Assembly (NCBI GenBank): GCA_035541455.1
Contig: DATKNH010000027.1
Span: forward strand, 1-58,988
Origin: Syntrophorhabdales bacterium
GTDB lineage: Bacteria > Desulfobacterota > Syntrophorhabdia > Syntrophorhabdales > WCHB1-27
DNA length: 58,988 nt
Reading direction: 5' to 3'
Shown: positions 1 to 58,988 of the stretch, one piece after another
Numbering within the stretch: position 1 is the first letter of the stretch
How the letters are laid out: the number at the start of each line of letters is the position of its first letter
Notes under the pieces: model-generated
Databases searched by the model: none
Seen by the model: only the letters and a program-made list of their open reading frames with translations
What the model was told of the DNA's origin: nothing
Made by a program: the position numbers and the translations under genes

Positions 1-2
1 CT

Positions 3-977
3 GTGTTGATGTTCACTATCCTGTTTACAGAAGAATTTGAAAAAAAAACAATCAGGGGGATCTCGGAAGGCGGTCAGACGCGCACTCTCAATTGGTTTGC
101 AGACGATCACTGGCGTTTCGAATCTTATTCGCGTCACTGGACCCCCTGTTTTAATTGGGTAATAACGACCGCCACTGGCGCGCTGCCGAAATATGAAGCA
201 CTGGGATATACCCACGCTATAAAAAGCCAATGGGCCTGCAACCACTATCGATACCAGAAGATGGATCTGCCTCTTCTCTATGACGTCACCTTCATCGGCC
301 AGCCCCACGGGACACGCCGAGCCGTTATAGAATCACTCAGACGTGAAGGAATCGATGTGCGGGTCTGGGGAAACGGCTGGCAATCGGGACGCATCACGCA
401 AGAAGAGATGATTCGCGTCTTCAATCAGAGCCGCATAAACCTCAATCTTTCTAATGCCTCAGCTCCTTCGACGGGTTCACTTGCCACGGCCAAGGCCTCT
501 CTTTCGGCTGCTCTGTCGCAAGCGCTTGCAGTATTACCGGGAGGATCCATCGTCAAAAGGGCAGGCAAGAGGATGCTGTCCGTCACATCCCCGACGGGAA
601 TGGTGATCCGCGACAATGACAGTGTGCTCTCGGTCCCAGCAAGCGATCAGATCAAGGGGCGGAATTTCGAAGTACCAGGCTGTGGTGGTTTCCTGCTCAC
701 AGGCAAAGCGGACAACCTGGAGCAGTACTACCTTCCCGGAAAGGAAGTAGCATGCTTTGACGGAACGCCCGATCTGGTTGATCAAATTCGCTTCTATCTT
801 TCCAACGAGGAGCAGCGAAGAGTCATTGCATCGGCAGGCTTTCGTCGCACTCAAGAGCAACACACGTACGTACATCGTTTTTCAGAAATCTTCGAGACCA
901 TGAACCTGCCGAGCCCATCTGTCGAATCACCAGGCACTGAGCACATAAGGCCTGGATTGACGCGAGAGATCACGTGA
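3..977 (+). CDS. CgeB-like glycosyltransferase, left end cut by the window
   Basis: Probable glycosyltransferase of the CgeB / DUF3880 type, transferring a sugar to a cell-surface glycan in the cytoplasm. The reading frame is open to the window edge. The FADDHWRF motif, normally well inside this family, is only about 31 residues in, so the true start lies outside and the GTG at 3 is not trusted. The C-terminal third, with PGCGGFLLT followed by a late helical part, matches the glycosyl transferases group 1 (PF13524) fold. The stop overlaps the start of the next gene (TGATG), so the two are translationally coupled. The acceptor and donor sugars cannot be read from the sequence. Confidence 0.7.
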   Translation: MLMFTILFTEEFEKKTIRGISEGGQTRTLNWFADDHWRFESYSRHWTPCFNWVITTATGALPKYEALGYTHAIKSQWACNHYRYQKMDLPLLYDVTFIGQPHGTRRAVIESLRREGIDVRVWGNGWQSGRITQEEMIRVFNQSRINLNLSNASAPSTGSLATAKASLSAALSQALAVLPGGSIVKRAGKRMLSVTSPTGMVIRDNDSVLSVPASDQIKGRNFEVPGCGGFLLTGKADNLEQYYLPGKEVACFDGTPDLVDQIRFYLSNEEQRRVIASAGFRRTQEQHTYVHRFSEIFETMNLPSPSVESPGTEHIRPGLTREIT

Positions 978-1786
978 TGGAAACGGAAACAGCCTACGTG
1001 AGTGTCATCATGGGCGTGCACAATAGCGAGCCGACGCTTCGCTCTGCCTTGGAGTCGATCCAAAAGCAGACGTTCACGGATTGGGAGTATATCATCTGTG
1101 ATGATGGCTCGACAGACGCCACGTGGGACGTGCTCAAAGAGACTGCAGCGGTAGACCCCAGGCTCAAGCTGCTGAGGAACAGCACAAATCGCGGGCTGGC
1201 GTATACGCTGAACCGCTGTATCGATGCCGCTTCCGGCAGGTACCTGGCAAGACAGGATGCTGATGATACATCGGATCGGAAACGGCTGGGAGAGCTGGCT
1301 GCATACCTTGATACGCATCCGGCAGTGGCTGTGGTAGGCACCTACGCGGCACTCGTGGACGATCAAGGGAAGTTTTGGGGCGAGCTGCGACATCCCTTGA
1401 ACCCTGAGAAACTGGATTGGCTCAAAGGGCCATGCGTGGTTCATCCGTCTGTAATGATGCGAAAGAAAGCCATCATTGAAGCCGGAAAATATGACGAGCA
1501 TGCTATCAGACTTGAAGATTACGAACTCTGGCTCAGGCTCGTGGGCGGCGGCCACAAAATAGTAAACATTCCAGAGGACCTGTACAATCTCCACTGGGAT
1601 CGGTCCGATTATTCCAGAAGACGATTCAAGTACCGCTTCGGGGAAATGCGTCTCGTCCTTCGGGCCCTGAACTCGCTTAACGCGCCGCCTTCCTGCTATG
1701 GCTATCTTCTAAAACCCTTGTTTGCAGGATTGTTGCCAAAGAGGCTTCTGTTTCAGCACCATGTCCGCAAATTTGGACATCGATAG
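977..1786 (+). CDS. Family 2 glycosyltransferase
   Basis: GT-A fold glycosyltransferase of about 269 residues. The N-terminus has the nucleotide-sugar fold (VSVIMGVHNSE, then CDDGSTDATW around residue 40), and the metal-binding acidic motif is in RQDADDTS near residue 93. A later LEDYELWLRL segment fits the acceptor side of GT2 enzymes. There are no membrane segments, so it is a soluble or peripheral enzyme. ATG at 977 overlaps the upstream stop by one base. A GTG one codon earlier (974) is possible but less likely. It belongs to the polysaccharide cluster with its neighbours. Substrate unknown. Confidence 0.85.
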   Translation: METETAYVSVIMGVHNSEPTLRSALESIQKQTFTDWEYIICDDGSTDATWDVLKETAAVDPRLKLLRNSTNRGLAYTLNRCIDAASGRYLARQDADDTSDRKRLGELAAYLDTHPAVAVVGTYAALVDDQGKFWGELRHPLNPEKLDWLKGPCVVHPSVMMRKKAIIEAGKYDEHAIRLEDYELWLRLVGGGHKIVNIPEDLYNLHWDRSDYSRRRFKYRFGEMRLVLRALNSLNAPPSCYGYLLKPLFAGLLPKRLLFQHHVRKFGHR

Positions 1787-1862
1787 CCAGGTTCCTCTCT
1801 GCCAACACGCACGGTCCCGCATGTCTGATACACCTTTGAGAAGAAACGGATTGTGAATAAGG

Positions 1863-3035
1863 ATGGCCGTCCACCGTAAAGTCCTTCTCGTGTCAAACAC
1901 CTCCTTCTTCCTTCACAACTTCCTCTTTGGCCTGATGAAGGAGCTCAAGAAAGAGAATTTGGATGTGGTTGCGGCAGCACCCCTTGACGTCTTCAGCGAA
2001 AGATTGAGAGAACAGGGGATCCCTCTAATTCCTGTCGCGCGGCTCAACCGAAAGGGTTCGAATCCACTGGAAGACTTTCTGCTTATGATGGAACTGCACA
2101 GAATGTATCAGAGAGAGCGACCGGATCTCGTCCTCCATTTTACGATAAAACTGAATGTCTACGGTTCAATCGCAGCGAGGCTTGCCGGTACTAACTCGAT
2201 CTGCACGGTCACAGGGCTCGGCTGGCTTTTTACGGACAAAGGACTGAAGGCCAGACTTGGCAGTCTGGGTTATAAAGCACTCTATAAGATTGCATTCTCT
2301 TTTTCGAGACACGTGGTCTTCCTCAACAAGGACGACAGAGCTTTTTTTCTGAAGAACAGACTGGTTAAGAATGGTGACTCTTCGGTGATCCCGGGTTCCG
2401 GGGTAAATACTGAAATCTTCCACCCGGGCTTCTGCGAAAAAAGCACCAATAGCACCGTTCTCCCGGCTGATGCGCCTTCTTCTGTTGCTTCATTTCTGCT
2501 AATCGGAAGAATGCTCTCGGATAAAGGCGTGCGGGAGTTTGTAGAAGCTGCCTCTATAGTGAAGAGGAGCCAACCAGACGCGCAATTCTTTCTGCTTGGC
2601 CCGATGGACAAAGAAAACCGCTCTGCTATTCCGGAAGAGGTCATTGCCGATTGGCAGCATCAGGGGCTCGTTCGCTACCTTGGCAGAACGGACGATGTGC
2701 GCCCTTTCATCTGCGGAAGCAATGTGGTGGTGCTTCCCTCGTACAGGGAAGGGGTACCCAGTTCACTTCTTGAGGCAATGGCCATGGGTAAACCGGTGAT
2801 CACCACGGATGCACCAGGCTGTCGGGAGGTCGTTGAGGACGGCAGGAACGGGTACCTGGCCCCTGTGAGGGATGCAGCTCGCCTGGCAGATTGCATGCTT
2901 CGCTTCGTAGAGCTTCCACACGTCGAAAGAGAAAGAATGGGAAACTATGCAAGGGCAAAGGTCCTTCGTGAATTCGACGAGAAGATTGTCACCGAGGCCT
3001 ACCTGCAGCTTGTAAAAAACGCATTGCGCGGATAA
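1863..3035 (+). CDS. Family 4 glycosyltransferase (PglA-like)
   Basis: GT-B retaining glycosyltransferase, 390 residues. The N-terminal domain starts KVLLVSNTSFFLHNF and carries the pattern seen in PglA/WbpX-type enzymes. The C-terminal domain has SYREGVPSSLLEAMAMGKPVITTD near residue 295, which is the EX7E nucleotide-sugar-binding motif of GT4. It lies 11 bases upstream of a PglC-type initiating transferase, as in bacterial N- or O-glycan clusters where the GT4 adds the second sugar to the lipid-linked first sugar. The ribosome binding site is weak (AAGG just before the ATG). Confidence 0.85.
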   Translation: MAVHRKVLLVSNTSFFLHNFLFGLMKELKKENLDVVAAAPLDVFSERLREQGIPLIPVARLNRKGSNPLEDFLLMMELHRMYQRERPDLVLHFTIKLNVYGSIAARLAGTNSICTVTGLGWLFTDKGLKARLGSLGYKALYKIAFSFSRHVVFLNKDDRAFFLKNRLVKNGDSSVIPGSGVNTEIFHPGFCEKSTNSTVLPADAPSSVASFLLIGRMLSDKGVREFVEAASIVKRSQPDAQFFLLGPMDKENRSAIPEEVIADWQHQGLVRYLGRTDDVRPFICGSNVVVLPSYREGVPSSLLEAMAMGKPVITTDAPGCREVVEDGRNGYLAPVRDAARLADCMLRFVELPHVERERMGNYARAKVLREFDEKIVTEAYLQLVKNALRG

Positions 3036-3046
3036 GACCGCTTTTT

Positions 3047-3655
3047 ATGTCCCTTAAGCGACTGTTCGATATATCTCTCTCCTCGCTGGGATTGATTGTC
3101 TCTCTACCCCTCTGGTTGATAATCCCGTTGGCCATCAAGTCTGAAGATGGCGGACCGATCTTTTATTTCCAGGATCGTACGGGGAAGGGTGGGCGCATAT
3201 TCAAGCTTCTTAAGTTTCGCTCCATGATCGTGGACGCGGAAAAGGAGACTGGAGCAATACAGGCGACCGCTGACGATCCAAGAGTTCTGAAGATAGGCCG
3301 ACTCCTGCGAGCCACTGCCATGGATGAACTGCCCCAGCTTGTCAACATCCTGAAGGGTGATATGAGCTTCGTAGGACCGCGCGCCCTGAGACCCCACGAA
3401 CAGGAGGTCTTCGGAAGGAAAGACGTACTGGCCATCGATCAGATCCCCGGGCATGATCGGCGATTGACCGTGACCCCCGGTCTGACCGGCCTCGCACAGG
3501 TTTATTTGCCAGCAGATGCGCCGCGCCGCAAGAAATTCCGCGCTGACCTCTTATACATCCGCCGGCAAACGTTTTGTCTCGACCTTAAGCTGATCCTCCT
3601 TTCCTTTCTCATTACCTTTCGTGGAAAATGGGAATTTCATGGCAAGAAGGTGTAG
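3047..3655 (+). CDS. PglC-like initiating sugar-phosphate transferase
   Basis: Small monotopic polyprenyl-phosphate sugar-1-phosphate transferase of 202 residues (PF02397), which starts glycan assembly on undecaprenyl phosphate at the inner membrane. It begins with KRLFDISLSSLGLIVSLPLW, the re-entrant membrane helix, followed by KFRSM and the acidic DELPQLVNILKGDMSFVGPR core. It lacks the five-helix domain of WcaJ/WbaP types, so it is the short PglC class. It is the last gene of the polysaccharide cluster. The first sugar (often bacillosamine or a hexose) cannot be told from sequence. Confidence 0.9.
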   Translation: MSLKRLFDISLSSLGLIVSLPLWLIIPLAIKSEDGGPIFYFQDRTGKGGRIFKLLKFRSMIVDAEKETGAIQATADDPRVLKIGRLLRATAMDELPQLVNILKGDMSFVGPRALRPHEQEVFGRKDVLAIDQIPGHDRRLTVTPGLTGLAQVYLPADAPRRKKFRADLLYIRRQTFCLDLKLILLSFLITFRGKWEFHGKKV

Positions 3656-3815
3656 CACAAAGCCTTTATAGACCCCCGATCGTCCACCGCAACATTCCTC
3701 ACTCCACGTCCCCACCAACCGGTTTCCTCAAATAGCTCCTTATCTTTTTCTTAAACGTCTCTGCATCAGTCCGTGAGAGGTACACGCCTTTGCATACAAA
3801 ACGCACCGAAACAGC

Positions 3816-3844
3816 TTGACATTTTCATGCAAATATAGTTAAAT
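3816..3844 (+). promoter_or_regulatory. Sigma-70 promoter of the PxxKW gene
   Basis: TTGACA at 3816-3821, a 17-base spacer, then TTAAAT at 3839-3844. This is 34 bases upstream of the PxxKW start and its strong AAGGAGGTGG ribosome binding site. The stretch 3656-3815 before it holds no convincing gene. Confidence 0.65.
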
Positions 3845-3877
3845 AGTGGCTCCAAATCCAAAGGAGGTGGTGCCGTT

Positions 3878-4162
3878 ATGCAGTGCCAAACGATTAAACC
3901 GGGTATCGAGTGTCTTTTCATGAAGAAAGCAGGCTGTTCTTACAATGGCGGGCAGTGCTACGCTATCGTAGAGAATTGCGAAGGCTGCACGAGAGTTATA
4001 GAGGTAGAGGCGGGTAAGTTCTGCGCCAGCTTCCCCTATCCTGCCCAGAAGTGGCAGACCGCAGCGTGCTCCATGGCTACCCACATAAAGAAGGAAGTCA
4101 AGACGCAGGAGCAGAAAATAAATCCTCTCAAGGCATCCAAGAGAAACGCTGGCAAGAAGTAA
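3878..4162 (+). CDS. PxxKW family cysteine-rich protein
   Basis: Small protein of 94 residues with eight cysteines in the first two thirds (C3, C12, C20, C27, C34, C37, C48, C64). The tail is basic, Lys/Gln-rich and probably disordered. The segment YPAQKW near residue 53 is the signature that names this family, known mainly from Deltaproteobacteria and without an assigned function. The cysteine spacing suggests a metal or iron-sulfur site, but no classic ferredoxin or zinc-ribbon pattern is present. It has its own promoter and a very strong ribosome binding site, so high expression is likely. It sits directly upstream of rplM but that gene has a separate promoter. Confidence 0.8.
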   Translation: MQCQTIKPGIECLFMKKAGCSYNGGQCYAIVENCEGCTRVIEVEAGKFCASFPYPAQKWQTAACSMATHIKKEVKTQEQKINPLKASKRNAGKK

Positions 4163-4174
4163 ACGTCATTTCGC

Positions 4175-4203
4175 TTGACTTGACGCCATAACTATATTAT
4201 TTT
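4175..4203 (+). promoter_or_regulatory. Promoter of rplM-rpsI
   Basis: TTGACT at 4175-4180, a 17-base spacer and TATTTT at 4198-4203, just upstream of rplM. The same TTGACT-N17-TATTTT arrangement precedes ffh (47350-47378), which supports both. Confidence 0.6.
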
Positions 4204-4222
4204 TACGCACATAGAGGTTGTT

Positions 4223-4669
4223 ATGGACACTTTTTTTCCGAGCGAGAAGAAACTGGAGAGGAAATGGTTTGTTGTTGATGCCGAGTCGGCGACGCTTGGC
4301 AGACTGTCAGCGCGTATTGCCGCTGTGCTGCGCGGAAAGCATAAGCCCACCTACACGCCGCACGCTGATACTGGCGATTTTGTGGTCGTTATCAACGCCG
4401 ACAAAGTGAAGCTGACGGGGAACAAGCTTGCGGCAAAAACGTACGAGCGGTACAGCGGATACCCCGGAGGCTTGACGGTGCTGAACGCCCGCACATTGCT
4501 TGCAGCCAAGCCTGAAGAGTTGATAAGGATCGCTGTCCGGGGAATGCTCCCCAAGACTGCACTGGGACGAAGGATGTTCAAGAAGCTGAAGGTGTACAAG
4601 GGAAATGCACACCCTCACCAGGCGCAGAAGCCGGAAACAATGGATGTGAAGGAGGCCAGACGTGCCTGA
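4223..4669 (+). CDS. rplM: 50S ribosomal protein L13
   Basis: Large-subunit ribosomal protein L13, 148 residues, an early assembly protein that binds 23S rRNA. The family core is clear: WFVVDAESATLGRLSARIA, then GDFVVVINADKVKLTGNK and RGMLPKTALGRRMFKKLKVY. Its end overlaps the rpsI start by eight bases, the usual L13-S9 pair. The ATG at 4223 follows a GAGG ribosome binding site. Confidence 0.98.
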   Translation: MDTFFPSEKKLERKWFVVDAESATLGRLSARIAAVLRGKHKPTYTPHADTGDFVVVINADKVKLTGNKLAAKTYERYSGYPGGLTVLNARTLLAAKPEELIRIAVRGMLPKTALGRRMFKKLKVYKGNAHPHQAQKPETMDVKEARRA

Positions 4670-5054
4670 GAAAAGGTACTATGCAACAGGAAAAAGAAAG
4701 ACTGCTGTGGCGAGGGTCTGGATGAAACAGGGGTCGGGCCAGTATCTGATCAATGGCCGTACGGTGGAAGATTACTTTCCTCTCGAAGAGCTGCGGCTGA
4801 TGCTCAATAAACCCTTCATTGTGACGGACAACGCGGAGAAGTTCGACGTGGTGGCGAATATTTACGGTGGCGGAATTGCTGCTCAAGCATGGGCCCTGGG
4901 ACACGGGATCGCCAAAGCACTGATCGAATTCAACAGCGCGCTGAGAGGCGTCCTCAAGAAACAGGGGCTTGTAACCAGAGATCCGCGCGCAAAAGAAAGA
5001 AAGAAGTACGGCCAGAGAGCCGCGCGCGCTCGTTTCCAATTCTCCAAGCGCTAA
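4662..5054 (+). CDS. rpsI: 30S ribosomal protein S9
   Basis: Small-subunit protein S9, 130 residues, whose C-terminal tail reaches toward the P-site tRNA. Visible hallmarks are YYATGKRKTAVARVW at the start and the basic end KKYGQRAARARFQFSKR, finishing in the invariant SKR. The GTG start at 4662 lies inside the end of rplM and shows tight coupling. Confidence 0.98.
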   Translation: MPEKRYYATGKRKTAVARVWMKQGSGQYLINGRTVEDYFPLEELRLMLNKPFIVTDNAEKFDVVANIYGGGIAAQAWALGHGIAKALIEFNSALRGVLKKQGLVTRDPRAKERKKYGQRAARARFQFSKR

Positions 5055-5089
5055 TCAAAAGCATAACGACAACCTAGAGATTAAGATCC

Positions 5090-6109
5090 ATGTGGAAAGT
5101 AGGCATCCTGGGGGCGACTGGCTATACCGGCGTGGTCCTGCTTTCGCTGTTGGCAGAGCATCCTCTCGTTGACGTCAACCTCGTTACCTCGAACACGTAT
5201 CGCGGCAGGAAACTCTCTGACCTTTTCCCGTCCCTCGTGAGTTTCGAGGGAACACTCGAGGCCACCGATGACGATCATCGGGGAAAGTGCGACGTCTACT
5301 TCCTCTGTTTGCCCCACGGGACCGCTGCAGCAAAGGCTCGTACGCTTTTTGACGGCAAGGCCTGTATCATCGATCTCAGCGCAGACTTCAGGTTCGAAAA
5401 TCTTTCCCTGTATGAAAAACATTACGTGAAGCACGGAGCACCCGAGTTGCAGCGCGAGGCTGTGTACGGCCTTCCCGAACTGTACCGGGAACGAATAAGG
5501 AATGCGAAGCTCATAGGCAACCCCGGCTGTTATCCGACGAGCGCTATCCTCGCGCTCTACCCTCTCGTGAAGAACGGCCTTGTCGACGGCAATATCTTTG
5601 TCGATTCAAAATCCGGGGTAAGTGGCGCAGGCAGAGAGGCCAAGCTGGGCAGTCTCTTTTGTGAAGTGGCCGAGGGCTTCAGGCCTTACAACATCGGTGC
5701 CCACCGTCACGAACCTGAAATACAGAAAGAAATCTCCAAGTTTGAAAACAGCACGGTCACGTTCGTGCCCCACCTCCTACCCATCAACAGGGGCATTCTC
5801 ACAACCGTCTACGGCAGACTGCGGGCAGCAGCCGCTACAGGCGAGCTTCTTGACCTTTATCGAACAACCTACCGGACTGAGCCATTCGTCCAGGTGCTGA
5901 AAGAAGGCGTGTATCCGGATACCCGCTTCACGCGATATTCAAATTTCTGCCATGTGGGTCTCAAGGCTTTTGACGACGGAAGGTTTGTAGTCGTGAGCGC
6001 TATCGACAACCTTGTTAAAGGGGCCTCGGGGCAAGCCGTGCAGAACATGAACATCGCGCTGGGCACGGATGAGAAGACCGCACTCGACCGGATGGCGCTC
6101 TATCCCTAG
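5090..6109 (+). CDS. argC: N-acetyl-gamma-glutamyl-phosphate reductase
   Basis: Third step of arginine synthesis, NADPH-dependent reduction of N-acetylglutamyl phosphate to the semialdehyde. 339 residues. The Rossmann start is VGILGATGYTGVVLLSLL and the catalytic cysteine is in NPGCYPTSA near residue 145. HRHEPEI near residue 208 carries the active-site histidine. It stands apart from the argBDFG run at 13316-17462, which is on the other strand. No argJ or argA lies beside it. Confidence 0.97.
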   Translation: MWKVGILGATGYTGVVLLSLLAEHPLVDVNLVTSNTYRGRKLSDLFPSLVSFEGTLEATDDDHRGKCDVYFLCLPHGTAAAKARTLFDGKACIIDLSADFRFENLSLYEKHYVKHGAPELQREAVYGLPELYRERIRNAKLIGNPGCYPTSAILALYPLVKNGLVDGNIFVDSKSGVSGAGREAKLGSLFCEVAEGFRPYNIGAHRHEPEIQKEISKFENSTVTFVPHLLPINRGILTTVYGRLRAAAATGELLDLYRTTYRTEPFVQVLKEGVYPDTRFTRYSNFCHVGLKAFDDGRFVVVSAIDNLVKGASGQAVQNMNIALGTDEKTALDRMALYP

Positions 6110-6232
6110 CCACGTTCCCGTCAAACAACAATTTCCGCACCCTTTATTGGCTATTCATCTCTGGATACTGCTGACCGCGAACGTTGAAGTACGGGCAGTT
6201 TACGTGCTTTGCAGATATATCCAGGAGATTGA

Positions 6233-6262
6233 TTGAACAGGGCGGCTGTGATACTGTAATAT
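6233..6262 (+). promoter_or_regulatory. Weak candidate promoter of the membrane-anchored gene
   Basis: TTGAAC at 6233-6238 and TAATAT at 6257-6262 with an 18-base spacer. It lies 74 bases upstream of the next start. The match is only partial. Confidence 0.3.
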
Positions 6263-6335
6263 AGCCTTTTAGCCGACAACTAGAAAAGCAGAGACCCACG
6301 TCATCGAATACGCGTGGATTACATAAGGAGGATCT

Positions 6336-6608
6336 ATGACAAGCAGGTTTTGGGCGATCTTCATTGCGATACTGGTATTGCTGGGACTCTATTGGACGCG
6401 CTATCAGGTGGTAGAGTTATCCGGCGTGGGCGGCTTTTACAAGATCAATCGCTTTACAGGCCAGGCTACCCTCGTCGCAGGTACTTTTACACAACCGGTG
6501 CGTGGAATCGTGGAAACCAGGACAGAGATACAGAGACAGCAGGAGAGCAAAAAAGGAGAACCACCCGCTGCGGAGCCTCAGGTTCAGATCCCGCAAAAGG
6601 CGAAATAA
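6336..6608 (+). CDS. Small membrane-anchored protein of unknown function
   Basis: 90 residues. Residues 5-20 (FWAIFIAILVLLGLYW) form one membrane helix, followed by a short extracytoplasmic domain with VVELSGVGGFYKINRFTG and a Gln/Lys/Pro-rich tail that looks disordered. The ATG at 6336 is chosen because AAGGAGG stands just before it; a longer frame from 6314 in another register lacks this. No domain is recognised. It precedes the flavoprotein gene by about 100 bases and may or may not share its transcript. Confidence 0.65.
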   Translation: MTSRFWAIFIAILVLLGLYWTRYQVVELSGVGGFYKINRFTGQATLVAGTFTQPVRGIVETRTEIQRQQESKKGEPPAAEPQVQIPQKAK

Positions 6609-6707
6609 CGAAAGCAAAACGTTCAGCAACATAAGATGCTCTCGCGTCAATCACCTGTTGACATCTTCTGAACGAGGTCCGATTTTGTCAAGCCAGGACA
6701 TGAGAAA

Positions 6708-7898
6708 ATGTACGATGTAGCAGTTATCGGCGGCGGACCCGCAGGCTGCTACACAGCGCATGGTCTTGCACGAGAAGGTTTTGACGTCGTCGTTCTCGAG
6801 AAAAATGGGACTTGTCGACAGCCTCCGGTCTGCACGGGTGTGGTAGGCGTCGAAGCATTCGAGAAATTCAGTCTGCCGTCTGATTCAATCCTGACGCAGG
6901 TCGAGGACATAGAATTCATCTCCCCCTCCGGGAAACTTCTCCCCTACCGGCCCGGGCATGTTCAGGCGCACGTCGTGGACCGGATCAAATTCAACGAGGG
7001 GCTGCGCAAACTGGCCCTGGAGAGCGGCTCTTCGTTGCTTCAGGAGACTGCATGCCTCGATATCAGAATCACCCCGGAACATGTTGAACTCAAGACCTCT
7101 ACGAGCGAAGGCCCGCTGCGGGCTCGCTCGGCAGTGCTGGCTTGCGGCTACAATCCTAAGCTGACGAGAAAACTGCACCTGGGGGACATAGCGTACGTCT
7201 ACGAAGGTGCGCAGACGGAGATCCGTATGGATGGTCTTTCTGCGACAGAGATATACGTGGGTAGAAATGTCGCACCTTCCTCCTTTGCCTGGGCAGTGAA
7301 CGTCAAAGACGGGAGGGCCCGCGTCGGTCTTATTACAAAGAAGGGCGCTTCGAAGTTTTTAGAGGCCTTCCTTGATAGCAACTTTCTTAAGGGACGGATA
7401 AAAGAAACCGGCACTATTTCGCACAGAACCATTCCGCTCGGCGGCCTGGAAAGGACCTATTCCGACAGACTGCTTGCAGTGGGTGAAGTGGCCGGCCAGG
7501 TGAAAACAACCACCCACGGGGGCATTTATTACGGTCTTATAGCGGCCCAGGCTGCTGCAGAAACACTGAGTCGGGCACTTCGCCTCAACGATCTTGGAGC
7601 CTCAAGGTTGAAAGATTACGAGAGAAGATGGCGTGCGTTGCTCGATCCAGAACTCTCGAAGGGTCGACTCTTTCGCAGATTCTTCGAGCGCCTCTCAGAT
7701 ACCCATATCGACGGCCTCTTCAGCCTTGCTCTTAAGGACGGCATTCTGGACCTCGTTCACAACAAAGCAATGTTCGACTGGCATGGCGAACTGATCGCGT
7801 CGCTGATGAAACACACCCTCATTAAAGGCTTCAGGAGCCTAACTCGTAACAAGATCAGCGGAGAAAAGGGCTCAACGCAAAAGTTGACTTACACATAG
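6708..7898 (+). CDS. Geranylgeranyl reductase family flavoprotein
   Basis: FAD-dependent oxidoreductase of 396 residues. VAVIGGGPAGCYTAHGLAREG is the dinucleotide-binding start, followed by VLEKN and CTGVVGVE. GEVAGQVKTTTHGGIYYG near residue 262 is the second FAD-binding motif typical of the geranylgeranyl/digeranylgeranyl-lipid reductase group. Known relatives saturate isoprenoid side chains (chlorophyll, archaeal lipids, quinones). In a bacterium of this type the substrate could be a menaquinone or polyprenyl chain, which is an inference. No pathway neighbours confirm it. Confidence 0.8.
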   Translation: MYDVAVIGGGPAGCYTAHGLAREGFDVVVLEKNGTCRQPPVCTGVVGVEAFEKFSLPSDSILTQVEDIEFISPSGKLLPYRPGHVQAHVVDRIKFNEGLRKLALESGSSLLQETACLDIRITPEHVELKTSTSEGPLRARSAVLACGYNPKLTRKLHLGDIAYVYEGAQTEIRMDGLSATEIYVGRNVAPSSFAWAVNVKDGRARVGLITKKGASKFLEAFLDSNFLKGRIKETGTISHRTIPLGGLERTYSDRLLAVGEVAGQVKTTTHGGIYYGLIAAQAAAETLSRALRLNDLGASRLKDYERRWRALLDPELSKGRLFRRFFERLSDTHIDGLFSLALKDGILDLVHNKAMFDWHGELIASLMKHTLIKGFRSLTRNKISGEKGSTQKLTYT

Positions 7899-7938
7899 TA
7901 AACGTGATAAAAATAACAAAATCGAGCGGGAGGGTTTG

Positions 7939-8205
7939 TTGAAGAAAAACAAGTCGGCCATTAAAAAAGCGCGGCAGGGAGAGAAGAGTCGATTACGCAA
8001 TGCCCACGTCAAATCCACTATGAAAACCAACATCAAGAAGGTGCTTGTCGCTCTGCAGGGAAAAGATAAGAATGAGCTGCAGCAGGCATTTAAGGAAGCG
8101 GTGGTCTGCATAGACAAAGCTGCATCAAAAGGCGTAATTCACAAGAACAACGCAGGGCGCCGGGTCTCGAGGCTTTCGAAGAAAGTAAACCATTCCCTCT
8201 CTTGA
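7939..8205 (+). CDS. rpsT: 30S ribosomal protein S20
   Basis: Small basic S20 protein of 88 residues binding the 5' domain of 16S rRNA. The pattern KNKSAIKKARQGEKSRLRNAHVKSTMKT at the start and KGVIHKNNAGRRVSRLSKKV at the end is the family signature. Two TTG codons stand in tandem at 7936 and 7939. The GGGAGGG ribosome binding site ends at 7934, too close for the first, so TTG at 7939 is preferred. A rare start codon fits the known autoregulation of S20 translation in other bacteria. Confidence 0.95.
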   Translation: MKKNKSAIKKARQGEKSRLRNAHVKSTMKTNIKKVLVALQGKDKNELQQAFKEAVVCIDKAASKGVIHKNNAGRRVSRLSKKVNHSLS

Positions 8206-8225
8206 CAGGGATACAGCCTGTCTTT
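8204..8225 (+). terminator. Weak hairpin terminator after rpsT
   Basis: GACAGG (8204-8209) pairs with CCTGTC (8217-8222) and is followed by TTT. It overlaps the rpsT stop codon. The short T-run makes it a weak candidate. Confidence 0.35.
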
Positions 8226-8414
8226 CAGCTTCCAAGCGGTTTTCGAAAAGAGTCGCCCCAGATACTGGGGGTTCGCACACAGGAAGCCCGGGTAAAGTTT
8301 CTGCTCTACGTATTTCCGTCAATCTGCGTGCATGCTAAGAAACCGACTCGCCGGCCAAGAGTTGCACCTCCAGGCCGAACCGGGAAACTACTCGCGTGAA
8401 AGCAAATTGGTATA

Positions 8415-9386
8415 ATGGTTGATCAGATTGATCGAAATCTCTTCAGGATTGAGGTGCCCCTGCCCCACAATCCTCTCAAATCGGTCAACTCCTATGTCGT
8501 GCTGGATGACCACCGAAACCTCGTCGTAGATACAGGGCTCAACCGCAAGGAATGCGAGCAGGTTTTCCTGGCTGGTCTCCATGAACTTCGTGTCGATCCC
8601 GAGCGCACGGATTTTTTCATCACCCATCTGCATGCCGATCATCTTGCCCTCGTGACAACCGTTGCGTCCGACGCATCGACAATCTACCTTAATATGCCTG
8701 ATGCGCAACGTCTCGCCTTATTTTTCAACAGAAAGAATCTGGCCCATTTCGCGCGCCTCGAGGGGTTCCCCGAAAGCCAGATCGATGAAGCGCTCGACAG
8801 CCACCCGGCCTTCAAATACGGTATTGCCCAACTTCCTCACTTTGAGCCATGCGGAGAAGGCAACACCATCAGCATCGGCGACTACCGCCTGATATGCATG
8901 GAAACACCGGGCCACAGTTTCGGCCACACGTGCCTTTACGAACCCCGAAAAAAATATCTTATCGCCGGAGATCACATTCTCGGCGATATAACGCCCAATA
9001 TCCAATGCTGGTTCGACGACTGGGATCCCCTGGCGAAATACCTCGAAAGCCTCGATAGAACCTATCAGCTCGAGGTTGAGCTGGTCCTTCCCGGTCACAG
9101 GAGCATTTTCAACAACTGCAAAGCGAGAATAGAGGAGCTGAAGCGCCATCACGAGGAAAGAGCCCTGGAAGCGCTGGCCATCCTCAGCGAAGGACCTCAG
9201 AATGCCTACCAGGTGGCATCCAGGATGACGTGGGATATTGTCTGCGACTCCTGGGATCTTTTTCCCGTGGCCCAGAAGTGGTTCGCCGTCGGTGAAGCAA
9301 TTGCTCATCTGAGATACCTCGCGGGTATCGGCCGACTCGTCAGAGAGACCATCAGTGGGAAAGCTGTATATGCAATTGCATATTGA
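8415..9386 (+). CDS. MBL-fold metallo-hydrolase
   Basis: Metallo-beta-lactamase-fold hydrolase of 323 residues. The metal-binding THLHADHLA motif is near residue 73, a further histidine is in ETPGHSFGHTCLY, aspartate in AGDHILGD, and the last histidine in LPGHRSIF. The C-terminal 100 residues form a helical domain with a winged-helix look, as in the LACTB2-like group that includes RNA nucleases and thioester hydrolases. The exact substrate is unknown. There is no ribosome binding site, and the ATG lies inside the hexamer TATAAT-G, so leaderless or weak translation is possible. It overlaps mug by four bases. Confidence 0.88.
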   Translation: MVDQIDRNLFRIEVPLPHNPLKSVNSYVVLDDHRNLVVDTGLNRKECEQVFLAGLHELRVDPERTDFFITHLHADHLALVTTVASDASTIYLNMPDAQRLALFFNRKNLAHFARLEGFPESQIDEALDSHPAFKYGIAQLPHFEPCGEGNTISIGDYRLICMETPGHSFGHTCLYEPRKKYLIAGDHILGDITPNIQCWFDDWDPLAKYLESLDRTYQLEVELVLPGHRSIFNNCKARIEELKRHHEERALEALAILSEGPQNAYQVASRMTWDIVCDSWDLFPVAQKWFAVGEAIAHLRYLAGIGRLVRETISGKAVYAIAY

Positions 9387-9964
9387 CTAGTGTGGCGCCC
9401 GTGAACATAGTCAAGCCTACGCCGCAGGATCTAATCGCTGCCCGCGACAAGAGAGTACCGGATCTTATCGCGTTCAATCTGAAAGTACTCTTCTGCGGGA
9501 TCAATCCGGGGCTTTACTCGGGTGCTGTGGGCCATCATTTTGCGCGGCCGGGCAATCGGTTCTGGCCGGCGCTGTATAAGGCGGGATTCACAGACAGGCT
9601 TCTTTCTGCCTTTGAAGAAAAGGAGCTCCTCAAGAGCGACTACGGCATAACGAATATCGTCAGGCGCTCAACAGCCAATGCTTCCGAACTTTCGAGCAGC
9701 GAATTGAAGGAAGGCGCCAAGCGCCTGACAAGGACCGTGCTCAAGTACAAACCGCGCATCACTGCCGTACTGGGAGTGGACGCCTACCGCAAGGCGTTCG
9801 ATCGGCGGGAGGCAGTCCTGGGCCTGCAGAGTGAGCGGATCGGAACATCAGCTCTTTGGATACTGCCTAACCCCAGCGGCATCAACGCCCATTTCCAGTT
9901 GAAGGATCTCGCGAAATTATTTAAGGAGCTTAAAGAAGCTTCCGAGAACATGTCGACAGTGTGA
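9383..9964 (+). CDS. mug: G/U mismatch-specific uracil-DNA glycosylase
   Basis: DNA repair glycosylase removing uracil or ethenocytosine from mismatches, 193 residues, near the family length once the N-terminal extension is counted. Motif 1 is GINPGLYSG, with the asparagine that positions water, and motif 2 is NPSGINAHF, which inserts into the DNA helix. FARPGNRFWPALYKAGF between them is typical of Mug. The start is TTG at 9383 overlapping the previous stop (TTGA); GTG at 9392 is an alternative. Confidence 0.93.
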   Translation: MTSVAPVNIVKPTPQDLIAARDKRVPDLIAFNLKVLFCGINPGLYSGAVGHHFARPGNRFWPALYKAGFTDRLLSAFEEKELLKSDYGITNIVRRSTANASELSSSELKEGAKRLTRTVLKYKPRITAVLGVDAYRKAFDRREAVLGLQSERIGTSALWILPNPSGINAHFQLKDLAKLFKELKEASENMSTV

Positions 9965-10025
9965 GAATGCCCTCGAGTACCGAGAGGCGCTCAACCATAC
10001 GCTCATACGCAGAATACGACTGCTA

Positions 10026-10154
10026 TGCCGCGATGGAATTTCGATGCATAACGCGAAGACGAGGGGTTGCCGACCGGAGGCGTACCTTGGGGTACGCTGA
10101 GGATCGTGCGATCCCCGAAGTCGACAAAGTTAGGCGCGAAAGGCCGTCGCGGCA
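10026..10154. repeat. Palindromic intergenic element, copy A
   Basis: Left arm 10026-10052 and right arm 10129-10154 are imperfect reverse complements (TGCCGCGA...TTTCG...TAAC against the same read backwards). The centre has an inner hairpin, GCGTAC at 10080-10085 and GTACGC at 10092-10097, around CTTGGG. It lies between the convergent genes mug and lptE, with the right arm ending two bases before the lptE stop. It is the same family as copy B, in opposite orientation. Confidence 0.8.
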
Positions 10155-10155
10155 C

Positions 10156-10698
10156 CTATAACGCCTTCCGGTCGATGTCGGCCAGTATAAGCGCACTAAA
10201 CCTTCTCGACATCCTCCCGGCGATCCTTATCAGCGCCTGTTTTTTATTGGGATCTTCCAGATTTATGTCCTGAACGTCGTAAGGTTCCGCGTCTATCATC
10301 GACCAGTTCTTAATCAACCGACCGTCTTTCTTTGAGAGCGCCAGGCCAAGAGTAACATAGATGGTCTTCTGTATCACCAGCCCTTGCGAACTCATGGCGG
10401 TGGGCACAATCCGAGTGGTAACGATGGTGCCTTGCAACGTGTTTGACGAACCCTCTTTGTTGACACCGAAAAGACCGCTGACTATGAGTTCCCTCGTAAA
10501 CTCCTCGGTGAAAAACTGCGAGATCTGAGGCTCGAAACTTTGATTCTTAAAGACAGGTACATCGAGGGTGACTACCTCCCCCTGAAAAAGACCCTTCTCA
10601 CCGCTGACGATCGTGTATCCGCAGGAACCCAGCACGAAAAACAAGAGGAGTAGCGAAGCCAGCTTCGCGCACGCACATTTTGTTGAGCCGCCTAACAT
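10156..10698 (-). CDS. lptE: LPS-assembly lipoprotein LptE
   Basis: Outer-membrane lipoprotein that plugs the LptD barrel and delivers lipopolysaccharide to the cell surface. 180 residues. A basic N-terminus and hydrophobic stretch end in the lipobox LGSC (Cys26), followed by GYT. The middle has [26 protein letters not shown], the usual LptE pattern. Its start overlaps the end of leuS by seven bases, and leuS-lptE is a conserved pair. It shows that the organism has an LPS-bearing outer membrane. Confidence 0.88.
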
Positions 10699-13172
10699 AC
10701 TATGTTCACCAGTTTGTTTGGTATGACGATAAACTTTCGAATCTCCCGGTTGTCGATGTGCTTCTGCACTTTCTCAAGAGAGAGCACAAGCTCCTTCAGG
10801 GCCGCGCCGTCAAGATCCCGCTCTACCTCGCAGGTGTCTCTCAGTTTCCCATTCACCTGGACTGCCACAGTGACCCTCTCTTCCAGGGTATAGGCCTCGT
10901 TGTACGCTGGCCAGGGCTGGTTGATGACGCTCCCTTCTCTTCCGAGGACTTCCCACAACTCTTCTGCAATATGAGGACAGAAGGGTCCGAGCAGGATGAT
11001 GAGGCGTTCGATCGCCCCTTTAAGAAACCGGAGTTCGCCTTCATTCCGCTCCACTTCTATGAATTTGTAGATGGCATTCACAAGTTCCATGATACTGGCA
11101 ATAGCCGTATTAAGATGGAACCGCTCTAGATCGTCGGTCACTTTCTTTATCGTTTTGTGCACCGCAAAAAGGAGCCTGGACACATCCTTGTTTTCAGCTC
11201 CACCTGCTTCCTTCTCGATGGCCGACGCATTACTGCTAAGGGCATCAGTGCGCTCAATGACAAGCCTCCAGACTCTTTGCAGAAAGCGATAACAGCCCTC
11301 AACACCCTTGTCACTCCAGTCGAGATCTTTTTCAGGTGGGGAGGCGAAGAGACAGAAGAGACGCGCCGTATCCGCACCGTAGCGCTCGATCAGGTAGTCC
11401 GGGTCGACCACGTTTCCCTTCGACTTGCTCATTTTGGAGCCGTCCTTAATCACCATGCCCTGGGTAAGCAAGTTCTCGAAGGGCTCCCTCACCGAGACGA
11501 AGTCCAGTTCGCTCACGACCCTGTTGAAAAATCTTGAATAGAGAAGGTGGAGCACTGCGTGCTCGATGCCACCAATGTACTGATCTACAGGCATCCAGTA
11601 GTCGACACGTCTACGGTCAAGCGGCGCCTTATCATAGCCAGGGCATGCGTAGCGGAGGAAATACCAGGAGGACTCGACAAACGTGTCCATCGTATCTGTC
11701 TCTCTGCGCGCATCCCGGCCGCACGTAGGGCACTTCACCTTGTAAAACTCCTGGTATTCCGAGAGCGGCGATTTGCCCACAAGCTTAATCTGCAGGTCGA
11801 GCGGCAGCTTCACCGGCAGGTCCTCGTAAGGCACAGGCACCACACCGCAACTCTCACAATAAATGATAGGGATCGGCGCACCCCAGTAACGCTGCCTCGA
11901 TATGCCCCAATCCCTGAGACGGTAGTTTATGGTCCCCTTCCCAAGCCCCTTTTCTTCCAGGTAGGCAATGATCTCGGGTATCGCTTTTCTGTTCTGCCTT
12001 CCGTTGAAGGGGCCTGAATTGACCATGGTCCCATCACCCTCATAGGCGCCTTGCATAGAAGCCGGATCAAGGGTTCCGCCATCAGGAGTGATAGTAACGA
12101 TGATGGGCAAACCATATGCCTTTGCGAATTCAAAGTCGCGCTGATCGTGGGCAGGAACAGACATAATGGCGCCCGTTCCATATTCGGCGAGGACAAAATT
12201 ACTCACGTATACAGGCACCCGCGCCTTGGTAAGGGGATTTATGGCGTAGGCTCCCGTAAAAACACCTTCCTTACTTCCTGACAGCTCCAGCCTGAAGCTG
12301 CGATCCTGGCTGCGCGCTCTCTCAACGAACGAGTGCACCTCTTCTTCATAGGGTGTGCCGTGCGAAAGCTCCGTGGCCAACGCATGCTCCGGAGCAAGCA
12401 CCATGAATGTCACGCCGTAGAGCGTATCGGGCCGGGTTGTAAATATAGTGAGAAGACCGCCTTTCTCGAGCGGGAAATCAACCTCGACGCCGAAGCTCTT
12501 TCCGATCCAATTCTTCTGCATGTTCAGAACCCGTTCGGGCCAGCCGGGCAGCTTGTCCGCATACTCATAGAGCTCGTCGGCATATTTGGTAATAGCGAAG
12601 AACCATTGTGTCAGTTCGCTTTGTACCACCTCGTCGCCGCACCGCCAGCAACGGCCCTCCTCCACCTGTTCGTTGGCCAGGACCGTCGAACAAAGCTTGC
12701 AGTAATTAACAGGAGCATTTTTGCGGTAGACCAGTCCCTTCTCGTACATCTTCAGGAATATCCACTGCTCCCACCCGTAGTATTCCACATCGCAGGTTGC
12801 AAGCTCTCTATCCCAGTCATAACCAAAGCCAAGCCTCTTGAGCTGCGTCTTCATGTAGGCAATATTGTCGTGGGTCCATACCGCGGGCTGTATGCCATGC
12901 TGGATTGCGGCATTTTCAGCGGGCATGCCAAATGCGTCCCATCCCATGGGATGGAGTACATTGTATCCTTTCATTCGCTTATAGCGCGCAATCACGTCAC
13001 CTATAGAATAGTTCCTCACGTGACCCATGTGAATCTTGCCGGAAGGGTACGGGAACATCTCGAGCAGGTAGTATTTTTGCTTTCCTGTCTCTTCCGCAGC
13101 ACGGAAAGCATTGTTCGCTTCCCAGACCTTCTGCCACTTTTCCTCTATCTCTTTTGGTTCGTACGCTTTCAA
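10692..13172 (-). CDS. leuS: Leucyl-tRNA synthetase
   Basis: Class Ia synthetase of 826 residues, full length. The HIGH motif is [12 protein letters not shown] near residue 43 and KMSKS is in [15 protein letters not shown] near residue 578. An editing (CP1) insert lies around residues 220-410, with TTRPDTLYG and the AHDQRD motif. Zinc-type cysteine pairs are seen in [21 protein letters not shown]. The TTG start at 13172 follows GAGGGAG with a good spacing. It closes the arg-leuS-lptE run. Confidence 0.98.
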
Positions 13173-13193
13173 TTCAGAACTCCCTCAAAAGCC

Positions 13194-13273
13194 GGCTAAA
13201 GGCACGAGGCTCGGGGCTAACGGAAAATCAACCTTCGCCTTTCGGCCTTTAGCCTTTATCCTTTGGCCCTTAG
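13194..13273. repeat. Six degenerate heptamers before leuS
   Basis: 13232-13273 reads as six units of seven bases close to CCTTTRG, in perfect 7-base phase. A reverse unit, GGCTAAAGG, stands at 13194-13202 and can pair with CCTTTAGCC at 13246-13254. It fills most of the 143-base gap between argG and leuS, so it lies in the leuS leader if the two are co-transcribed. Confidence 0.6.
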
Positions 13274-13315
13274 CCGATATCCGGCAGCCTCGTTGCTTCG
13301 ACCTTTGGCCTGTCC

Positions 13316-14521
13316 CTACATCCTCTCATTCAGCATCGCTTTGATTCTGAGTCGCAATGCATTGAGCCGTATGAAACCGCTTGCATCCTTCTGGTCGTAA
13401 ACCGCATCTTTGTCGAAGGTCGCAAAGTCCTTCATATAAAGCGAGCGCTCCGACTTCCTGCCAGCCACGATGCAGTTGCCTTTATAGAGCTTCAGCTTGA
13501 CGGTTCCAGTGACATTCTTCTGCGTCTCAAGGATGAATGCCCGCAGCGCCTCCATCTCCGGCGAATACCAGAATCCATAATAGATGAGCTCAGAGATTTT
13601 GGTAATGAGGCTATCGCGAAGGTGCATCACCTCTCTGTCCATAGTAATCGACTCCATCGCCCTGTGAGCAACGTGCAGCACAGTCACGCCCGGAGTTTCG
13701 TACACACCTCTCGACTTCATACCCACAAACCTGTTCTCAACCACATCGATGCGGCCGATGCCATTCTCGCCGGCTATGTGATTAAGAATCATCACTATTT
13801 CGTGCGGGGCCATTTTCTTGCCGTCAATAGCAACCGGGGTCCCGTCCACGAAATCGATTTCGATATACCGGGGAGCATCAGGTGCCTTCTCGGGAGAGAG
13901 GCTGAGGCGGAACATAGACTCGTCGGGTTCACGCCAGGGATCCTCGAGGATACCCCCCTCGTAGCTTATGTGCATCAGATTCCTGTCCATGCTGTAAGGC
14001 TTCTCTTTACTCACCGGGACATCTATTCCATGCTGTTTCGCGTAGTCAATCAACTGTTCCCGAGCCGTGAAGGACCACTCTCTCCAGGGCGCTATCACCC
14101 TTATGTGGGGCGCCAGCGCATAGCAGGTCAACTCAAAGCGCACCTGGTCGTTGCCCTTACCTGTCGCACCATGAGCGACAGCATCAGCCTGCTCCTGTTT
14201 TGCAATCTCCACCATTCTTTTCGCGATGAGGGGCCGCGCAATGGAGGTACCCATCAGATATGTTCCTTCATACACCGCGTTTGCCTTTAAGGCGAAGAAG
14301 ACAAAATCCCTCGCAAATTCCTCTCGCAAATCGTCGATGTAAATCTTAGACGCACCGGTCGCAATAGCCTTTTCCCTTAACCCCTCAAGCTCTTCCTCTT
14401 GTCCCACGTCCGCGCAGAACGCGATGACCTCGCAGTTATACTGCTCCTTCAGCCACTTCACGAGAATCGAGGTGTCCAGTCCACCGGAATATGCCAGCAC
14501 TACTTTCTTGACATTGTTCAT
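13316..14521 (-). CDS. argG: Argininosuccinate synthase
   Basis: Joins citrulline and aspartate with ATP hydrolysis, the penultimate arginine step. 401 residues, the standard length. The ATP-binding start is [54 protein letters not shown] covers the citrulline/aspartate site. It follows argF with no gap (argF stops at 14522), so they are co-transcribed. argH is not in this window. Confidence 0.98.
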
Positions 14522-15433
14522 CTAAACCTCCAGTATTAACCACTCCAAGAGTGCCTTTTGTGCGTGAAGCCGGTTCTCGGCCTGCGTGAAGATGACGTCC
14601 TGAAAACGCTCGAAGACAGGCTCGCTTATCTCCTCGTTCCTGTGGGCGGGCAGACAATGCATCACGATAACGTCCTTCTTCGCAACCGCCAGGAGCGCGT
14701 CGTCCACGCCGAAACCGGTGAACGCCTTTAGTCTTTCATTCTTCTCTTTTTCCATTCCCATGCTTACCCAGACATCGGTGTTAATGACGTCAGCATTATC
14801 AGCTGCTTCTCTGGGATCGTGCGTGAACAGTATATTGGCATTCTTTCGCGCCAATTTCTCAATCACCGGTGCAGGCCTGTATGCTTCTGGAAACGCAACC
14901 ACAAGATTCAGGCCGAGCAGGGCCGCTGCTTCTATCCATGAATTGGCCACATTATTGGCGTCACCGATATAGGCGATTTTCAATGCACTGAAATCCCCTT
15001 TCAGCTCCCGCACCGTAAACAGGTCAGCCAGCATCTGGCAGGGATGGTAGAGGTCGGACAGCCCATTGATCACGGGTACGCTAGAGGCGCGCGCCAGTTC
15101 CTCCACAGTTTCCTGTGCGTATGTGCGGATCATGATTGCACTCACGTAGCGGCTGAGCACTTTTCCTGTATCGCCTATGGGTTCCCCTCTGCCGATCTGT
15201 GTTTCTGTCGCGCTCAAATACAAGGCGATACCGCCAAGCTCTTTCATACCCAGTTCAAAGGAAACCCTTGTCCTGGTGGAAGCCTTTTCAAAGATCATCG
15301 CCAGGCTCTTGCGTCGCAAGGGCTCGTGCTCTCTTCCGTCTTGTCTCATCCGCTTCATGAATGCAGCCCTTTCAACCAAGTGGATGCACTCATCCGCTGT
15401 CAGGTCCAGTATCTTTGTCAGATCTCTCTTCAC
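14522..15433 (-). CDS. argF: Ornithine carbamoyltransferase
   Basis: Makes citrulline from ornithine and carbamoyl phosphate. 303 residues. The carbamoyl-phosphate loop is FEKASTRTRVSFE near residue 50, and HPCQMLADL and the late HCLPAHRNEEI, with the catalytic cysteine, are all present. It overlaps argD by four bases (ATGA), part of argB-argD-argF-argG. Confidence 0.98.
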   Translation of the reverse strand: MKRDLTKILDLTADECIHLVERAAFMKRMRQDGREHEPLRRKSLAMIFEKASTRTRVSFELGMKELGGIALYLSATETQIGRGEPIGDTGKVLSRYVSAIMIRTYAQETVEELARASSVPVINGLSDLYHPCQMLADLFTVRELKGDFSALKIAYIGDANNVANSWIEAAALLGLNLVVAFPEAYRPAPVIEKLARKNANILFTHDPREAADNADVINTDVWVSMGMEKEKNERLKAFTGFGVDDALLAVAKKDVIVMHCLPAHRNEEISEPVFERFQDVIFTQAENRLHAQKALLEWLILEV

Positions 15434-16623
15434 GATTTTTGCCTTTCGAATACTCTCGCTGCTATATCCAGGAAGAGATCAACCTCTTCTTTGTCGATCA
15501 CGAGGGGCGGCAGCAGTCTCAACACGTTTCCTTTCGTCGCGTAAAGAATGACCCCCTCTTTCAGAAATTCCTGCACGAGCGGCTCGCCGGGAACCGAGAG
15601 CTCGACCCCGAGAAGCAGTCCCATGCCGCGCACATCTCTGATCACAGGAAACTTCCGCTTGAGCGACAGCAAGCCTTCAACCAGGACCCTACCCATTTTC
15701 TCGCAGTTCGCAATCACACCTTCTCCGAGCAATGTGTTCATTGTAGCCACAATAGCTGAACTGGCGAGCGCATTACCACCGAACGTGGATGCGTGGGTTC
15801 CCGGCTCAAACCCCGAGGCCGCTTCTTCTGTCGCGAGAATGGCTCCGACAGGAAAGCCTCCGCCGAGAGCCTTTGCGAGGCTCACTATATCAGGCTTTAT
15901 GTTGTAATGCTCATAGCCGAAGAGTCTCCCCGTCCTTCCTATTGCTGTCTGAACCTCATCCAGGATGAGAAGAATGTCCCGCTCCCCAGCCAGTTCGCGG
16001 ATGAACTTTATGTACTCCCGGTCTGCGACGTAGACGCCTCCTTCAGACTGGACCAACTCGAGAATGATGGCGCAGGTCCGCTCTGAAACTGCACTCTTGA
16101 GCGCCTCACTATCATTGAAAGGCACAAAAGAAAAACCTTCGAGCAAAGGGCTGAACCCCACGTGAAACTTGGTCTGTCCTGTTGCGGAAAGTGTGGCCAT
16201 GGTCCTGCCATGAAAAGAATTGTGCATGGCTATGATGTCTGCCCTGCCTTCGCCATGCTTTTTCCAGGAGTACCGCCTCGCAAGTTTTATTGCCGCCTCA
16301 TTTGCCTCTGCCCCGCTGTTGCAGAAGAAGACCTTGTCGCCGAAAGAATGCTCCACCAAGACCTCTGCAGCCCGGATCTGGATTTCCGTGTAAAAAAGGT
16401 TTGATACGTGGAAAAGTCTTTGTGCCTGACCGGATAGACCTTCCGCGACGCTTTTCGGAGCGTGACCGAGATTGCAGACAGCTATTCCAGAAAGAAAGTC
16501 TAGATATCTTCTGCCGTCCATATCCCAGAGCCAGCAGCCTTCGCCCTTGGTGACGACTATGGGAAATCTCGTGTATGTATTTGCCAGATACTGCTTTGCT
16601 TTCTCAATAAGCTTTTCCTGCAT
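15430..16623 (-). CDS. argD: Acetylornithine aminotransferase
   Basis: PLP-dependent class III aminotransferase of 397 residues, making N-acetylornithine (and in many bacteria succinyl-diaminopimelate for lysine). FCNSGAEANEAAIKLAR near residue 101 binds phosphate. LLILDEVQTAIGRTG holds the PLP-ring aspartate and SLAKALGGGFPVGA the Schiff-base lysine near residue 248. It overlaps argB by one base and argF by four. Confidence 0.97.
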   Translation of the reverse strand: MQEKLIEKAKQYLANTYTRFPIVVTKGEGCWLWDMDGRRYLDFLSGIAVCNLGHAPKSVAEGLSGQAQRLFHVSNLFYTEIQIRAAEVLVEHSFGDKVFFCNSGAEANEAAIKLARRYSWKKHGEGRADIIAMHNSFHGRTMATLSATGQTKFHVGFSPLLEGFSFVPFNDSEALKSAVSERTCAIILELVQSEGGVYVADREYIKFIRELAGERDILLILDEVQTAIGRTGRLFGYEHYNIKPDIVSLAKALGGGFPVGAILATEEAASGFEPGTHASTFGGNALASSAIVATMNTLLGEGVIANCEKMGRVLVEGLLSLKRKFPVIRDVRGMGLLLGVELSVPGEPLVQEFLKEGVILYATKGNVLRLLPPLVIDKEEVDLFLDIAARVFERQKS

Positions 16624-17462
16624 TACTCCCCTCCCGAAATCTGAGTTCCAATCCCCGAATCCGTAAGCACTTCGAGAAGGAGCGCGTGCGCCACCCTGCC
16701 GTCAATAATATGTGTCTTCTTGACGCCGCCGTGAAGCGCATCGAGACAGCACTTTGTCTTGGGGATCATGCCGCCCTTTATCGTCCCATTCTTGATAAGG
16801 AGAGGCACCTCTTCCTTTTTCAGTATTGATATGGGCTTAAGGTCCTTTCCCAGAACGCCAGGAACATCCGTGAGTAAGATGAGCTTATCCGCCATGAGTT
16901 CCTTGGCAATTGCGCCCGCAGCCGTATCGGCATTGACGTTGTAGGTATGCCCGTCGGCGCCTGCAGCAAGAGGCGCCACGACCGGGATATAGCCCAGCTT
17001 TGAAATCTCCCTTAGTATCTTCACGTTGGCTTCCACGATGTCGCCCACAAAGCCGATGTCCTTCTCCACTTTCTTCGCAACGATAAGTTTGGCGTCCTTT
17101 CCGCTCATGCCCAGGGCCCGGCCGCCGCAATTGTGTATCTCCTGGACAATCTGCTTGTTGATATGGCCGGAGAGCACCATTTCGACTACCTCGAGTGTGG
17201 CTTCGTCTGTCACCCTCAGGCCTTCCACAAAACGCGTGGGGATGTCGAGCCTCGTGAGCAGCTTTTCTATCTGTGGGCCTCCGCCATGCACGATCACAGG
17301 ATCTATGCCCACATACTTCAGAAGAACCACATCTTTGGCAAATTCTTTCGCAAGCTCTTCTTGTTCCATGGCGGCGCCGCCGTACTTGACAACAAAGGTC
17401 GCACCGGAGAATTGCTTGATATACGGAAGTGCTTCTAAAAGGATGTCTACTTTTTCCATCAT
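16623..17462 (-). CDS. argB: Acetylglutamate kinase
   Basis: Phosphorylates N-acetylglutamate, the second arginine step. 279 residues. [10 protein letters not shown] near residue 23 and [13 protein letters not shown] are the amino-acid-kinase nucleotide motifs. [20 protein letters not shown] near the end is the arginine-sensitive type region, so feedback inhibition is plausible. The first codons overlap the end of hslU by four bases. Confidence 0.97.
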
Positions 17463-18793
17463 AGGATGTACCTGCTCAAATCTTCTTTTTCCAGGAACTC
17501 ACCCAGCCTTTCACGGACGTATTTCTTGGTAATCGTAATCTTTTTCTCCTTCGTCTCCGGAGCGGAAAAGGATATATCATCCAGAAGGCGCTCCATGACC
17601 GTGTAGAGTCGTCGCGCTCCTATATTTTCCGTCATTTCATTGATACGCTGGGCAATGTCGGCGAGCTCTAAAATGGCCTCTTCATCAAATGAAAGCTCTA
17701 TCCCTTCAGTGGCAAGCAGCGCCCTGTACTGCTTTATCAGTGCGTTCTCCGGCTCCGTCAGGATCCTGTAAAATTCTTCCTTGTTCAAAGGATCAAGGCC
17801 CACCCGGATCGGGAAACGACCTTGCAGCTCCGGTATTAAATCAGAGGGCTTCGACATGTGGAATGCCCCGGCTGCGATGAACAAGACGTGATTCGTTTTC
17901 ACCATGCCGTATTTTGTCGTAGTAGTCGTTCCTTCGACTATGGGCAGGATATCACGCTGGACGCCTTCCCTTGATACGTCAGGGCCGTGCGTGTGCTCAC
18001 GGCTCGCTATCTTATCTATTTCATCAAGGAAGATGATGCCGGCCTGTTCCACCCGATCAAGAGCGTCATGCACGACTTTGTCCATGTCGATAAGCTTCTT
18101 CGACTCCTCCTGAATTAAATACTCATAGGCCTCCCTTACTTTGACCCTCCTCCTCTTCGTCTTCTTGGGCAGCATGTTGCCGAACATATCCTTAAGCTGC
18201 ATGTCCATCTCTTCCATGCCCTGAGAGGAGAATATCTCAATGATGGGAAGCGCCTTCTCCGGCACCTCTATCTCAAGAACCTTCTCGTCCAGCTTGCCGT
18301 CACGAAACAGGACCCTCAATTTCTCGCGGGTGTTTTCAGGCAGCTCCGCGACCTCTTCCTGGCCGCTCTTGTTTTTCCTGTGGGGGATAAGGAGATCAAG
18401 CACCCTTTCCTCCGCAAGCTCCTTGGCCTTTTCCAGAACCCGTTCCTGCTCCTCCTTTTTCACCATGTTCACCGAGAGCTCGGTAAGGTCCCGGATCATC
18501 GATTCCACGTCTCTTCCAACGTAACCGACTTCAGTAAATCGCGTGGCCTCTATTTTAAGGAAGGGCGCATTTGCGAGCTTTGCCAGCCGCCTCGCTATTT
18601 CAGTCTTCCCGACGCCCGTCGGCCCGATCATGATGATATTCTTGGGAGCGATCTCGTCCCGCAGATCCTCCGGGATCATTTGGCGTCTCCATCTGTTCCG
18701 GAGCGCGATTGCAACAGCCCTCTTGGCGTTCTTTTGCCCGACAATGTAGCGGTCCAGTTCTTCCATTATTTCCCTTGGGATCAAGGTCCTCAT
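17459..18793 (-). CDS. hslU: HslU ATPase of the HslUV protease
   Basis: AAA+ unfoldase cap of the HslUV (ClpYQ) protease. 444 residues. Walker A is [14 protein letters not shown] near residue 57, Walker B is [14 protein letters not shown] near residue 252, and the variable I-domain lies between about 110 and 235. The C-terminus, LSRYIL, matches the tail that docks into HslV. It directly follows hslV (18794) and overlaps argB by four bases. Confidence 0.97.
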
Positions 18794-19318
18794 TTAAAGC
18801 TCCTCTATCGTGATCTCCTGGTTTGTGTAGATGCAGATATTCGACGCGATCGCCATTGACTCCCGTGCAATCTCCAGCGCCGACAAATCCGAATGTTTTA
18901 CCAGTGCCTTGGCCGCAGCTTGCGCATAAGGGCCTCCGGAGCCGATGGCCGCAATGCCGTCGTCAGGTTCTATGACATCACCCGTACCGGACAGGATGAA
19001 CGTATGCTCCGCATCTGCAACGATCAGGAGCGCCTCCAGCCTTCGCAGGAGTCTGTCCGTTCTCCAGTCCTTTGCAAGCTCCACAGAAGCCCTCGTGATG
19101 TTTCCATTGAACTGCTCCAGCTTCTTTTCGAAGCGCTCCAGAAGCGTGAAGGCGTCGGCTGTCGCACCGGAAAATCCGGCCAGACATTTATTCTGGTAAA
19201 GTTTCCTCACCTTCTTCGCAGTGTGCTTCATAACCGTGGCGCCGAGAGTGACCTGCCCGTCGCCGGCCAAAACGACTCCGCCTTTGTGTCTGATACACAG
19301 TACAGTTGTCCGTCTCAT
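18794..19318 (-). CDS. hslV: HslV peptidase subunit
   Basis: Threonine protease of 174 residues that forms the double hexamer core of HslUV. The start is set at ATG 19318 ([14 protein letters not shown]). A longer upstream frame of 60 residues is not homologous and overlaps xerC. The catalytic Thr is reached by removing the short leader [24 protein letters not shown] and the [14 protein letters not shown] helix are typical. The gene starts four bases after the xerC stop. Confidence 0.95.
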
Positions 19319-19322
19319 GTTA

Positions 19323-20210
19323 TTACCTTCTCGGGTGGGCTTTATCGTATACCTCCATGATCTTTTCCATGGAGATATGCGTATACTTCTGCGTTGTTGA
19401 AAGTTTCGAGTGGCCGAGGAGTTCCTGGATGCTCCTGAGATCGGCCCCCCCGCCCAGCATGTGTGTTGCAAAGGAATGGCGGATCCCATGGAGTGCAAGA
19501 TCCTTCAACAAACCTGCCCTGAGTTGATGTTTCTTCATGACCTTCAGCAACCCCCGGTAAGAAAGACGCATACCTTGCGCGTTCACAAACAGAGGGCCCT
19601 TGCCGGACGCGCTCACAGCCTCATGCCTCGCGTTCAAGTAAGCCTGTATCGCATCTCGCGCCTTTTCCCCGAAGGGAAGAATCCTCTCCTTGCCGCCCTT
19701 GCCTTTCACCAGTGCCCATAAACCGTCAAGATGCACGCTCCCCCTGTCCAGCCCGAGAGCCTCGCTTGCCCGCATGCCTGTGGAGTATATCAACTCGAAT
19801 ATCGCACGATTTCGGAGGGACAGCCAGGAGTCTGCCGGCAGCGCATCCAGAAAAAGAAACATCTCATCCACCGTGTAGAATTTCGGGAGATGCTTCTCGA
19901 CCCTCGGGTTCTTGACGAGCAGGGCCGGGTTATCATCGATGTATCCCTTCCTTTTGAGATACTTGAAATAGGACCGGATCGTTGCCACCTTTCGGGCTAG
20001 GGACGATTTCTTGAGTCCCTTATAAATGCTCACTATGTAGGCTCTGATGAGTCTATGATCTATCTGATCACCGGGACTCTTTGCCACGAAGGAGATGAAA
20101 CTCTCGAGATCCCCTTCATACGCTCTGATGGTATGAGGCGAAACGCCTTTCTCGGTAGCCAGGTACTCGTAAAAGTTTTCTTTGAGGCTTATAAAGGTTT
20201 CTTTATCCAT
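19323..20210 (-). CDS. xerC: Tyrosine recombinase XerC
   Basis: Site-specific recombinase of 295 residues that resolves chromosome dimers at dif with a XerD partner. The N-terminal core-binding (SAM-like) domain spans residues 7-95. The catalytic residues are visible: Arg in [11 protein letters not shown], His-x-x-Arg in [13 protein letters not shown], His in LLGHSKLS and the tyrosine in TTQKYTH near the end. xerC-hslV-hslU is a familiar order, which favours the housekeeping Xer role over an integrase. Confidence 0.92.
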
Positions 20211-20222
20211 TGTGAAACTACT

Positions 20223-20250
20223 ATTTTATAAACTTTTACCAAATAATCAA
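20223..20250 (-). promoter_or_regulatory. Promoter of the xerC-hslVU-arg run
   Basis: Read on the minus strand, TTGATT (20245-20250), a 16-base spacer and TAAAAT (20223-20228), 12 bases before the xerC start. It may drive the whole run down to lptE. Confidence 0.5.
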
Positions 20251-20389
20251 GTCGATTCCATGATTTTGTGTATCTTGAGCCAATTTAGTTCCCTCGAATA
20301 GCTACAAATTTCGGCCGCCAAGTACGTGATATTTGAACATCGTTCTCGGCTCAGGATCCACCCGCGAGAATCTGGCTGGCGACGACGGC

Positions 20390-20443
20390 CGGGTACCCGC
20401 AACTGGAAAGCGGTTGGGAGGGTAGAGGGGGACCGGGTACCCG
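20390..20443. repeat. Twin CGGGTACCCG palindromes
   Basis: The perfect 10-base palindrome CGGGTACCCG occurs at 20390-20399 and again at 20434-20443, 44 bases centre to centre, inside the gap between xerC and tRNA-His. Same-face spacing of about four helical turns would suit a dimeric DNA-binding protein. Confidence 0.5.
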
Positions 20444-20466
20444 CGTGCGGGTGTCCCATGGATCGA

Positions 20467-20495
20467 TTGACTTTTCCACACAGGTGTGATAAAAA
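20467..20495 (+). promoter_or_regulatory. Promoter of tRNA-His
   Basis: TTGACT at 20467-20472, a 17-base spacer and TAAAAA at 20490-20495, ten bases before the tRNA 5' end. Confidence 0.55.
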
Positions 20496-20505
20496 TCGGG
20501 CCAAC

Positions 20506-20583
20506 GGTGAGTGTAGCTCAGCTGGTTAGAGCACTGGGCTGTGGACCCAGGTGTCGAGGGTTCAAATCCCTTCACTCACCCCA
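20506..20583 (+). tRNA. tRNA-His (GTG anticodon)
   Basis: Full cloverleaf. The acceptor GTGAGTG pairs with CACTCAC, and an extra G at 20506 is available as the G(-1) that marks histidine tRNAs, opposite the discriminator C at 20580. The anticodon loop is TTGTGGA-like around GTG. The T loop is TTCAAAT. The CCA end is encoded (20581-20583). Confidence 0.97.
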
Positions 20584-20654
20584 CTCCACCAAGGTATCAG
20601 TAGCCTGTCGTCAGCGACGGAACAGGAAGCAACGATTCGGGAGAAACACAGCAG

Positions 20655-20831
20655 ATGGACAAAGCGAAACTCAGCGAAAAAATCAAAGCAGTAAGCAAGA
20701 AGGGAAAGATTTCCTGTAACCAGGCATTGAAACTGGCAGAAGAGGAAAAGGTTTCCTCACGAGAGCTTGGCAATCTGCTCAATGAGTTGAAGATAAAGGT
20801 GATGGGCTGCCAGTTGGGCTGCTTTCCTTAA
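20655..20831 (+). CDS. 58-residue CQLGCF winged-helix-like protein
   Basis: Short gene starting at ATG 20655, just after tRNA-His. It encodes about 58 residues, rich in Lys and Glu with predicted helices (ISCNQALKLAEEEKVSSRELGNLLNELKIKV) and ends in MGCQLGCFP. The helical pattern resembles a small winged-helix fold, and the Cys-x3-Cys tail suggests metal or iron-sulfur binding. From memory, similar short proteins with this CQLGCF ending occur in anaerobic Deltaproteobacteria, function unknown. It may be transcribed with the tRNA. Confidence 0.6.
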   Translation: MDKAKLSEKIKAVSKKGKISCNQALKLAEEEKVSSRELGNLLNELKIKVMGCQLGCFP

Positions 20832-20874
20832 GATAGGGCTGCGACAAGACAAATAAAGGCTTTTCTTTCTTGAG

Positions 20875-21462
20875 TCAGTACAGCCAGAACCTGTTGTGTG
20901 GTATCCCGCCCGTTGGCTTGCGTTGGGCAAGCTGTCTTTCGTAGATCGTCTTTGAATAGATGTAGAGTTCGCCCTGATAAGTGACTTCATTATAGTCGAG
21001 CGTCATAGCGCTCTGGTCGCCCACCCAGTAGTATCGTTCCACGCGCCAATCAGGTTTATGCCAGAATTCAAATCTTTCAAAGCACATGGCTTTCAGCGCT
21101 TCCCAATTTCCGAGGCCTTCGACGCCAAACACCAGAGAGGAGTAAATCCCTCTCCAGAACCCATACCGCACGTACGCGAGCTTCACATCACCCATTTGGA
21201 GTACGTCACCGTCATTCGCGTAGTAAAGCTCTGCAGGATTCCGCGGATCGTAGCTTGTCAACCTCATACCCTTCAACTCGCCCAGGTACTGTCCCCATCG
21301 AAGGCCATTGAACTGGCCAGGGTCATTCGGGAGGAAGTTCCCGCTGGAGCCAATAAGGCTCCACGCCGCGCACCCTGCAGCAGGTAAGAAAAAGACGGAT
21401 ATGGCCAGAACCGCGGCAATGATCGTAACAAGGCCCGTCCTGCGAGGTATCGTCGGCTTCAT
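20875..21462 (-). CDS. Lipoprotein of unknown function
   Basis: 195 residues with a lipoprotein signal: basic start KPTIPRR, hydrophobic stretch and PAAGC (Cys31). The mature part has WGQYLGELKGM, GDVLQMGDVKLAYVRYGFWRGIYSS and WEALKAMCFERFE, a compact domain with many aromatic residues. I do not assign a function. The layout (short signal, then one domain) suggests a periplasmic or outer-membrane-attached protein. The ribosome binding site is very strong (AGGAGGAGG). It is a single gene, transcribed opposite to tRNA-His and the CQLGCF gene. Confidence 0.7.
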   Translation of the reverse strand: MKPTIPRRTGLVTIIAAVLAISVFFLPAAGCAAWSLIGSSGNFLPNDPGQFNGLRWGQYLGELKGMRLTSYDPRNPAELYYANDGDVLQMGDVKLAYVRYGFWRGIYSSLVFGVEGLGNWEALKAMCFERFEFWHKPDWRVERYYWVGDQSAMTLDYNEVTYQGELYIYSKTIYERQLAQRKPTGGIPHNRFWLY

Positions 21463-21735
21463 GCTGTTCCTCCTCCTTCTGCGAGGCGGTTGTTGATGTC
21501 CCTGCCATCGTTGGCAAGCGAGCCTCTCATCTGCAGAAACGCGTCAGATCTTTAGCCTTCCCAGAAGAGACTACTCTGCTCACCCTGCAAACTTAGCAAT
21601 TATCGTTCCACAATTCGGGATCAGGAACCCCCTCCTTGCTTTTCGACATACCTTCCGATTTTCTTAAGCTCAGCGGGTGAACGAGACATATGCGATCATC
21701 CTCGTGTAAAGCTCTTCCTGTGAAGAGACCTTGAC
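21463..21735. other. Gap without a recognised gene
   Basis: Between the lipoprotein and the DUF35 gene. Only short unsupported frames are seen. It must hold the lipoprotein promoter, but no clear -35/-10 pair was found. Confidence 0.4.
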
Positions 21736-21772
21736 AAAAAAACAGGGGCCTGCCCAAATGGTCAGACCCCTG
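21736..21772 (-). terminator. Terminator of the ruvX-mltG-thiolase-DUF35 run
   Basis: On the minus strand CAGGGGTCTGACC pairs with GGCAGGCCCCTG and is followed by TTTTTTT (21742-21736). It is about 20 bases after the DUF35 stop. Confidence 0.85.
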
Positions 21773-21791
21773 CGCTGTTTGTGCCACAGAC

Positions 21792-22205
21792 TTACGCTTT
21801 TACTATCTCAAAGGTGATCTGGCCGTCATCATATTTGAGCGGGCGGGTGGTAACGGCCATGCCCACTTTCACGTCTTCCGGCTTTACATCCTTTGCAAGT
21901 CGGGCGAAAAGTTTCAGGCCGTCGCCGAAATCAACTACACCCATCGTGTACGGAGGATCTCCCTCGAAGCCGAACGGTGCATAGTAGGCGGTGGTGAAGG
22001 TTTCGAGCGTTCCTTTTTTGGGCATCTCGAACCACTCCATGTTCTTGGAAAAACATTTGGCGCAGTCCGCCCTCGGCGGAAAAAATTTCGCACCGCAATC
22101 TTTGCACAAAGTCCCTTCGATCTTTCCCTCACCGAGGAAGTCTACAAACTTTCCGGTTTTCGTCATAGCTGTAAAGCTTTTTCTTCCAAATTTTTCGAAT
22201 CCCAT
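21792..22205 (-). CDS. DUF35 zinc-ribbon/OB-fold protein, thiolase partner
   Basis: 137 residues. A rubredoxin-like zinc ribbon comes first (CKDCGAKFFPPRADCAKC, residues 37-54), then an OB-fold of about 80 residues. Such proteins bind CoA thioesters and form complexes with SCP2-type thiolases; the benzoylsuccinyl-CoA thiolase BbsAB and acetoacetyl-CoA systems of archaea are examples. It starts three bases after the thiolase gene stops, so they almost certainly form one complex. Confidence 0.88.
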   Translation of the reverse strand: MGFEKFGRKSFTAMTKTGKFVDFLGEGKIEGTLCKDCGAKFFPPRADCAKCFSKNMEWFEMPKKGTLETFTTAYYAPFGFEGDPPYTMGVVDFGDGLKLFARLAKDVKPEDVKVGMAVTTRPLKYDDGQITFEIVKA

Positions 22206-22208
22206 GGT

Positions 22209-23390
22209 TCACCTCCCGAATATTGTAACGTTTCCGTAAAGTCCAACGCCGCCCACATTGTGGACAAGGCCGATACCAGGGTCACCGGGTACCTGCATCG
22301 GACCCGCCTCGCCACGGAGTTGCAGCACAATGGTGCGCATCTGCGATCCGCCCGTTGCGCCGATAGGGTGGCCCTTCGAGAGGAGCCCGCCATCAACATT
22401 AACCGGTATCCTTCCGTCCTTATACGTGGCCTTTTCGCGAATGAGTTGCTTCCCCTCGCCCATTGGAGCAAAACCCAGACCCTCATAGGCCATGATTTCG
22501 GCAATGGTGAAACAGTCATGGACCTCTGCTACCTTCACCTCTTTTGCAGTAATGCCTGCCATGTTGTACGCCTGGGCAGCTGCGCCGTAGCCCACGCTGA
22601 GGCCTTTTGCGAAATCGGGCCGTGCAGCCATGTTCACCGCTTCAGATGCCGCACCGATGCCAATTATCCAGATGGGCTTCTTTGAAAAGGCTTTCGCTTT
22701 CTCCTTGTTGGCGAGAATCAAGCACGAGCTTCCATCCGCATTTGCACAGGCGTCCCCTACCCGCAACGGCCAGGCAACGGGTGCTGCCATCTTTGCTTCA
22801 GGATTAGAAGGGTTAAAGTCTTCGGCTTTCACGCCCTTGCGGTAGACGGCTCTTTCGTTGATAACGCCATAGCTCGCCGACTTCAGCCTGACATTCATCA
22901 GGTCGTCGTGTGTGAGTCCGTTTTTCGCCATGTACGCCTGGGCATAGAGGGCGTAGTAGGCTGGCATCATGGTGCCGAAAGGCGCCTCCCACTGAATGTC
23001 GGCGCCGCGTCCCATTCTCTCCTGGGACTCGGCTGACGTGATCTCAGACATTTTCTGAAACCCGAGCACGCACACGACATCGTGAAGACCCGATTTTATC
23101 ATGCTGTAGCCTACCTTCACACCCGCGCTGCTCGAGGAGCAGACGGTTTCGATGTAGAACGTTGGCTGCGGAATAAGACCGAGGTACTCCGCCAGCACGC
23201 CGGCTGGCGATCTCTGCTTGTCGTACTCCGGCGCTGAACAGAACACAGACGCCCCGACATCTTTCTGGGTAATGCCCGCATCCTTCATCGCCTCCCTGAA
23301 GGCCTCAAATGCCAACTCCCTGATCGATCCCTCATACCCCCTCACAAAAAAACTCTGGCCTACACCAATCACTGCTACCTCTTTTTCCAT
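22209..23390 (-). CDS. SCP2-type thiolase family protein
   Basis: Thiolase-fold enzyme of 393 residues. The nucleophilic cysteine is in IETVCSSSSAGVKVG near residue 88, the catalytic histidine pair in EVHDCFTIAEIMAYE and GGLLSKGHPIGATGG. It lacks the C-terminal CxG of classical thiolases, which fits the SCP-x / DUF35-partner class. The probable reaction is thiolytic cleavage (or condensation) of a beta-ketoacyl-CoA. Close to the aromatic cluster, an arylated or alicyclic ketoacyl-CoA is possible, which is inference. Confidence 0.85.
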   Translation of the reverse strand: MEKEVAVIGVGQSFFVRGYEGSIRELAFEAFREAMKDAGITQKDVGASVFCSAPEYDKQRSPAGVLAEYLGLIPQPTFYIETVCSSSSAGVKVGYSMIKSGLHDVVCVLGFQKMSEITSAESQERMGRGADIQWEAPFGTMMPAYYALYAQAYMAKNGLTHDDLMNVRLKSASYGVINERAVYRKGVKAEDFNPSNPEAKMAAPVAWPLRVGDACANADGSSCLILANKEKAKAFSKKPIWIIGIGAASEAVNMAARPDFAKGLSVGYGAAAQAYNMAGITAKEVKVAEVHDCFTIAEIMAYEGLGFAPMGEGKQLIREKATYKDGRIPVNVDGGLLSKGHPIGATGGSQMRTIVLQLRGEAGPMQVPGDPGIGLVHNVGGVGLYGNVTIFGR

Positions 23391-23409
23391 AGAATCGCCT
23401 CCTTGTTGC

Positions 23410-24414
23410 TTATGGTTTCTTCTTCTTATTCTTTTGGTACATGGTCACGAATTGATTGTGCTGGCTGATCTGCCTTGAGAAGACGTGGGTTCCATCATTT
23501 CTTGACACAAAGTAGAGCGCGTCGGTGGGCGCCGGGTAAAGCACTGCCATCAGGGAGCTCGTGGACGGGTTACATATCGGCCCTTTTGGCAAACCCCTGA
23601 GCCTGTATGTATTGTACGCGGTCGGCTTCTCAAGGTCAGCCCTTGTCAGCGCTTTGGGCGTCATCCCGATACCGTACATGACCGTCGGGTCAGAATCGAG
23701 ACTCATGCCTTCCCGAAGCCGATTGTGGAAGACGGCAGAAATCATAGGTTTTTCAGGCTCAATCTTCGCCTCTTTCTCGATCATGGAAGCTAGAATCACA
23801 ACGTCGCCGGGGGTCATGCGGAACTCGGCCATCCGCGCTCTCACATCCTCCCTCTCAAAGAAAACAAAGGTTCTTCGCACAATTCTTTCGAGGAAAGCGT
23901 CTACATCCGTTTCCTTGCTATAGAAATAGGTGTCCGGCGCAAGATAGCCTTCGAGGCTGTCGCCCGGAATGGTAAGCTTGTTCAAGAATGCAGTATCTGT
24001 GGCCAGCCGGAAAAAAGCATCTTTCTTCATGATACCTGCCTTTTCCATGGCCTCTCCAACGCCGTTAAGATTGTAGCCCTCCACAAGCGTGAGCGTGTAA
24101 ATTTTCCTCTGCCCTGCTGCCATCTTTGCTGCTATCTGAGCGATGGACATCTGCGTGCTCAATTCATATTCACCCGCTATGATCTTGCCTTTATGCATCA
24201 CGTATGAGCAGGCCAAGAAAAGCCACTCCGAGCGAATCAGGCCCTCTTCTTCCAGGAGATTTGCCACTTCCTTAAGATGCGTACCTCTCTTGATAACAAC
24301 TGATTTGACGTTCCTTTTCGTATCCCGAGGGATGCTGGCAAAGATCACCGGCTGGCTCACCAGAAGGAGCGCAACCGCTGCGGCAATGATCCTCTTATCC
24401 CTTTTTGTGAGCAT
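23410..24414 (-). CDS. mltG: Endolytic murein transglycosylase MltG
   Basis: Inner-membrane transglycosylase that cuts nascent glycan strands and ends peptidoglycan chain growth. 334 residues with an N-terminal membrane helix (IIAAAVALLLVSQPVIFA). A LysM-like part follows, and the YceG domain holds the catalytic glutamate in ILASMIEKEAKIEPEKPMISAVFHNRL near residue 213. YNTYRLRGLPKGPICNPS is the conserved end. It overlaps ruvX by 20 bases. Confidence 0.94.
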   Translation of the reverse strand: MLTKRDKRIIAAAVALLLVSQPVIFASIPRDTKRNVKSVVIKRGTHLKEVANLLEEEGLIRSEWLFLACSYVMHKGKIIAGEYELSTQMSIAQIAAKMAAGQRKIYTLTLVEGYNLNGVGEAMEKAGIMKKDAFFRLATDTAFLNKLTIPGDSLEGYLAPDTYFYSKETDVDAFLERIVRRTFVFFEREDVRARMAEFRMTPGDVVILASMIEKEAKIEPEKPMISAVFHNRLREGMSLDSDPTVMYGIGMTPKALTRADLEKPTAYNTYRLRGLPKGPICNPSTSSLMAVLYPAPTDALYFVSRNDGTHVFSRQISQHNQFVTMYQKNKKKKP

Positions 24415-24826
24415 CGAGAAATCCCTGAAGGATAATTTGCGCCGCCATCATATCTATGTAGGGTTTGCGTTTCTTGTGTTTGTACTCATGCATGTCAAAG
24501 ATGCGGTGAGCTTCATCTGTTGAGAATCGCTCATCCCACAGATCGACGGGCACGTGCGTCTTCTCTTCTATCTTTCTGGCAAACTCGACGATCGCTTCTG
24601 CTTTCTTCCCGATCGAGCCGTCCAGGTTCTTGGGAAGGCCGCACACGATCCGGGATACGTCGTACTCTCTTACCAATTTCTTCACCTCATCGATGTCCTG
24701 TGCCAGCGATCCTCGCTGATACAGCTTGAGAGGCTGGGCTATGCTGGCTTGAGAGTCTGAAATGGCAATGCCTATCCGTTTTTCTCCGACGTCAAGGGAG
24801 AGCGTGCGCACGGCACAGAATATCAT
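24395..24826 (-). CDS. ruvX: RuvX/YqgF Holliday-junction resolvase-like protein
   Basis: Putative pre-16S rRNA nuclease (YqgF), RNase H fold, 143 residues from ATG 24826. LSLDVGEKRIGIAISD carries the first acidic residue, VCGLPKNLDG and VDLWDERFST the next, and DMMAAQIILQGFLD the last aspartate. A longer frame from 24871 has no homologous extension. The GTG at 24811 is another possible start. ruvX-mltG is a common pair. Confidence 0.9.
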   Translation of the reverse strand: MIFCAVRTLSLDVGEKRIGIAISDSQASIAQPLKLYQRGSLAQDIDEVKKLVREYDVSRIVCGLPKNLDGSIGKKAEAIVEFARKIEEKTHVPVDLWDERFSTDEAHRIFDMHEYKHKKRKPYIDMMAAQIILQGFLDAHKKG

Positions 24827-25031
24827 GGCGGCTGTCGCCTGTTCAAGAACAAAAAGACGCAGACGCTCCAAGAAAACCTGGGTGCAGGATCACTGACCAG
24901 CCCGAATGAAACTCTATCATTGTCCTGCTTGCTGCATATCGTCGCGACAACCACTCCCTTTCGGACAACGTCTCTTAATCTCTTGTCTCACATACGCGTC
25001 CGGCTTCACAAGCGAAGAACCCTTAAATATC

Positions 25032-25090
25032 GGTCCTTTTTAGGCTATTTTTGTCTTGACATCGTTTTGCGTTGCGGATAAAATAGGACC
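25032..25090. promoter_or_regulatory. Inverted hexamers flanking the ring-cleavage promoter
   Basis: GGTCCTTTTTA at 25032-25042 and, inverted, TAAAATAGGACC at 25079-25090. They sit just upstream of the -35 box and at the expected transcription start, 53 bases apart centre to centre, about five helical turns. They look like paired operator halves. The regulator is unknown. Confidence 0.45.
25056..25084 (+). promoter_or_regulatory. Strong sigma-70 promoter of the aromatic-ring cluster
   Basis: Perfect TTGACA at 25056-25061, a 17-base spacer and TAAAAT at 25079-25084, about 43 bases before the SDR start codon. It is the best promoter match in the window. Confidence 0.85.
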
Positions 25091-25126
25091 AAATTGTAAT
25101 AATTTTCACAAAATCGCAAGGAGACT

Positions 25127-25885
25127 ATGCCCATGAAACTAGAAGGCAAGAACGCGGTGGTTACAGGGGGAGGACGGGGCGTGGGCAGGGCGATTTGCCT
25201 GGACTTCGCTAAGCAGGGCGCGAACGTTGTGGTCAATTACGCCTCCAACGACAAGGCAGCCAAGGAAGTTGTGGGTATGATTGAGGGGATGGGGCGGAAA
25301 GCGGTCGCAGTCCAGGGCGATGTCGCCAGAAAGGAGGATGCACAGAAAATCATTGAAACTTGCGTACAGAGCTTTGGCTCGGTTCATATCCTCGTGAATA
25401 ACGCAGGAGTTTCAAAGCCGTCCATGCTCCACAAAATGTCAGTGGAGACATGGGATGAGGTGGTTAACATTCAGATGAGAGGGCCGTGGCTCTGCATCCA
25501 GGCAGCATCCAAGTATTTCATGGAACAGAATTACGGCCGGATTATAAACGTGACATCCGTAGCCGGCGTTGTGGGAACCATAGGTCAGATTAACTACGCG
25601 GCTGCAAAGGGAGGCGTAATCTCCTTGACCAAGTCTGCTGCAAGAGAACTGGCAAAGTTCAACGTCACCTGCAATGTCATATCGCTTGGAATTGTCACCA
25701 CTGAAATGACCCACACGATATCTACCGACGAAAAATTGAAAGAGATTTACACGCGACGGATTTTGCTGGGTCGTTATGCTGAGCCGGAAGATGTATCGCC
25801 AGCCTTTACCTTCTTTGCCTCTGACGATGCCCGCTACATCACCGGTCAACTCCTGTGCGTTGACGGCGGTTACGGCATGACGTAA
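25127..25885 (+). CDS. Short-chain dehydrogenase/reductase of the aromatic cluster
   Basis: SDR-fold NAD(P) oxidoreductase of 252 residues. The cofactor motif is TGGGRGVGRAI near residue 13, then NNAG (NNAGVS). The catalytic serine is in VTSVAG near 142, with Tyr-x3-Lys in NYAAAKGG. The C-terminus has the usual SDR end, GQLLCVDGGYGM. It looks like FabG-type 3-oxoacyl reductases. As the first gene behind the strong promoter, it may oxidise a hydroxyacyl-CoA after ring opening, which is inference. ATG at 25127 is only 3 bases from AAGGAG; ATG at 25133 has better spacing (9) and may be used. Confidence 0.88.
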   Translation: MPMKLEGKNAVVTGGGRGVGRAICLDFAKQGANVVVNYASNDKAAKEVVGMIEGMGRKAVAVQGDVARKEDAQKIIETCVQSFGSVHILVNNAGVSKPSMLHKMSVETWDEVVNIQMRGPWLCIQAASKYFMEQNYGRIINVTSVAGVVGTIGQINYAAAKGGVISLTKSAARELAKFNVTCNVISLGIVTTEMTHTISTDEKLKEIYTRRILLGRYAEPEDVSPAFTFFASDDARYITGQLLCVDGGYGMT

Positions 25886-25951
25886 GAACCCGAAGAAGGC
25901 GAGTAGGAGATCAGAAGTCCCAATCACACATTTTAAGAAGGAGGTGTTTCA

Positions 25952-27061
25952 ATGGCTGATGTACCGACGACAATAAAGACGTGGCAGATGAAGACGCCAT
26001 GGGGTAAGAACAAGGAGACCGGAGAGGTCATACAGGGGAAGCTCGAACAGACAGAGATACCTGTGCCGCCCCTGAAAGAGGGTGATGTCCTCGTTCAGGT
26101 TGCAGGATGCGGCGTTTGCCATACAGACCTCGGCTATTTCTATGACGGTGTTCCGACGGTGAGCAAGCCCCCGCTGACGCTGGGCCATGAGATCGCGGGG
26201 ACTGTGGTCGCAGGCGATGCAGCCTGGATCGGCAAAGAGGTGATCGTTCCTGCCGTCATGCCCTGCCGCAAATGCGCTCTTTGCAAGACGGGTCGCGGCA
26301 ACCGTTGCCTTGCGCAGTTGATGCCGGGTAATTCTCTGGGTATTTACGGCGGCTTCTCCAGCCACATTCCGGTTCCCGCAATCGATCTGTGCCTGGTACA
26401 GGATAAGAAAGGTTACGCCCTGGAACAGCTGGCCGTAATTGCGGATGCAGTTACCACTCCATATCAGGCGGCGAAACGAGCAGACCTTCAGCCGGGCGAC
26501 AACGTGATCGTCATCGGCGCCACCGGCGGCGTGGGCGTGTACGTGGCGCAGACCTTGAGAGCGCTGGGCGCAAAGTCTGTGATCGGTATTGCGAGAAATC
26601 CTGACAAACTGAAGAGGGCCCTGGAGTACGGCTGCGACGCCGTTATCAGCACCGTCGACAAGACAAACAAAGATGTCGTCGGCGAATGGAGAAACTATTG
26701 CAAAGCGAAGGGCGTGCCCAATACCGGTTGGAAGATTTTCGAAGTTACCGGTACTAAAGCCGGACAGGATCTCGCACTTGATCTGCTCTCCTTCGTGGGG
26801 AAACTGATCCTCGTTGGCTTCGGCATGGCCAAGAGCGAGTATATGATGTCCAAGCTGATGGCCTTTGATGCTGAGATCATAGGGACGTGGGGCTGTCTGC
26901 CTGAATATTACCCGATCGTCCTTGACATGGTTCTGAACAAGAAGATCGTGATCGACCCGTTCGTCGAAGTGAGACCGATGAGCACGATCGCGGCAACATT
27001 CGACGAGATACACAAGGCAGGATCACCTGCAAAAAGAGTTGTGTTGAAGCCAGACTTTTAA
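25952..27061 (+). CDS. had: 6-hydroxycyclohex-1-ene-1-carbonyl-CoA dehydrogenase
   Basis: Zinc alcohol-dehydrogenase-family enzyme, 369 residues, close to Had (BamQ) of anaerobic benzoate degraders. It oxidises 6-hydroxycyclohex-1-ene-1-carbonyl-CoA to the 6-oxo compound with NAD. Catalytic zinc residues are in GCGVCHTDLG and GHEIAG; the structural four-cysteine zinc loop is CRKCALCKTGRGNRC; the Rossmann motif is GATGGVGVYVAQ. The next gene acts on its product, which supports the specific call. A strong GGAGG precedes the ATG. Confidence 0.92.
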   Translation: MADVPTTIKTWQMKTPWGKNKETGEVIQGKLEQTEIPVPPLKEGDVLVQVAGCGVCHTDLGYFYDGVPTVSKPPLTLGHEIAGTVVAGDAAWIGKEVIVPAVMPCRKCALCKTGRGNRCLAQLMPGNSLGIYGGFSSHIPVPAIDLCLVQDKKGYALEQLAVIADAVTTPYQAAKRADLQPGDNVIVIGATGGVGVYVAQTLRALGAKSVIGIARNPDKLKRALEYGCDAVISTVDKTNKDVVGEWRNYCKAKGVPNTGWKIFEVTGTKAGQDLALDLLSFVGKLILVGFGMAKSEYMMSKLMAFDAEIIGTWGCLPEYYPIVLDMVLNKKIVIDPFVEVRPMSTIAATFDEIHKAGSPAKRVVLKPDF

Positions 27062-27093
27062 GGTTGAAACAATAAACTATCAGGAGGAGAACT

Positions 27094-28242
27094 ATGGGAC
27101 TTGAATGGATGCCAAGAGAGCACGGAAAGAAAAACCATGATCGTTATGGCACAGAGCACTGGGGGACAGAGGCACCCTGTGTCGTGTACGAGAAGAGACC
27201 ACTAACGGATCCCAAAGGAAACGTGGTAAAGGGGCTTTACGTTTCGTGGATCAGACTCAACAACCCCAACCAGTACAACTCTTACACAACGGAGATGGTG
27301 AAAGGCGTCATCGCTGGTTTTGAGAACTCTTCAACAGACCGCGAAGTCGTCGCAACGGTCTTCACAGGCACAGGCCCGAACGCCTTCTGCACGGGCGGCA
27401 ACACCAAAGAGTATTCCGAGTATTACAGCATGAGGCCTGAAGAGTATGGTTCCTACATGGAACTCTTCAATAACATGGTCGACTCGATCCTCATGTGCAA
27501 AAAGCCGGTCATCTGCCGGGTTAACGGTATGAGGGTTGCGGGCGGCCAGGAAATCGGCACTGCATGCGACCTGACAATCACCTCAGATCTTGCGATTTTC
27601 GGCCAGGCGGGTCCGCGCCATGGCTCTGCCCCGGTCGGCGGCGCATCCGATTTTCTGCCTTCCTATCTCAGCATCGAGGATGCGATGTGGAGCTGCGTGA
27701 GCTGCGAGATGTGGAGTGCGTACAAGATGGCGTGGAAAGGTCTGCTGACAAAAGTTCTGCCGGTTCTGAAAGACGAAAAGGGCGCCTGGGTACGAAACCC
27801 GCAGGTGATCACCGACAAGTTCATCGACAACGGCGAGATCGTGTACGGCGAAAACAAGTCCGGTGATGCGTTCAAACAGGCAAGAGCCTGGGTGAACGAC
27901 AAACTGAAGAATAACGACTATGACTTTGCCCTCCTCGATGCGGAAGTCAATCGCATCGTCTGGATTTTCGCCAACCTCTTCCCCGGCTGTCTCGCAAAAT
28001 CCATCGACGGTATCAGACAGAAGAAGAAATTCTTCTGGGATACAATGAAGAACGATCACCGTCACTGGCTGGCCGCCAACATGATGGGCGAGGCGTATCT
28101 TGGGTTCGGCGCATTCAACTCGAAGAAGATCACCGGCGTCGACACCATCGACTTCATCAAGTACCGTCAGCTGGTTGCCGAGGGAACACTGGTGGATACC
28201 AAGTTCATGGAAGACGTACTGGGCAAACCACAGGGCAAGTAG
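27094..28242 (+). CDS. bamA: 6-oxocyclohex-1-ene-1-carbonyl-CoA hydrolase (ring opening)
   Basis: Crotonase-fold hydrolase of 382 residues that adds water twice and opens the alicyclic ring to 3-hydroxypimelyl-CoA, the diagnostic enzyme of anaerobic benzoyl-CoA degradation (BamA/Oah). The length and the long C-terminal part with KSGDAFKQARAWVNDK and FWDTMKNDHRHWLAANMMGEAYLGFGAFN are typical; ordinary crotonases are about 260 residues. The oxyanion-hole regions are FCTGGN and VAGGQEIGTACDLTI. It follows had by 32 bases. The gene is widely used as a marker for aromatic degraders. Confidence 0.95.
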   Translation: MGLEWMPREHGKKNHDRYGTEHWGTEAPCVVYEKRPLTDPKGNVVKGLYVSWIRLNNPNQYNSYTTEMVKGVIAGFENSSTDREVVATVFTGTGPNAFCTGGNTKEYSEYYSMRPEEYGSYMELFNNMVDSILMCKKPVICRVNGMRVAGGQEIGTACDLTITSDLAIFGQAGPRHGSAPVGGASDFLPSYLSIEDAMWSCVSCEMWSAYKMAWKGLLTKVLPVLKDEKGAWVRNPQVITDKFIDNGEIVYGENKSGDAFKQARAWVNDKLKNNDYDFALLDAEVNRIVWIFANLFPGCLAKSIDGIRQKKKFFWDTMKNDHRHWLAANMMGEAYLGFGAFNSKKITGVDTIDFIKYRQLVAEGTLVDTKFMEDVLGKPQGK

Positions 28243-28259
28243 CGCTTTTGCACGAACAC

Positions 28260-28287
28260 GAAAAAGGGGGCCTAGGCCCCCTTTTTC
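28260..28287 (+). terminator. Bidirectional terminator after bamA
   Basis: A 28-base perfect palindrome: AAAAAGGGGGC, loop CTAG, GCCCCCTTTTT. It ends with a T-run on both strands. It stands 18 bases after the bamA stop and separates bamA from dch. Confidence 0.9.
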
Positions 28288-28389
28288 TTTCAGTTCGCCT
28301 GATGAAATGAGAATGTAGCTTTGAAAAAGGAAAATGTGGTAAATGAGAGTAACAGATTCCTTCCAGTCGCAGAAAAGCTGTTAGCCTCT

Positions 28390-28557
28390 GATTACGATTT
28401 GCATTCAAAATGCAGAGCAAGGCGGCAGCGAGGAGTGTTTTAGCCGGGCACCCGTGGGCAACATCTTTCCGGCGAACACAAACAACCAAAACCACGGGTG
28501 GCAGAGAAGTGCGACGCAGCGACAACGAAGGTATATGCTTCAAGGCAAATCGGTATC
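28390..28557. repeat. Palindromic intergenic element, copy D
   Basis: Left arm 28390-28406 (GATTACGATTTGCATTC) and right arm 28537-28557 (inverted, GATACCGATTTGCCTTG) are imperfect complements. Inside are GGCGGCAGCGAGGA (28421-28434), the inner hairpin ACCCGTGG (28450-28457) with CCACGGGT (28492-28499), and GCGACGCAGCGACAACGAAGG (28511-28531). The right arm ends 5 bases before the dch ribosome binding site. 28291-28389 holds nothing recognised. It is the same kind as copy C. Confidence 0.85.
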
Positions 28558-28574
28558 CCAAAGGAGGAAAGATA

Positions 28575-29345
28575 ATGGCCTACCAACTCATTAATTACGA
28601 AAAGAAAGACAAGGTTGCCCGCATCACGCTCAACGTACCACCGCTCAACTGGATAACGATTCCCATGATTAAAGAGATCATCGACGCAGTTAAAGATGCA
28701 GGCAAGGACGAGACGCTCAAGCTGCTCATTTTCGACCACGCAGGCGAGAAAGCTTTTTCCAGTGGCGTCGATGTCGCGGATCATACCGAGGATAAAGTGG
28801 ATGAAATGATCAAGACGTTCCACCAGATGTTCAGGGTCATGTACGAGATCGACATTCCTATCGTCGGACTCGTGAATGGCGTTTCCTTGGGCGGCGGCTG
28901 CGAGCTTACAAGCTTCTGCGACATCGTGCTGGCATCAGACCGCTCAAGACTTGGCCAGCCTGAGATTGCAGTCGGCGTTTTCCCGCCGGTTGCCGCTGCG
29001 TGGTTCAGCAAGATAATCGGCCTCAAGAAAACCTACGAGCTCATCCTCACCGGCAAAATGATTGGCGCACAGGAAGCAAAAGAGATCGGGCTCGTCAACG
29101 CAGTCTTCCCTGCCGCATCGTTCAGGGAAGATGTTGACAAATTCCTCGCCGAACTGTTGAACAAGAGCAGACCGATTCTCGTCTGGAGCAAACGTGCAAT
29201 CAGGGCAAGCCTCGGTGCCAACTTCCCGGATAGCCTGCGTACAGCAGAAGTGCTCTACCTCGACGGGTGCATGAAGGCGGAAGACGCGAAGGAAGGTATC
29301 GCAGCCTTCATGGGAAAAAGGAAAGCGGTGTGGAAGGACAAGTAA
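28575..29345 (+). CDS. dch: Cyclohexa-1,5-diene-1-carbonyl-CoA hydratase
   Basis: Crotonase-family hydratase of 256 residues adding water to the first dienoyl-CoA product of benzoyl-CoA reduction (Dch/BamR). It supplies the substrate of had. Features are FDHAGEKAFSSGVDVADH, GVSLGGGCELTSFCDIVLASDRSRLGQPEI and AAWFSKIIGLKKTYELILTGK. The ATG at 28575 is chosen because AAGGAGG precedes it; an earlier in-frame start at 28410 would translate the palindromic element. The benzoyl-CoA reductase itself (bamB-I or bcr) is not in this window. Confidence 0.92.
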   Translation: MAYQLINYEKKDKVARITLNVPPLNWITIPMIKEIIDAVKDAGKDETLKLLIFDHAGEKAFSSGVDVADHTEDKVDEMIKTFHQMFRVMYEIDIPIVGLVNGVSLGGGCELTSFCDIVLASDRSRLGQPEIAVGVFPPVAAAWFSKIIGLKKTYELILTGKMIGAQEAKEIGLVNAVFPAASFREDVDKFLAELLNKSRPILVWSKRAIRASLGANFPDSLRTAEVLYLDGCMKAEDAKEGIAAFMGKRKAVWKDK

Positions 29346-29352
29346 GCCAGGA

Positions 29353-30537
29353 ATGAGACATCGGATACAGCACACGCCTGAGACAGAGATTCAGTCCCGG
29401 CTGAAACGATTACAGCCATTGCTGGAGAAGGCCTCGCTTGACGGGGCCTTTTTCCACTACAAGATCGACTACTTCTATCTCTCGGGAACTATGCAGGACG
29501 CCTTTCTCTACGTGCGGCCTGCCGAAGAACCGATTCTCTTCGTGCGGAGGGAGCTGGAGCGGGCGCGAAGAGAGTCCCCACTGAAAACGATCGTTCCGAT
29601 CAAGACCTTCAAGGACATCAAACCATTCATCGGCCGCATGAAGCGGGTCGGTCTGCAGCTCGACGTTATTCCCTACACTATGGTGCTCAAATTTAAAGAA
29701 ATCCTTGGAGACGTCACGCTCTTCGATTCCTCGCCGCTCACGCAGCAGCTCAGAAAATATAAATCACCTTTTGAAATCAGTGTTCTGGAACATGCAGCGG
29801 CCATCAGCAACAAGGTCTACGACGAGATACCAAATTTTCTGAAAGAAGGCTTGCGCGAAATAGAGCTGGGAGGCATGCTGGAGAACTACGCCAAATCCCT
29901 TGGCCATGAAGGGCTCCTCAGAGTCCGATCCCTCAATTACGAGGCGTACACGTGGCACATCCTCAGCGGACGGACCGGCAGTATTGTAAGCCAGTCAGAC
30001 TCGCCCATGGGTGGATTAGGGCTGTCTCCCGCTTTTCCTGTCGGCGCAAGCATGAAGAAGATGAAACGGGGTGAGCCTATTCTCGTGGACTTTGGCATCT
30101 CGTACCACGGCTACCATGTAGACCAGACCCGCATGTACGCCATAGGCTGCATGCCTGATCTCTTCGTGAAGGCGTGCGAGGTCTGCCGTGACATCCAGTA
30201 CAAGGTGCTGGACAAGGCGCTCCAGGGCATGCGCACTGCCGATCTCTTCGCGTACTCGAAACAGCTCGCGGAAGATGCGGGCTTCGGAGAGAATTATCTT
30301 GGCTACGGCCATCACAAAGTAAACTTTCTCGCCCACGGCATCGGCCTTGAGCTCGCTGAGTTCCCCTTCATCGCAAGAACTCACGATTACCCGCTGGAGC
30401 CCGGTATGACATTGGCCATCGAGCCTAAAATGGTCTTCCCAAAGATAGGCTCGTGCGGCATTGAGAATACAGTGCTTCTTGAACATGGCAGCTTTCGGAT
30501 ACTGACCAACAGAGATGAGCAGATCACCGTTCTATGA
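29353..30537 (+). CDS. M24 family metallopeptidase (Xaa-Pro type)
   Basis: 394 residues in two parts: an N-terminal creatinase-like domain to about residue 135 and the C-terminal pita-bread M24 domain. Possible metal ligands are Asp in VDFGISYHGYHVDQTRM, His in HKVNFLAHGIGLELAEFP, Glu in IEPKMVFP and a last Glu in IENTVLL. The cluster position, seven bases after dch and before a TIM-barrel gene, may be chance. It differs from the second M24 gene at 34372, which is closer to classical PepP/PepQ. Confidence 0.8.
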   Translation: MRHRIQHTPETEIQSRLKRLQPLLEKASLDGAFFHYKIDYFYLSGTMQDAFLYVRPAEEPILFVRRELERARRESPLKTIVPIKTFKDIKPFIGRMKRVGLQLDVIPYTMVLKFKEILGDVTLFDSSPLTQQLRKYKSPFEISVLEHAAAISNKVYDEIPNFLKEGLREIELGGMLENYAKSLGHEGLLRVRSLNYEAYTWHILSGRTGSIVSQSDSPMGGLGLSPAFPVGASMKKMKRGEPILVDFGISYHGYHVDQTRMYAIGCMPDLFVKACEVCRDIQYKVLDKALQGMRTADLFAYSKQLAEDAGFGENYLGYGHHKVNFLAHGIGLELAEFPFIARTHDYPLEPGMTLAIEPKMVFPKIGSCGIENTVLLEHGSFRILTNRDEQITVL

Positions 30538-31334
30538 AAATACTCTTCTCGAGCGGAACCCTCCACCAACTGCCCCTTACGGAGGTTTTTCGGCTCGCCA
30601 GGGACGCAGGCTTTGACGGCTGCGACCTTGTCATAAACAGGTCTCTTGATGGGCCCGGCTTTAAAGAAAGAATAAGCGAGGCACAACGCATTCTGCCGGT
30701 CTATTCCATCCACGCACCTTTCATGAAACTGACAACCTGGGGCACGCACGCCGATGCGCTGCGGCAAAGCATAACCACCGCCAGAGAACTCGGCATAGGC
30801 CTGGTCAATTTTCATCCACCTTCGTGGTTTCACCGCGAGTTAAGCTTCTACCGCTGGTTCAGAAAAATGGACGATTTCCAGAAAGAGCTTGACTGCGGTA
30901 ACGTGCTCCTCGCCATAGAAAACATGCCGCTGATCGGAAAGAGACTGAAACTCGCCCCTTACCTGCTCAACGACTACAAGGATCTTATAGAGTTCGGCCT
31001 CAAGAAGAACCTCTACTTCACGTTCGACACAACGCACATCGCAACCTTTGACCACGACACCATAGTTGCATTCCTCAGCTTTCAAAAAACCGCGCGGCTC
31101 AAGAACATACACCTGAGCGATTCGCAAGCTTCGGAGAGCCACCTCTTTCCGGGAACGGGAGACTTGCCCATCGCACGCCTGCTCAACACCATGAGAAGGG
31201 TCGGTTACGACGGATTGGTCACACTGGAGCTGGCGCCCCGCGAACTCCCGGTCACCGAAGGGTTGCTACTTCAGTCTCTGCGATACGCTGTGCGGTTTCT
31301 GCGACTGCACCTGGGCAAGGAGGGCTATGAGTAA
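30534..31334 (+). CDS. TIM-barrel sugar isomerase/endonuclease-like protein
   Basis: 266 residues of the xylose isomerase-like / AP endonuclease 2 superfamily (PF01261). LFRSAR-like start features are absent, but KILFSSGTLHQLPLTEVFRLARDAGFDGCDLV opens a beta-alpha barrel, and FDTTHIATFDHD, HLSDS and GYDGLVTLELAP are metal-binding strands. The substrate is not readable. It overlaps the M24 peptidase by four bases (ATGA) and radA by eight, so the three are coupled. Confidence 0.75.
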   Translation: MKILFSSGTLHQLPLTEVFRLARDAGFDGCDLVINRSLDGPGFKERISEAQRILPVYSIHAPFMKLTTWGTHADALRQSITTARELGIGLVNFHPPSWFHRELSFYRWFRKMDDFQKELDCGNVLLAIENMPLIGKRLKLAPYLLNDYKDLIEFGLKKNLYFTFDTTHIATFDHDTIVAFLSFQKTARLKNIHLSDSQASESHLFPGTGDLPIARLLNTMRRVGYDGLVTLELAPRELPVTEGLLLQSLRYAVRFLRLHLGKEGYE

Positions 31335-32658
31335 AATCAAGCAGACCTTCATATGCGAAGCTTGCGGCTACGAAACATACAAATGGATGGGAAAGTGTCC
31401 GAGATGCGCCTCCTGGGACACAATCAGAGAAATCAAGCTTGAGAAGGAAGCGTCAAGAAGAGAAGACAGAAGATTTGCAGTTACGCTGCGGGATGAGGAA
31501 GTAGAAGAGGAGCGGCTGCTGTTGTCAATGGAAGAGATGGACCGGGTTCTTGGAGGAGGCCTCACCAAGGGTTCCTCCATACTGCTCGGCGGCGATCCGG
31601 GCATTGGAAAGACCACCTTGTGCTTTGAGATCGCTGCCCGTGTGGTTGAAATGGGCTTCGATGTACTGTACGTTTCAGGCGAGGAGTCGCTGCGGCAGCT
31701 GGCAGGCAGAAAGAAGAGACTCGGCCTTTCGGGACCCTTTTCAACGCTCATCACAAGCAGTCTCGCCGACATCATGGACGCGATCCAGGAAAAGAGTTAT
31801 GCCCTCGTCATCATTGACTCTATCCAGTCGATTTACAATACAAAGCTCCCCTTCCTGCCGGGAAGCATGAGTCAGATCCGGGATGTCTCATCAAGGCTGA
31901 TCAGGGAATTAAAGGCAAGAGAGGCGTCTCACATCTTCGTGGGGCATGTCACCAAGGAAGGAGCGATCGCCGGCCCCAAGATACTGGAGCACATGGTTGA
32001 CACGGTCCTTTATTTCGAAGGCGACAAAATGCTGCCTTACAGGATGCTGCGGGCCATAAAAAACAGGTACGGGCCTGTGGACGAGATAGGGCTCTTTCAG
32101 ATGACCCGTGAGGGGCTGGTGAGCGCGGAGCCTTCCCTTTTCTTTATGTCGGAACGGGTGGAGGCCAGTTCGGGCACGACCCTTTTCCCCTACATTACGG
32201 GCTCAAGACCTCTCGTGATAGAAGTCCAAGCTCTTACCCCGAAGACGGTCTTTCCCATTCCCAAGAAGCTGTCCGTCGGTTACGATGTGAACAGACTATT
32301 CATTCTTGTAGCGGTGATGGAAAAGAGTCTCGGCCTCCCGTTTTCTGACAGGGATGTCTATGTCAACGTCACGGGAGGAATCAAAGTAAACGAGCCTGGT
32401 ATCGACCTCGCGGTGGCAGCGGCGATCCTCTCAAGTTACAAAAACATCGGTTGGAAAGATGCGGCATTTTTCGGAGAAGTAGGCCTGACCGGCGAGGTAA
32501 GAAGAGTAGTAAATATGGAGCTTCGCGTACGGGAATGCGAAAGGCTCAAAATCAGGAAGGTGCTTTGCCCCAGGGGCCTGGATAAAGCAGTCGGGGTTGA
32601 TCTTTTACCCACAAGAAACATTCGGGAGCTTGTGGAGTATCTCGCAGAAGCTGGATAG
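31327..32658 (+). CDS. radA: DNA repair protein RadA
   Basis: RecA-like ATPase that helps branch migration in recombination, 443 residues. It has the N-terminal zinc finger (CEACGYETYKWMGKCPRC), Walker A GGDPGIGKTT near residue 89, Walker B ALVIIDSIQS, the RadA-specific KNRYGPVDEIGLF and a C-terminal Lon-like domain (VYVNVTGGIKVNEPGIDLAVAAAILSS). The ATG lies eight bases inside the previous gene. Confidence 0.97.
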   Translation: MSKIKQTFICEACGYETYKWMGKCPRCASWDTIREIKLEKEASRREDRRFAVTLRDEEVEEERLLLSMEEMDRVLGGGLTKGSSILLGGDPGIGKTTLCFEIAARVVEMGFDVLYVSGEESLRQLAGRKKRLGLSGPFSTLITSSLADIMDAIQEKSYALVIIDSIQSIYNTKLPFLPGSMSQIRDVSSRLIRELKAREASHIFVGHVTKEGAIAGPKILEHMVDTVLYFEGDKMLPYRMLRAIKNRYGPVDEIGLFQMTREGLVSAEPSLFFMSERVEASSGTTLFPYITGSRPLVIEVQALTPKTVFPIPKKLSVGYDVNRLFILVAVMEKSLGLPFSDRDVYVNVTGGIKVNEPGIDLAVAAAILSSYKNIGWKDAAFFGEVGLTGEVRRVVNMELRVRECERLKIRKVLCPRGLDKAVGVDLLPTRNIRELVEYLAEAG

Positions 32659-32673
32659 GTACTTTTACCATTG

Positions 32674-32702
32674 TTGACAGAAATAGTCGTGCAATGTATT
32701 CT
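32674..32702 (+). promoter_or_regulatory. Promoter of the Rrf2 gene, near-leaderless
   Basis: TTGACA at 32674-32679, 17-base spacer, TATTCT at 32697-32702. The expected start is only 1-2 bases before the ATG at 32711. The inverted repeat ATAGTC (32683-32688) / GACTAT (32707-32712) spans spacer and start and could be the operator of the regulator itself. Confidence 0.65.
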
Positions 32703-32710
32703 ATAGGACT

Positions 32711-33178
32711 ATGAAGATATCCACCCAAAGCAGGTATGGCTTACGCGCGCTCTTTGACATAGCGTACCATTCGGCGGGTCTGTCCACTCAGGTAAAAGAT
32801 ATCTCCGCCAGACAAGGGATATCACCCAGGTATATCGAACAGATCTTCCAGAAGCTGAAACGCGCCGGCATTATCAAGAGCATCAGGGGACCCTCAGGAG
32901 GCTACTACCTGGCCAAAACCCCGGAGCAAATCAAAATCGGTGAGATCATAAGAGCCACCGAAGGCAACCTCGAACTGGTATTCTGCCTGAGCCACAACAA
33001 GACTGCCGCAAGACGCTGCGACCGGGCCGTGCACTGCGTGGCCAGAGACATTTGGAAGGAAGCATCGACTCGACTGATGGAGTATTTTGACTCCATCACC
33101 CTGCAGGACCTGTGCAAAGAGGCACAGCAGAAGGGGATTGAGCGGGTAATCGATAAGCATCTGATGTACTATATTTGA
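32711..33178 (+). CDS. Rrf2-family transcriptional regulator
   Basis: 155 residues. An N-terminal winged helix-turn-helix (STQSRYGLRALFDIAYHS ... ISPRYIEQIFQKLKRAGIIKSIRGPSGGYYLAK) is the Rrf2 DNA-binding domain with its wing. Three cysteines near 93, 104 and 110 (CLSH...RRCDRAVHC) resemble the [2Fe-2S] site of IscR-like members, with spacing C-x10-C-x5-C instead of the usual C-x5-C-x5-C. It may sense iron-sulfur or redox state. No isc/suf genes are adjacent, so its target may be elsewhere. Confidence 0.9.
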   Translation: MKISTQSRYGLRALFDIAYHSAGLSTQVKDISARQGISPRYIEQIFQKLKRAGIIKSIRGPSGGYYLAKTPEQIKIGEIIRATEGNLELVFCLSHNKTAARRCDRAVHCVARDIWKEASTRLMEYFDSITLQDLCKEAQQKGIERVIDKHLMYYI

Positions 33179-33187
33179 CAGGATGCG

Positions 33188-33310
33188 GATGGGCGCCTTT
33201 TGCGCCTAACGTCGTTGCCCTTCGGCCTGTCCTGCTTCGACGTACCCCAAGGTACGCCTTCACAAGCCACGCCTCGGTTCGCCTAGTTATGCATCAAAAC
33301 TCGCCCATTC
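33188..33310. repeat. Palindromic intergenic element, copy B
   Basis: Arms 33188-33210 and 33286-33310 are imperfect complements (GATGGGCG...TTTTG...TAAC). The centre CGTACCCCAAGGTACG (33241-33256) is the inner hairpin of copy A read on the other strand. It starts nine bases after the Rrf2 stop, and with copy C fills the gap to usp. Confidence 0.8.
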
Positions 33311-33369
33311 GCGACACATAAAGCGTCCAGTCCTGGACTGACTCTGGTCGAGATACCGGTGGAACAGAT

Positions 33370-33553
33370 GCCGATTCGATTTCAAGATGGACGACCCAGC
33401 CTTCAGCCGGGTACTCCGGACGGCAGCGAGGATTGCTCTAGTCGGGAACCCGTGGCCGACCCTCCTTGCCGCGTGCGTGATCAAGTGAACCACGGGTGGC
33501 ACGAGGAACGCGACCCAGCGACAACCGAGGTACACGCTTGAAATCGAATCGGC
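33370..33553. repeat. Palindromic intergenic element, copy C
   Basis: Outer arms GCCGATTCGATTTCAAG (33370-33386) and its exact complement (33537-33553): a perfect 17-base pairing 150 bases apart. Inside lie ACGGCAGCGAGGATT (33420-33434), the inner hairpin ACCCGTGG (33448-33455) / CCACGGGT (33490-33497) and GCGACCCAGCGACAAC (33510-33525). The right arm ends five bases before the usp stop. Confidence 0.85.
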
Positions 33554-33557
33554 GCAG

Positions 33558-34007
33558 CTACAGCTGTTTTGCGGCGGGTCGTACCGTGAGCACCGGGCAT
33601 GGTGATTTTCGCACCACCTTCTCCGCAACACTTCCAATGAGGATATGCTCCAGACCGCCCCTGCCATGGGTGCCCATCACTACGAGATCTATCTTTTCGG
33701 TACGCACATAATCTATGATTTCTAACGAAACAACGCCTGTGTGTATTTCTTTCGTCACTGGAATGTCTTTAATCTTCTGTGCCACTTCCTCCATGTCTTT
33801 TCCTACCTCGCGCTCAATGTCCCTCTGTATGTTGACGAGGCTTTCTGCAGACAGGAAGGATTCATATGGTGTGAAATAGTCCATATTCGGGATCACGTGG
33901 AGCAGATGAATCGCGGAGCCGAATTTTACCGCTATTTGCACGGCGATATTCATGATTTCGTCCGTATAGTCTGAAAAATCAAGCGGCACCAGAATATTCC
34001 GGAACAT
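33558..34007 (-). CDS. Universal stress protein (UspA family)
   Basis: 149-residue cytoplasmic stress protein. NILVPLDFSDYTDEIMNIAVQIA is the first strand-helix, and VMGTHGRGGLEHILIGSVAEKVVRKSPCPVLTV contains the ATP-binding G-x2-G-x9-GS/T pattern. The single-domain type. It is transcribed from its own promoter, divergent from the TPR gene. Confidence 0.93.
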   Translation of the reverse strand: MFRNILVPLDFSDYTDEIMNIAVQIAVKFGSAIHLLHVIPNMDYFTPYESFLSAESLVNIQRDIEREVGKDMEEVAQKIKDIPVTKEIHTGVVSLEIIDYVRTEKIDLVVMGTHGRGGLEHILIGSVAEKVVRKSPCPVLTVRPAAKQL

Positions 34008-34033
34008 AACACACCCCCCTTTTTAATAGGTTC

Positions 34034-34062
34034 TTTATATCTCGCTGCCCCTATATAGTCAA
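34034..34062 (-). promoter_or_regulatory. Promoter of the universal stress gene
   Basis: On the minus strand TTGACT (34057-34062), a 17-base spacer and TATAAA (34034-34039), 26 bases before the usp start codon. Confidence 0.75.
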
Positions 34063-34071
34063 CACTTTTTG

Positions 34072-34080
34072 TGCTATACT
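34072..34080 (+). promoter_or_regulatory. Extended -10 promoter of the TPR gene
   Basis: TGCTATACT at 34072-34080 is a TGn extended -10 box. No good -35 is seen. It is divergent from the usp promoter. Confidence 0.5.
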
Positions 34081-34091
34081 ATCTGACCAAA

Positions 34092-34115
34092 ACGTGCAGG
34101 CGCACGTGGGTTTTT
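34092..34115 (+). terminator. Leader hairpin with T-run before the TPR gene
   Basis: ACGTGC (34092-34097), loop AGGC, GCACGT (34102-34107), then GGGTTTTT. It sits between the promoter and the gene it would transcribe, so it may be an attenuator rather than an end point. Confidence 0.5.
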
Positions 34116-34154
34116 CCTTTTATTTTTGATGCCAAAACCTTTTAATCGCCGACC

Positions 34155-34391
34155 ATGGAAAAGCTGAAAGTATTAACGTCCACCCTTGCGGAAATTTACA
34201 TTCGCCAGGGTTACCTTGACAAAGCTAAAGAAGTCTACGAGAAACTTCTGTCCAGGGATGCGGGGAATACGATCTACAAAGGAAGGGTCTCGCTTCTCGA
34301 ACACGATACACCGGAGCGCAAACGGCTTCGGGTCCTCACGCAATTACTCAAGAGGCTAGAAGAGCGAAGAGATGAACGAGAAACGAGTTGA
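34155..34391 (+). CDS. Small TPR-like protein
   Basis: 78 residues with one tetratricopeptide-type helix pair (TLAEIYIRQGYLDKAKEVYEKLLSRDAGN, residues 9-37) and a charged coiled-coil-like end rich in Arg and Glu. Probably a protein-interaction adapter. It overlaps the following M24 gene by 20 bases, so the two are likely translated together. No ribosome binding site stands out. Confidence 0.7.
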   Translation: MEKLKVLTSTLAEIYIRQGYLDKAKEVYEKLLSRDAGNTIYKGRVSLLEHDTPERKRLRVLTQLLKRLEERRDERETS

Positions 34392-35439
34392 CCGCGTTCT
34401 CCGCGTACTGAAGCAGATGGACGTGGACGCGATTATTCTCAGAGGCATGGACAACATCTTCTACTTGAGCGGGTTCAGGGGCTCTGAAGGTAGCCTTCTC
34501 GTGACAAAGGGAGACATAGCGCTGCTTACAGACTTCAGATATCTCACCCATGCGGCAGAGGTGACAAGGGGCATCTCCATCGTTGAAACCAGGGGTAAAG
34601 AAAACCACCTGGCTACGCTCTGTGAGCGCTACGGTATCAAGAAGTTAGGCTTTGACAGTTATAACACGACATACCAGGTTTACCAGGTGTGGTGCGAAAC
34701 AGCGCCCGGCGTTGAGTTTGTTCCCATTGGATTAGAGATTGAAGCAATACGAAAACAGAAAGAGCCTGAAGAAATCATTGCTATCCGCCGGGCTATCCAG
34801 CTGGCTACGGACGCCTTCACTCACGTGCTCGGAAAAATAGCACCGGGCGTGACCGAGCGTCAGGTGGCTGCCGAACTGGACTACACCATGATGAGCCTTG
34901 GAGCCGATGGCCCCTCTTTTGAGACGATCGTTGCTTCAGGTGCGAGGGCGGCACTGCCCCATGCAAGGCCGACAGATAAGGCTTTGAAGCAGGGGGAGAC
35001 AGTCATAATCGATTTTGGATGTCAGGCGGGGGGGTACACCAGCGACGAAACCTGCACCATCGCTGTCGGCGAGGTAGACGGGAAAATGCAGGAAATTTTC
35101 AGCGTGGTGGACGAGGCAAGAAAAACAGGCATCAAGGCAGTGAAGGCGGGCATGCCTATCGCTGAACTCGATACGGTTGTGAGGGGACTGGTGGAGGAAC
35201 GTGGCTACGGGGAGTTTTTCCGTCACGGCACCGGGCACGGGGTAGGGATCGCGGTACACGAAGCGCCGGCCATTACCCTCAAGGCTGAAAATATACTGGA
35301 AGAGAACATGGTGATCACCATTGAGCCCGGTATTTACATACCGAACTTCGGCGGTATTCGTATGGAAGATATGGTGCTCGTAACGGAGGCAGGCGGCGAG
35401 GTGCTTACGCACCTGCGCAAGGATTTACTCCGAATCTGA
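34372..35439 (+). CDS. Xaa-Pro aminopeptidase/dipeptidase (M24B)
   Basis: 355-residue proline peptidase. Creatinase N-domain to about 125, then the catalytic domain with metal ligands Asp in VIIDFGCQAGGYTSDETCTIAVG, His in HGTGHGVGIAVHEAP, Glu in MVITIEPGIYIP and Glu in IRMEDMVLV. It is followed after 11 bases by efp, a frequent gene order (pepP-efp) in many bacteria. Confidence 0.93.
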   Translation: MNEKRVDRVLRVLKQMDVDAIILRGMDNIFYLSGFRGSEGSLLVTKGDIALLTDFRYLTHAAEVTRGISIVETRGKENHLATLCERYGIKKLGFDSYNTTYQVYQVWCETAPGVEFVPIGLEIEAIRKQKEPEEIIAIRRAIQLATDAFTHVLGKIAPGVTERQVAAELDYTMMSLGADGPSFETIVASGARAALPHARPTDKALKQGETVIIDFGCQAGGYTSDETCTIAVGEVDGKMQEIFSVVDEARKTGIKAVKAGMPIAELDTVVRGLVEERGYGEFFRHGTGHGVGIAVHEAPAITLKAENILEENMVITIEPGIYIPNFGGIRMEDMVLVTEAGGEVLTHLRKDLLRI

Positions 35440-35450
35440 GGGAGGTAGTG

Positions 35451-36017
35451 ATGATCGTTTCCACCGCAGAGTTTAGAAAGGGCCTTAAGATTCTTGTCGA
35501 CAACGAACCGTTTGTGATCGTGGAGTTCCAGCACGTGAAGCCTGGAAAAGGCGGCGCCTTTGTTAAAACGCGCATCAAGAGTCTCGTTTCCGGCAATGTG
35601 CTTGACAGGACGTTCAGGTCCGGCGACAAGGCCGAGGTGCCCGATGTGGAGCAGAAAGAAATGCAGTACCTGTACAAGGAAGAGGATCGTTACTATTTTA
35701 TGGACACCGCTACCTATGATCAGACCTTCGTGCCCGAGGCTAACCTGGGCGATGCCATTAACTATCTCAAGGACGGCATGGTGATAGCCCTTTCCTTTTA
35801 CAAGGGCAAGGCTATAGGCGTTGAACTTCCGAATTTTGTCGACTTGAAGGTGGTCAAGACAGAGCCGGGCATGAAAGGGGACACGGCGCAGAATGCTACG
35901 AAACCTGCGCAACTTGAATCGGGCTACACGCTGCAGGTCCCACTCTTTCTCGAAGAGGGCGAGGTAATCAAGATAGATACAAGAACTGGCCAGTACATCA
36001 CCAGGGTTTCCAGGTAG
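35451..36017 (+). CDS. efp: Elongation factor P
   Basis: Three-domain translation factor of 188 residues that relieves ribosomes stalled at polyproline. VKPGKGGAFVKTRI near residue 30 includes the lysine at the tip that is modified in many species. No EpmA/EpmB modification genes are near. The start is ATG 35451: GGAGGT ends at 35446, which gives spacing of four; the GTG at 35448 is too close. The C-terminal end, KIDTRTGQYITRVSR, matches the family. Confidence 0.97.
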   Translation: MIVSTAEFRKGLKILVDNEPFVIVEFQHVKPGKGGAFVKTRIKSLVSGNVLDRTFRSGDKAEVPDVEQKEMQYLYKEEDRYYFMDTATYDQTFVPEANLGDAINYLKDGMVIALSFYKGKAIGVELPNFVDLKVVKTEPGMKGDTAQNATKPAQLESGYTLQVPLFLEEGEVIKIDTRTGQYITRVSR

Positions 36018-36025
36018 GGGCGCAC

Positions 36026-36649
36026 ATGCTCATTACCTTCGAAGGAATAGAGGGAAGCGGAAAAACGACCCAGGCAGATCTGCTCCACACCTACCTCAAG
36101 GGGGAAGGATATAACGTAATCAAGACACGGGAGCCGGGCGGTACCGGCTTGGGGGAGGCCCTGCGCGACGTGTTGCTGCGCAAGGATCTGCGTGTCTTCC
36201 CCCTTTCAGAGTTGCTTGTTTTCATGGCAGTCAGAGCCCAGCACATGGAGGAGGTTATTTCCCCGGCTCTGGCTGAAGGCAAGATTGTGTTATGTGACAG
36301 GTTCGTTGACGCAACGTATGCCTACCAGGGCTACGGACGCTCCATTGATCTCGGGATCATTGAAACGTTCAACAGGCTTGTTACGAAAGGCGTACGACCC
36401 AACCTCACCATCCTCCTGGATTGCGATGTGGATCGCGCTTTTCAACGGAAGGCTGCGGCAAACCAGCAGATGGACCGGTTCGAGAGGGAGAGTCTTTCTT
36501 TCCACCGAAAAATACGGGAGGCCTACCTCAAATTGTCAGAGGAAGACAGCAAACGTTTTTTTGTGATCCAGCCGAGCGTTGATATTGGACAGGCACATCG
36601 CACAATTCGGGAGAAGGCGGAGAGCCTTCTCAAGAGTCATGGAATTTAA
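36026..36649 (+). CDS. tmk: Thymidylate kinase
   Basis: Phosphorylates dTMP, 207 residues. The P-loop is EGIEGSGKTTQADLL at the N-terminus, the dTMP-binding DR motif is in CDRFVDATYAYQGYGR near residue 92, and TREPGGT is present. It starts eight bases after efp and overlaps holB by eleven bases, a common tmk-holB pairing. Confidence 0.97.
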   Translation: MLITFEGIEGSGKTTQADLLHTYLKGEGYNVIKTREPGGTGLGEALRDVLLRKDLRVFPLSELLVFMAVRAQHMEEVISPALAEGKIVLCDRFVDATYAYQGYGRSIDLGIIETFNRLVTKGVRPNLTILLDCDVDRAFQRKAAANQQMDRFERESLSFHRKIREAYLKLSEEDSKRFFVIQPSVDIGQAHRTIREKAESLLKSHGI

Positions 36650-37619
36650 GGGTATAGTCGGGCATGAGCGACCGAAAGGTCTTCTCTCGTCCATATTCGA
36701 AAAGAATAGATTTCCGCACGCGCTCCTTTTTTCAGGTCCACTCGGTGTCGGTAAGTATACGATGGCTGTCGAGATTGTTAAGTACCTTTTCTGTGAAAAG
36801 GGAACCGGTTGCGGGAGTTGCCGCGCGTGCCAGAATGTGCTGCGGAACACTCACCCTGACCTCCGCATCTTGAGAGCCGAAACAACCATAGGCATAGACG
36901 AACTCCGTGGCATACGAAAAGAAGTGTACGAGCCTCCCTACGAAGCTCCTCTGCGCACTGTGATAATTGACGGGGCTGAGCAGATGACGCGCGAAGCCGC
37001 TAACGCCGTGCTCAAAACCCTGGAAGAACCACCTCCGTCCAACCTTTTCTTGCTTATAACGTCCTCCGAGAAGGATCTGCCTTTGACGATCCGCTCACGG
37101 TGCATGCACATAGGGTTCGGCCCCATTCCAGCAGAGGAGATGAAGGCTCACCTGGTTAAGACACTCAATCTCTCCGAGGCACATGCGGACCTGATGGCCT
37201 CCCTGAGCTGGGGAAGCATGAGCTCAGCATTTTTCTGGATGGATGAAGAAAACTTTGCAATCAGGAGACGACTTGCGGAACTGGTGATAGGGAAAAAGAA
37301 GGGCTTCATGGCTGCCTCCGGACTCTCGGAAATCATGGTCGGCTATGAGAATGAGGCCCGTTTGTTTCTTTACTTTCTCCTATCGCTCTTCAGGGACCTC
37401 TGGGTTATCAACCAGGTACATAATGGCGAGACCTTCACGCATGACAGCATCAATCACCTGGTAAACCGGGATCTGAAAGACTTGGTCGTGGCAGGTAGCT
37501 GGGATGAAACCTGGATCGAACGTTCTCTGCAGAAGATTCAGGAAACTCTGGAAGGGTTGCGATACAATATAAACCGTTGGCTTGCGTTCGAATCCCTGGC
37601 CCTTTCAATTACAGGATAA
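36639..37619 (+). CDS. holB: DNA polymerase III subunit delta prime
   Basis: Clamp-loader subunit of 326 residues. MEFKGIVGHERPKGLL starts at ATG 36639, inside the end of tmk; an upstream frame of 20 residues is not homologous. Its P-loop-like GPLGVGKYTMAVEIVKYLF, four-cysteine zinc motif CGSCRACQ plus preceding C, and TLEEPPPSNLFLLITSS with SRC (sensor region) fit the delta-prime/gamma fold. Confidence 0.93.
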   Translation: MEFKGIVGHERPKGLLSSIFEKNRFPHALLFSGPLGVGKYTMAVEIVKYLFCEKGTGCGSCRACQNVLRNTHPDLRILRAETTIGIDELRGIRKEVYEPPYEAPLRTVIIDGAEQMTREAANAVLKTLEEPPPSNLFLLITSSEKDLPLTIRSRCMHIGFGPIPAEEMKAHLVKTLNLSEAHADLMASLSWGSMSSAFFWMDEENFAIRRRLAELVIGKKKGFMAASGLSEIMVGYENEARLFLYFLLSLFRDLWVINQVHNGETFTHDSINHLVNRDLKDLVVAGSWDETWIERSLQKIQETLEGLRYNINRWLAFESLALSITG

Positions 37620-37632
37620 TCATGGGACTGGT

Positions 37633-38433
37633 ATGAAAAGCTCTTATGTGAGGTTTGACAGGCTGACAGGTGTTCTGGAGTTGGAAGTGACGGATGAAAT
37701 CAAACTCGGCGATCAGATCGTCTGCGAATTGGATAAAGGCGAGATGCTCGGCGTTGTCGCAACAGAGCCGACTGACACGGCAAAAGAAGGACTGAAAAAG
37801 ATACTTCGAAGGGCGACGCCTGAAGAACTGGCGGCCTATGCTGCTCTCAGGGAAAAAGGGGCGCAGGCTTTTTCTGTCTGCAGGGCGAAAATAGAAGAAA
37901 TGAACCTGCCTATGAAGCTGCTGCAGGCAGAGTACGCTTTTGGCGGGTCAAAGTTGCTCTTCTACTTTTTCGCTGAAAACAGAGTTGATTTTAGAGATCT
38001 CGTCAAAGACCTTGCAAAGGAATTTAAGATTAGAATAGAGATGAGACAGGTAGGTGTCAGAGACGAGGCAAAAATTATCGGCGGCCTGGGGAACTGCGGC
38101 AACGTGGTCTGCTGCAAGAGATTTCTGAACAACTTCTCGATAGTCTCAATAAAGATGATGAAGGAGCAGAGCCTGGCGCTTAATCCGGCTAAGATTTCAG
38201 GGGTATGCGGCAGGCTCATGTGCTGCCTCTCTTACGAGCATGATATGTATCTCCAGCTGAAAAAGAATTTTCCGAAAGTGGGAAAACGCGTCAAAACGCC
38301 GCAGGGCGAGGGCAAGGTGCTGAAGCATAACGCCCTTACTGCCACGGTAACCGTCCTGCTCGACGAAGGGAAAGAGGCAACAATTCCGGTCAAGGATATC
38401 ATCCACGGACAGGGACCGACAAGTCAGACCTAG
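37633..38433 (+). CDS. ricT: PSP1/RicT domain protein
   Basis: 266 residues of the YaaT/RicT family, in other bacteria part of the iron-sulfur RicAFT complex affecting RNA maturation and phosphorelay. It has the cysteine pairs CGNVVCCKRF and GVCGRLMCCLSYEHDMY that bind an Fe-S cluster. A C-terminal KOW-like part follows. The start is ATG 37633. holB-ricT-metG is a conserved order outside Firmicutes too. RicA/RicF partners are not seen here. Confidence 0.9.
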   Translation: MKSSYVRFDRLTGVLELEVTDEIKLGDQIVCELDKGEMLGVVATEPTDTAKEGLKKILRRATPEELAAYAALREKGAQAFSVCRAKIEEMNLPMKLLQAEYAFGGSKLLFYFFAENRVDFRDLVKDLAKEFKIRIEMRQVGVRDEAKIIGGLGNCGNVVCCKRFLNNFSIVSIKMMKEQSLALNPAKISGVCGRLMCCLSYEHDMYLQLKKNFPKVGKRVKTPQGEGKVLKHNALTATVTVLLDEGKEATIPVKDIIHGQGPTSQT

Positions 38434-38443
38434 AGGCACACAC

Positions 38444-39973
38444 GTGGCAAAACACTACTACATCACGACGCCGATTTATTACATCAACGACGTGCCGCAC
38501 ATCGGCCATGCGTACACAACCATCGCTGCCGATATCATAGCCAGGTACAAGAGGCTTAACGGGTATGAGGTCTTCTTTTTGACCGGCGTGGATGAACACG
38601 GGCAGAAGGCGGAAAAGACAGCGGCCGAAAAGCGGGTGCACCCGAAAGAACTGGCAGACGAGATGGTCCACACATTCACGGACCTCTGGCAACAGCTCAA
38701 CATTTCTAACACAGGCTTTGTCAGGACCACAGAGGAGCGGCACAGGAAGGTTGTTCAATATTTCTTCCAGAAGATCCAGGAGAAGGGAGATATCTACCTG
38801 GGTGAGTACGAGGACTGGTATTGCGTGCCCTGCGAAAGTTACTTCACGGAATTACAGCAGCAGGAAGGCAAATGCCCTGATTGCGGCCGGCTGCTCGAAC
38901 GGCTCAAAGAAGAGACGTACTTCTTCAGGATGTCAAAATACACAGAGCCTTTGCTCCGTTACCTGGAGGAGCATAAACAGTTTGTTCTGCCTGACGTGCG
39001 CTATAACGAGGTGCTCAGCTTCGTGAAGGGAGGGCTGAGGGATCTCTCCATCAGCAGGACCAGTTTCAGCTGGGGTGTCCCCGTGCCCGGCGATCCGAAA
39101 CACGTCATCTACGTCTGGTTTGATGCTCTCCTCAATTACCTGACTGGCATCGGCTATCTCACCGACGACCAGCTCTTGAACAACTTCTGGCCTTGTGACG
39201 CCCACCTGATCGGTAAAGATATACTCAGGTTCCATGCGGTCTATTGGCCATCCTTTCTTATGTCACTCGGTGTGGAGCTTCCCAAGAGGGTGTTTGCGCA
39301 TGGATGGTGGACGGTGAACGGGCAGAAGATGTCAAAGTCCCTGGGTAACGTCGTCTCGCCGTCAGAAATCATTTCCATCTACGGAGTGGATGAATTCAGA
39401 TTCTTTCTTTTCAGGGAGGTCCCTTTCGGTCTCGATGGAGATTTTTCGCGAGAAGCCATTGTCCACAGAATCAACGGAGACCTCGCGAATGATTTCGGAA
39501 ATCTTGTGTCTCGAAGCGTAACAATGATTACGAAGTTCTCCAACGGAGTTCTGGAAAAGGTCGGTGAAGTGGGCGGCACCGACGAACATCTTGTCGGCCA
39601 GATCCGGAATGCTGTCGCCGAATATGAAAATGGCATGGAGAGTTTCGGCTTCCACAAGGCGCTGACATCCGCTTTCGATGTTGTTTCGCTCCTCAACAAA
39701 TACGTGGACACAGAGGCACCGTGGAAACTCGCGAAGGAGAACAGGGCGAGGCTGTCAACCGTGCTCTACAACATCTGGAACGGGGTCAGAATAGCAACTC
39801 TTCTTCTCCATCCGTTCATGCCTGAGAAAACAGCCGCAATCTGGAAGGCCATAGGATTCGGGACGCCTATACAAGCCGCTTCCATGGGCCGGGAACGGGA
39901 TTTCTACTACGATGGCGGAGACCTGTCGACTATTGAGAAGATTCCGCCGCTCTTTCCCAGAATAGAAAAGTGA
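38444..39973 (+). CDS. metG: Methionyl-tRNA synthetase
   Basis: Class Ia synthetase, 509 residues, the short type without a C-terminal tRNA-binding domain. The HIGH motif is YINDVPHIGHAYTT, KMSKS is in GQKMSKSLGNVVSP, and the zinc knuckle is CVPCESYF...CPDCGRL. The GTG start at 38444 has only a weak upstream AGAGG. Confidence 0.97.
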   Translation: MAKHYYITTPIYYINDVPHIGHAYTTIAADIIARYKRLNGYEVFFLTGVDEHGQKAEKTAAEKRVHPKELADEMVHTFTDLWQQLNISNTGFVRTTEERHRKVVQYFFQKIQEKGDIYLGEYEDWYCVPCESYFTELQQQEGKCPDCGRLLERLKEETYFFRMSKYTEPLLRYLEEHKQFVLPDVRYNEVLSFVKGGLRDLSISRTSFSWGVPVPGDPKHVIYVWFDALLNYLTGIGYLTDDQLLNNFWPCDAHLIGKDILRFHAVYWPSFLMSLGVELPKRVFAHGWWTVNGQKMSKSLGNVVSPSEIISIYGVDEFRFFLFREVPFGLDGDFSREAIVHRINGDLANDFGNLVSRSVTMITKFSNGVLEKVGEVGGTDEHLVGQIRNAVAEYENGMESFGFHKALTSAFDVVSLLNKYVDTEAPWKLAKENRARLSTVLYNIWNGVRIATLLLHPFMPEKTAAIWKAIGFGTPIQAASMGRERDFYYDGGDLSTIEKIPPLFPRIEK

Positions 39974-39998
39974 TGTTCCATTCCAAATGGGGTAGCAC

Positions 39999-40286
39999 GT
40001 GGCTTTTACCTCGCTGAGACAGGTACTCGAATCGGTTCTCAAAGAGCGCAAGCTCGCTTCCGATATCAACGCGTACAAGATATTCCCCATGTGGGCCGAG
40101 ATCGCAGGACCGACTATGGCCAACCATTGCCGGCCATCGCGGCTGCGCGACGACATACTCTACATAGAGGTAGATGATCCGGTCTGGCTTGCTCAGCTGC
40201 GCTATATGAAACAGGACATTCTGCGGAAGATAGACAGGCGCATCAAGCCCGGAGTATTCAGGGATCTAAAGTTCTTTCTTAAGTGA
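39999..40286 (+). CDS. DciA/DUF721 protein
   Basis: 95 residues of the DUF721 family, whose E. coli-unlike member DciA loads the replicative helicase DnaB. SLRQVLESVLKERKLASDINAYKIFPMWAEIAGPTMANHCRPSRLRDDILYIEVDDPVWLAQLRYMKQDIL is a full single domain. GTG start at 39999. Its last seven codons overlap, tail to tail, the end of larC. Confidence 0.85.
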   Translation: MAFTSLRQVLESVLKERKLASDINAYKIFPMWAEIAGPTMANHCRPSRLRDDILYIEVDDPVWLAQLRYMKQDILRKIDRRIKPGVFRDLKFFLK

Positions 40287-41417
40287 TTCCAGCACGACCC
40301 GGTAAGGCACACCCTGCTCATCAGCGATCTTCTTCACATCTTCAAACTCTATGTGTTTCTTGATAAGCGCGCCTTTCTGGTCATAACCTTCTTTGACCTT
40401 TACCGGGCCGAACGATGTGTCACAGACTCTTTCTTTTCTCTGCAATACGCGGCGTAACTCTTTGCGCAGGCGCAGGCCGAAGGTCGTGGTCTCCTTGAGT
40501 ACGCTCTCGATCACCGCATCTTTGCTCGCTGCGTTCGCTATCACTGCGAGTCTGAGGCCTACCCTGCCCTTCTTCATGTGCACCGGATAATAGAGCACAT
40601 CAAGCGCTCCGGCAATCTTTATTCTTTCAGCCACTGCCCCCATGTACTCCATTTCGGCATCATCCACATCCGTTTCGATCACCCACACCTCTTCGTGGAG
40701 CTCAGACCTCTCCGCCTCCCCGATAAAGATCCTGACCACGTTCGGGGTGTCTGTCTGGTACGTACCGAAACCGACGCCGCTCGCTCGCAGCGAGAAAGGC
40801 GGGCGTGCTGCAGGATTCTTCACGTAGTGCTTGACTATCGCAGCCCCTGTGGGAGTCGTCAGCTCCAGCTCGTTGTCAAAAAAGACAAGCGGCATGCCTG
40901 AGAGAATCTCCACCGTAACCGGAGGCGGATTGGGCAAAAGACCGTGCGAGGTCCGTACAAAGCCTCTCCCCTGAGGAATCGGCCCGCAGTGAACCTCATC
41001 AACGCTGAAGTGGGACATGGCCTTAGCCGTGCAGAGAATATCGATCAGCGTATCCACGTGGGCCAGCTCATGGAAGTGCACCTTCTCCGGCTCTACCCCA
41101 TGTACTTTTGCCTCTGCATTGACAAGTATAGCCAGAATAGCGCGAGCATCCTCCCGGACGCGATCTTCAACCTTCAATCCCAGTATCATCTCCTCCATCT
41201 GCCGGATGGAGAGATGTACATCACTCTTACCCATCTTCAGATAGGTCCCCTCGATCACGCCGTGCTTCTTTTTTTCGGGAGTGAGGGATGGCAGTGTAAC
41301 AGGGAGCTGCTCGAGAACCTCGGTGAGTGCGTCAAACGGGCATCCCGCATCGAGAAATGCGCTGATGGTCATATCTCCGCTTATACCGAAAACAGGATCA
41401 ATGTAGAGAAGCGTCAT
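40266..41417 (-). CDS. larC: Nickel-pincer cofactor protein LarC
   Basis: 383 residues. The LarC family (DUF111), which in Lactobacillus inserts nickel into pyridinium-3,5-bisthiocarboxylic mononucleotide for lactate racemase. YIDPVFGISGDMTISAFLDAG begins it, VHFHELAHVDTLIDIL and HLHCG-like EVHCGPIPQGRG are probable metal ligands, and HKHIEFEDVKKIADEQG ends it. It is one uninterrupted frame; in some species a frameshift joins two. It overlaps larB by four bases. larE and larA are not in the window. Confidence 0.93.
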   Translation of the reverse strand: MTLLYIDPVFGISGDMTISAFLDAGCPFDALTEVLEQLPVTLPSLTPEKKKHGVIEGTYLKMGKSDVHLSIRQMEEMILGLKVEDRVREDARAILAILVNAEAKVHGVEPEKVHFHELAHVDTLIDILCTAKAMSHFSVDEVHCGPIPQGRGFVRTSHGLLPNPPPVTVEILSGMPLVFFDNELELTTPTGAAIVKHYVKNPAARPPFSLRASGVGFGTYQTDTPNVVRIFIGEAERSELHEEVWVIETDVDDAEMEYMGAVAERIKIAGALDVLYYPVHMKKGRVGLRLAVIANAASKDAVIESVLKETTTFGLRLRKELRRVLQRKERVCDTSFGPVKVKEGYDQKGALIKKHIEFEDVKKIADEQGVPYRVVLESLKKEL

Positions 41418-42157
41418 AGTCGGTTGATCAGGGTCGCAAAGTAAGCCGCGCCAAAGCCGTTATCGATATTGAAGGTGGCCACGGTCGAACACGAGTTGAG
41501 CATCGTGAGAAGCGCGGAAAGCCCGCCGAAGCTGGCCCCGTAACCGATGCTTGTGGGAATCGCTATTACGGGTGCGCCTACAATCCCTGCCACGATCGAT
41601 GGCAGTGCTCCTTCCATACCGGCGGCAACGATGACCACGCGCGCCTTACGGAGAAGCGGCATACTCTGAAAAAGGCGGTGAATTCCTGCAACACCCACGT
41701 CATAGAGCTTCTCAGCCTCATTCCCGAAAAAGGTGCATGTGGCATAGGCCTCTTCTGCGACCGGAATATCGCTCGTACCTGCCGATATGATCAAAATCAT
41801 GCCCTTGCCCTTGACCGCACGACCTTTCTTGATCACAAAACATTTGCCGGCTTCGTTGTACATGCCCTCCGGAAAGAGCTTCTTCAGTTTCGATCCCACG
41901 TCTTTCGCTATCCTGGTCACCAGGATATCCGACCCTTTCTTTCTCATGGAACGTATAGTTTCTGCCATGTGCTGAAGGCTTTTTCCCTCCCCGAAGAGCA
42001 CCTCTTCCATACCTTTGCGCAGCGTGCGGTGATGATCGATCTTCGTGTGGACCAGATCCTGGAACGGCAGTTCCTTGAGTTGTTCCACTGCGACATCCAG
42101 TGCGACCGTACCCTTTCTGACCCCGTTCAGCAGCTTTCTCAATTTACCTTCTGTCAT
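41414..42157 (-). CDS. larB: Nickel-pincer cofactor protein LarB
   Basis: 247 residues, PurE-like carboxylase/hydrolase that makes the dicarboxylated pyridinium precursor of the nickel-pincer cofactor. Features are EVLFGEGKSLQHMAETIRSMRKKG and the AIR-carboxylase core ISAGTSDIPVAEEAYATC, GVAGIHRL and GMEGALPSIVAG. Start ATG 42157 is inside the end of yraN. larB-larC form a coupled pair at the end of the ffh-rplS run. Confidence 0.92.
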   Translation of the reverse strand: MTEGKLRKLLNGVRKGTVALDVAVEQLKELPFQDLVHTKIDHHRTLRKGMEEVLFGEGKSLQHMAETIRSMRKKGSDILVTRIAKDVGSKLKKLFPEGMYNEAGKCFVIKKGRAVKGKGMILIISAGTSDIPVAEEAYATCTFFGNEAEKLYDVGVAGIHRLFQSMPLLRKARVVIVAAGMEGALPSIVAGIVGAPVIAIPTSIGYGASFGGLSALLTMLNSCSTVATFNIDNGFGAAYFATLINRL

Positions 42158-42503
42158 CTTCCACCATGAAAGCACTCTTCACGATTTTTACCTGCTCGCC
42201 GTCAAGACCCACGGCGTCAAACCGGACGTGTCTGTCAAAGCACTTGTGTTTCTTCATATACCAGAGCGCCGATTTCACCATGTGCTGCTGCTTCACTCTC
42301 GTAACCGCCGAGAGTGCGTCCCCGAACTGATCCGTGTTCCTTTTCTTCACTTCTACGAAGACAAGGTATCCGCCTTCCTCCGCTATTATGTCTATCTCTC
42401 CGAACCTGGTCGTGTGGTTCCTTTCCAGGATCTTGTAGCCTCGCTTTTTCAGTGCCTTGATTGCGGTTTCCTCACCTATGGCACCCACTTCTCTCTTATT
42501 CAT
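42144..42503 (-). CDS. YraN family endonuclease-like protein (UPF0102)
   Basis: 119 residues of the YraN family, a restriction-endonuclease-like fold. RFGEIDIIAEEGGYLVFVEVKKRNTDQFGDA has the E-D-ExK acidic pattern. Function is unknown in most species, though links to DNA processing are suspected. rnhB-yraN is a frequent neighbour pair; here 72 bases separate them. Confidence 0.88.
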   Translation of the reverse strand: MNKREVGAIGEETAIKALKKRGYKILERNHTTRFGEIDIIAEEGGYLVFVEVKKRNTDQFGDALSAVTRVKQQHMVKSALWYMKKHKCFDRHVRFDAVGLDGEQVKIVKSAFMVEDDRR

Positions 42504-42575
42504 CGTGTGCGTCCGGGTTGACCGTCGTTATCCCCGACTCTGTTTCAAATGCAATGTTGCACGAGTGCGTCTCTA

Positions 42576-43187
42576 TCAGAAAAGTCTATCTTCGTCCTGC
42601 TCCTGATAGACCAGTTCTTTCACACCCCAAAACGTTTTTCGGTGGATCGGGCAAAAACCGTGAGTACGAATCGCCTCCCTGTGCTCTTCCGTCGCGTAAC
42701 CTTTATGCTTCTTGAAGAGGTACTGCGGATAGAGGTTGTCATATTCTTCCATCATGTCATCTCTCGCCACTTTCGCGACGATGGACGCGCAGGCAATAAA
42801 AAAACACTTCCTGTCGCCTTTAATGAGAGTCCTGCATTTGCTGTAAGGGGGAATACCGAAAAGTCCATCTATAAGAAGCAGATCAACGGGCGTTCCGGCT
42901 GCTTTGACCGCCCGCTTCATTGAGAGCAATGTAGCATTGTGAATATTGAGCTTCTCGATCTCCCGCGGCGTTGCTACTCCAACGCCAACCCGGTAAGCAT
43001 TCGACCGGATCCACGCAGAAAAGCTCTTGCGCTGCTGTTCGGTCAGCAGCTTTGAATCATTGACCGGCGCTCTCTGCGCGGGCAGACCTTGCCAGGCAAC
43101 GCAGGACGACACCACCGGGCCGGCCAGCGGCCCACGTCCGGCTTCGTCCAGACCAGCCACAATCCCGGTGAGCCGGCAGTTCATCAA
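42576..43187 (-). CDS. rnhB: Ribonuclease HII
   Basis: 203-residue enzyme that removes ribonucleotides misincorporated in [18 protein letters not shown] carries the first DEDD acid pair near residues 14-15, [39 protein letters not shown] the rest. It begins four bases inside the end of rplS, an arrangement (rplS-rnhB) found widely. Confidence 0.97.
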
Positions 43188-43531
43188 GCCCTTTTTTCTT
43201 TAAGCTTTGCTGCCTTTCCTTTGAGTTTTCTCAGGTAGTAGAGTTTGGCCCTTCTTACTTTCGCCTTGCTGAGGAGTTCAATGGTCTCGATGAGGGGAGA
43301 ATGCACAGGAAAGGTTTTCTCAACACCAACACCGTAAGACACTTTCCTCACAGTAAAGGTGGCGCGTGTGTTGCCGCCGCGCTGCCCTATAACAACGCCT
43401 TCAAACACCTGTATTCTTTCTTTGTCCCCTTCATGGATCTTCGTATGCACTCTGACTGTATCACCCACGTCGACCCTGGGCAGGTCGAGTCTCATGTGCT
43501 CCTTCTCGAGCAGGTCTATCATCTCATTCAT
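43184..43531 (-). CDS. rplS: 50S ribosomal protein L19
   Basis: 115 residues, at the interface of the two ribosomal subunits. [31 protein letters not shown] and the end of [28 protein letters not shown] are diagnostic. The 56-base spacer behind (43532-43587) has a short hairpin built from CCTCTCGC and GCGAGG. Confidence 0.98.
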
Positions 43532-43587
43532 GGCGTCCTCCCATCATTAGGCCCCACCCTCTCGCGAGCCGTACTCGCTTGCGAGGG

Positions 43588-44139
43588 TTACTGCCCCAAC
43601 AGTCTATCAAGAATAATACCTATAGCCACCCTGAGCGACAGGTGGTTATACTCGCCGTTACCTTTCACGGGCAGAAGCATTCTCGCGCATCGCCCGGTTA
43701 CTGCAGGAGGTAAACCCCAACCGGTACCGAAAACCAAAAGCAGAGGCCTGTCGTCTCTCCTGATCCAGGTTTTCAGTTCGTCGTACGTGACCGTATTCGA
43801 ACTCTGCTTCGACGACGTACCAACAACAACGGGGCTTCCATTCGCCCCGATTTCCTGCATCAATTGCTCTATATCCCCGACCACCCGGATTTTTGTCAGG
43901 GCACGAGCCCTGTCAGGGTTGTAGCGGGCACCGTAGCCTGATGTCCAATGCGCAATCAGGCGCTCAGCTATCGAGGCCTGCTTTTGCAAAGGAGTAACAA
44001 TATAGCATAACTCCGCACCGAATGTCATACAACTTCTTGCGACATCGTGCAGTTCAAGGTTTGTCAGGCTTGTCGCAACAGTATTTCCGTGCTTGTCCAG
44101 AACAGGGTAGTGGATGATGGCGAGATAGACAGAACCCAT
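43588..44139 (-). CDS. PF09936 SPOUT RNA methyltransferase
   Basis: 183 residues from ATG 44139 (MGSVYLAIIHYPVLDKHGNTVATSLTNLELHDVARSC). A SAM-dependent RNA methyltransferase family (Methyltrn_RNA_4) with the knotted SPOUT C-terminus, VFGTGWGLPPAVTGRCARMLLPVKGNGEYNHLSLRVA, where SAM is bound. It sits between trmD and rplS, a position common in Deltaproteobacteria and suggesting tRNA or rRNA modification. The target base is not known. Confidence 0.85.
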   Translation of the reverse strand: MGSVYLAIIHYPVLDKHGNTVATSLTNLELHDVARSCMTFGAELCYIVTPLQKQASIAERLIAHWTSGYGARYNPDRARALTKIRVVGDIEQLMQEIGANGSPVVVGTSSKQSSNTVTYDELKTWIRRDDRPLLLVFGTGWGLPPAVTGRCARMLLPVKGNGEYNHLSLRVAIGIILDRLLGQ

Positions 44140-44261
44140 GGTATGAAACAAATTCCAATTTCCAAACAATCTTGGAGACCCTAACCCGCTGGTGCTATTC
44201 TCTTTTTTGAGAATTGGAGCTTTGGCGATTGTTTAGGATTTAGGATTTCGAATTTAGAATT

Positions 44262-44996
44262 TTATTCGGCCAGCTCCTCCATAATTTCCCGTATCAGCCG
44301 CCTGTCCTCATCGCTCGGCTCAAAGGTTTCGAGAAGATCAGGGCGGCTCAGTATAGTCCGCCGGATAGACTCCTTCCGTCGCCAGCGGCGTATCTCCTCA
44401 TGATTGCCAGACAGCAGTACGGCCGGCACCTCCATCCCCATGAAGGCCTGAGGTCTTGTGTACTGAGGGTATTCGAGGAGAGGCTCCCCGAAACTCTCAT
44501 CAACAGCAGATGTCTCGTTCCCCATCACACCGGGGACAAGCCTCGCCACAGCGTCAATCACGACAAGGGCTGCTGCCTCACCTCCGGACAGCACGTAATC
44601 TCCTATCGACAACTCGTCATCAACCAGAGAGTGAACCCTTTCATCGATCCCTTCGTAGCGTCCGCATACGAGCCCTATGTGGGGCCGGAGGGCAAGATTG
44701 GCTGCAGTCTTCTGCGTGAACGTCCTGCCGTGAGGCGTCAGAAGAAGATAGCGAGGTTTTCCGAAGTGCCTGTTCACATGCTCCATGGCCCGATATATAG
44801 GCTCCGCTTTCATGACCATGCCGGCGCCTCCGCCATATGGTGCGTCGTCACAGGTCCTGTGGATGTCATCCGCAAAATCTCTTATGTTGACGATGTTAAA
44901 ACTGAGAAGCCCCTTATCCCGGGCCTTTCTAAGAAGACTCTCGTTGAGAGGCGACTCGAATATAGAAGGGAATAGAGTGAGCAGAGTGAAAATCAT
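44262..44996 (-). CDS. trmD: tRNA (guanine-N1)-methyltransferase
   Basis: Methylates G37 of tRNAs, preventing frameshifting. 244 residues. FTLLTLFPSIFESPLNESLLRKAR at the start, LLTPHGRTFTQ, GRYEGIDERV and DDELSIGDYVLSGGEAAALVVIDAVARLVPGVMG, with the trefoil knot, are all present. It overlaps rimM by four bases. The 123 bases to the next gene include the AT-rich GGATTTAGGATTTCGAATT stretch, near 44237-44255. Confidence 0.98.
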   Translation of the reverse strand: MIFTLLTLFPSIFESPLNESLLRKARDKGLLSFNIVNIRDFADDIHRTCDDAPYGGGAGMVMKAEPIYRAMEHVNRHFGKPRYLLLTPHGRTFTQKTAANLALRPHIGLVCGRYEGIDERVHSLVDDELSIGDYVLSGGEAAALVVIDAVARLVPGVMGNETSAVDESFGEPLLEYPQYTRPQAFMGMEVPAVLLSGNHEEIRRWRRKESIRRTILSRPDLLETFEPSDEDRRLIREIMEELAE

Positions 44997-45490
44997 TCAA
45001 CAAGGGCACCTTCGGCTATTCTGACAGAAGCCTTATCGATATCGATGCCAAGGATGAACTCCTCGTGCATCGGGACGAGTATCTCTTTTTTGCCTTCGAT
45101 CACCATGATGTCATTTGCCTTCGTGTGGACAATCTCCGTCACCCTGCCGACAGGCTCATTCTGTTCGTTAAACACCTTGAGACCTACAAGCTGATAATCG
45201 TAATACTCGCCCTCATCCAATCGCGGCAGGTCTTCTTCTCTCACGAAGAGTTCCTTGCCAATAAGAAAGGAGGCTGACTCAGGCGTCTCAACCTCCGCAA
45301 ATTGTATCACGAAATAGCCGGATCGCGGCTGCACTCTAGATGGTGTTAGCTCAATCTTCTTTCCGTCACGATCTGCAAAGAGCGCTGAATACCCGCACAA
45401 ATTTGATTCAGACTCATTGTAGTACCGGAATCGTACCCCCCCTCGTACGCCATGGGCGGAAAGTACCCGCCCCACCGAAATGAAACGCAT
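44993..45490 (-). CDS. rimM: Ribosome maturation factor RimM
   Basis: 165 residues, needed for 16S 3'-domain maturation and binding S19. The N-terminal RimM domain starts ISVGRVLSAHGVRGGVRF, and the PRC-barrel follows at EYYDYQLVGLKVFNEQNEPVGRVTEIVHTKANDIMVIEGKKEILVPMHEEFI. It overlaps khpA by one base and trmD by four, in the usual rpsP-khpA-rimM-trmD order. Confidence 0.97.
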   Translation of the reverse strand: MRFISVGRVLSAHGVRGGVRFRYYNESESNLCGYSALFADRDGKKIELTPSRVQPRSGYFVIQFAEVETPESASFLIGKELFVREEDLPRLDEGEYYDYQLVGLKVFNEQNEPVGRVTEIVHTKANDIMVIEGKKEILVPMHEEFILGIDIDKASVRIAEGALVE

Positions 45491-45723
45491 TACTCTATTA
45501 TCTCGAGCACCGCTCTCTTTCTCACCTTGGTCGACGCCGCGCTGAGGATGGTTCTCATCGCTCTCGCGGTCCTTCCCTGTTTCCCGATGACCTTGCCCAA
45601 ATCTTCCTTCGAGACGTTGAGCTCGATCACTGACGTCTTCTCCCCTTCTATCTCGGAAACCCTAACCTGATCAGGATTATCCACCAAAGCCTTCGCTATG
45701 TACTCGATCAGCTCCTTCAACAC
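45490..45723 (-). CDS. khpA: KH-domain RNA-binding protein KhpA
   Basis: Small KH protein of 77 residues; [27 protein letters not shown] is the GxxG RNA-binding loop and helix. In Gram-positive bacteria KhpA affects cell size and sRNA regulation. The start is GTG 45723: GGAGGTGGGG precedes it by six bases. An upstream ATG (45741) overlaps the rpsP stop and is less likely. Confidence 0.92.
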
Positions 45724-45740
45724 GGCCCCACCTCCAAGCA

Positions 45741-45998
45741 TTATTGTCTCAGCTCCTTCAGGATCCCCTCTTTTCTGAATATATCCTCAACCGTTTTGGT
45801 AGGCCTCACACCTTTTTCGTACCAGGTCTTGATCCTTTCCTTGTTGAGCACGATCGCGACCGGGTCTTTTAATGTGTCATACGATCCCACTCGCTCGATA
45901 AACCTTCCGTCCCTGGGAAACCTCTCATCCGCCACCACAATCCGATAAAAGGGTTTCTTCTTCGTCCCGTACCTCGATAACCTGAATTTTACAGCCAA
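45741..45998 (-). CDS. rpsP: 30S ribosomal protein S16
   Basis: 85 residues. [46 protein letters not shown] is typical and complete. It starts 11 bases after ffh stops and is part of the ffh-rpsP run. Confidence 0.98.
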
Positions 45999-46009
45999 GC
46001 GCCACCTCC

Positions 46010-47341
46010 TTATCTGAACATGAATTGCTTTGGGAGCCCTTTCGGTCCGCCGCCTTTTGAGAACTTCTTTATCATCTTTCTTGTTTCCATATAACGCCTG
46101 AGCAGTTCATTGATATCCTGAACGCGAGTCCCGCTTCCCTTTGCGATGCGTTCTCTCCTGGAACCGTCGAGAAGATGAGGCAGTAATCTTTCCCTGGGGG
46201 TCATCGAATTGATAATCGCCTCGGTTTTCTTCATCTCCTTCTCCGCCTGGGTAAAATCTATAGCCCCCTTAAACTTGGAAAGGCCGGGTATCATGCCGAG
46301 AAGGGACTCCACGCTGCCCAGCTTCTTTATCTGCTTCAACTGATCCCTAAAGTCTTCTAGAGTAAATTCATCCTTCCGGATCTTCTTTTCAAGTGCCTTT
46401 GCCTCTTTCTCGTCATAAAGTTCCTGGGCCTTCTCAACGAGAGAGACCACGTCACCCATGCCCAGGATCCTGGAGGCCATCCTCTCCGGATGAAAAACCT
46501 CGAGCGCGTCCAGCTTCTCCCCGATACCTATGAACTTAATCGGTTTACCCGTTACCGCCCTGATGGAGAGAGCAGCACCCCCGCGCGCGTCACCATCGAG
46601 CTTGGTGAGGATAAAGCCGGTGACGCCGAGACGCTCATCGAATGTTTTCGCAACACTCACCGCGTCCTGGCCTGTCATCGCGTCGAGCACGAGCAGTACT
46701 TCCCTTGATTTGAGGACCTCCTTCTGCCGAATCAACTCGACGACCATATCCTCATCAACGTGGAGCCTTCCGGCGGTGTCTACGAGAAGTGTGTCACAGC
46801 CCTTCTTCATGGCATACGCCCGGGCTTCCTCGCAGATACGGATCGGTTCCTTCTCTACCGGAGGGAACGCCTCTACGCCGATCTGCTTGCCGATCTTCAG
46901 GAGCTGGTCTATTGCGGCAGGCCTGTAAACGTCCGTCGGCACTAGAAGGGGCTTTCTGCCTTTCTTTCTGAGATAGACGGCCAGTTTGCCAGCGGTCGTG
47001 GTCTTGCCGGAACCCTGCAGCCCCGCGAGGAGTATGGGCACCGGGGATGATCCTGAAATCTCCAAAGGCTTGTTGGTCGCGCCGAGCAAATCGCAGAGCT
47101 CGTCATGCACAATCTTCACAAAGACCTGCCCGGGTGTTATGCTCGTGAGGACCTCTTCACCCAGAGCCTTTTCCTTAACTTTCTCCAGGAAATCTTTCGC
47201 CACTTTGTAGTTGACATCTGCTTCCAGGAGCGCGACGCGCACCTCACGCAGCGAGTCGTTGATATTCTTATCCGTGAGCTTCCCGTAGCCCTTGACTTTC
47301 TTAAATATGGAATCGAGCCGTTCCTGGAGTTTCTCAAACAT
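46010..47341 (-). CDS. ffh: Signal recognition particle protein
   Basis: SRP54 GTPase, 443 residues, targeting nascent membrane proteins with 4.5S RNA. The N domain is residues 1-85, the G domain with [16 protein letters not shown] near 107 and [22 protein letters not shown], and the M domain after about 320 with the RNA-binding [12 protein letters not shown]. The region right before the ATG has no ribosome binding site and the promoter places transcription start 2-3 bases upstream, so the message may be leaderless. Confidence 0.97.
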
Positions 47342-47349
47342 AATTTTAT

Positions 47350-47378
47350 AAAATAACCGATATTCCTCGATTAGTCAA
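47350..47378 (-). promoter_or_regulatory. Promoter of the ffh-rpsP run
   Basis: On the minus strand TTGACT (47373-47378), 17-base spacer, TATTTT (47350-47355). Same as the rplM promoter. The predicted start of transcription, around 47343, is almost on the ffh start codon (47341). Confidence 0.65.
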
Positions 47379-47471
47379 CGGGGAAGGGACCGACCGGCTT
47401 GCAGTGGAAATCACTTTCTGTACGTGTAATAAAACAACGCACCTTTACTACTTAGCTCAAAAGGAGGACCT

Positions 47472-47595
47472 ATATCGGTTCATACTTGCGTGAAGACCGA
47501 AGCGGCAGCGAGGAACCGAGGCAGGCGTACAAAAAGTACGCCGACGAGCGCGACGCAGCGACAACGAAGGCATACGCGGAAATATGAACCGATAT
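47472..47595. repeat. Palindromic intergenic element, copy E
   Basis: Arms ATATCGGTTCATACTTGCGT (47472-47491) and its complement (47574-47595). Inside are CGGCAGCGAGGAACC (47502-47516), the inner hairpin GGCGTACAAAAAGTACGCC (47524-47542) and GCGACGCAGCGACAACGAAGG (47550-47570). The right arm overlaps the clpX stop codon (47595-47597). It combines boxes of C/D with the hairpin type of A/B. Confidence 0.85.
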
Positions 47596-48854
47596 CAGGC
47601 GATCTCGGCTTCTTCCTCGTAGATGAGAATGGGCTTTTCTTGATTCAGAATAACTTCTTCACTCACCACGCATTCCTTCACATTGGAAATGGAAGGAAGC
47701 TCGTACATCACATCGAGCATGACTTTTTCCATGATGGAGCGAAGTCCCCGGGCGCCCGTCTTTTTCTTGATCGCATCCTTGGCTATGCCCCGGAGCGCGC
47801 CCTCGGTGAAGGTAAGCTTCACGTTCTCAAGCTCAAAAAGTTTCTTATACTGTTTGGAAATGGCATTTCTCGGTTTCTTGAGAATCTCCACCAGAACGTC
47901 TTCGTCCAGCTCCTCGAGGGTGGCGATGATGGGCAGCCTTCCGATAAACTCCGGAATAAGGCCATATTTCAATAGATCTTCAGGCTGAACATCTCGTATG
48001 AGCTCGCTGTACTGTTTGTCTCTCCCGCCCTCTACATCAACGCCGAAACCTATACCTTTCTTGCCGATCCTGTTGCTGATGATGGTCTCCAGGCCGTGAA
48101 ATGCACCGCCGCAGATGAAGAGAATGTTGGTCGTGTCCACCTTGATGTAATCCTGCTGCGGGTGCTTCCTCCCGCCCTTCGGCGGTACGTTGGCTATAGT
48201 GCCTTCTATGATTTTGAGCAGAGCCTGCTGCACGCCTTCGCCTGACACATCACGCGTGATGGAAGGGCTGTCCGTCTTTCTCGATATTTTGTCGATTTCG
48301 TCTATGTAGACTATACCCTTCTCAGCCCTCTCTATGTTGTAGTCCGCAGCCTGAAGCAGGTTAAGAATAATGTTTTCCACATCTTCACCGACGTAACCAG
48401 CCTCGGTGAGGGTTGTCGCATCCGCAATCGTGAAGGGCACGTGAAGTATCTTAGCCAGCGTCTGCGCGAGCAATGTTTTTCCTGAGCCGGTCGGGCCCAC
48501 AAGCAGAATATTACTTTTCTGTATTTCTACGTCGTCGAAGTTGACCTTCGCCTCTATTCTCTTGTAATGGTTGTACACTGCAACCGAGAGTACCTTCTTC
48601 GCAAAATCCTGACCGATCACATATTCATCGAGAATCCTTCTTATCTCATGTGGCTTGGGGATCGAAGTCTTGATGAATTCAAACCGCTCCCTCTTTGCTT
48701 CTTCCTGGATGATCTCATTGCAAAGCTCGATGCACTCGTCGCAAATATAGACCATGGGTCCCGCGATCAGCTTCTTCACTTCATCCTGGCTCTTCCCGCA
48801 GAAAGAACAATGAAGCTTCATAGTCCTTCCATTGGTCTTCTTCATCATTGTCAT
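47595..48854 (-). CDS. clpX: ClpX ATPase
   Basis: Unfoldase of the ClpXP protease, 419 residues. Zinc-binding domain with [30 protein letters not shown] (4 Cys), Walker [16 protein letters not shown] near 129, Walker [12 protein letters not shown], and the IGF loop that docks to ClpP ([10 protein letters not shown]). ATG at 48854 overlaps the clpP stop by four bases. Its 3' end coincides with copy E. Confidence 0.97.
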
Positions 48855-49435
48855 GTTCTCTTCTCCATAATCTGATCTATGATGTTGTATTCGAGAGCCT
48901 GCGCAGCGGTCATAAAAAAGTCTCTTTCCGTATCCTGCTGGATCTTTTCCATGGGCTGGCCCGTATGAGTCGTAAAAATCTTGTTGATCTCTTCTCTCAT
49001 CCGCAATATCTCTCTAGCCTGGATATCTATGTCGGTCGCCTGTCCTTGGACACCCCCGAGTGGCTGGTGAATAAGTACCCGGGCGTGCGGCAGACCATAC
49101 CTCTTCCCTTTGGACCCGCCGGCGAGCAGCACCGCTCCCATGCTGGCTGCCTGTCCGATGCATATGGTTGAGACCGGGCACTTGACGTATTGCATCGTGT
49201 CGTAGATGGCCAGACCGCTCGTGATCAAACCCCCGGGTGAGTTAATGTAGAAATGAATATCTTTTGCAGGGTCCTCAGATTCTAAGAAAAGGAGTTGGGC
49301 GATGATGAGGTTGGCGACAACGTCGTCAATGCCGGTGCCCAAAAAGACGATCCGATCTTTCAGCAGCCGGGAGTATATGTCGTACGCGCGCTCCCCTCTG
49401 CCGTCTTTCTCAATTACAATCGGCACCAGACTCAT
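48851..49435 (-). CDS. clpP: ClpP peptidase
   Basis: Serine peptidase, 194 residues, the tetradecamer core of ClpXP. Ser98-type site in [16 protein letters not shown], His in [11 protein letters not shown], and the Asp in [19 protein letters not shown]. tig-clpP-clpX is the usual order, with four-base overlaps on both sides. Confidence 0.98.
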
Positions 49436-50706
49436 ACTGTCTCCTTCAACTGTGCGCTGCCTATAAGAAGATCCATTGTCTTTTCTTCCATCAGGCTCGA
49501 CCTGAGGTTATCAAGCAGGTTATGTTTTTCGTAAAGATCTTTTATATAATCATAGCCTCTCTTTGTGTCTTCTGCAATCTTTTTAATGCGCTCCTCCACA
49601 TCACTATCTTCAACCTGTATGGTCTCTTCTTTTGCTATGCGGCCGAACAGCATGCCGGCCCTGATTCCCTTCTCCGCCTGCGGCTCGAGCTCTTTGCGAA
49701 GGAGGATGTCGATATTCCGCTCCTCTTCAGCGCCGAGCCTGTTCGCTTTCATGCGTGATTTTGCTTCCTGCACCATGGCCGTCAGCCGTTTTTCAAGGAG
49801 GCGGCCGGGCACAGGGATATCGGCCTTGGCAAGCAGTTGGTCGAGAATCTTGTCAGAAATCTTGTTTCTTCTCTCGTTCTCCTTCTCCTTTTGCAACTCA
49901 GCAGAGACGCTCTGTCTTAAACGATCCATGTTCTCAAAGCCAAGATCCTTCGCGAACTCATCATTAATTTCAGGCAGTCTTTTCTGCTTTACTTCTTTCA
50001 GAAGCACCTTGAATGTCGCTTTCTTTGACGCGACCTCCTTATCGGGATAGTCGGCTGCGAAGGCTATCTCTACCTCTTTCTCCTCGCCGACTTTCATGCC
50101 GATGATCGCGCTTTCAAATTCAGGCGCAAGCGTACTCGAACCAAGATCGAGGGGGTAGGCGTCGCTTTTGGCATCCTTGAGAGGCTTGCCGTCAACGAAG
50201 CCTTCATATTTTATTACGACGAAATCCCCCTTATCGGCGTCGCCGCTCTCTTTCGTCGCGACTTCGGCGTGCATCTGTTTTAATGCATCTAACCTGTTAT
50301 CGACATCTTCGGAACTTATCTTTAGCGGTTCTACTTCAACTTCCAGGCCCTTGTACTGGGGCAACTCGAAATCCGGAGCCACTTCGCATTCCATGGTGTA
50401 GCCATATGTATCCTTCTCATCATAGAACGTGATCGAAGGTTCGCTTACCGGATCAACGTTCGCCTCCGAAAGCGCAGCGGCAATCGTGTCCTCCGCGATC
50501 TTTCTCTTCAGTTCGTCATCCAGGACATCTTTATAGTAGGTAGACAATACTGACCGGGGGACCTTGCCCGGCCGAAACCCTTTTATCCTTGCTTTCTTTC
50601 TCAGGTCCTCATAGATGCTGTTTTCCAATTCGCGCACGTTCTCCTCATCGAGGATCACTTCGATCTTTCTTCTGACACGGTCAACATTCTCAACCTGAAC
50701 CTTCAT
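49432..50706 (-). CDS. tig: Trigger factor chaperone
   Basis: Ribosome-associated chaperone and peptidyl-prolyl isomerase, 424 residues. The ribosome-binding loop is [11 protein letters not shown] near residue 40. The FKBP domain is near 150-235 ([15 protein letters not shown]), and the helical C-domain follows. ATG 50706 is set by GGAGG six bases upstream; an in-frame upstream ATG is not needed. Confidence 0.96.
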
Positions 50707-50727
50707 ACACGCCTCCGGGGATAACAC

Positions 50728-51055
50728 AAACAGTAGATACGCATCTTTGGGGTTGCACTACGACGTGAAACCTGTCAGCCCGGCCTCTGCTGTTCCTTGA
50801 AAACAGTAGTATACCTGTAACTACGCAACTTATCAAGAGGTTGCGGGGTATCAGCTTCGGATGCTCCGACTGGTGATGGCTACCGGTACGATCGTGCGCT
50901 TGACGTTTCACAATACGTCCCGGATAGTCGCTAGAGGGGCCTGTCCGGCGGTGGGCGTCAGCCTTGAAAGCAGCCCCTATGTATGGTAATAAGTTAGGAA
51001 AAGGCTTGCCGTTCCAGCACGGTGAAGACCACGGAATAGGCATGAAATGTGAGAT
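50728..51055. other. Gap with a candidate structured RNA
   Basis: Between tig and glnS, which face away from each other. It contains long-range complementarity GTGAAAC (50765-50771) with GTTTCAC (50905-50911) and inner hairpins: CTGCTGTT/AACAGTAG (50787-50809), ATACC with CGCAAC/GTTGCG (50811-50850) and CGGA/TCCG. 50934-50978 can form another hairpin from AGGGGC and GCCCCT. No known RNA family was recognised, and it does not look like 6S, SRP or tmRNA. Confidence 0.4.
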
Positions 51056-52744
<1,689 letters not shown>

Positions 52745-52775
52745 GAAATAGATTCCACGGGCAAGCCTATGGTAC

Positions 52776-53209
52776 TCACATCACACTGCATACGTGGCTG
52801 GGGGAATTGTGACCGCGTTCGTTCTGTTGCGGCAGGGCCTCGTAGAGGAGCTTCCTGAGGCTTGCGCCGATGACCCTTTTTTCTGCGTTCAGCATCAGCA
52901 CCGGCTCCCGCATTGCCTGGCCGATGAGGCGTGCATCGATTGCGGTCTGGGCTCCCACGAGCTCCTTATTGAGCAGTTCTGCGGGGCGCCTCAGGGCATT
53001 GATGTCGATAAAGGTGACGACAACGCCGTCGATCACGTTGTCCACGGTCCGGTAGGGCAGGATGCGCATTACGTACCGGTTTCCCTCCCTGGTCTGGAGC
53101 TGCACCTCTTTGGAAGTGAGCGTCTGGAGCACCTCCTGGGCATCCTTGACAAGGCCCTCGTACTGGAGGTTTGAGACGATATGAACGATGGGCCGGCCCA
53201 CGTCGAATC
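52776..53209 (-). pseudogene. PAS-region fragment of a CheB/CheR-type chemotaxis protein
   Basis: Minus-strand remnant of about 143 codons. DVGRPIVHIVSNLQYEGLVKDAQEVLQTLTSKEVQLQTREGNRYVMRILPYRTVDNVIDGVVVTFIDINALRR is the PAS region that follows CheR in CheB/CheR/PAS fusion proteins. A stop codon lies two codons before the GTG at 53201 and the upstream CheB/CheR part is absent. It ends in sequence unlike the family. Not a working gene. Confidence 0.6.
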
Positions 53210-53237
53210 AGCCGATCTCCAAGGAGAGGAGGTGGAT

Positions 53238-53336
53238 ATGGCAAAAAAACGACCGCCACGTAAACCATCCGCGCAGACACCCAAACGGCCTTTGTCTTCT
53301 CGCGACAGAGAGGCCGGCGTGCCTTCACCTGTTGTA
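53238..53336 (+). pseudogene. N-terminal stub of a CheB/CheR-type protein
   Basis: Good GGAGGTGG ribosome binding site followed by ATG. The first 33 codons (MAKKRPPRKPSAQTPKRP... then VPSPVV) resemble the basic Lys/Pro-rich start of CheB/CheR fusion proteins. The family would continue with GIGASAGG, but the frame changes to unrelated sequence that runs over the kinase end on the other strand. It points away from the PAS fragment, so a rearrangement split the gene. Confidence 0.45.
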
Positions 53337-53367
53337 AGGCAAGAAGAGGCGCTGGTGAATTGGGCCG

Positions 53368-55064
53368 TCAGCCCGTCCGGGCACCCAGGACCCGCCGTAT
53401 GGTTTCTGCCAGTTCTTTCTTTGTTGTTGGTTTCATCACGAAGGCGCGGACACCGACTTCTCTTGCTTTTTCCGCCGATACTGTCTCACTGTGCCCGGTG
53501 CAGAGGATGATAGGGATCGTCTTGCGTACCTTGAGCATCTTCTGCGCAAGGCTTATCCCGGTGAGGTCGGGCATGGTCTGATCCGTGATAACGAGATCAA
53601 ACCTGTAGGGGTCTTCAAGAAAGAGATTCCAAGCCTCCGCAACGCTTGGAGTGGCCGTCACGTGATACCCGAGGTACTCAAGCGTATCCCGTGCCATCTC
53701 CACGAGCAGCTCCTCATCATCGACAAAGAGTATCCGCTCCATGCCGGTGGGCAGCCCTGAGACCCGCGTCTCTTCCTGCTTTGCTTCCATCCTTTTGGCT
53801 TGGGGCAGGAATACCTCGAAGGTGGAGCCCTGTCCTTGTGCGCTCTGCACCGTGATACCGCCCTTATGGCTCTTGACCACCCCGTAGACCACGGCAAGGC
53901 CCATGCCGGTTCCTTTACCCCTCTCCTTAGTGGTGAAGAAGGGTTCGAATATCCTCTGCCGCACATCTTCGGCCATACCGGCACCCGTGTCCTTCACGGT
54001 CAGCTTCACGTAGGCGCCGGGCGCCATGTCAGGGTCAGGAGGGGTACTGTCTTGAGCGAAGGTAGCGGAGGAGAGCCCTATCAAGAGCTCGCCTCCGTCA
54101 TCCCGCATGGCATCGGACGCGTTTGTGGCAAGGTTCATGAGGACCTGCTGCAGCTGTGTGGAGTCTGCAAGGACATAGTCGTCGCTCGTGGTGATGACAA
54201 GAGGCATCCTGATTGTGGCGGGGAGTGACGCCCTGAGCAGCGCGTGGGTCTCCTTAACGAGGTGGGCCAGACTGATCCTTTTCCGTTTTTTTTCGCTTTT
54301 GCGGCTGAAGGCGAGAATCTGTTTGATCAGGTCTCTGCCGCGAAGACCTGCCTTCAGTACCTGTTCCATCTTGTGCTGAACATGTGCGTTGTCGGCGACT
54401 TCGTCGAGCACCATCTCGGTGAAGCCGATAATAGCCGCAAGTATGTTATTGAAGTCGTGGGCGATACCGCCCCGGCGAGGGTGCCGATAGCCGCCATTCT
54501 CTGGGCCTCCTGGAGCCGCTCTTCAGAGCGCTTGCGCTCCGTGAGGTCGATCACCACCGAACGCATCACGGGGCGCTCACCGGAAACCAGGGCGACGCTC
54601 TGTAGTTCTGCGGGGAAGAGTGTACCGTCTTTCCTTCTCAGCACGAGCTCGCAGGTCCGTTTGTTCCCTGCCATGAGCACGTGGCGCCTGTGGCGGTAGA
54701 AGGCGTCCTGATAAGCCTGGTCTATAAAGGCAGACAAGGGACGGCCGATGAGATGACGTCGCTCAACCCCAAGCAGGGAGAAGGAGGTCAGGTTCGCCTC
54801 TGTTATCAGCCCGTTCTCATCGATGGTCACATAGGCGACCGGCGCAAGATCATACAAATCGAAGTATTTCTCCCTCGATGCCTCGAGTTCGATCTGGCTC
54901 TTGCGCAACTCTTCGTTCTGCATCTCCAGTTCGATCTGATGCACGGAGAGTTCGTGGGCCAGCTTGTCCGGGTCGTGCTCCCGGGGGTAAGACAACGACT
55001 GCTCAAGCGTTTCTTCTGCTTTTTTTCGTAGCTCATCCATCTGCGTTCTGCTTCTCTTGGTCAT
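53368..55064 (-). pseudogene. PAS hybrid histidine kinase, frameshifted
   Basis: Reads as one kinase interrupted by a frameshift at the run of four C (54470-54473, GGGG on the coding strand). Upstream frame: coiled coil, PAS domain (YFDLYDLAPVAYVTIDENGLITEANLTSFSLLG, about residues 68-190). Downstream frame resumes at GGIAHDFNNIL (phosphoacceptor His), then NLATNASDAM, DTGAGM and [11 protein letters not shown] (ATPase), and a receiver with Asp in VITDQTMPDLTG. Corrected, it is about 565 residues. Either a recent inactivation, sequencing error or a slippery site. Confidence 0.75.
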
Positions 55065-55152
55065 GCGTCCCTGCTTGTGCTGAAGAGGAAGGCGTCGGCC
55101 CAGGTTACCTACCGTAATATGCTAACTGTAATGCGCTAACTGCGCTTTGTCT

Positions 55153-55232
55153 ACCGCCGACCGGACTGCGGCTGTGCGGCGCCGCCCCTCCCCGAGCACA
55201 GCCCGCGGAGCCTCCCCCTCTCGGCCGGCGGT
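55153..55232. repeat. GC-rich long palindrome
   Basis: ACCGCCGACC (55153-55162) faces GGCCGGCGGT (55223-55232), and inside GGCTGTGC (55170-55177) pairs perfectly with GCACAGCC (55195-55202). Upstream at 55119-55138 GCTAACTG repeats directly. It lies between the kinase and the tRNA-Gln and is unlike the five other elements in sequence. Confidence 0.55.
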
Positions 55233-55251
55233 GCGGCCTGACTCTGACTCC

Positions 55252-55284
55252 CTTAAAACAAAAGGGCCTCTTTGCAGAGGCCCC
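55252..55284 (-). terminator. Terminator of tRNA-Gln
   Basis: Minus strand: GGGGCCTC, loop, GAGGCCC, then TTTTGTTTT. Stands 14 bases after the tRNA 3' end. Confidence 0.85.
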
Positions 55285-55297
55285 GTGCTCTATACAA

Positions 55298-55371
55298 TGG
55301 CTGGGGGATAAGGATTTGAACCTTAATTCACGGAGTCAGAGTCCGTTGTCCTGCCGTTGAACGATCCCCCA
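55298..55371 (-). tRNA. tRNA-Gln (CTG anticodon)
   Basis: 74 bases. Acceptor TGGGGGA pairs with TCCCCCA, followed by GCCA (CCA is encoded). Anticodon arm ACGGA / TCCGT with loop CTCTGAC, anticodon CTG. T arm AAGGTTCAAATCC. The T1-A72 pair is typical of bacterial tRNA-Gln and is a GlnRS identity element. Confidence 0.95.
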
Positions 55372-55530
55372 AGGTTTACGAAATCGTGGGATTTGAAGTA
55401 ATACCCGGCAAGAGGATTTTTACCAAAATCAGGGATATAAGTCAAATAAAAGCAGCGAGGCGATTTGATTAAGCGCCAGGGATCGGGTATCCTAATTCTC
55501 CGAACATTCAAGCTCAGTCAGACGACTGCG

Positions 55531-56991
55531 ATGGCGATACTCTACAAAAGTACAAACGATCCCCAAGACCAGGTGAACTTTGAGACTGCCCTGCTGCGCG
55601 GCTTGGCTCCTGACTACGGCCTCTACACCGTAGCACGCGAGAATATCCCTGTGCTCGCGGGATCTGAAATAGCGGCCATGAAAGGCAGGACGTATGCCGA
55701 GATTGCCCTGCAGGTACTCTCGCCGTATCTTGCCTCTGAGATTCCGGCCGATGCGCTTCGGGCCCTTCTTGAGGACGCGTACCGTGCGGACAAGATACCC
55801 ACGGAAATCCAGCACGTGACGGGCAGGACCCACATCATGTGGTTGACTAAAGGGCCTACCTACTCTTTCAAAGATTACGCAGCCCGTTTTTTTGCGAGAG
55901 CCCTCAATTATTTCCTCGGAAAGAGGGGGTTGAAGAGGAGTGTGGTGGTGGCAACCAGCGGAGATACGGGCGGCGCTGTTGCTGACGCGCTCCACGGGCT
56001 TGGCAGCGTGGACAATATCGTCTTCTTCCCAAAAGGCTCGATCAGCGAAGGCCAGCGAAGGCAGATGACAACACTGGGGGGGAACATTTACGCGTTTGAG
56101 GTGCAGGGAGATTTCGACGTGTGCCAGGCGCTTGCCAAAAACCTCCTCGGAGACAAAGCCTTCGCCGCTGAGATTTTCGAAGATCGTGAACGTTTCACGT
56201 CCGCGAATTCCATCAGCGTGGGAAGGCTGCTGCCTCAGGCGGTCTACCCCTTTTATGCATACTCGAGGGTCGCCGACTATCCGGAGCCGATGCTTGCGAG
56301 CATCCCCTCAGGAAATTTCGGTGATATGATGGGGACTGTCTTCGCGAAAGGTATGGGGCTTCCCGTGTCCCGCATTCTCGCGGGTGTCAACGAGAACACA
56401 GAATTCCCTGAGTTCCTGGAGAAGGGTGTCTATACGGTGCGGCCGTCGGTGAAGTCACCTTCGTCGGCGATGATCGTTTCGCATCCGAGCAATCTCGCAA
56501 GGCTCTTCGATTTTTATGGCGGCCACATGTACGACGAGAGAGATTCCGCCACCGGTAATGTGGTGAAGGCCGGTGTTGTTGGGAAATTACCCGATATCGA
56601 GGCTATGGGGCGGGACATCTTTTCCATCGGCATAAACAACCCTCAGCATTATCAGACCATGCGAGAGGTCTACGCCTCGTTCGGGATCGTGCTCGACCCT
56701 CATGGTGCAGTCGGATGGAAAACACTGGAGATTTACCTCGCAGGCTGCCACGACCAGCTCAGTGTGATCTACGAGACTGCAGATCCGGGCAAGTTTCCAG
56801 AAGATGTGCAGCAGGCTATCGGCATCACACCCGATCTTCCCCCGGGCATGAAAAAACAGGCTGCAATGAAGGAACACATTTACTCGATCAGTGCGGCCGC
56901 CGAGAGCACAGCCGAAGGCCTCAAGCTGAGCCGCGCACAGGTTAAAGAAGCAAAGAGACTCATCCGGGAAATATTCAGCGGAAAGTCCTGA
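55531..56991 (+). CDS. thrC: Threonine synthase
   Basis: PLP enzyme converting phosphohomoserine to threonine, 486 residues. Schiff-base lysine in GPTYSFKDYAARFF near residue 110, SGDTGGAV phosphate loop near 146, FPKGSISEGQRRQM. This is the long (E. coli/yeast-like) type. ATG 55531 is preferred over in-frame upstream starts as the family begins LYKSTND. No ribosome binding site is obvious. Confidence 0.95.
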   Translation: MAILYKSTNDPQDQVNFETALLRGLAPDYGLYTVARENIPVLAGSEIAAMKGRTYAEIALQVLSPYLASEIPADALRALLEDAYRADKIPTEIQHVTGRTHIMWLTKGPTYSFKDYAARFFARALNYFLGKRGLKRSVVVATSGDTGGAVADALHGLGSVDNIVFFPKGSISEGQRRQMTTLGGNIYAFEVQGDFDVCQALAKNLLGDKAFAAEIFEDRERFTSANSISVGRLLPQAVYPFYAYSRVADYPEPMLASIPSGNFGDMMGTVFAKGMGLPVSRILAGVNENTEFPEFLEKGVYTVRPSVKSPSSAMIVSHPSNLARLFDFYGGHMYDERDSATGNVVKAGVVGKLPDIEAMGRDIFSIGINNPQHYQTMREVYASFGIVLDPHGAVGWKTLEIYLAGCHDQLSVIYETADPGKFPEDVQQAIGITPDLPPGMKKQAAMKEHIYSISAAAESTAEGLKLSRAQVKEAKRLIREIFSGKS

Positions 56992-57304
56992 CCAATTACA
57001 CGTTCCGAGTTCCGCGCTACAGGTTACAAGAAGCCGATAGCTTTGCTCTCCTGAGGAGCATCTCCACGCAGTACCGCGAATACATCTCGAAGCCTATAAC
57101 CTGCAACAGTAACGCGGACACCTGACACCTCTTATCAACCTTCTTACAGAAGAGAATATGCACTCGTCGTCCCTGAAGGCAAAGCGTTCCGGCTGTGAGG
57201 CGTTCGGCTTACTGACAGAAGGCACGCAACAGCAAAATGTAATACATTTGATATCGATCTCTGTTCTAAGCGACTAACAGCCATAAAGTTTTTTTATTTT
57301 TTTG
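56992..57304. other. Gap with another palindrome, no gene seen
   Basis: 57011-57026 (TCCGCGCTACAGGTTA) and 57097-57119 (TAACCTG ... CGCGGA) are imperfect complements enclosing an inner CTCC/GGAG hairpin near 57049-57059. The layout recalls the elements A-E, but the sequences do not match. The rest shows no support for a gene. Confidence 0.4.
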
Positions 57305-57339
57305 TTGACAAGGCAGAATTAATCGATTAATAGTATATT
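57305..57339 (+). promoter_or_regulatory. Promoter and operator of the ribbon-helix-helix gene
   Basis: TTGACA at 57305-57310 followed by TAATAG (57328-57333, 17-base spacer) or TATATT (57334-57339). The perfect palindrome ATTAATCGATTAAT (57318-57331) fills the spacer, and is a likely operator for the encoded repressor-like protein. Confidence 0.55.
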
Positions 57340-57354
57340 AATAGTGATAGGCGA

Positions 57355-57537
57355 ATGAGAAAGAGAAAGGCAGATAAGGATAAGAAATCGGTCCCCGTGG
57401 TAGTCCGTCTCAGCAGAACAGAATACGAGATGGTAGAGAAGAGGGCTTCCGGTCTCGGGATGAATGTCTCTACATTCCTGAGATTGCTCATACGCAAGGG
57501 AAGGATAGAGCTGGATGACAGGGAGCAAACACTCTAA
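57355..57537 (+). CDS. Small ribbon-helix-helix DNA-binding protein
   Basis: 60 residues. Basic start RKRKADKDKK, a beta strand PVVVRLSRTEYEMVEKRASGLGMNVSTFLRLLIRKG forming strand-helix-helix, as in Arc/MetJ-type and MobC-like proteins. The VSTFLR turn is typical. Probably binds its own promoter palindrome. No toxin gene or relaxase is nearby, so neither antitoxin nor mobilisation role is supported. Confidence 0.65.
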   Translation: MRKRKADKDKKSVPVVVRLSRTEYEMVEKRASGLGMNVSTFLRLLIRKGRIELDDREQTL

Positions 57538-57553
57538 AGGAAAGGGGGGATGG

Positions 57554-57613
57554 ATGATGCCCGCAAAGAAAAAAGCTCCGGCGAAGAAAAAAGCTCCTGC
57601 GAAAAAGAAGTAA
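57554..57613 (+). CDS. Lys/Ala/Pro-rich micro-ORF
   Basis: 19-codon frame, MMPAKKKAPAKKKAPAKKK, built of an 18-base repeat (GCNAAGAAAAAAGCTCCN). A purine-rich AAGGGGGG lies just before. It resembles the tail of histone H1-like bacterial proteins and would bind nucleic acid by charge. Sixteen bases after the ribbon-helix-helix gene, likely co-transcribed. Confidence 0.5.
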   Translation: MMPAKKKAPAKKKAPAKKK

Positions 57614-57746
57614 GCAAGGCCGGGAAACAACGTATGGAGTGGCTGTCGGGACAGCGATGATTCGGTGGCACACCCGCAGCCTGAGGAAAGGAGGGGGCCT
57701 TCGGGCGACGCCAAGAGCCCCCTTCACCTTATACCTTATGCCACCA

Positions 57747-58655
57747 TCACGGTGGGCATTTGGCGCAGATTGATCTGAATTGGGTGACACTCAGGTAGCG
57801 GTCGCCCCGGTCAGGAAGGATCACTACTATATTTGCATGGCTCATGCTGCCGGCGGCCAGCAGAGCACCAGCCATAGCAGCACCGCTTGACATGCCCACA
57901 AAGACTCCTTCTTTTTGGGCGAGGAGTCTTGTTCTCTCAAATGCCTCGCCATCCTCGATCACTATTTTCTCATCCAGGAATTCTTCGCGGTAAATTTTTG
58001 GCACAATCGATTCGTGCATGTTTTTCAACCCCTGGATGGTATGACCAAGCGTAGGCTCGACACCGATGATCTTGACCTTTGGCTTTTTTTCCCTGAAGTA
58101 TTTCGCCAGGCCCATAAGCGTTCCCCCCGTGCCCATGCCCGCGACGACAGCATCCACCTCTCCGCCCGTCTGCCGCTCTATTTCAGGCCCCGTGGTCTCA
58201 TAGTGCGCCAGCACATTACTCTGATTGTCGTACTGGTTGGGCATAAAATACTTTTCAGGCTCAGTCTCAAAAAGCACGTGGGCTCTTCGTATCGCGCCGT
58301 CGGTGCCCTCTTTTGCGGGGGTCATGGTAACATCCGCACCCAGCGCCTCCAGAATAAGCCTTCTCTCGCTGCTCACACATTCCGGCATGAAAAGCCTTAC
58401 CCGGTATCCTTTAGCCGCTGCTATCATTGCGAGCGCTATGCCCGTGTTGCCCGAGGTAGGCTCCAGAATTATTTTATCGTGGGTGAGTTCCCCCGCTTCT
58501 TCCGCCTTTTTAATCATGTAGTATGCTGGACGGTCCTTGACTGAACCGCCCGGGTTACATCCTTCCAACTTGCCAAAGATTCTCACACCCGAATTAGGGC
58601 TCACGTTAGGAAGCTCAATAAGAGGGGTGTTGCCTATCGCCGATAATAAGGACAT
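57747..58655 (-). CDS. Cysteine synthase (O-acetylserine sulfhydrylase)
   Basis: PLP enzyme making cysteine from O-acetylserine and sulfide, 302 residues. Schiff-base lysine in GGSVKDRPAYYMI near residue 40, TSGNTGIALA phosphate loop, and GTGGTLMGLAKYF. PLP/CysK-like; whether CysK or CysM cannot be fixed. The end, SICAKCPP, adds a Cys-x2-Cys pair which is unusual. Convergent with the RHH gene. Confidence 0.93.
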   Translation of the reverse strand: MSLLSAIGNTPLIELPNVSPNSGVRIFGKLEGCNPGGSVKDRPAYYMIKKAEEAGELTHDKIILEPTSGNTGIALAMIAAAKGYRVRLFMPECVSSERRLILEALGADVTMTPAKEGTDGAIRRAHVLFETEPEKYFMPNQYDNQSNVLAHYETTGPEIERQTGGEVDAVVAGMGTGGTLMGLAKYFREKKPKVKIIGVEPTLGHTIQGLKNMHESIVPKIYREEFLDEKIVIEDGEAFERTRLLAQKEGVFVGMSSGAAMAGALLAAGSMSHANIVVILPDRGDRYLSVTQFRSICAKCPP

Positions 58656-58740
58656 TTCACGCCTCCGGCCGCATACACTCTCAGGCCTTCAGATAGGATA
58701 GCAAAAATGAGCCATTCCCTCAAGCCATACCCAACTGCTA

Positions 58741-58770
58741 TTGTTGAAGAATCTGTCGGGAAGATATATT
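58741..58770 (+). promoter_or_regulatory. Weak candidate promoter of ligA
   Basis: TTGTTG at 58741-58746, 18-base spacer, TATATT at 58765-58770. Nearby, CTGTCGGGA is repeated at 58753 and 58781. Confidence 0.35.
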
Positions 58771-58797
58771 CTTGAGTAGCCTGTCGGGAGCACTCCT

Positions 58798-58988
58798 ATG
58801 CGGGAAACCTCAGAACATACCAGAAAAGAGATCGAAAATCTCGTCAAGGAACTCAATTACCACAGCTACCGCTATTATGTCCTCGACTCACCGGTAATCG
58901 GGGATGATGAGTATGACAGGCTCTACCGCAAACTGCAAAAATTGGAAGAAGAGTCGGGCTATGTTCTGTCTGATTCTCCCACACAGAG
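58798..58988 (+). CDS. ligA: NAD-dependent DNA ligase, N-terminal part
   Basis: Cut by the right edge; the first 63 codons are visible. [38 protein letters not shown] is the NAD-binding Ia domain with the conserved YYxLD...DxEYD motif. GGGAG stands eight bases before the ATG at 58798. Confidence 0.9.

What the first reader, a model, noticed from the sequence alone, without database searches (positions are those of the whole stretch)
25032..25090. Paired operator-like hexamers around a consensus promoter of the aromatic cluster
TTGACA-N17-TAAAAT is nearly ideal, flanked by GGTCCT(T/A)TTTA in inverted orientation, 53 bases apart. Strong promoters of catabolic genes usually need a repressor, and the symmetry suggests one that binds two sites.
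Basis: partly seen in the sequence, partly recalled or inferred. Interest (0 to 1): 0.55.

Follow-up and report, generated by a model that had tools for sequence, protein, structure and literature searches.

The report
Redox-type operator at an aromatic-degradation promoter
The paired hexamers that were flagged look like chance, but just beside them lies a conserved switch, most likely bound by the redox sensor Rex, that would tie breakdown of aromatic rings in syntrophic bacteria to the cell's NADH level.

Summary
The promoter is real (TTGACA 25056-25061, N17, TAAAAT 25079-25084) and so are the hexamers (GGTCCT 25032-25037, AGGACC 25085-25090). The hexamer pair is chance-level in the window and genome, and only the window's own genome has both hexamers exactly, of 41 genomes of the order with the orthologous operon.

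Something else at the promoter is conserved. The 18-bp near-palindrome TTGTAATAATTTTCACAA (25094-25111) starts 9 bases after the -10 box, and its TTTCACA core is in all 41 orthologous promoters. The same element abuts the -10 box of gcdA (glutaconyl-CoA decarboxylase) in 29 of 29 promoters, in the opposite orientation, and lies upstream of a glutaryl-CoA-dehydrogenase-like gene in 30 of 30. It also recurs at acs, nuoA and other energy genes. It fits the published Rex consensus TTGTGAANNNNTTCACAA; a Rex gene is in 45 of 46 genomes of the order.

Best reading: Rex, sensing NADH/NAD+, represses the SDR-had-oah operon and the rest of the route from benzoyl-CoA to acetate. The operator is well supported; Rex as its binder is inferred, with a CRP/FNR-type protein (HcpR-like) as main rival.

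The parts
25056..25061 (+). -35 box TTGACA, preceded by the conserved TTTTTGTC (25048-25055)
   Evidence: TTTTTRTC-TTGACA widespread in the order
25079..25084 (+). -10 box TAAAAT (17-bp spacer)
25094..25111 (+). conserved near-palindromic operator TTGTAATAATTTTCACAA (Rex-type), starts 9 bases after the end of the -10 box
   Evidence: best operator-profile hit of the window, 24.6 against 11.5 for the next (this site was in the training set)
25032..25037 (+). left hexamer GGTCCT of the finding; not conserved, chance-level
25085..25090 (-). right hexamer of the finding (AGGACC on +), between -10 box and likely start site; not conserved
25133..25885 (+). SDR-family dehydrogenase, first gene of the operon; ATG at 25133 is likelier than 25127 (GGAG at 25120-25123; relatives begin there)
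25952..27061 (+). had: 6-hydroxycyclohex-1-ene-1-carbonyl-CoA dehydrogenase
   Evidence: TIGR03201 455.6 bits (cut-off 338.65)
27094..28242 (+). oah/bamA: 6-oxocyclohex-1-ene-1-carbonyl-CoA hydrolase
   Evidence: TIGR03200 535.1 bits (cut-off 464.45)
28260..28287 (+). intrinsic-terminator-like hairpin closing the operon

Best explanation
The strong sigma-70-type promoter of the SDR-had-oah operon is controlled by an 18-bp near-palindromic operator at 25094-25111 that covers the start of the transcript. The binder is most likely Rex, the NADH-sensing repressor encoded elsewhere in this genome (G000:C62). When NADH/NAD+ is low Rex would sit there and block initiation or escape of RNA polymerase; when NADH rises Rex lets go. 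The same operator stands at the promoters of following steps (a glutaryl-CoA-dehydrogenase-like gene, gcdA, a thiolase, acs) and of electron-transport genes, in the own genome or in relatives, so one redox signal would set the route from the dearomatised ring to acetate. SHOWN: the element, its position, its conservation, its recurrence at other genes of the route, the presence of Rex. INFERRED: that a protein binds it, that the protein is Rex, that binding represses, and the physiological sense. The GGTCCT hexamers play no part.
For: (1) The TTTCACA core lies within 110 bp upstream of the SDR gene in 41 of 41 order loci and the element moves as a unit while its distance to the -10 box varies. 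(2) An own-genome search with the window's element finds one other near-match, C110:467-484, at the gcdA promoter; gcdA identity: best solved matches are glutaconyl-CoA decarboxylase A, 635.8 and 631.3 bits, next 137.4. (3) 29 of 29 gcdA promoters with upstream DNA carry TTGTGAAAATAATTACAA with at most 3 mismatches, abutting the -10 box, with the strong half-site on the other side: a DNA dimer site, not a 5'UTR RNA element. (4) 30 of 30 promoters of the glutaryl-CoA-dehydrogenase-like gene have a site within 2 mismatches of TTGTKAANNNNTTMACAA, reversed control 2 of 30; nuoA 15 of 30, control 0 of 30. (5) Published Rex consensus TTGTGAANNNNTTCACAA (PMC6391272, PMC3441419, PMC5317091, passages). 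(6) Rex domain in 45 of 46 order genomes; own Rex exceeds several NCBIfam Rex cut-offs, reaches 148.7 bits to solved Rex and keeps QVRKD..YFG. (7) Rex-form sites: order 299 against 88 control; outside the order, Rex-bearing genomes 102 against 51, Rex-less 94 against 75.
Against: No binding data. CRP/FNR-family proteins, whose HcpR form has the near-identical consensus TTGTGANNNNNNTCACAA (PMC545781 passages), occur in 46 of 46 order genomes. The conserved site upstream of rex itself is different, TTGWTAAAWWTTTCTCTT-like, in 22 of 23 rex1 loci. In most f3 genomes the left half of the SDR site is weak (TTATAA). G003 keeps the SDR site but shows no Rex (genome 84% complete). In the own genome sites with up to 2 mismatches are only 33 against 23 control, the nuoA site is absent (L390) and no close orthologue of the glutaryl-CoA-dehydrogenase-like gene was found (best 34%). 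The Rex-bearing against Rex-less contrast outside the order is weak (one-sided p = 0.029).
Confidence: 0.74

Rival explanations
1. The operator is bound by a CRP/FNR-family regulator of the HcpR kind, whose published site TTGTGANNNNNNTCACAA differs from the Rex site only in two central positions.
For: CRP/FNR-type HTH in 46 of 46 order genomes; the HcpR consensus in Desulfovibrio fits, and a site overlapping the -10 box of sat was first assigned to HcpR (PMC545781 passages).
Against: The extra positions of the Rex form are kept: TTT before CACA in the SDR set, AAA after TTGTG in the gcdA set. The genes found are acyl-CoA oxidation, NADH dehydrogenase and acs, whereas hcp orthologues, the most conserved HcpR targets in that paper, were not among the sites examined here (hcp was not searched for). 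The sat gene whose site was first called HcpR is now reported as repressed by Rex (PMC7531388 passages).
Confidence: 0.14
2. The operator belongs to an unidentified repressor (for example TetR- or MarR-like) that senses an acyl-CoA intermediate.
For: In other orders the same operon has an unrelated repeated element (GTAACTATAATGTAGTTAC type) at the same place, so lineage-specific dedicated regulators probably exist.
Against: The recurrence at nuoA and acs promoters points to a global rather than a substrate-specific signal.
Confidence: 0.1
3. The paired GGTCCT hexamers are the operator of a repressor that bridges two sites across the promoter.
For: Hexamers present, 53 bp apart, about five helical turns.
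Against: Both exact in 1 of 41 order loci, the window itself; changed in the same-genus genome; chance-level in window, genome and local shuffles.
Confidence: 0.02

Closest known systems
Rex operators (published consensus TTGTGAANNNNTTCACAA; Rex represses at low NADH/NAD+)
   Same: 18-bp palindromic form, position at or just after the -10 box, energy-metabolism targets, Rex gene present in the genome
   Different: the targets include the benzoyl-CoA pathway (had, oah, gcdA, a glutaryl-CoA-dehydrogenase-like gene); each SDR and gcdA site has one good and one weaker half; the rex gene itself has a variant site
sat promoter of Desulfovibrio vulgaris (site TTGTaAAtTtTTTCACAA in PMC545781; Rex represses sat in PMC7531388)
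   Same: near-identical operator overlapping the promoter of an energy-metabolism gene in another anaerobe
   Different: sulfate activation, not aromatic-ring catabolism
HcpR regulon (CRP/FNR family, TTGTGANNNNNNTCACAA)
   Same: outer twelve positions of the site
   Different: core target hcp was not met among the sites examined; central positions conserved here are free in the HcpR consensus
Effector-specific regulators of anaerobic aromatic pathways (BzdR, BadR, MbdR; search listing only; BamVW recalled)
   Same: control the same or related pathways
   Different: as listed or recalled they respond to aromatic or alicyclic acids or their CoA esters; here the proposed signal is NADH/NAD+

Membership tests
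Rex operator / Rex regulon | site fits TTGTGAANNNNTTCACAA | tested here: met
   window site 2 mismatches and gcdA site 1 mismatch from TTGTKAANNNNTTMACAA; 30 of 30 glutaryl-CoA-dehydrogenase-like promoters within 2 mismatches
Rex operator / Rex regulon | a genuine Rex protein in the genome | tested here: met
   L172 ORF 2092-2769 over several NCBIfam Rex cut-offs; Put_DNA-bind_N plus CoA_binding domains; 45 of 46 order genomes
Rex operator / Rex regulon | site placed to repress (overlaps or follows the -10 box) | tested here: met
Rex operator / Rex regulon | autoregulation through the same motif upstream of rex | tested here: inconclusive
   22 of 23 rex1 loci carry a variant, TTGWTAAAWWTTTCTCTT-like; 0 of 5 rex2 loci
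Rex operator / Rex regulon | energy and redox genes share the site | tested here: met
   nuoA 15 of 30, reversed control 0 of 30; acs, Fe-S oxidoreductase and others by inspection
Rex operator / Rex regulon | NADH-sensitive binding in vitro | not testable with these tools
   needs purified protein
HcpR (CRP/FNR) regulon | site fits TTGTGANNNNNNTCACAA | tested here: met
   same sites; the two consensuses overlap
HcpR (CRP/FNR) regulon | hcp under control | not tested
   hcp was not searched for
HcpR (CRP/FNR) regulon | CRP/FNR regulator in the genome | tested here: met
   CRP/FNR-type HTH in 46 of 46 order genomes; whether any is HcpR was not tested

The most novel reading that the evidence does not exclude
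In the Syntrophorhabdales a single NADH/NAD+ sensor, Rex, governs aromatic-ring catabolism from the dearomatised ring to acetate together with NADH disposal. The pathway would then be tuned to the redox back-pressure of the syntrophic partnership rather than, or on top of, an aromatic inducer, and could be switched on at high NADH to run backwards as an electron sink.
Probability: 0.35. Interest if true: 0.65.

Novelty: new member of a known kind. Interest (0 to 1): 0.42.

Why it matters
Syntrophic aromatic degraders live close to thermodynamic equilibrium, where NADH reoxidation limits growth, and how they regulate ring degradation is little known (from general knowledge). An operator that ties the benzoyl-CoA lower pathway to a redox sensor gives a simple, testable control logic for a whole order of mostly uncultured bacteria. 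The searches made here found no paper that joins Rex to benzoyl-CoA catabolism in this group; the library is open-access only, and the three papers listed were seen as listing only.

Tried and rejected
Hexamers as operator: rejected. The only other exact GGTCCTTTTTA in the genome, C60:174-184, is one arm of an inverted pair (to 203, 8 bp apart) ending in T-runs, like an intrinsic terminator, not a promoter site (judged by eye from the coordinates and letters). A 5'UTR RNA element for TTTTCACAA: rejected because gcdA has the element inverted and abutting the -10 box. Rex called from presence alone: not enough, since CRP/FNR proteins are also universal; hence the comparison of Rex-bearing and Rex-less genomes, which supports Rex only weakly. 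Own-genome sites: of 18 inspected, about half fall inside genes, so only acs, the MEIGREIF gene, an MFS transporter and gcdA are used. The MFS site (L243) lies inside a spurious-looking 83-aa reverse ORF in that script. The MEIGREIF gene in the own genome rests on its first few residues at a contig end and likeness to L230. Literature searches gave nothing.

Full report
WHAT WAS CLAIMED AND WHAT IS THERE. The window has TTGACA at 25056-25061, a 17-bp spacer and TAAAAT at 25079-25084, the best of 12 promoter-like sites in 20000-30000. GGTCCT is at 25032-25037 and AGGACC at 25085-25090, 53 bp centre to centre. The A/T part of the right copy is the -10 box itself read backwards, so the symmetry beyond the hexamer is partly that of the promoter. 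The operon behind it is an SDR dehydrogenase (likely start 25133), had (TIGR03201 over cut-off) and oah/bamA (TIGR03200 over cut-off), closed by a strong terminator-like hairpin at 28260-28287. The following crotonase-like gene (ORF 28410-29345) is outside that unit and reaches only 140.9 bits for the dienoyl-CoA hydratase model (cut-off 292.5).

THE HEXAMERS ARE NOT SPECIAL. The 11-mer is at chance frequency in the window (24 against 19.9; 20 of 100 shuffles reach 24) and rarer than its reversed control in the genome (61 against 181). Local shuffles give an exact G+C-rich inverted hexamer pair in 147 of 1000 and an 11-bp inverted pair with up to 2 mismatches in 224 of 500. I took upstream DNA of the SDR orthologue from 41 genomes of the order (L001-L030; 11 loci; L085 repeats L025 and was dropped). 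Only the window's own locus has both hexamers exactly. The same-genus locus, syntenic through ruvX and mltG, reads GGTCTT and AGCACA.

WHAT IS CONSERVED. All 41 loci share a TTGACA-type promoter (L030 reads TTGACT), most with TTTTTRTC before it, and beyond the -10 box an element with TTTCACA; consensus about TTATAAAAWTTTTCACAA, in the window TTGTAATAATTTTCACAA at 25094-25111. My column counts were anchored on TTCACA, so six of the invariant columns are invariant by construction; that all 41 of 41 have the word within 110 bp is not. The gap from the -10 box to the element varies (9 bases in the window, mostly 7 elsewhere, up to 19 in G003), while the element stays intact. Of 11 loci from other orders none has TTCACA in the last 110 bp. 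In a second set with record titles (80 loci, of which 67 had a usable SDR start, 11 had no SDR and 2 no start) 23 have a site scoring 18 or more, largely the same genomes as above; the other 44 score 15.3 or less. Record titles of the 23 include Syntrophorhabdus sp. PtaB.Bin027, PtaB.Bin184 and PtaU1.Bin058 and a Syntrophorhabdales bacterium, hence the order name.

A SECOND AND A THIRD PROMOTER WITH THE SAME ELEMENT. Searching the own genome with the window's element gives one other hit with at most one mismatch, C110:467-484. It lies at TATAATTGTGAAAATAATAACAA, upstream of a protein whose nearest solved relatives are glutaconyl-CoA decarboxylase A, which acts on the product of glutaryl-CoA oxidation in the same pathway. 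In relatives 30 gcdA loci were fetched; one (L118) is cut; the other 29 all have TTGTGAAAATAATTACAA with at most 3 mismatches, starting on the last base of the -10 box. The well-kept half is upstream here and downstream at the SDR promoter, as expected of a site for a dimer in DNA. A pattern search over 46 genomes gave 477 places against 132 for the reversed pattern, more than control in 45 of 46. Fetched examples lie at an acyl-CoA dehydrogenase nearest to glutaryl-CoA dehydrogenase Acd (417.7 bits, cut-off 470), acs, nuoA, thiolase, a 3-hydroxyacyl-CoA dehydrogenase, an Fe-S (HdrC-like) protein and a HATPase gene. Two were then counted on the fetched loci: the acyl-CoA dehydrogenase 30 of 30 (reversed control 2 of 30), nuoA 15 of 30 (control 0 of 30), the latter mostly in one genus. 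In the own genome acs (L090), an Fe-S oxidoreductase-like gene (L244) and an MFS transporter (L243) have sites; nuoA does not.

WHO BINDS. The published Rex consensus is TTGTGAANNNNTTCACAA (passages of PMC6391272, PMC3441419 and PMC5317091) and TTGTTAANNNNTTAACAA in clostridia (PMC9600882 passages). Rex represses at low NADH/NAD+ (PMC5317091 passage). A very similar site at Desulfovibrio sat was first given to the CRP/FNR protein HcpR (PMC545781 passages), and sat was later reported as repressed by Rex (PMC7531388 passages). Rex is in 45 of 46 order genomes, and the own protein is a full Rex with a conserved recognition-helix region. CRP/FNR proteins are in 46 of 46, so presence does not decide. 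Rex-form sites exceed control outside the order in Rex-bearing genomes (33 genomes, 102 against 51) more than in Rex-less ones (40 genomes, 94 against 75), one-sided rank test p = 0.029: supportive, weak. Against: the rex1 promoters carry a related but different site, TTGWTAAAWWTTTCTCTT-like, in 22 of 23 loci and none of 5 rex2 loci; in the own genome two copies, 63 bp apart, flank a possible rex promoter. This may be the autoregulatory variant or a second regulator's site.

HOW IT WOULD WORK. At the SDR promoter the operator would span about +3 to +21 if transcription starts near 25091 (inferred), and at gcdA it abuts the -10 box; both positions suit repression, not activation. Rex off DNA at high NADH would then raise had/oah, glutaryl-CoA oxidation, gcdA, thiolase and acs, and, in some genomes, NADH dehydrogenase. 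In Syntrophus, AMP-forming acs makes ATP from acetyl-CoA (PMC4992975 title, start of abstract and passages), so acs fits the catabolic direction. Syntrophus is also reported to make cyclohexane carboxylate and benzoate from crotonate (title in the reference list of PMC4992975), so derepression at high NADH could instead serve the reverse direction as an electron sink. The sequences do not tell these apart.

VERDICT. The flagged hexamers are a chance feature. The real feature is a lineage-wide operator just downstream, most likely for Rex: a known kind of switch on a pathway for which I found no such report (open-access library only).

Noticed in passing
L172 1940-2110 (G000:C62), and rex1 loci of relatives: rex1 promoters carry a TTGWTAAAWWTTTCTCTT-like site in 22 of 23 loci, sometimes twice and about 62-63 bp apart; in the own genome the two copies flank a possible promoter (TTGCTC-N17-TAGAAT). 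rex2 loci lack it (0 of 5).
   Followed up: partly
L077, L082-L084, L307, L310, L313, L320, L323, L326, L329, L331, L343, L344 upstream of SDR: In other orders the SDR gene has an unrelated, often tandem element of the form GTAACTATAATGTAGTTAC just after the -10 box, suggesting a different dedicated regulator of the same operon.
   Followed up: no
window 25127-25135: The SDR start is probably ATG 25133, not 25127: spacing to GGAG is better and relatives align from there; the same-genus genome has GTG at the upstream position.
   Followed up: partly
G000:C60:174-203: Inverted GGTCCTTTTT pair 8 bp apart, looks like an intrinsic terminator; it holds the only other exact GGTCCTTTTTA in the genome.
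   Followed up: no
L062 (G042), upstream of SDR: A second TTTTTTTCACAATC element lies about 35 bp upstream of the SDR promoter's -35 box in this genome.
   Followed up: no

Follow-up and report, generated by a model that had tools for sequence, protein, structure and literature searches.

A conserved terminator-like hairpin and a copy of a dispersed hairpin family between bamA and dch in a Syntrophorhabdales bacterium

The window, the whole stretch of DNA that was analysed, comprises 58,988 nt of a Syntrophorhabdales genome (contig DATKNH010000027.1; hereafter the study genome) and carries had, bamA and dch in this order on the forward strand (Table 1). Because the product of dch falls below the TIGR03189 cut-off, its name is based on context. 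A search for dch homologues at E ≤ 1e-40 was positive in 51 of 60 genomes, including the study genome, and 30 loci were used for comparison. At 28 of these, again including our own, bamA lies immediately upstream of dch on the same strand; of the remaining two, one contig begins 177 nt before dch (L140) and the other has no bamA in the available stretch (L141). The gap between the two genes varies from about 60 to 340 nt in length across the loci. The dch proteins of the study genome and of its congener G001 are 91% identical.

Table 1. Features discussed in the text, with positions in the window
Feature	Position	Strand	Basis or remark
Family copy, second subtype	10024-10156	+	Right end on opposite-strand stop
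had, 6-hydroxycyclohex-1-ene-1-carbonyl-CoA dehydrogenase	25952-27061	+	NCBIfam TIGR03201, 455.6 bits against a cut-off of 338.65
bamA/oah, 6-oxocyclohex-1-ene-1-carbonyl-CoA hydratase (ring opening)	27094-28242	+	NCBIfam TIGR03200, 535.1 bits against a cut-off of 464.45
Terminator-like hairpin with U-run, position after bamA conserved	28260-28287	+	Inverted repeat, fold, relatives' gaps
Block GGAAAATGTGGTAAAT between terminator and element D	28329-28344	+	Alignment with G001 and G003 gap, by eye
Copy D, dispersed hairpin family member with long variant central module	28390-28557	+	R1 match, blastn family, same-site copy in G001
Left outer arm of D	28390-28408	+	Inverted repeat with 28539-28557
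Central module of D	28436-28510 (approximate borders)	+	Replaces GGCGTAC/GTACGTC hairpin of other copies
Right outer arm of D	28539-28557	+	Inverted repeat with 28390-28408
dch ribosome binding site AGGAGG	28562-28567	+	Read from sequence
dch, putative cyclohexa-1,5-diene-carbonyl-CoA hydratase (crotonase fold)	28575-29345	+	TIGR03189, 141.9 bits, below the cut-off of 292.5
Family copy, second subtype	33183-33314	-	Right end 4 nt from + strand gene's stop
Family copy	33367-33556	+	Right end 1 nt from opposite-strand stop
Top-scoring window copy (L025)	47471-47596	+	130.1 bits with R1; right end on opposite-strand gene's stop codon

Behind bamA, GAAAAAGGGGGCCT and AGGCCCCCTTTTTC form a perfect inverted repeat in which all 14 positions of the two 14-nt arms are complementary. 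The RNA fold of positions 28250-28300 reached -26.1 kcal/mol (z -5.1), a value equalled by none of 200 shuffles. The terminator-like hairpin that the preliminary description had placed here is therefore real. It had also been called bidirectional, which holds literally in the study genome, but by eye the left side of the hairpin carries no A-run in many relatives. When a script was applied to the window's 23 co-directional gaps of 50-400 nt, this hairpin was the sole terminator-like site.

Every readable bamA-dch gap (28/28, comprising our own and 27 relatives) carried a G/C stem with a U-run behind it, beginning about 17-26 nt into the gap. Terminator hairpins were found in 4 of 120 background co-directional gaps, which were taken from other loci without de-duplication and scored by a slightly stricter script. 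Since the 28 gaps come from related genomes, they reflect conservation and not 28 independent events. A terminator splitting dch from the upstream genes had been considered odd, but it is not peculiar to this genome. In eight relatives (L145, L147, L148, L152, L154, L158, L159 and L161), the U-run ends only 16-20 nt short of the dch ATG. This leaves no free space for a promoter, and we therefore read the hairpin as a putative internal attenuator or 3'-end stabiliser with read-through, while a dch promoter overlapping the hairpin is conceivable in these short-gap relatives. The G/C-rich stem, the U-run right behind the gene and the position conserved in the order resemble an intrinsic terminator or intercistronic attenuator, whereas the placement within a conserved co-directional gene pair is unlike the usual intrinsic terminator. 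The bamA hairpin itself is real and old. Judging from sequence, it is predicted to be a terminator of an ordinary type and appears to be ancestral, internal and subject to read-through.

Between this hairpin and dch lies element D, the repeat copy reported directly before the dch ribosome binding site. Its presence there was confirmed, although its last base, 28557, precedes the AGGAGG by four bases instead of the five first given. D matches the covariance model R1, which was built from 21 aligned plain-form copies with D excluded, at 74.4 bits (E 2.7e-14 in the window). Its outer arms are 79% complementary and carry mismatches, and a perfect 9-bp hairpin (28449-28457/28492-28500) lies inside it. 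Folded alone, the RNA of positions 28380-28570 was no better than shuffles (z -0.74; 45/200 as good). In G001 a copy of D occupies this position too, flanked by an intact TAA duplication and containing a different central module; in the study genome the ends are TGA and TCC, that is, without duplication. These two congeners are the only ones of the 30 dch loci with an element, where an E 0.19 match at L160 was regarded as chance and the L140 contig offers 177 nt before dch. The notion that hairpin and element form one unit is accordingly unsupported. We read D as a mobile element that arrived later, within the genus; it belongs to a rarer kind of copy, in the minority position where the right end adjoins a gene start. 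Nothing in our analysis shows that it controls dch.

D belongs to a sizeable family. Searching the study genome with D by blastn returned 57 pieces, and R1 matched 78 places at E ≤ 0.1. Among 60 genomes, R1 matched 26 at E ≤ 0.001, which were 26 of the 46 from the same order (the study genome included) and none of the 14 from elsewhere in the phylum. In a wider draw on the phylum, at least 27 of 297 genomes matched at E ≤ 1e-5, at least 22 of them outside the order; 27 is a lower bound because just 11 candidates per genome were scored. The plain form spans about 127 nt and consists of outer arms of about 19 pairs (ATACCAATTTGCATTCAAG ... CTTGAAGGCGAATTGGTAT), conserved purine-rich flanks and a central GGCGTAC/GTACGTC hairpin. 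A search with 28 exact core bases hit one named genome, the MAG Chersky.21_67 (18 stretches), at coordinates that are those of G001; the window's own records are possibly absent from that database.

The family occupies five places in the window (Table 1), and the top-scoring copy there, at 47471, is one of the 21 sequences of R1. A sixth model match in the window is this last copy read on the reverse strand and was not counted. Two copies share a single convergent gap (33183-33314 and 33367-33556) in opposite orientations, and the right end of each lies at the stop codon of the gene beside it. The second subtype (10024-10156 and 33183-33314; L209, L213, L214) includes several stretches 86-95% identical in G001. 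It scores poorly with R1, so the family counts are lower bounds in this respect too. For the 10024 copy, the corresponding site in G001 contains a stretch of 95% identity beside a coding flank of 72% identity, offset by about 40 nt, which could be a fresh insertion or a conversion. L098 and L166, from two congeneric genomes, each hold a pair of adjacent elements; the sites are shared but the inner subtypes differ, suggesting module exchange or re-insertion. In copies at L089, L131, L132 and L133 (G017) the outer arms are nearly all copy-specific yet complementary, and the inner part alone is common. Five copies (L064, L185, L191, L196 and L087) apparently lie within predicted ORFs.

Rfam returned just two tRNAs in the window at the gathering threshold. 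Relaxed to E 1, a search of three copy loci brought up nothing but chance-level miRNA models, all at a single locus. No plasmid-borne copies were found by distant blastn with one copy, and viral contigs had no matches to one exact core pattern. We rejected a coding reading of the family because loop lengths vary between copies and, by eye, break the frame.

Placement relative to genes was strongly asymmetric. The copy set comprised 153 copies after dropping reverse-strand duplicates, truncated matches and repeated loci, and the context table held 148 of these, leaving out the five inside predicted ORFs. Genes were called with a home-made codon score trained on the window, making distances approximate, most so in distant genomes. 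Right ends fell at -10 to +12 relative to an opposite-strand stop in 77 of the 148 copies, and left ends did so relative to a same-strand stop in 11 (the sign test gave 2e-13, with copies that are not independent). The right end was near a gene start in 20 of the 148 copies and the left end in 2; D is absent from the 20, as the dch start was taken as 28509. The next gene lay at a median distance of 1 nt from the right end and 99 nt from the left end. Of the antisense genes next to the right end, 95 have a visible end, and 43 of these show precisely the offset that results when stop codon and TNA are one and the same. These 43 ends comprised 21 TAA, 19 TGA and 3 TAG (TAA or TGA in 40 of 43). 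By comparison, TAG made up 16 of the other 34 ends near a stop, and 216 of 824 among the genes of these loci. These counts imply that the target must be TNA and that, beside a stop that does not fit TNA, elements tend to be shifted by a few bases. Copies with an intact duplication lay at a right stop in 12 and at a left stop in 4 of 36 cases, as compared to 65 and 7 of the remaining 116. The weaker bias in the former fits retention by selection atop some insertion preference. Copies from other families repeated the placement bias (right 15 versus left 4 of 27).

Evidence for mobility came mainly from the element ends. Identical end trimers were found in 20 of 64 copies in G001, 16 of 31 in other relatives within the order, and 15 of 27 in eight genomes of five other families, counts that none of 2000 shuffles reached. 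The next outer trimers were identical in just 3, 2 and 1 copies, respectively, and 19, 16 and 13 of the identical trimers were TNA. In the study genome, identical end trimers occurred in 2 of 57 copies, the shuffle level, implying that the duplication has been lost; we counted this against an insertion scenario. The exact 3-bp TNA duplications in copies outside the study genome indicate a mobile, MITE-like element. Like a MITE, the family is short (~127 nt), has terminal inverted repeats (97.6% of arm cells paired in the 21-copy set), lacks coding capacity and shows a target-site duplication, which is 3 bp of TNA in relatives and without support in the study genome.

Comparison of sites between the congeners was less clear-cut. 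For one insertion in G001, the study genome has the same two convergent genes and no element, but this gap is not a clean empty site: about 48 nt extend beyond the joined flanks, and the left part is unalignable. A second G001 site is split across two contigs in the study genome. Two window sites sought in G001 were both occupied by elements there. We looked for an autonomous partner, defined by TNA plus TACC-, TGCC- or TTCC-type inverted ends, and found none among 28 PF01609 (DDE_Tnp_1) loci in four of five genomes. Mobilisation by RAYTs was rejected, as no Y1_Tnp gene was detected in the study genome, G005 or G321, all of which are copy-rich. At about 127 nt, the family also differs from the 20-40 bp hairpins with a GTAG or CGTC tag that define REP/RAYT systems.

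The outer arms remain paired while their sequences change, which could reflect selection on RNA or correction at the level of DNA. The covariation score beat 500/500 shuffles in three copy sets, although, by the tool's own caution, relatedness of the sequences can yield such scores where no structure exists, and shifting pair partners by 1-3 columns abolished the family covariation. Double changes in the outer stem were observed at 14 of 18 pairs (A3), 19 of 19 (A5, relatives) and 15 of 19 (A8, other families), where the A5 and A8 alignments were fitted to the model and hence lean towards it. Between the study genome and G001, same-site pairs showed double Watson-Crick changes at 8 of 19 pairs for the 47471 copy, whose coding flanks are 81-84% identical, at 4 for L098:1778/L166:1242, at 1 for L098:1540/L166:1501 and at 0 for D. 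The L065/L181 pair was out of register and was left out of this count.

Arm mismatches were more often G.U than A.C (55 versus 34, p 0.03; 139 of 153 copies, 14 stem positions), as was the balance within copies (40 with more G.U versus 20 with more A.C, p 0.013). This excess stemmed from the G001 set (32 versus 11) and partly from position 10 (23 versus 9), without which the overall count was 32 versus 25. Old copies of the study genome had no preference (15 versus 18). In other families the count without position 10 was 17 versus 7, which speaks for some strand bias that we cannot explain. A first count on model-fitted alignments (52 versus 28) was set aside because the model fit favours G.U. 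In the core hairpin, a + strand G.U pair was present in 127 of 143 copies and A.C never, with the hairpin located by likeness to a consensus having that pair. Given the lack of preference in old copies and the scarcity of unpaired intermediates, we lean towards hairpin-templated DNA correction as the process keeping the arms complementary. These data weaken the case for RNA selection on the outer stem, but the counts of 55 versus 34 and 17 versus 7 do favour G.U, so that RNA selection may contribute, as may a second insertion at one stop codon.

Several published families resemble this one. In Geobacter metallireducens, 24 predicted short RNA elements are described as multicopy and intergenic with a central palindrome, GRCGTAGCGCTGCTACGCC, and one copy separates co-transcribed dap genes (PMC2700814). 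The reverse complement of this palindrome follows the plan of the GGCGTAC...GTACGTC hairpin, and we found it in 12 of 395 phylum genomes. Longer paired arms occurred at 12 of the 13 places with the palindrome; at 8 of these 12 the right end lies ≤ 13 nt from an opposite-strand gene end, and at 4 of the 12 the left end is also near a gene. In contrast, the letters of core and arms differ from those of our family, with R1 giving 7 weak matches at 6 of the 12 loci (best E 1.3e-4). Target duplication, stop-codon abutment and covariation go unmentioned in the consulted portion of PMC2700814. From sequence comparison, the Geobacter elements are probably a distant relative and the closest published one.

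Other analogues are YPAL and the enterobacterial ERIC/IRU/RU-1 elements (127 bp), the latter described as palindromic, intergenic, MITE-like and co-transcribed with genes, with target duplication (PMC2229807, consulted in part). Our family resembles ERIC in its length of about 127 nt and in these traits, whereas its 3-bp TNA duplication, variable yet complementary arms and one end on stop codons depart from the ERIC description there. The REP elements with RAYTs, of the GTAG and CGTC families, are dispersed palindromes of 20-40 bp located mostly downstream of coding regions, and CGTC REPs likewise have no known transposase according to the excerpts consulted (PMC3733652). Unlike these, our family is longer, makes a 3-bp duplication and is abundant in genomes with no detected Y1_Tnp. 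Multicopy intergenic sequences of G. bemidjiensis are described without comparable letters in the consulted portion of PMC2996986. The literature excerpts consulted held no description of our family beyond the Geobacter elements, which is no proof of absence. The element is a new variant among small mobile palindromes, a known kind, and its family is little described.

Taken together, the gap probably holds two unrelated features: an ancestral partial terminator and a later insertion of a non-autonomous mobile hairpin. The ancestral hairpin and U-run would partly terminate had-bamA transcription, protect the mRNA 3' end, or both, and some polymerases would pass it and read on into dch. In an ancestor of the genus, a small hairpin element would then have inserted between the terminator and the dch ribosome binding site, presumably by means of a transposase and with a 3-bp TNA duplication, bringing no recognisable promoter and leaving the binding site intact. 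D would now form a long hairpin in the dch leader, where any effect would be on leader stability or read-through.

It is possible, if doubtful, that the bamA operon instead ends at a full terminator and that dch is transcribed separately from a promoter of its own, located in 28290-28389 or overlapping the hairpin, with D in the 5' leader. The strength of the hairpin and the long gap in the study genome agree with this arrangement. So does the GGAAAATGTGGTAAAT block, which by eye is mostly retained in G001 and has a similar counterpart in G003; it is a possible promoter or regulatory/binding site and could be the dch promoter. However, a scan of 27900-28900 found no sigma-70-like sites, a weak test given that shuffles average 0.7 and other promoter types lay outside the scan, and the short distance after the U-run in eight relatives could accommodate a promoter only if it overlapped the hairpin. 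The same scan bears on the preliminary proposal that the element itself provides a dch promoter, which went unsupported. Right ends near gene starts in 20 copies, D uncounted, would suit such a role, but far more right ends face opposite-strand stops, where a promoter pointing outward would drive antisense transcription of the gene, and we consider this source of a promoter highly improbable.

Readings that invoke RNA function must contend with the mobility evidence. That the family in its entirety represents a standing structured RNA with a cis-regulatory or sRNA role, and not a mobile element, is unlikely in our judgement: the double changes in relatives and other families, the G.U excess and the designation of the Geobacter relatives as predicted short RNAs by earlier authors (PMC2700814, consulted in part) point that way, whereas the 3-bp target duplications, the element-free gap, the old copies' lack of G.U preference and the lack of an Rfam match point away from it. 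We are more sceptical still that D was recruited as a regulatory or processing RNA, forming a structured dch 5' leader that stabilises, is cut by RNase, or senses. D does lie in sense orientation within the leader, 4 nt from the ribosome binding site, its site is held in the congener, and the family's core hairpin keeps its G.U pair (with the stated reliance on the consensus). Nevertheless, the central module is unlike between the two congeners, D's arms are mismatched, D folds no better than shuffles, no element was found at the other dch loci, and most family copies are situated elsewhere than before gene starts. More speculatively, we can imagine a phylum-wide hairpin family that inserts strand-specifically, through an as yet unrecognised enzyme, at a TNA at or beside stop codons with its fixed end facing the gene, landing on the codon itself if it is TAA or TGA and a few bases off if it is TAG. 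The arms would then evolve in concert via hairpin-templated DNA correction, central modules would be swapped like cassettes, and D would represent a copy that ended up in the leader of a gene.

For the order, these results mean that an intercistronic terminator of a central anaerobic aromatic pathway has been kept in every readable gap, and unequal or attenuated expression of bamA versus dch may be the rule. Beyond it, a mobile hairpin family spans many families of the phylum, with copies that lie on stop codons and mostly face the same way. Its arms stay complementary despite sequence change, which makes it natural material for studying insertion targeting and palindrome evolution in bacteria.
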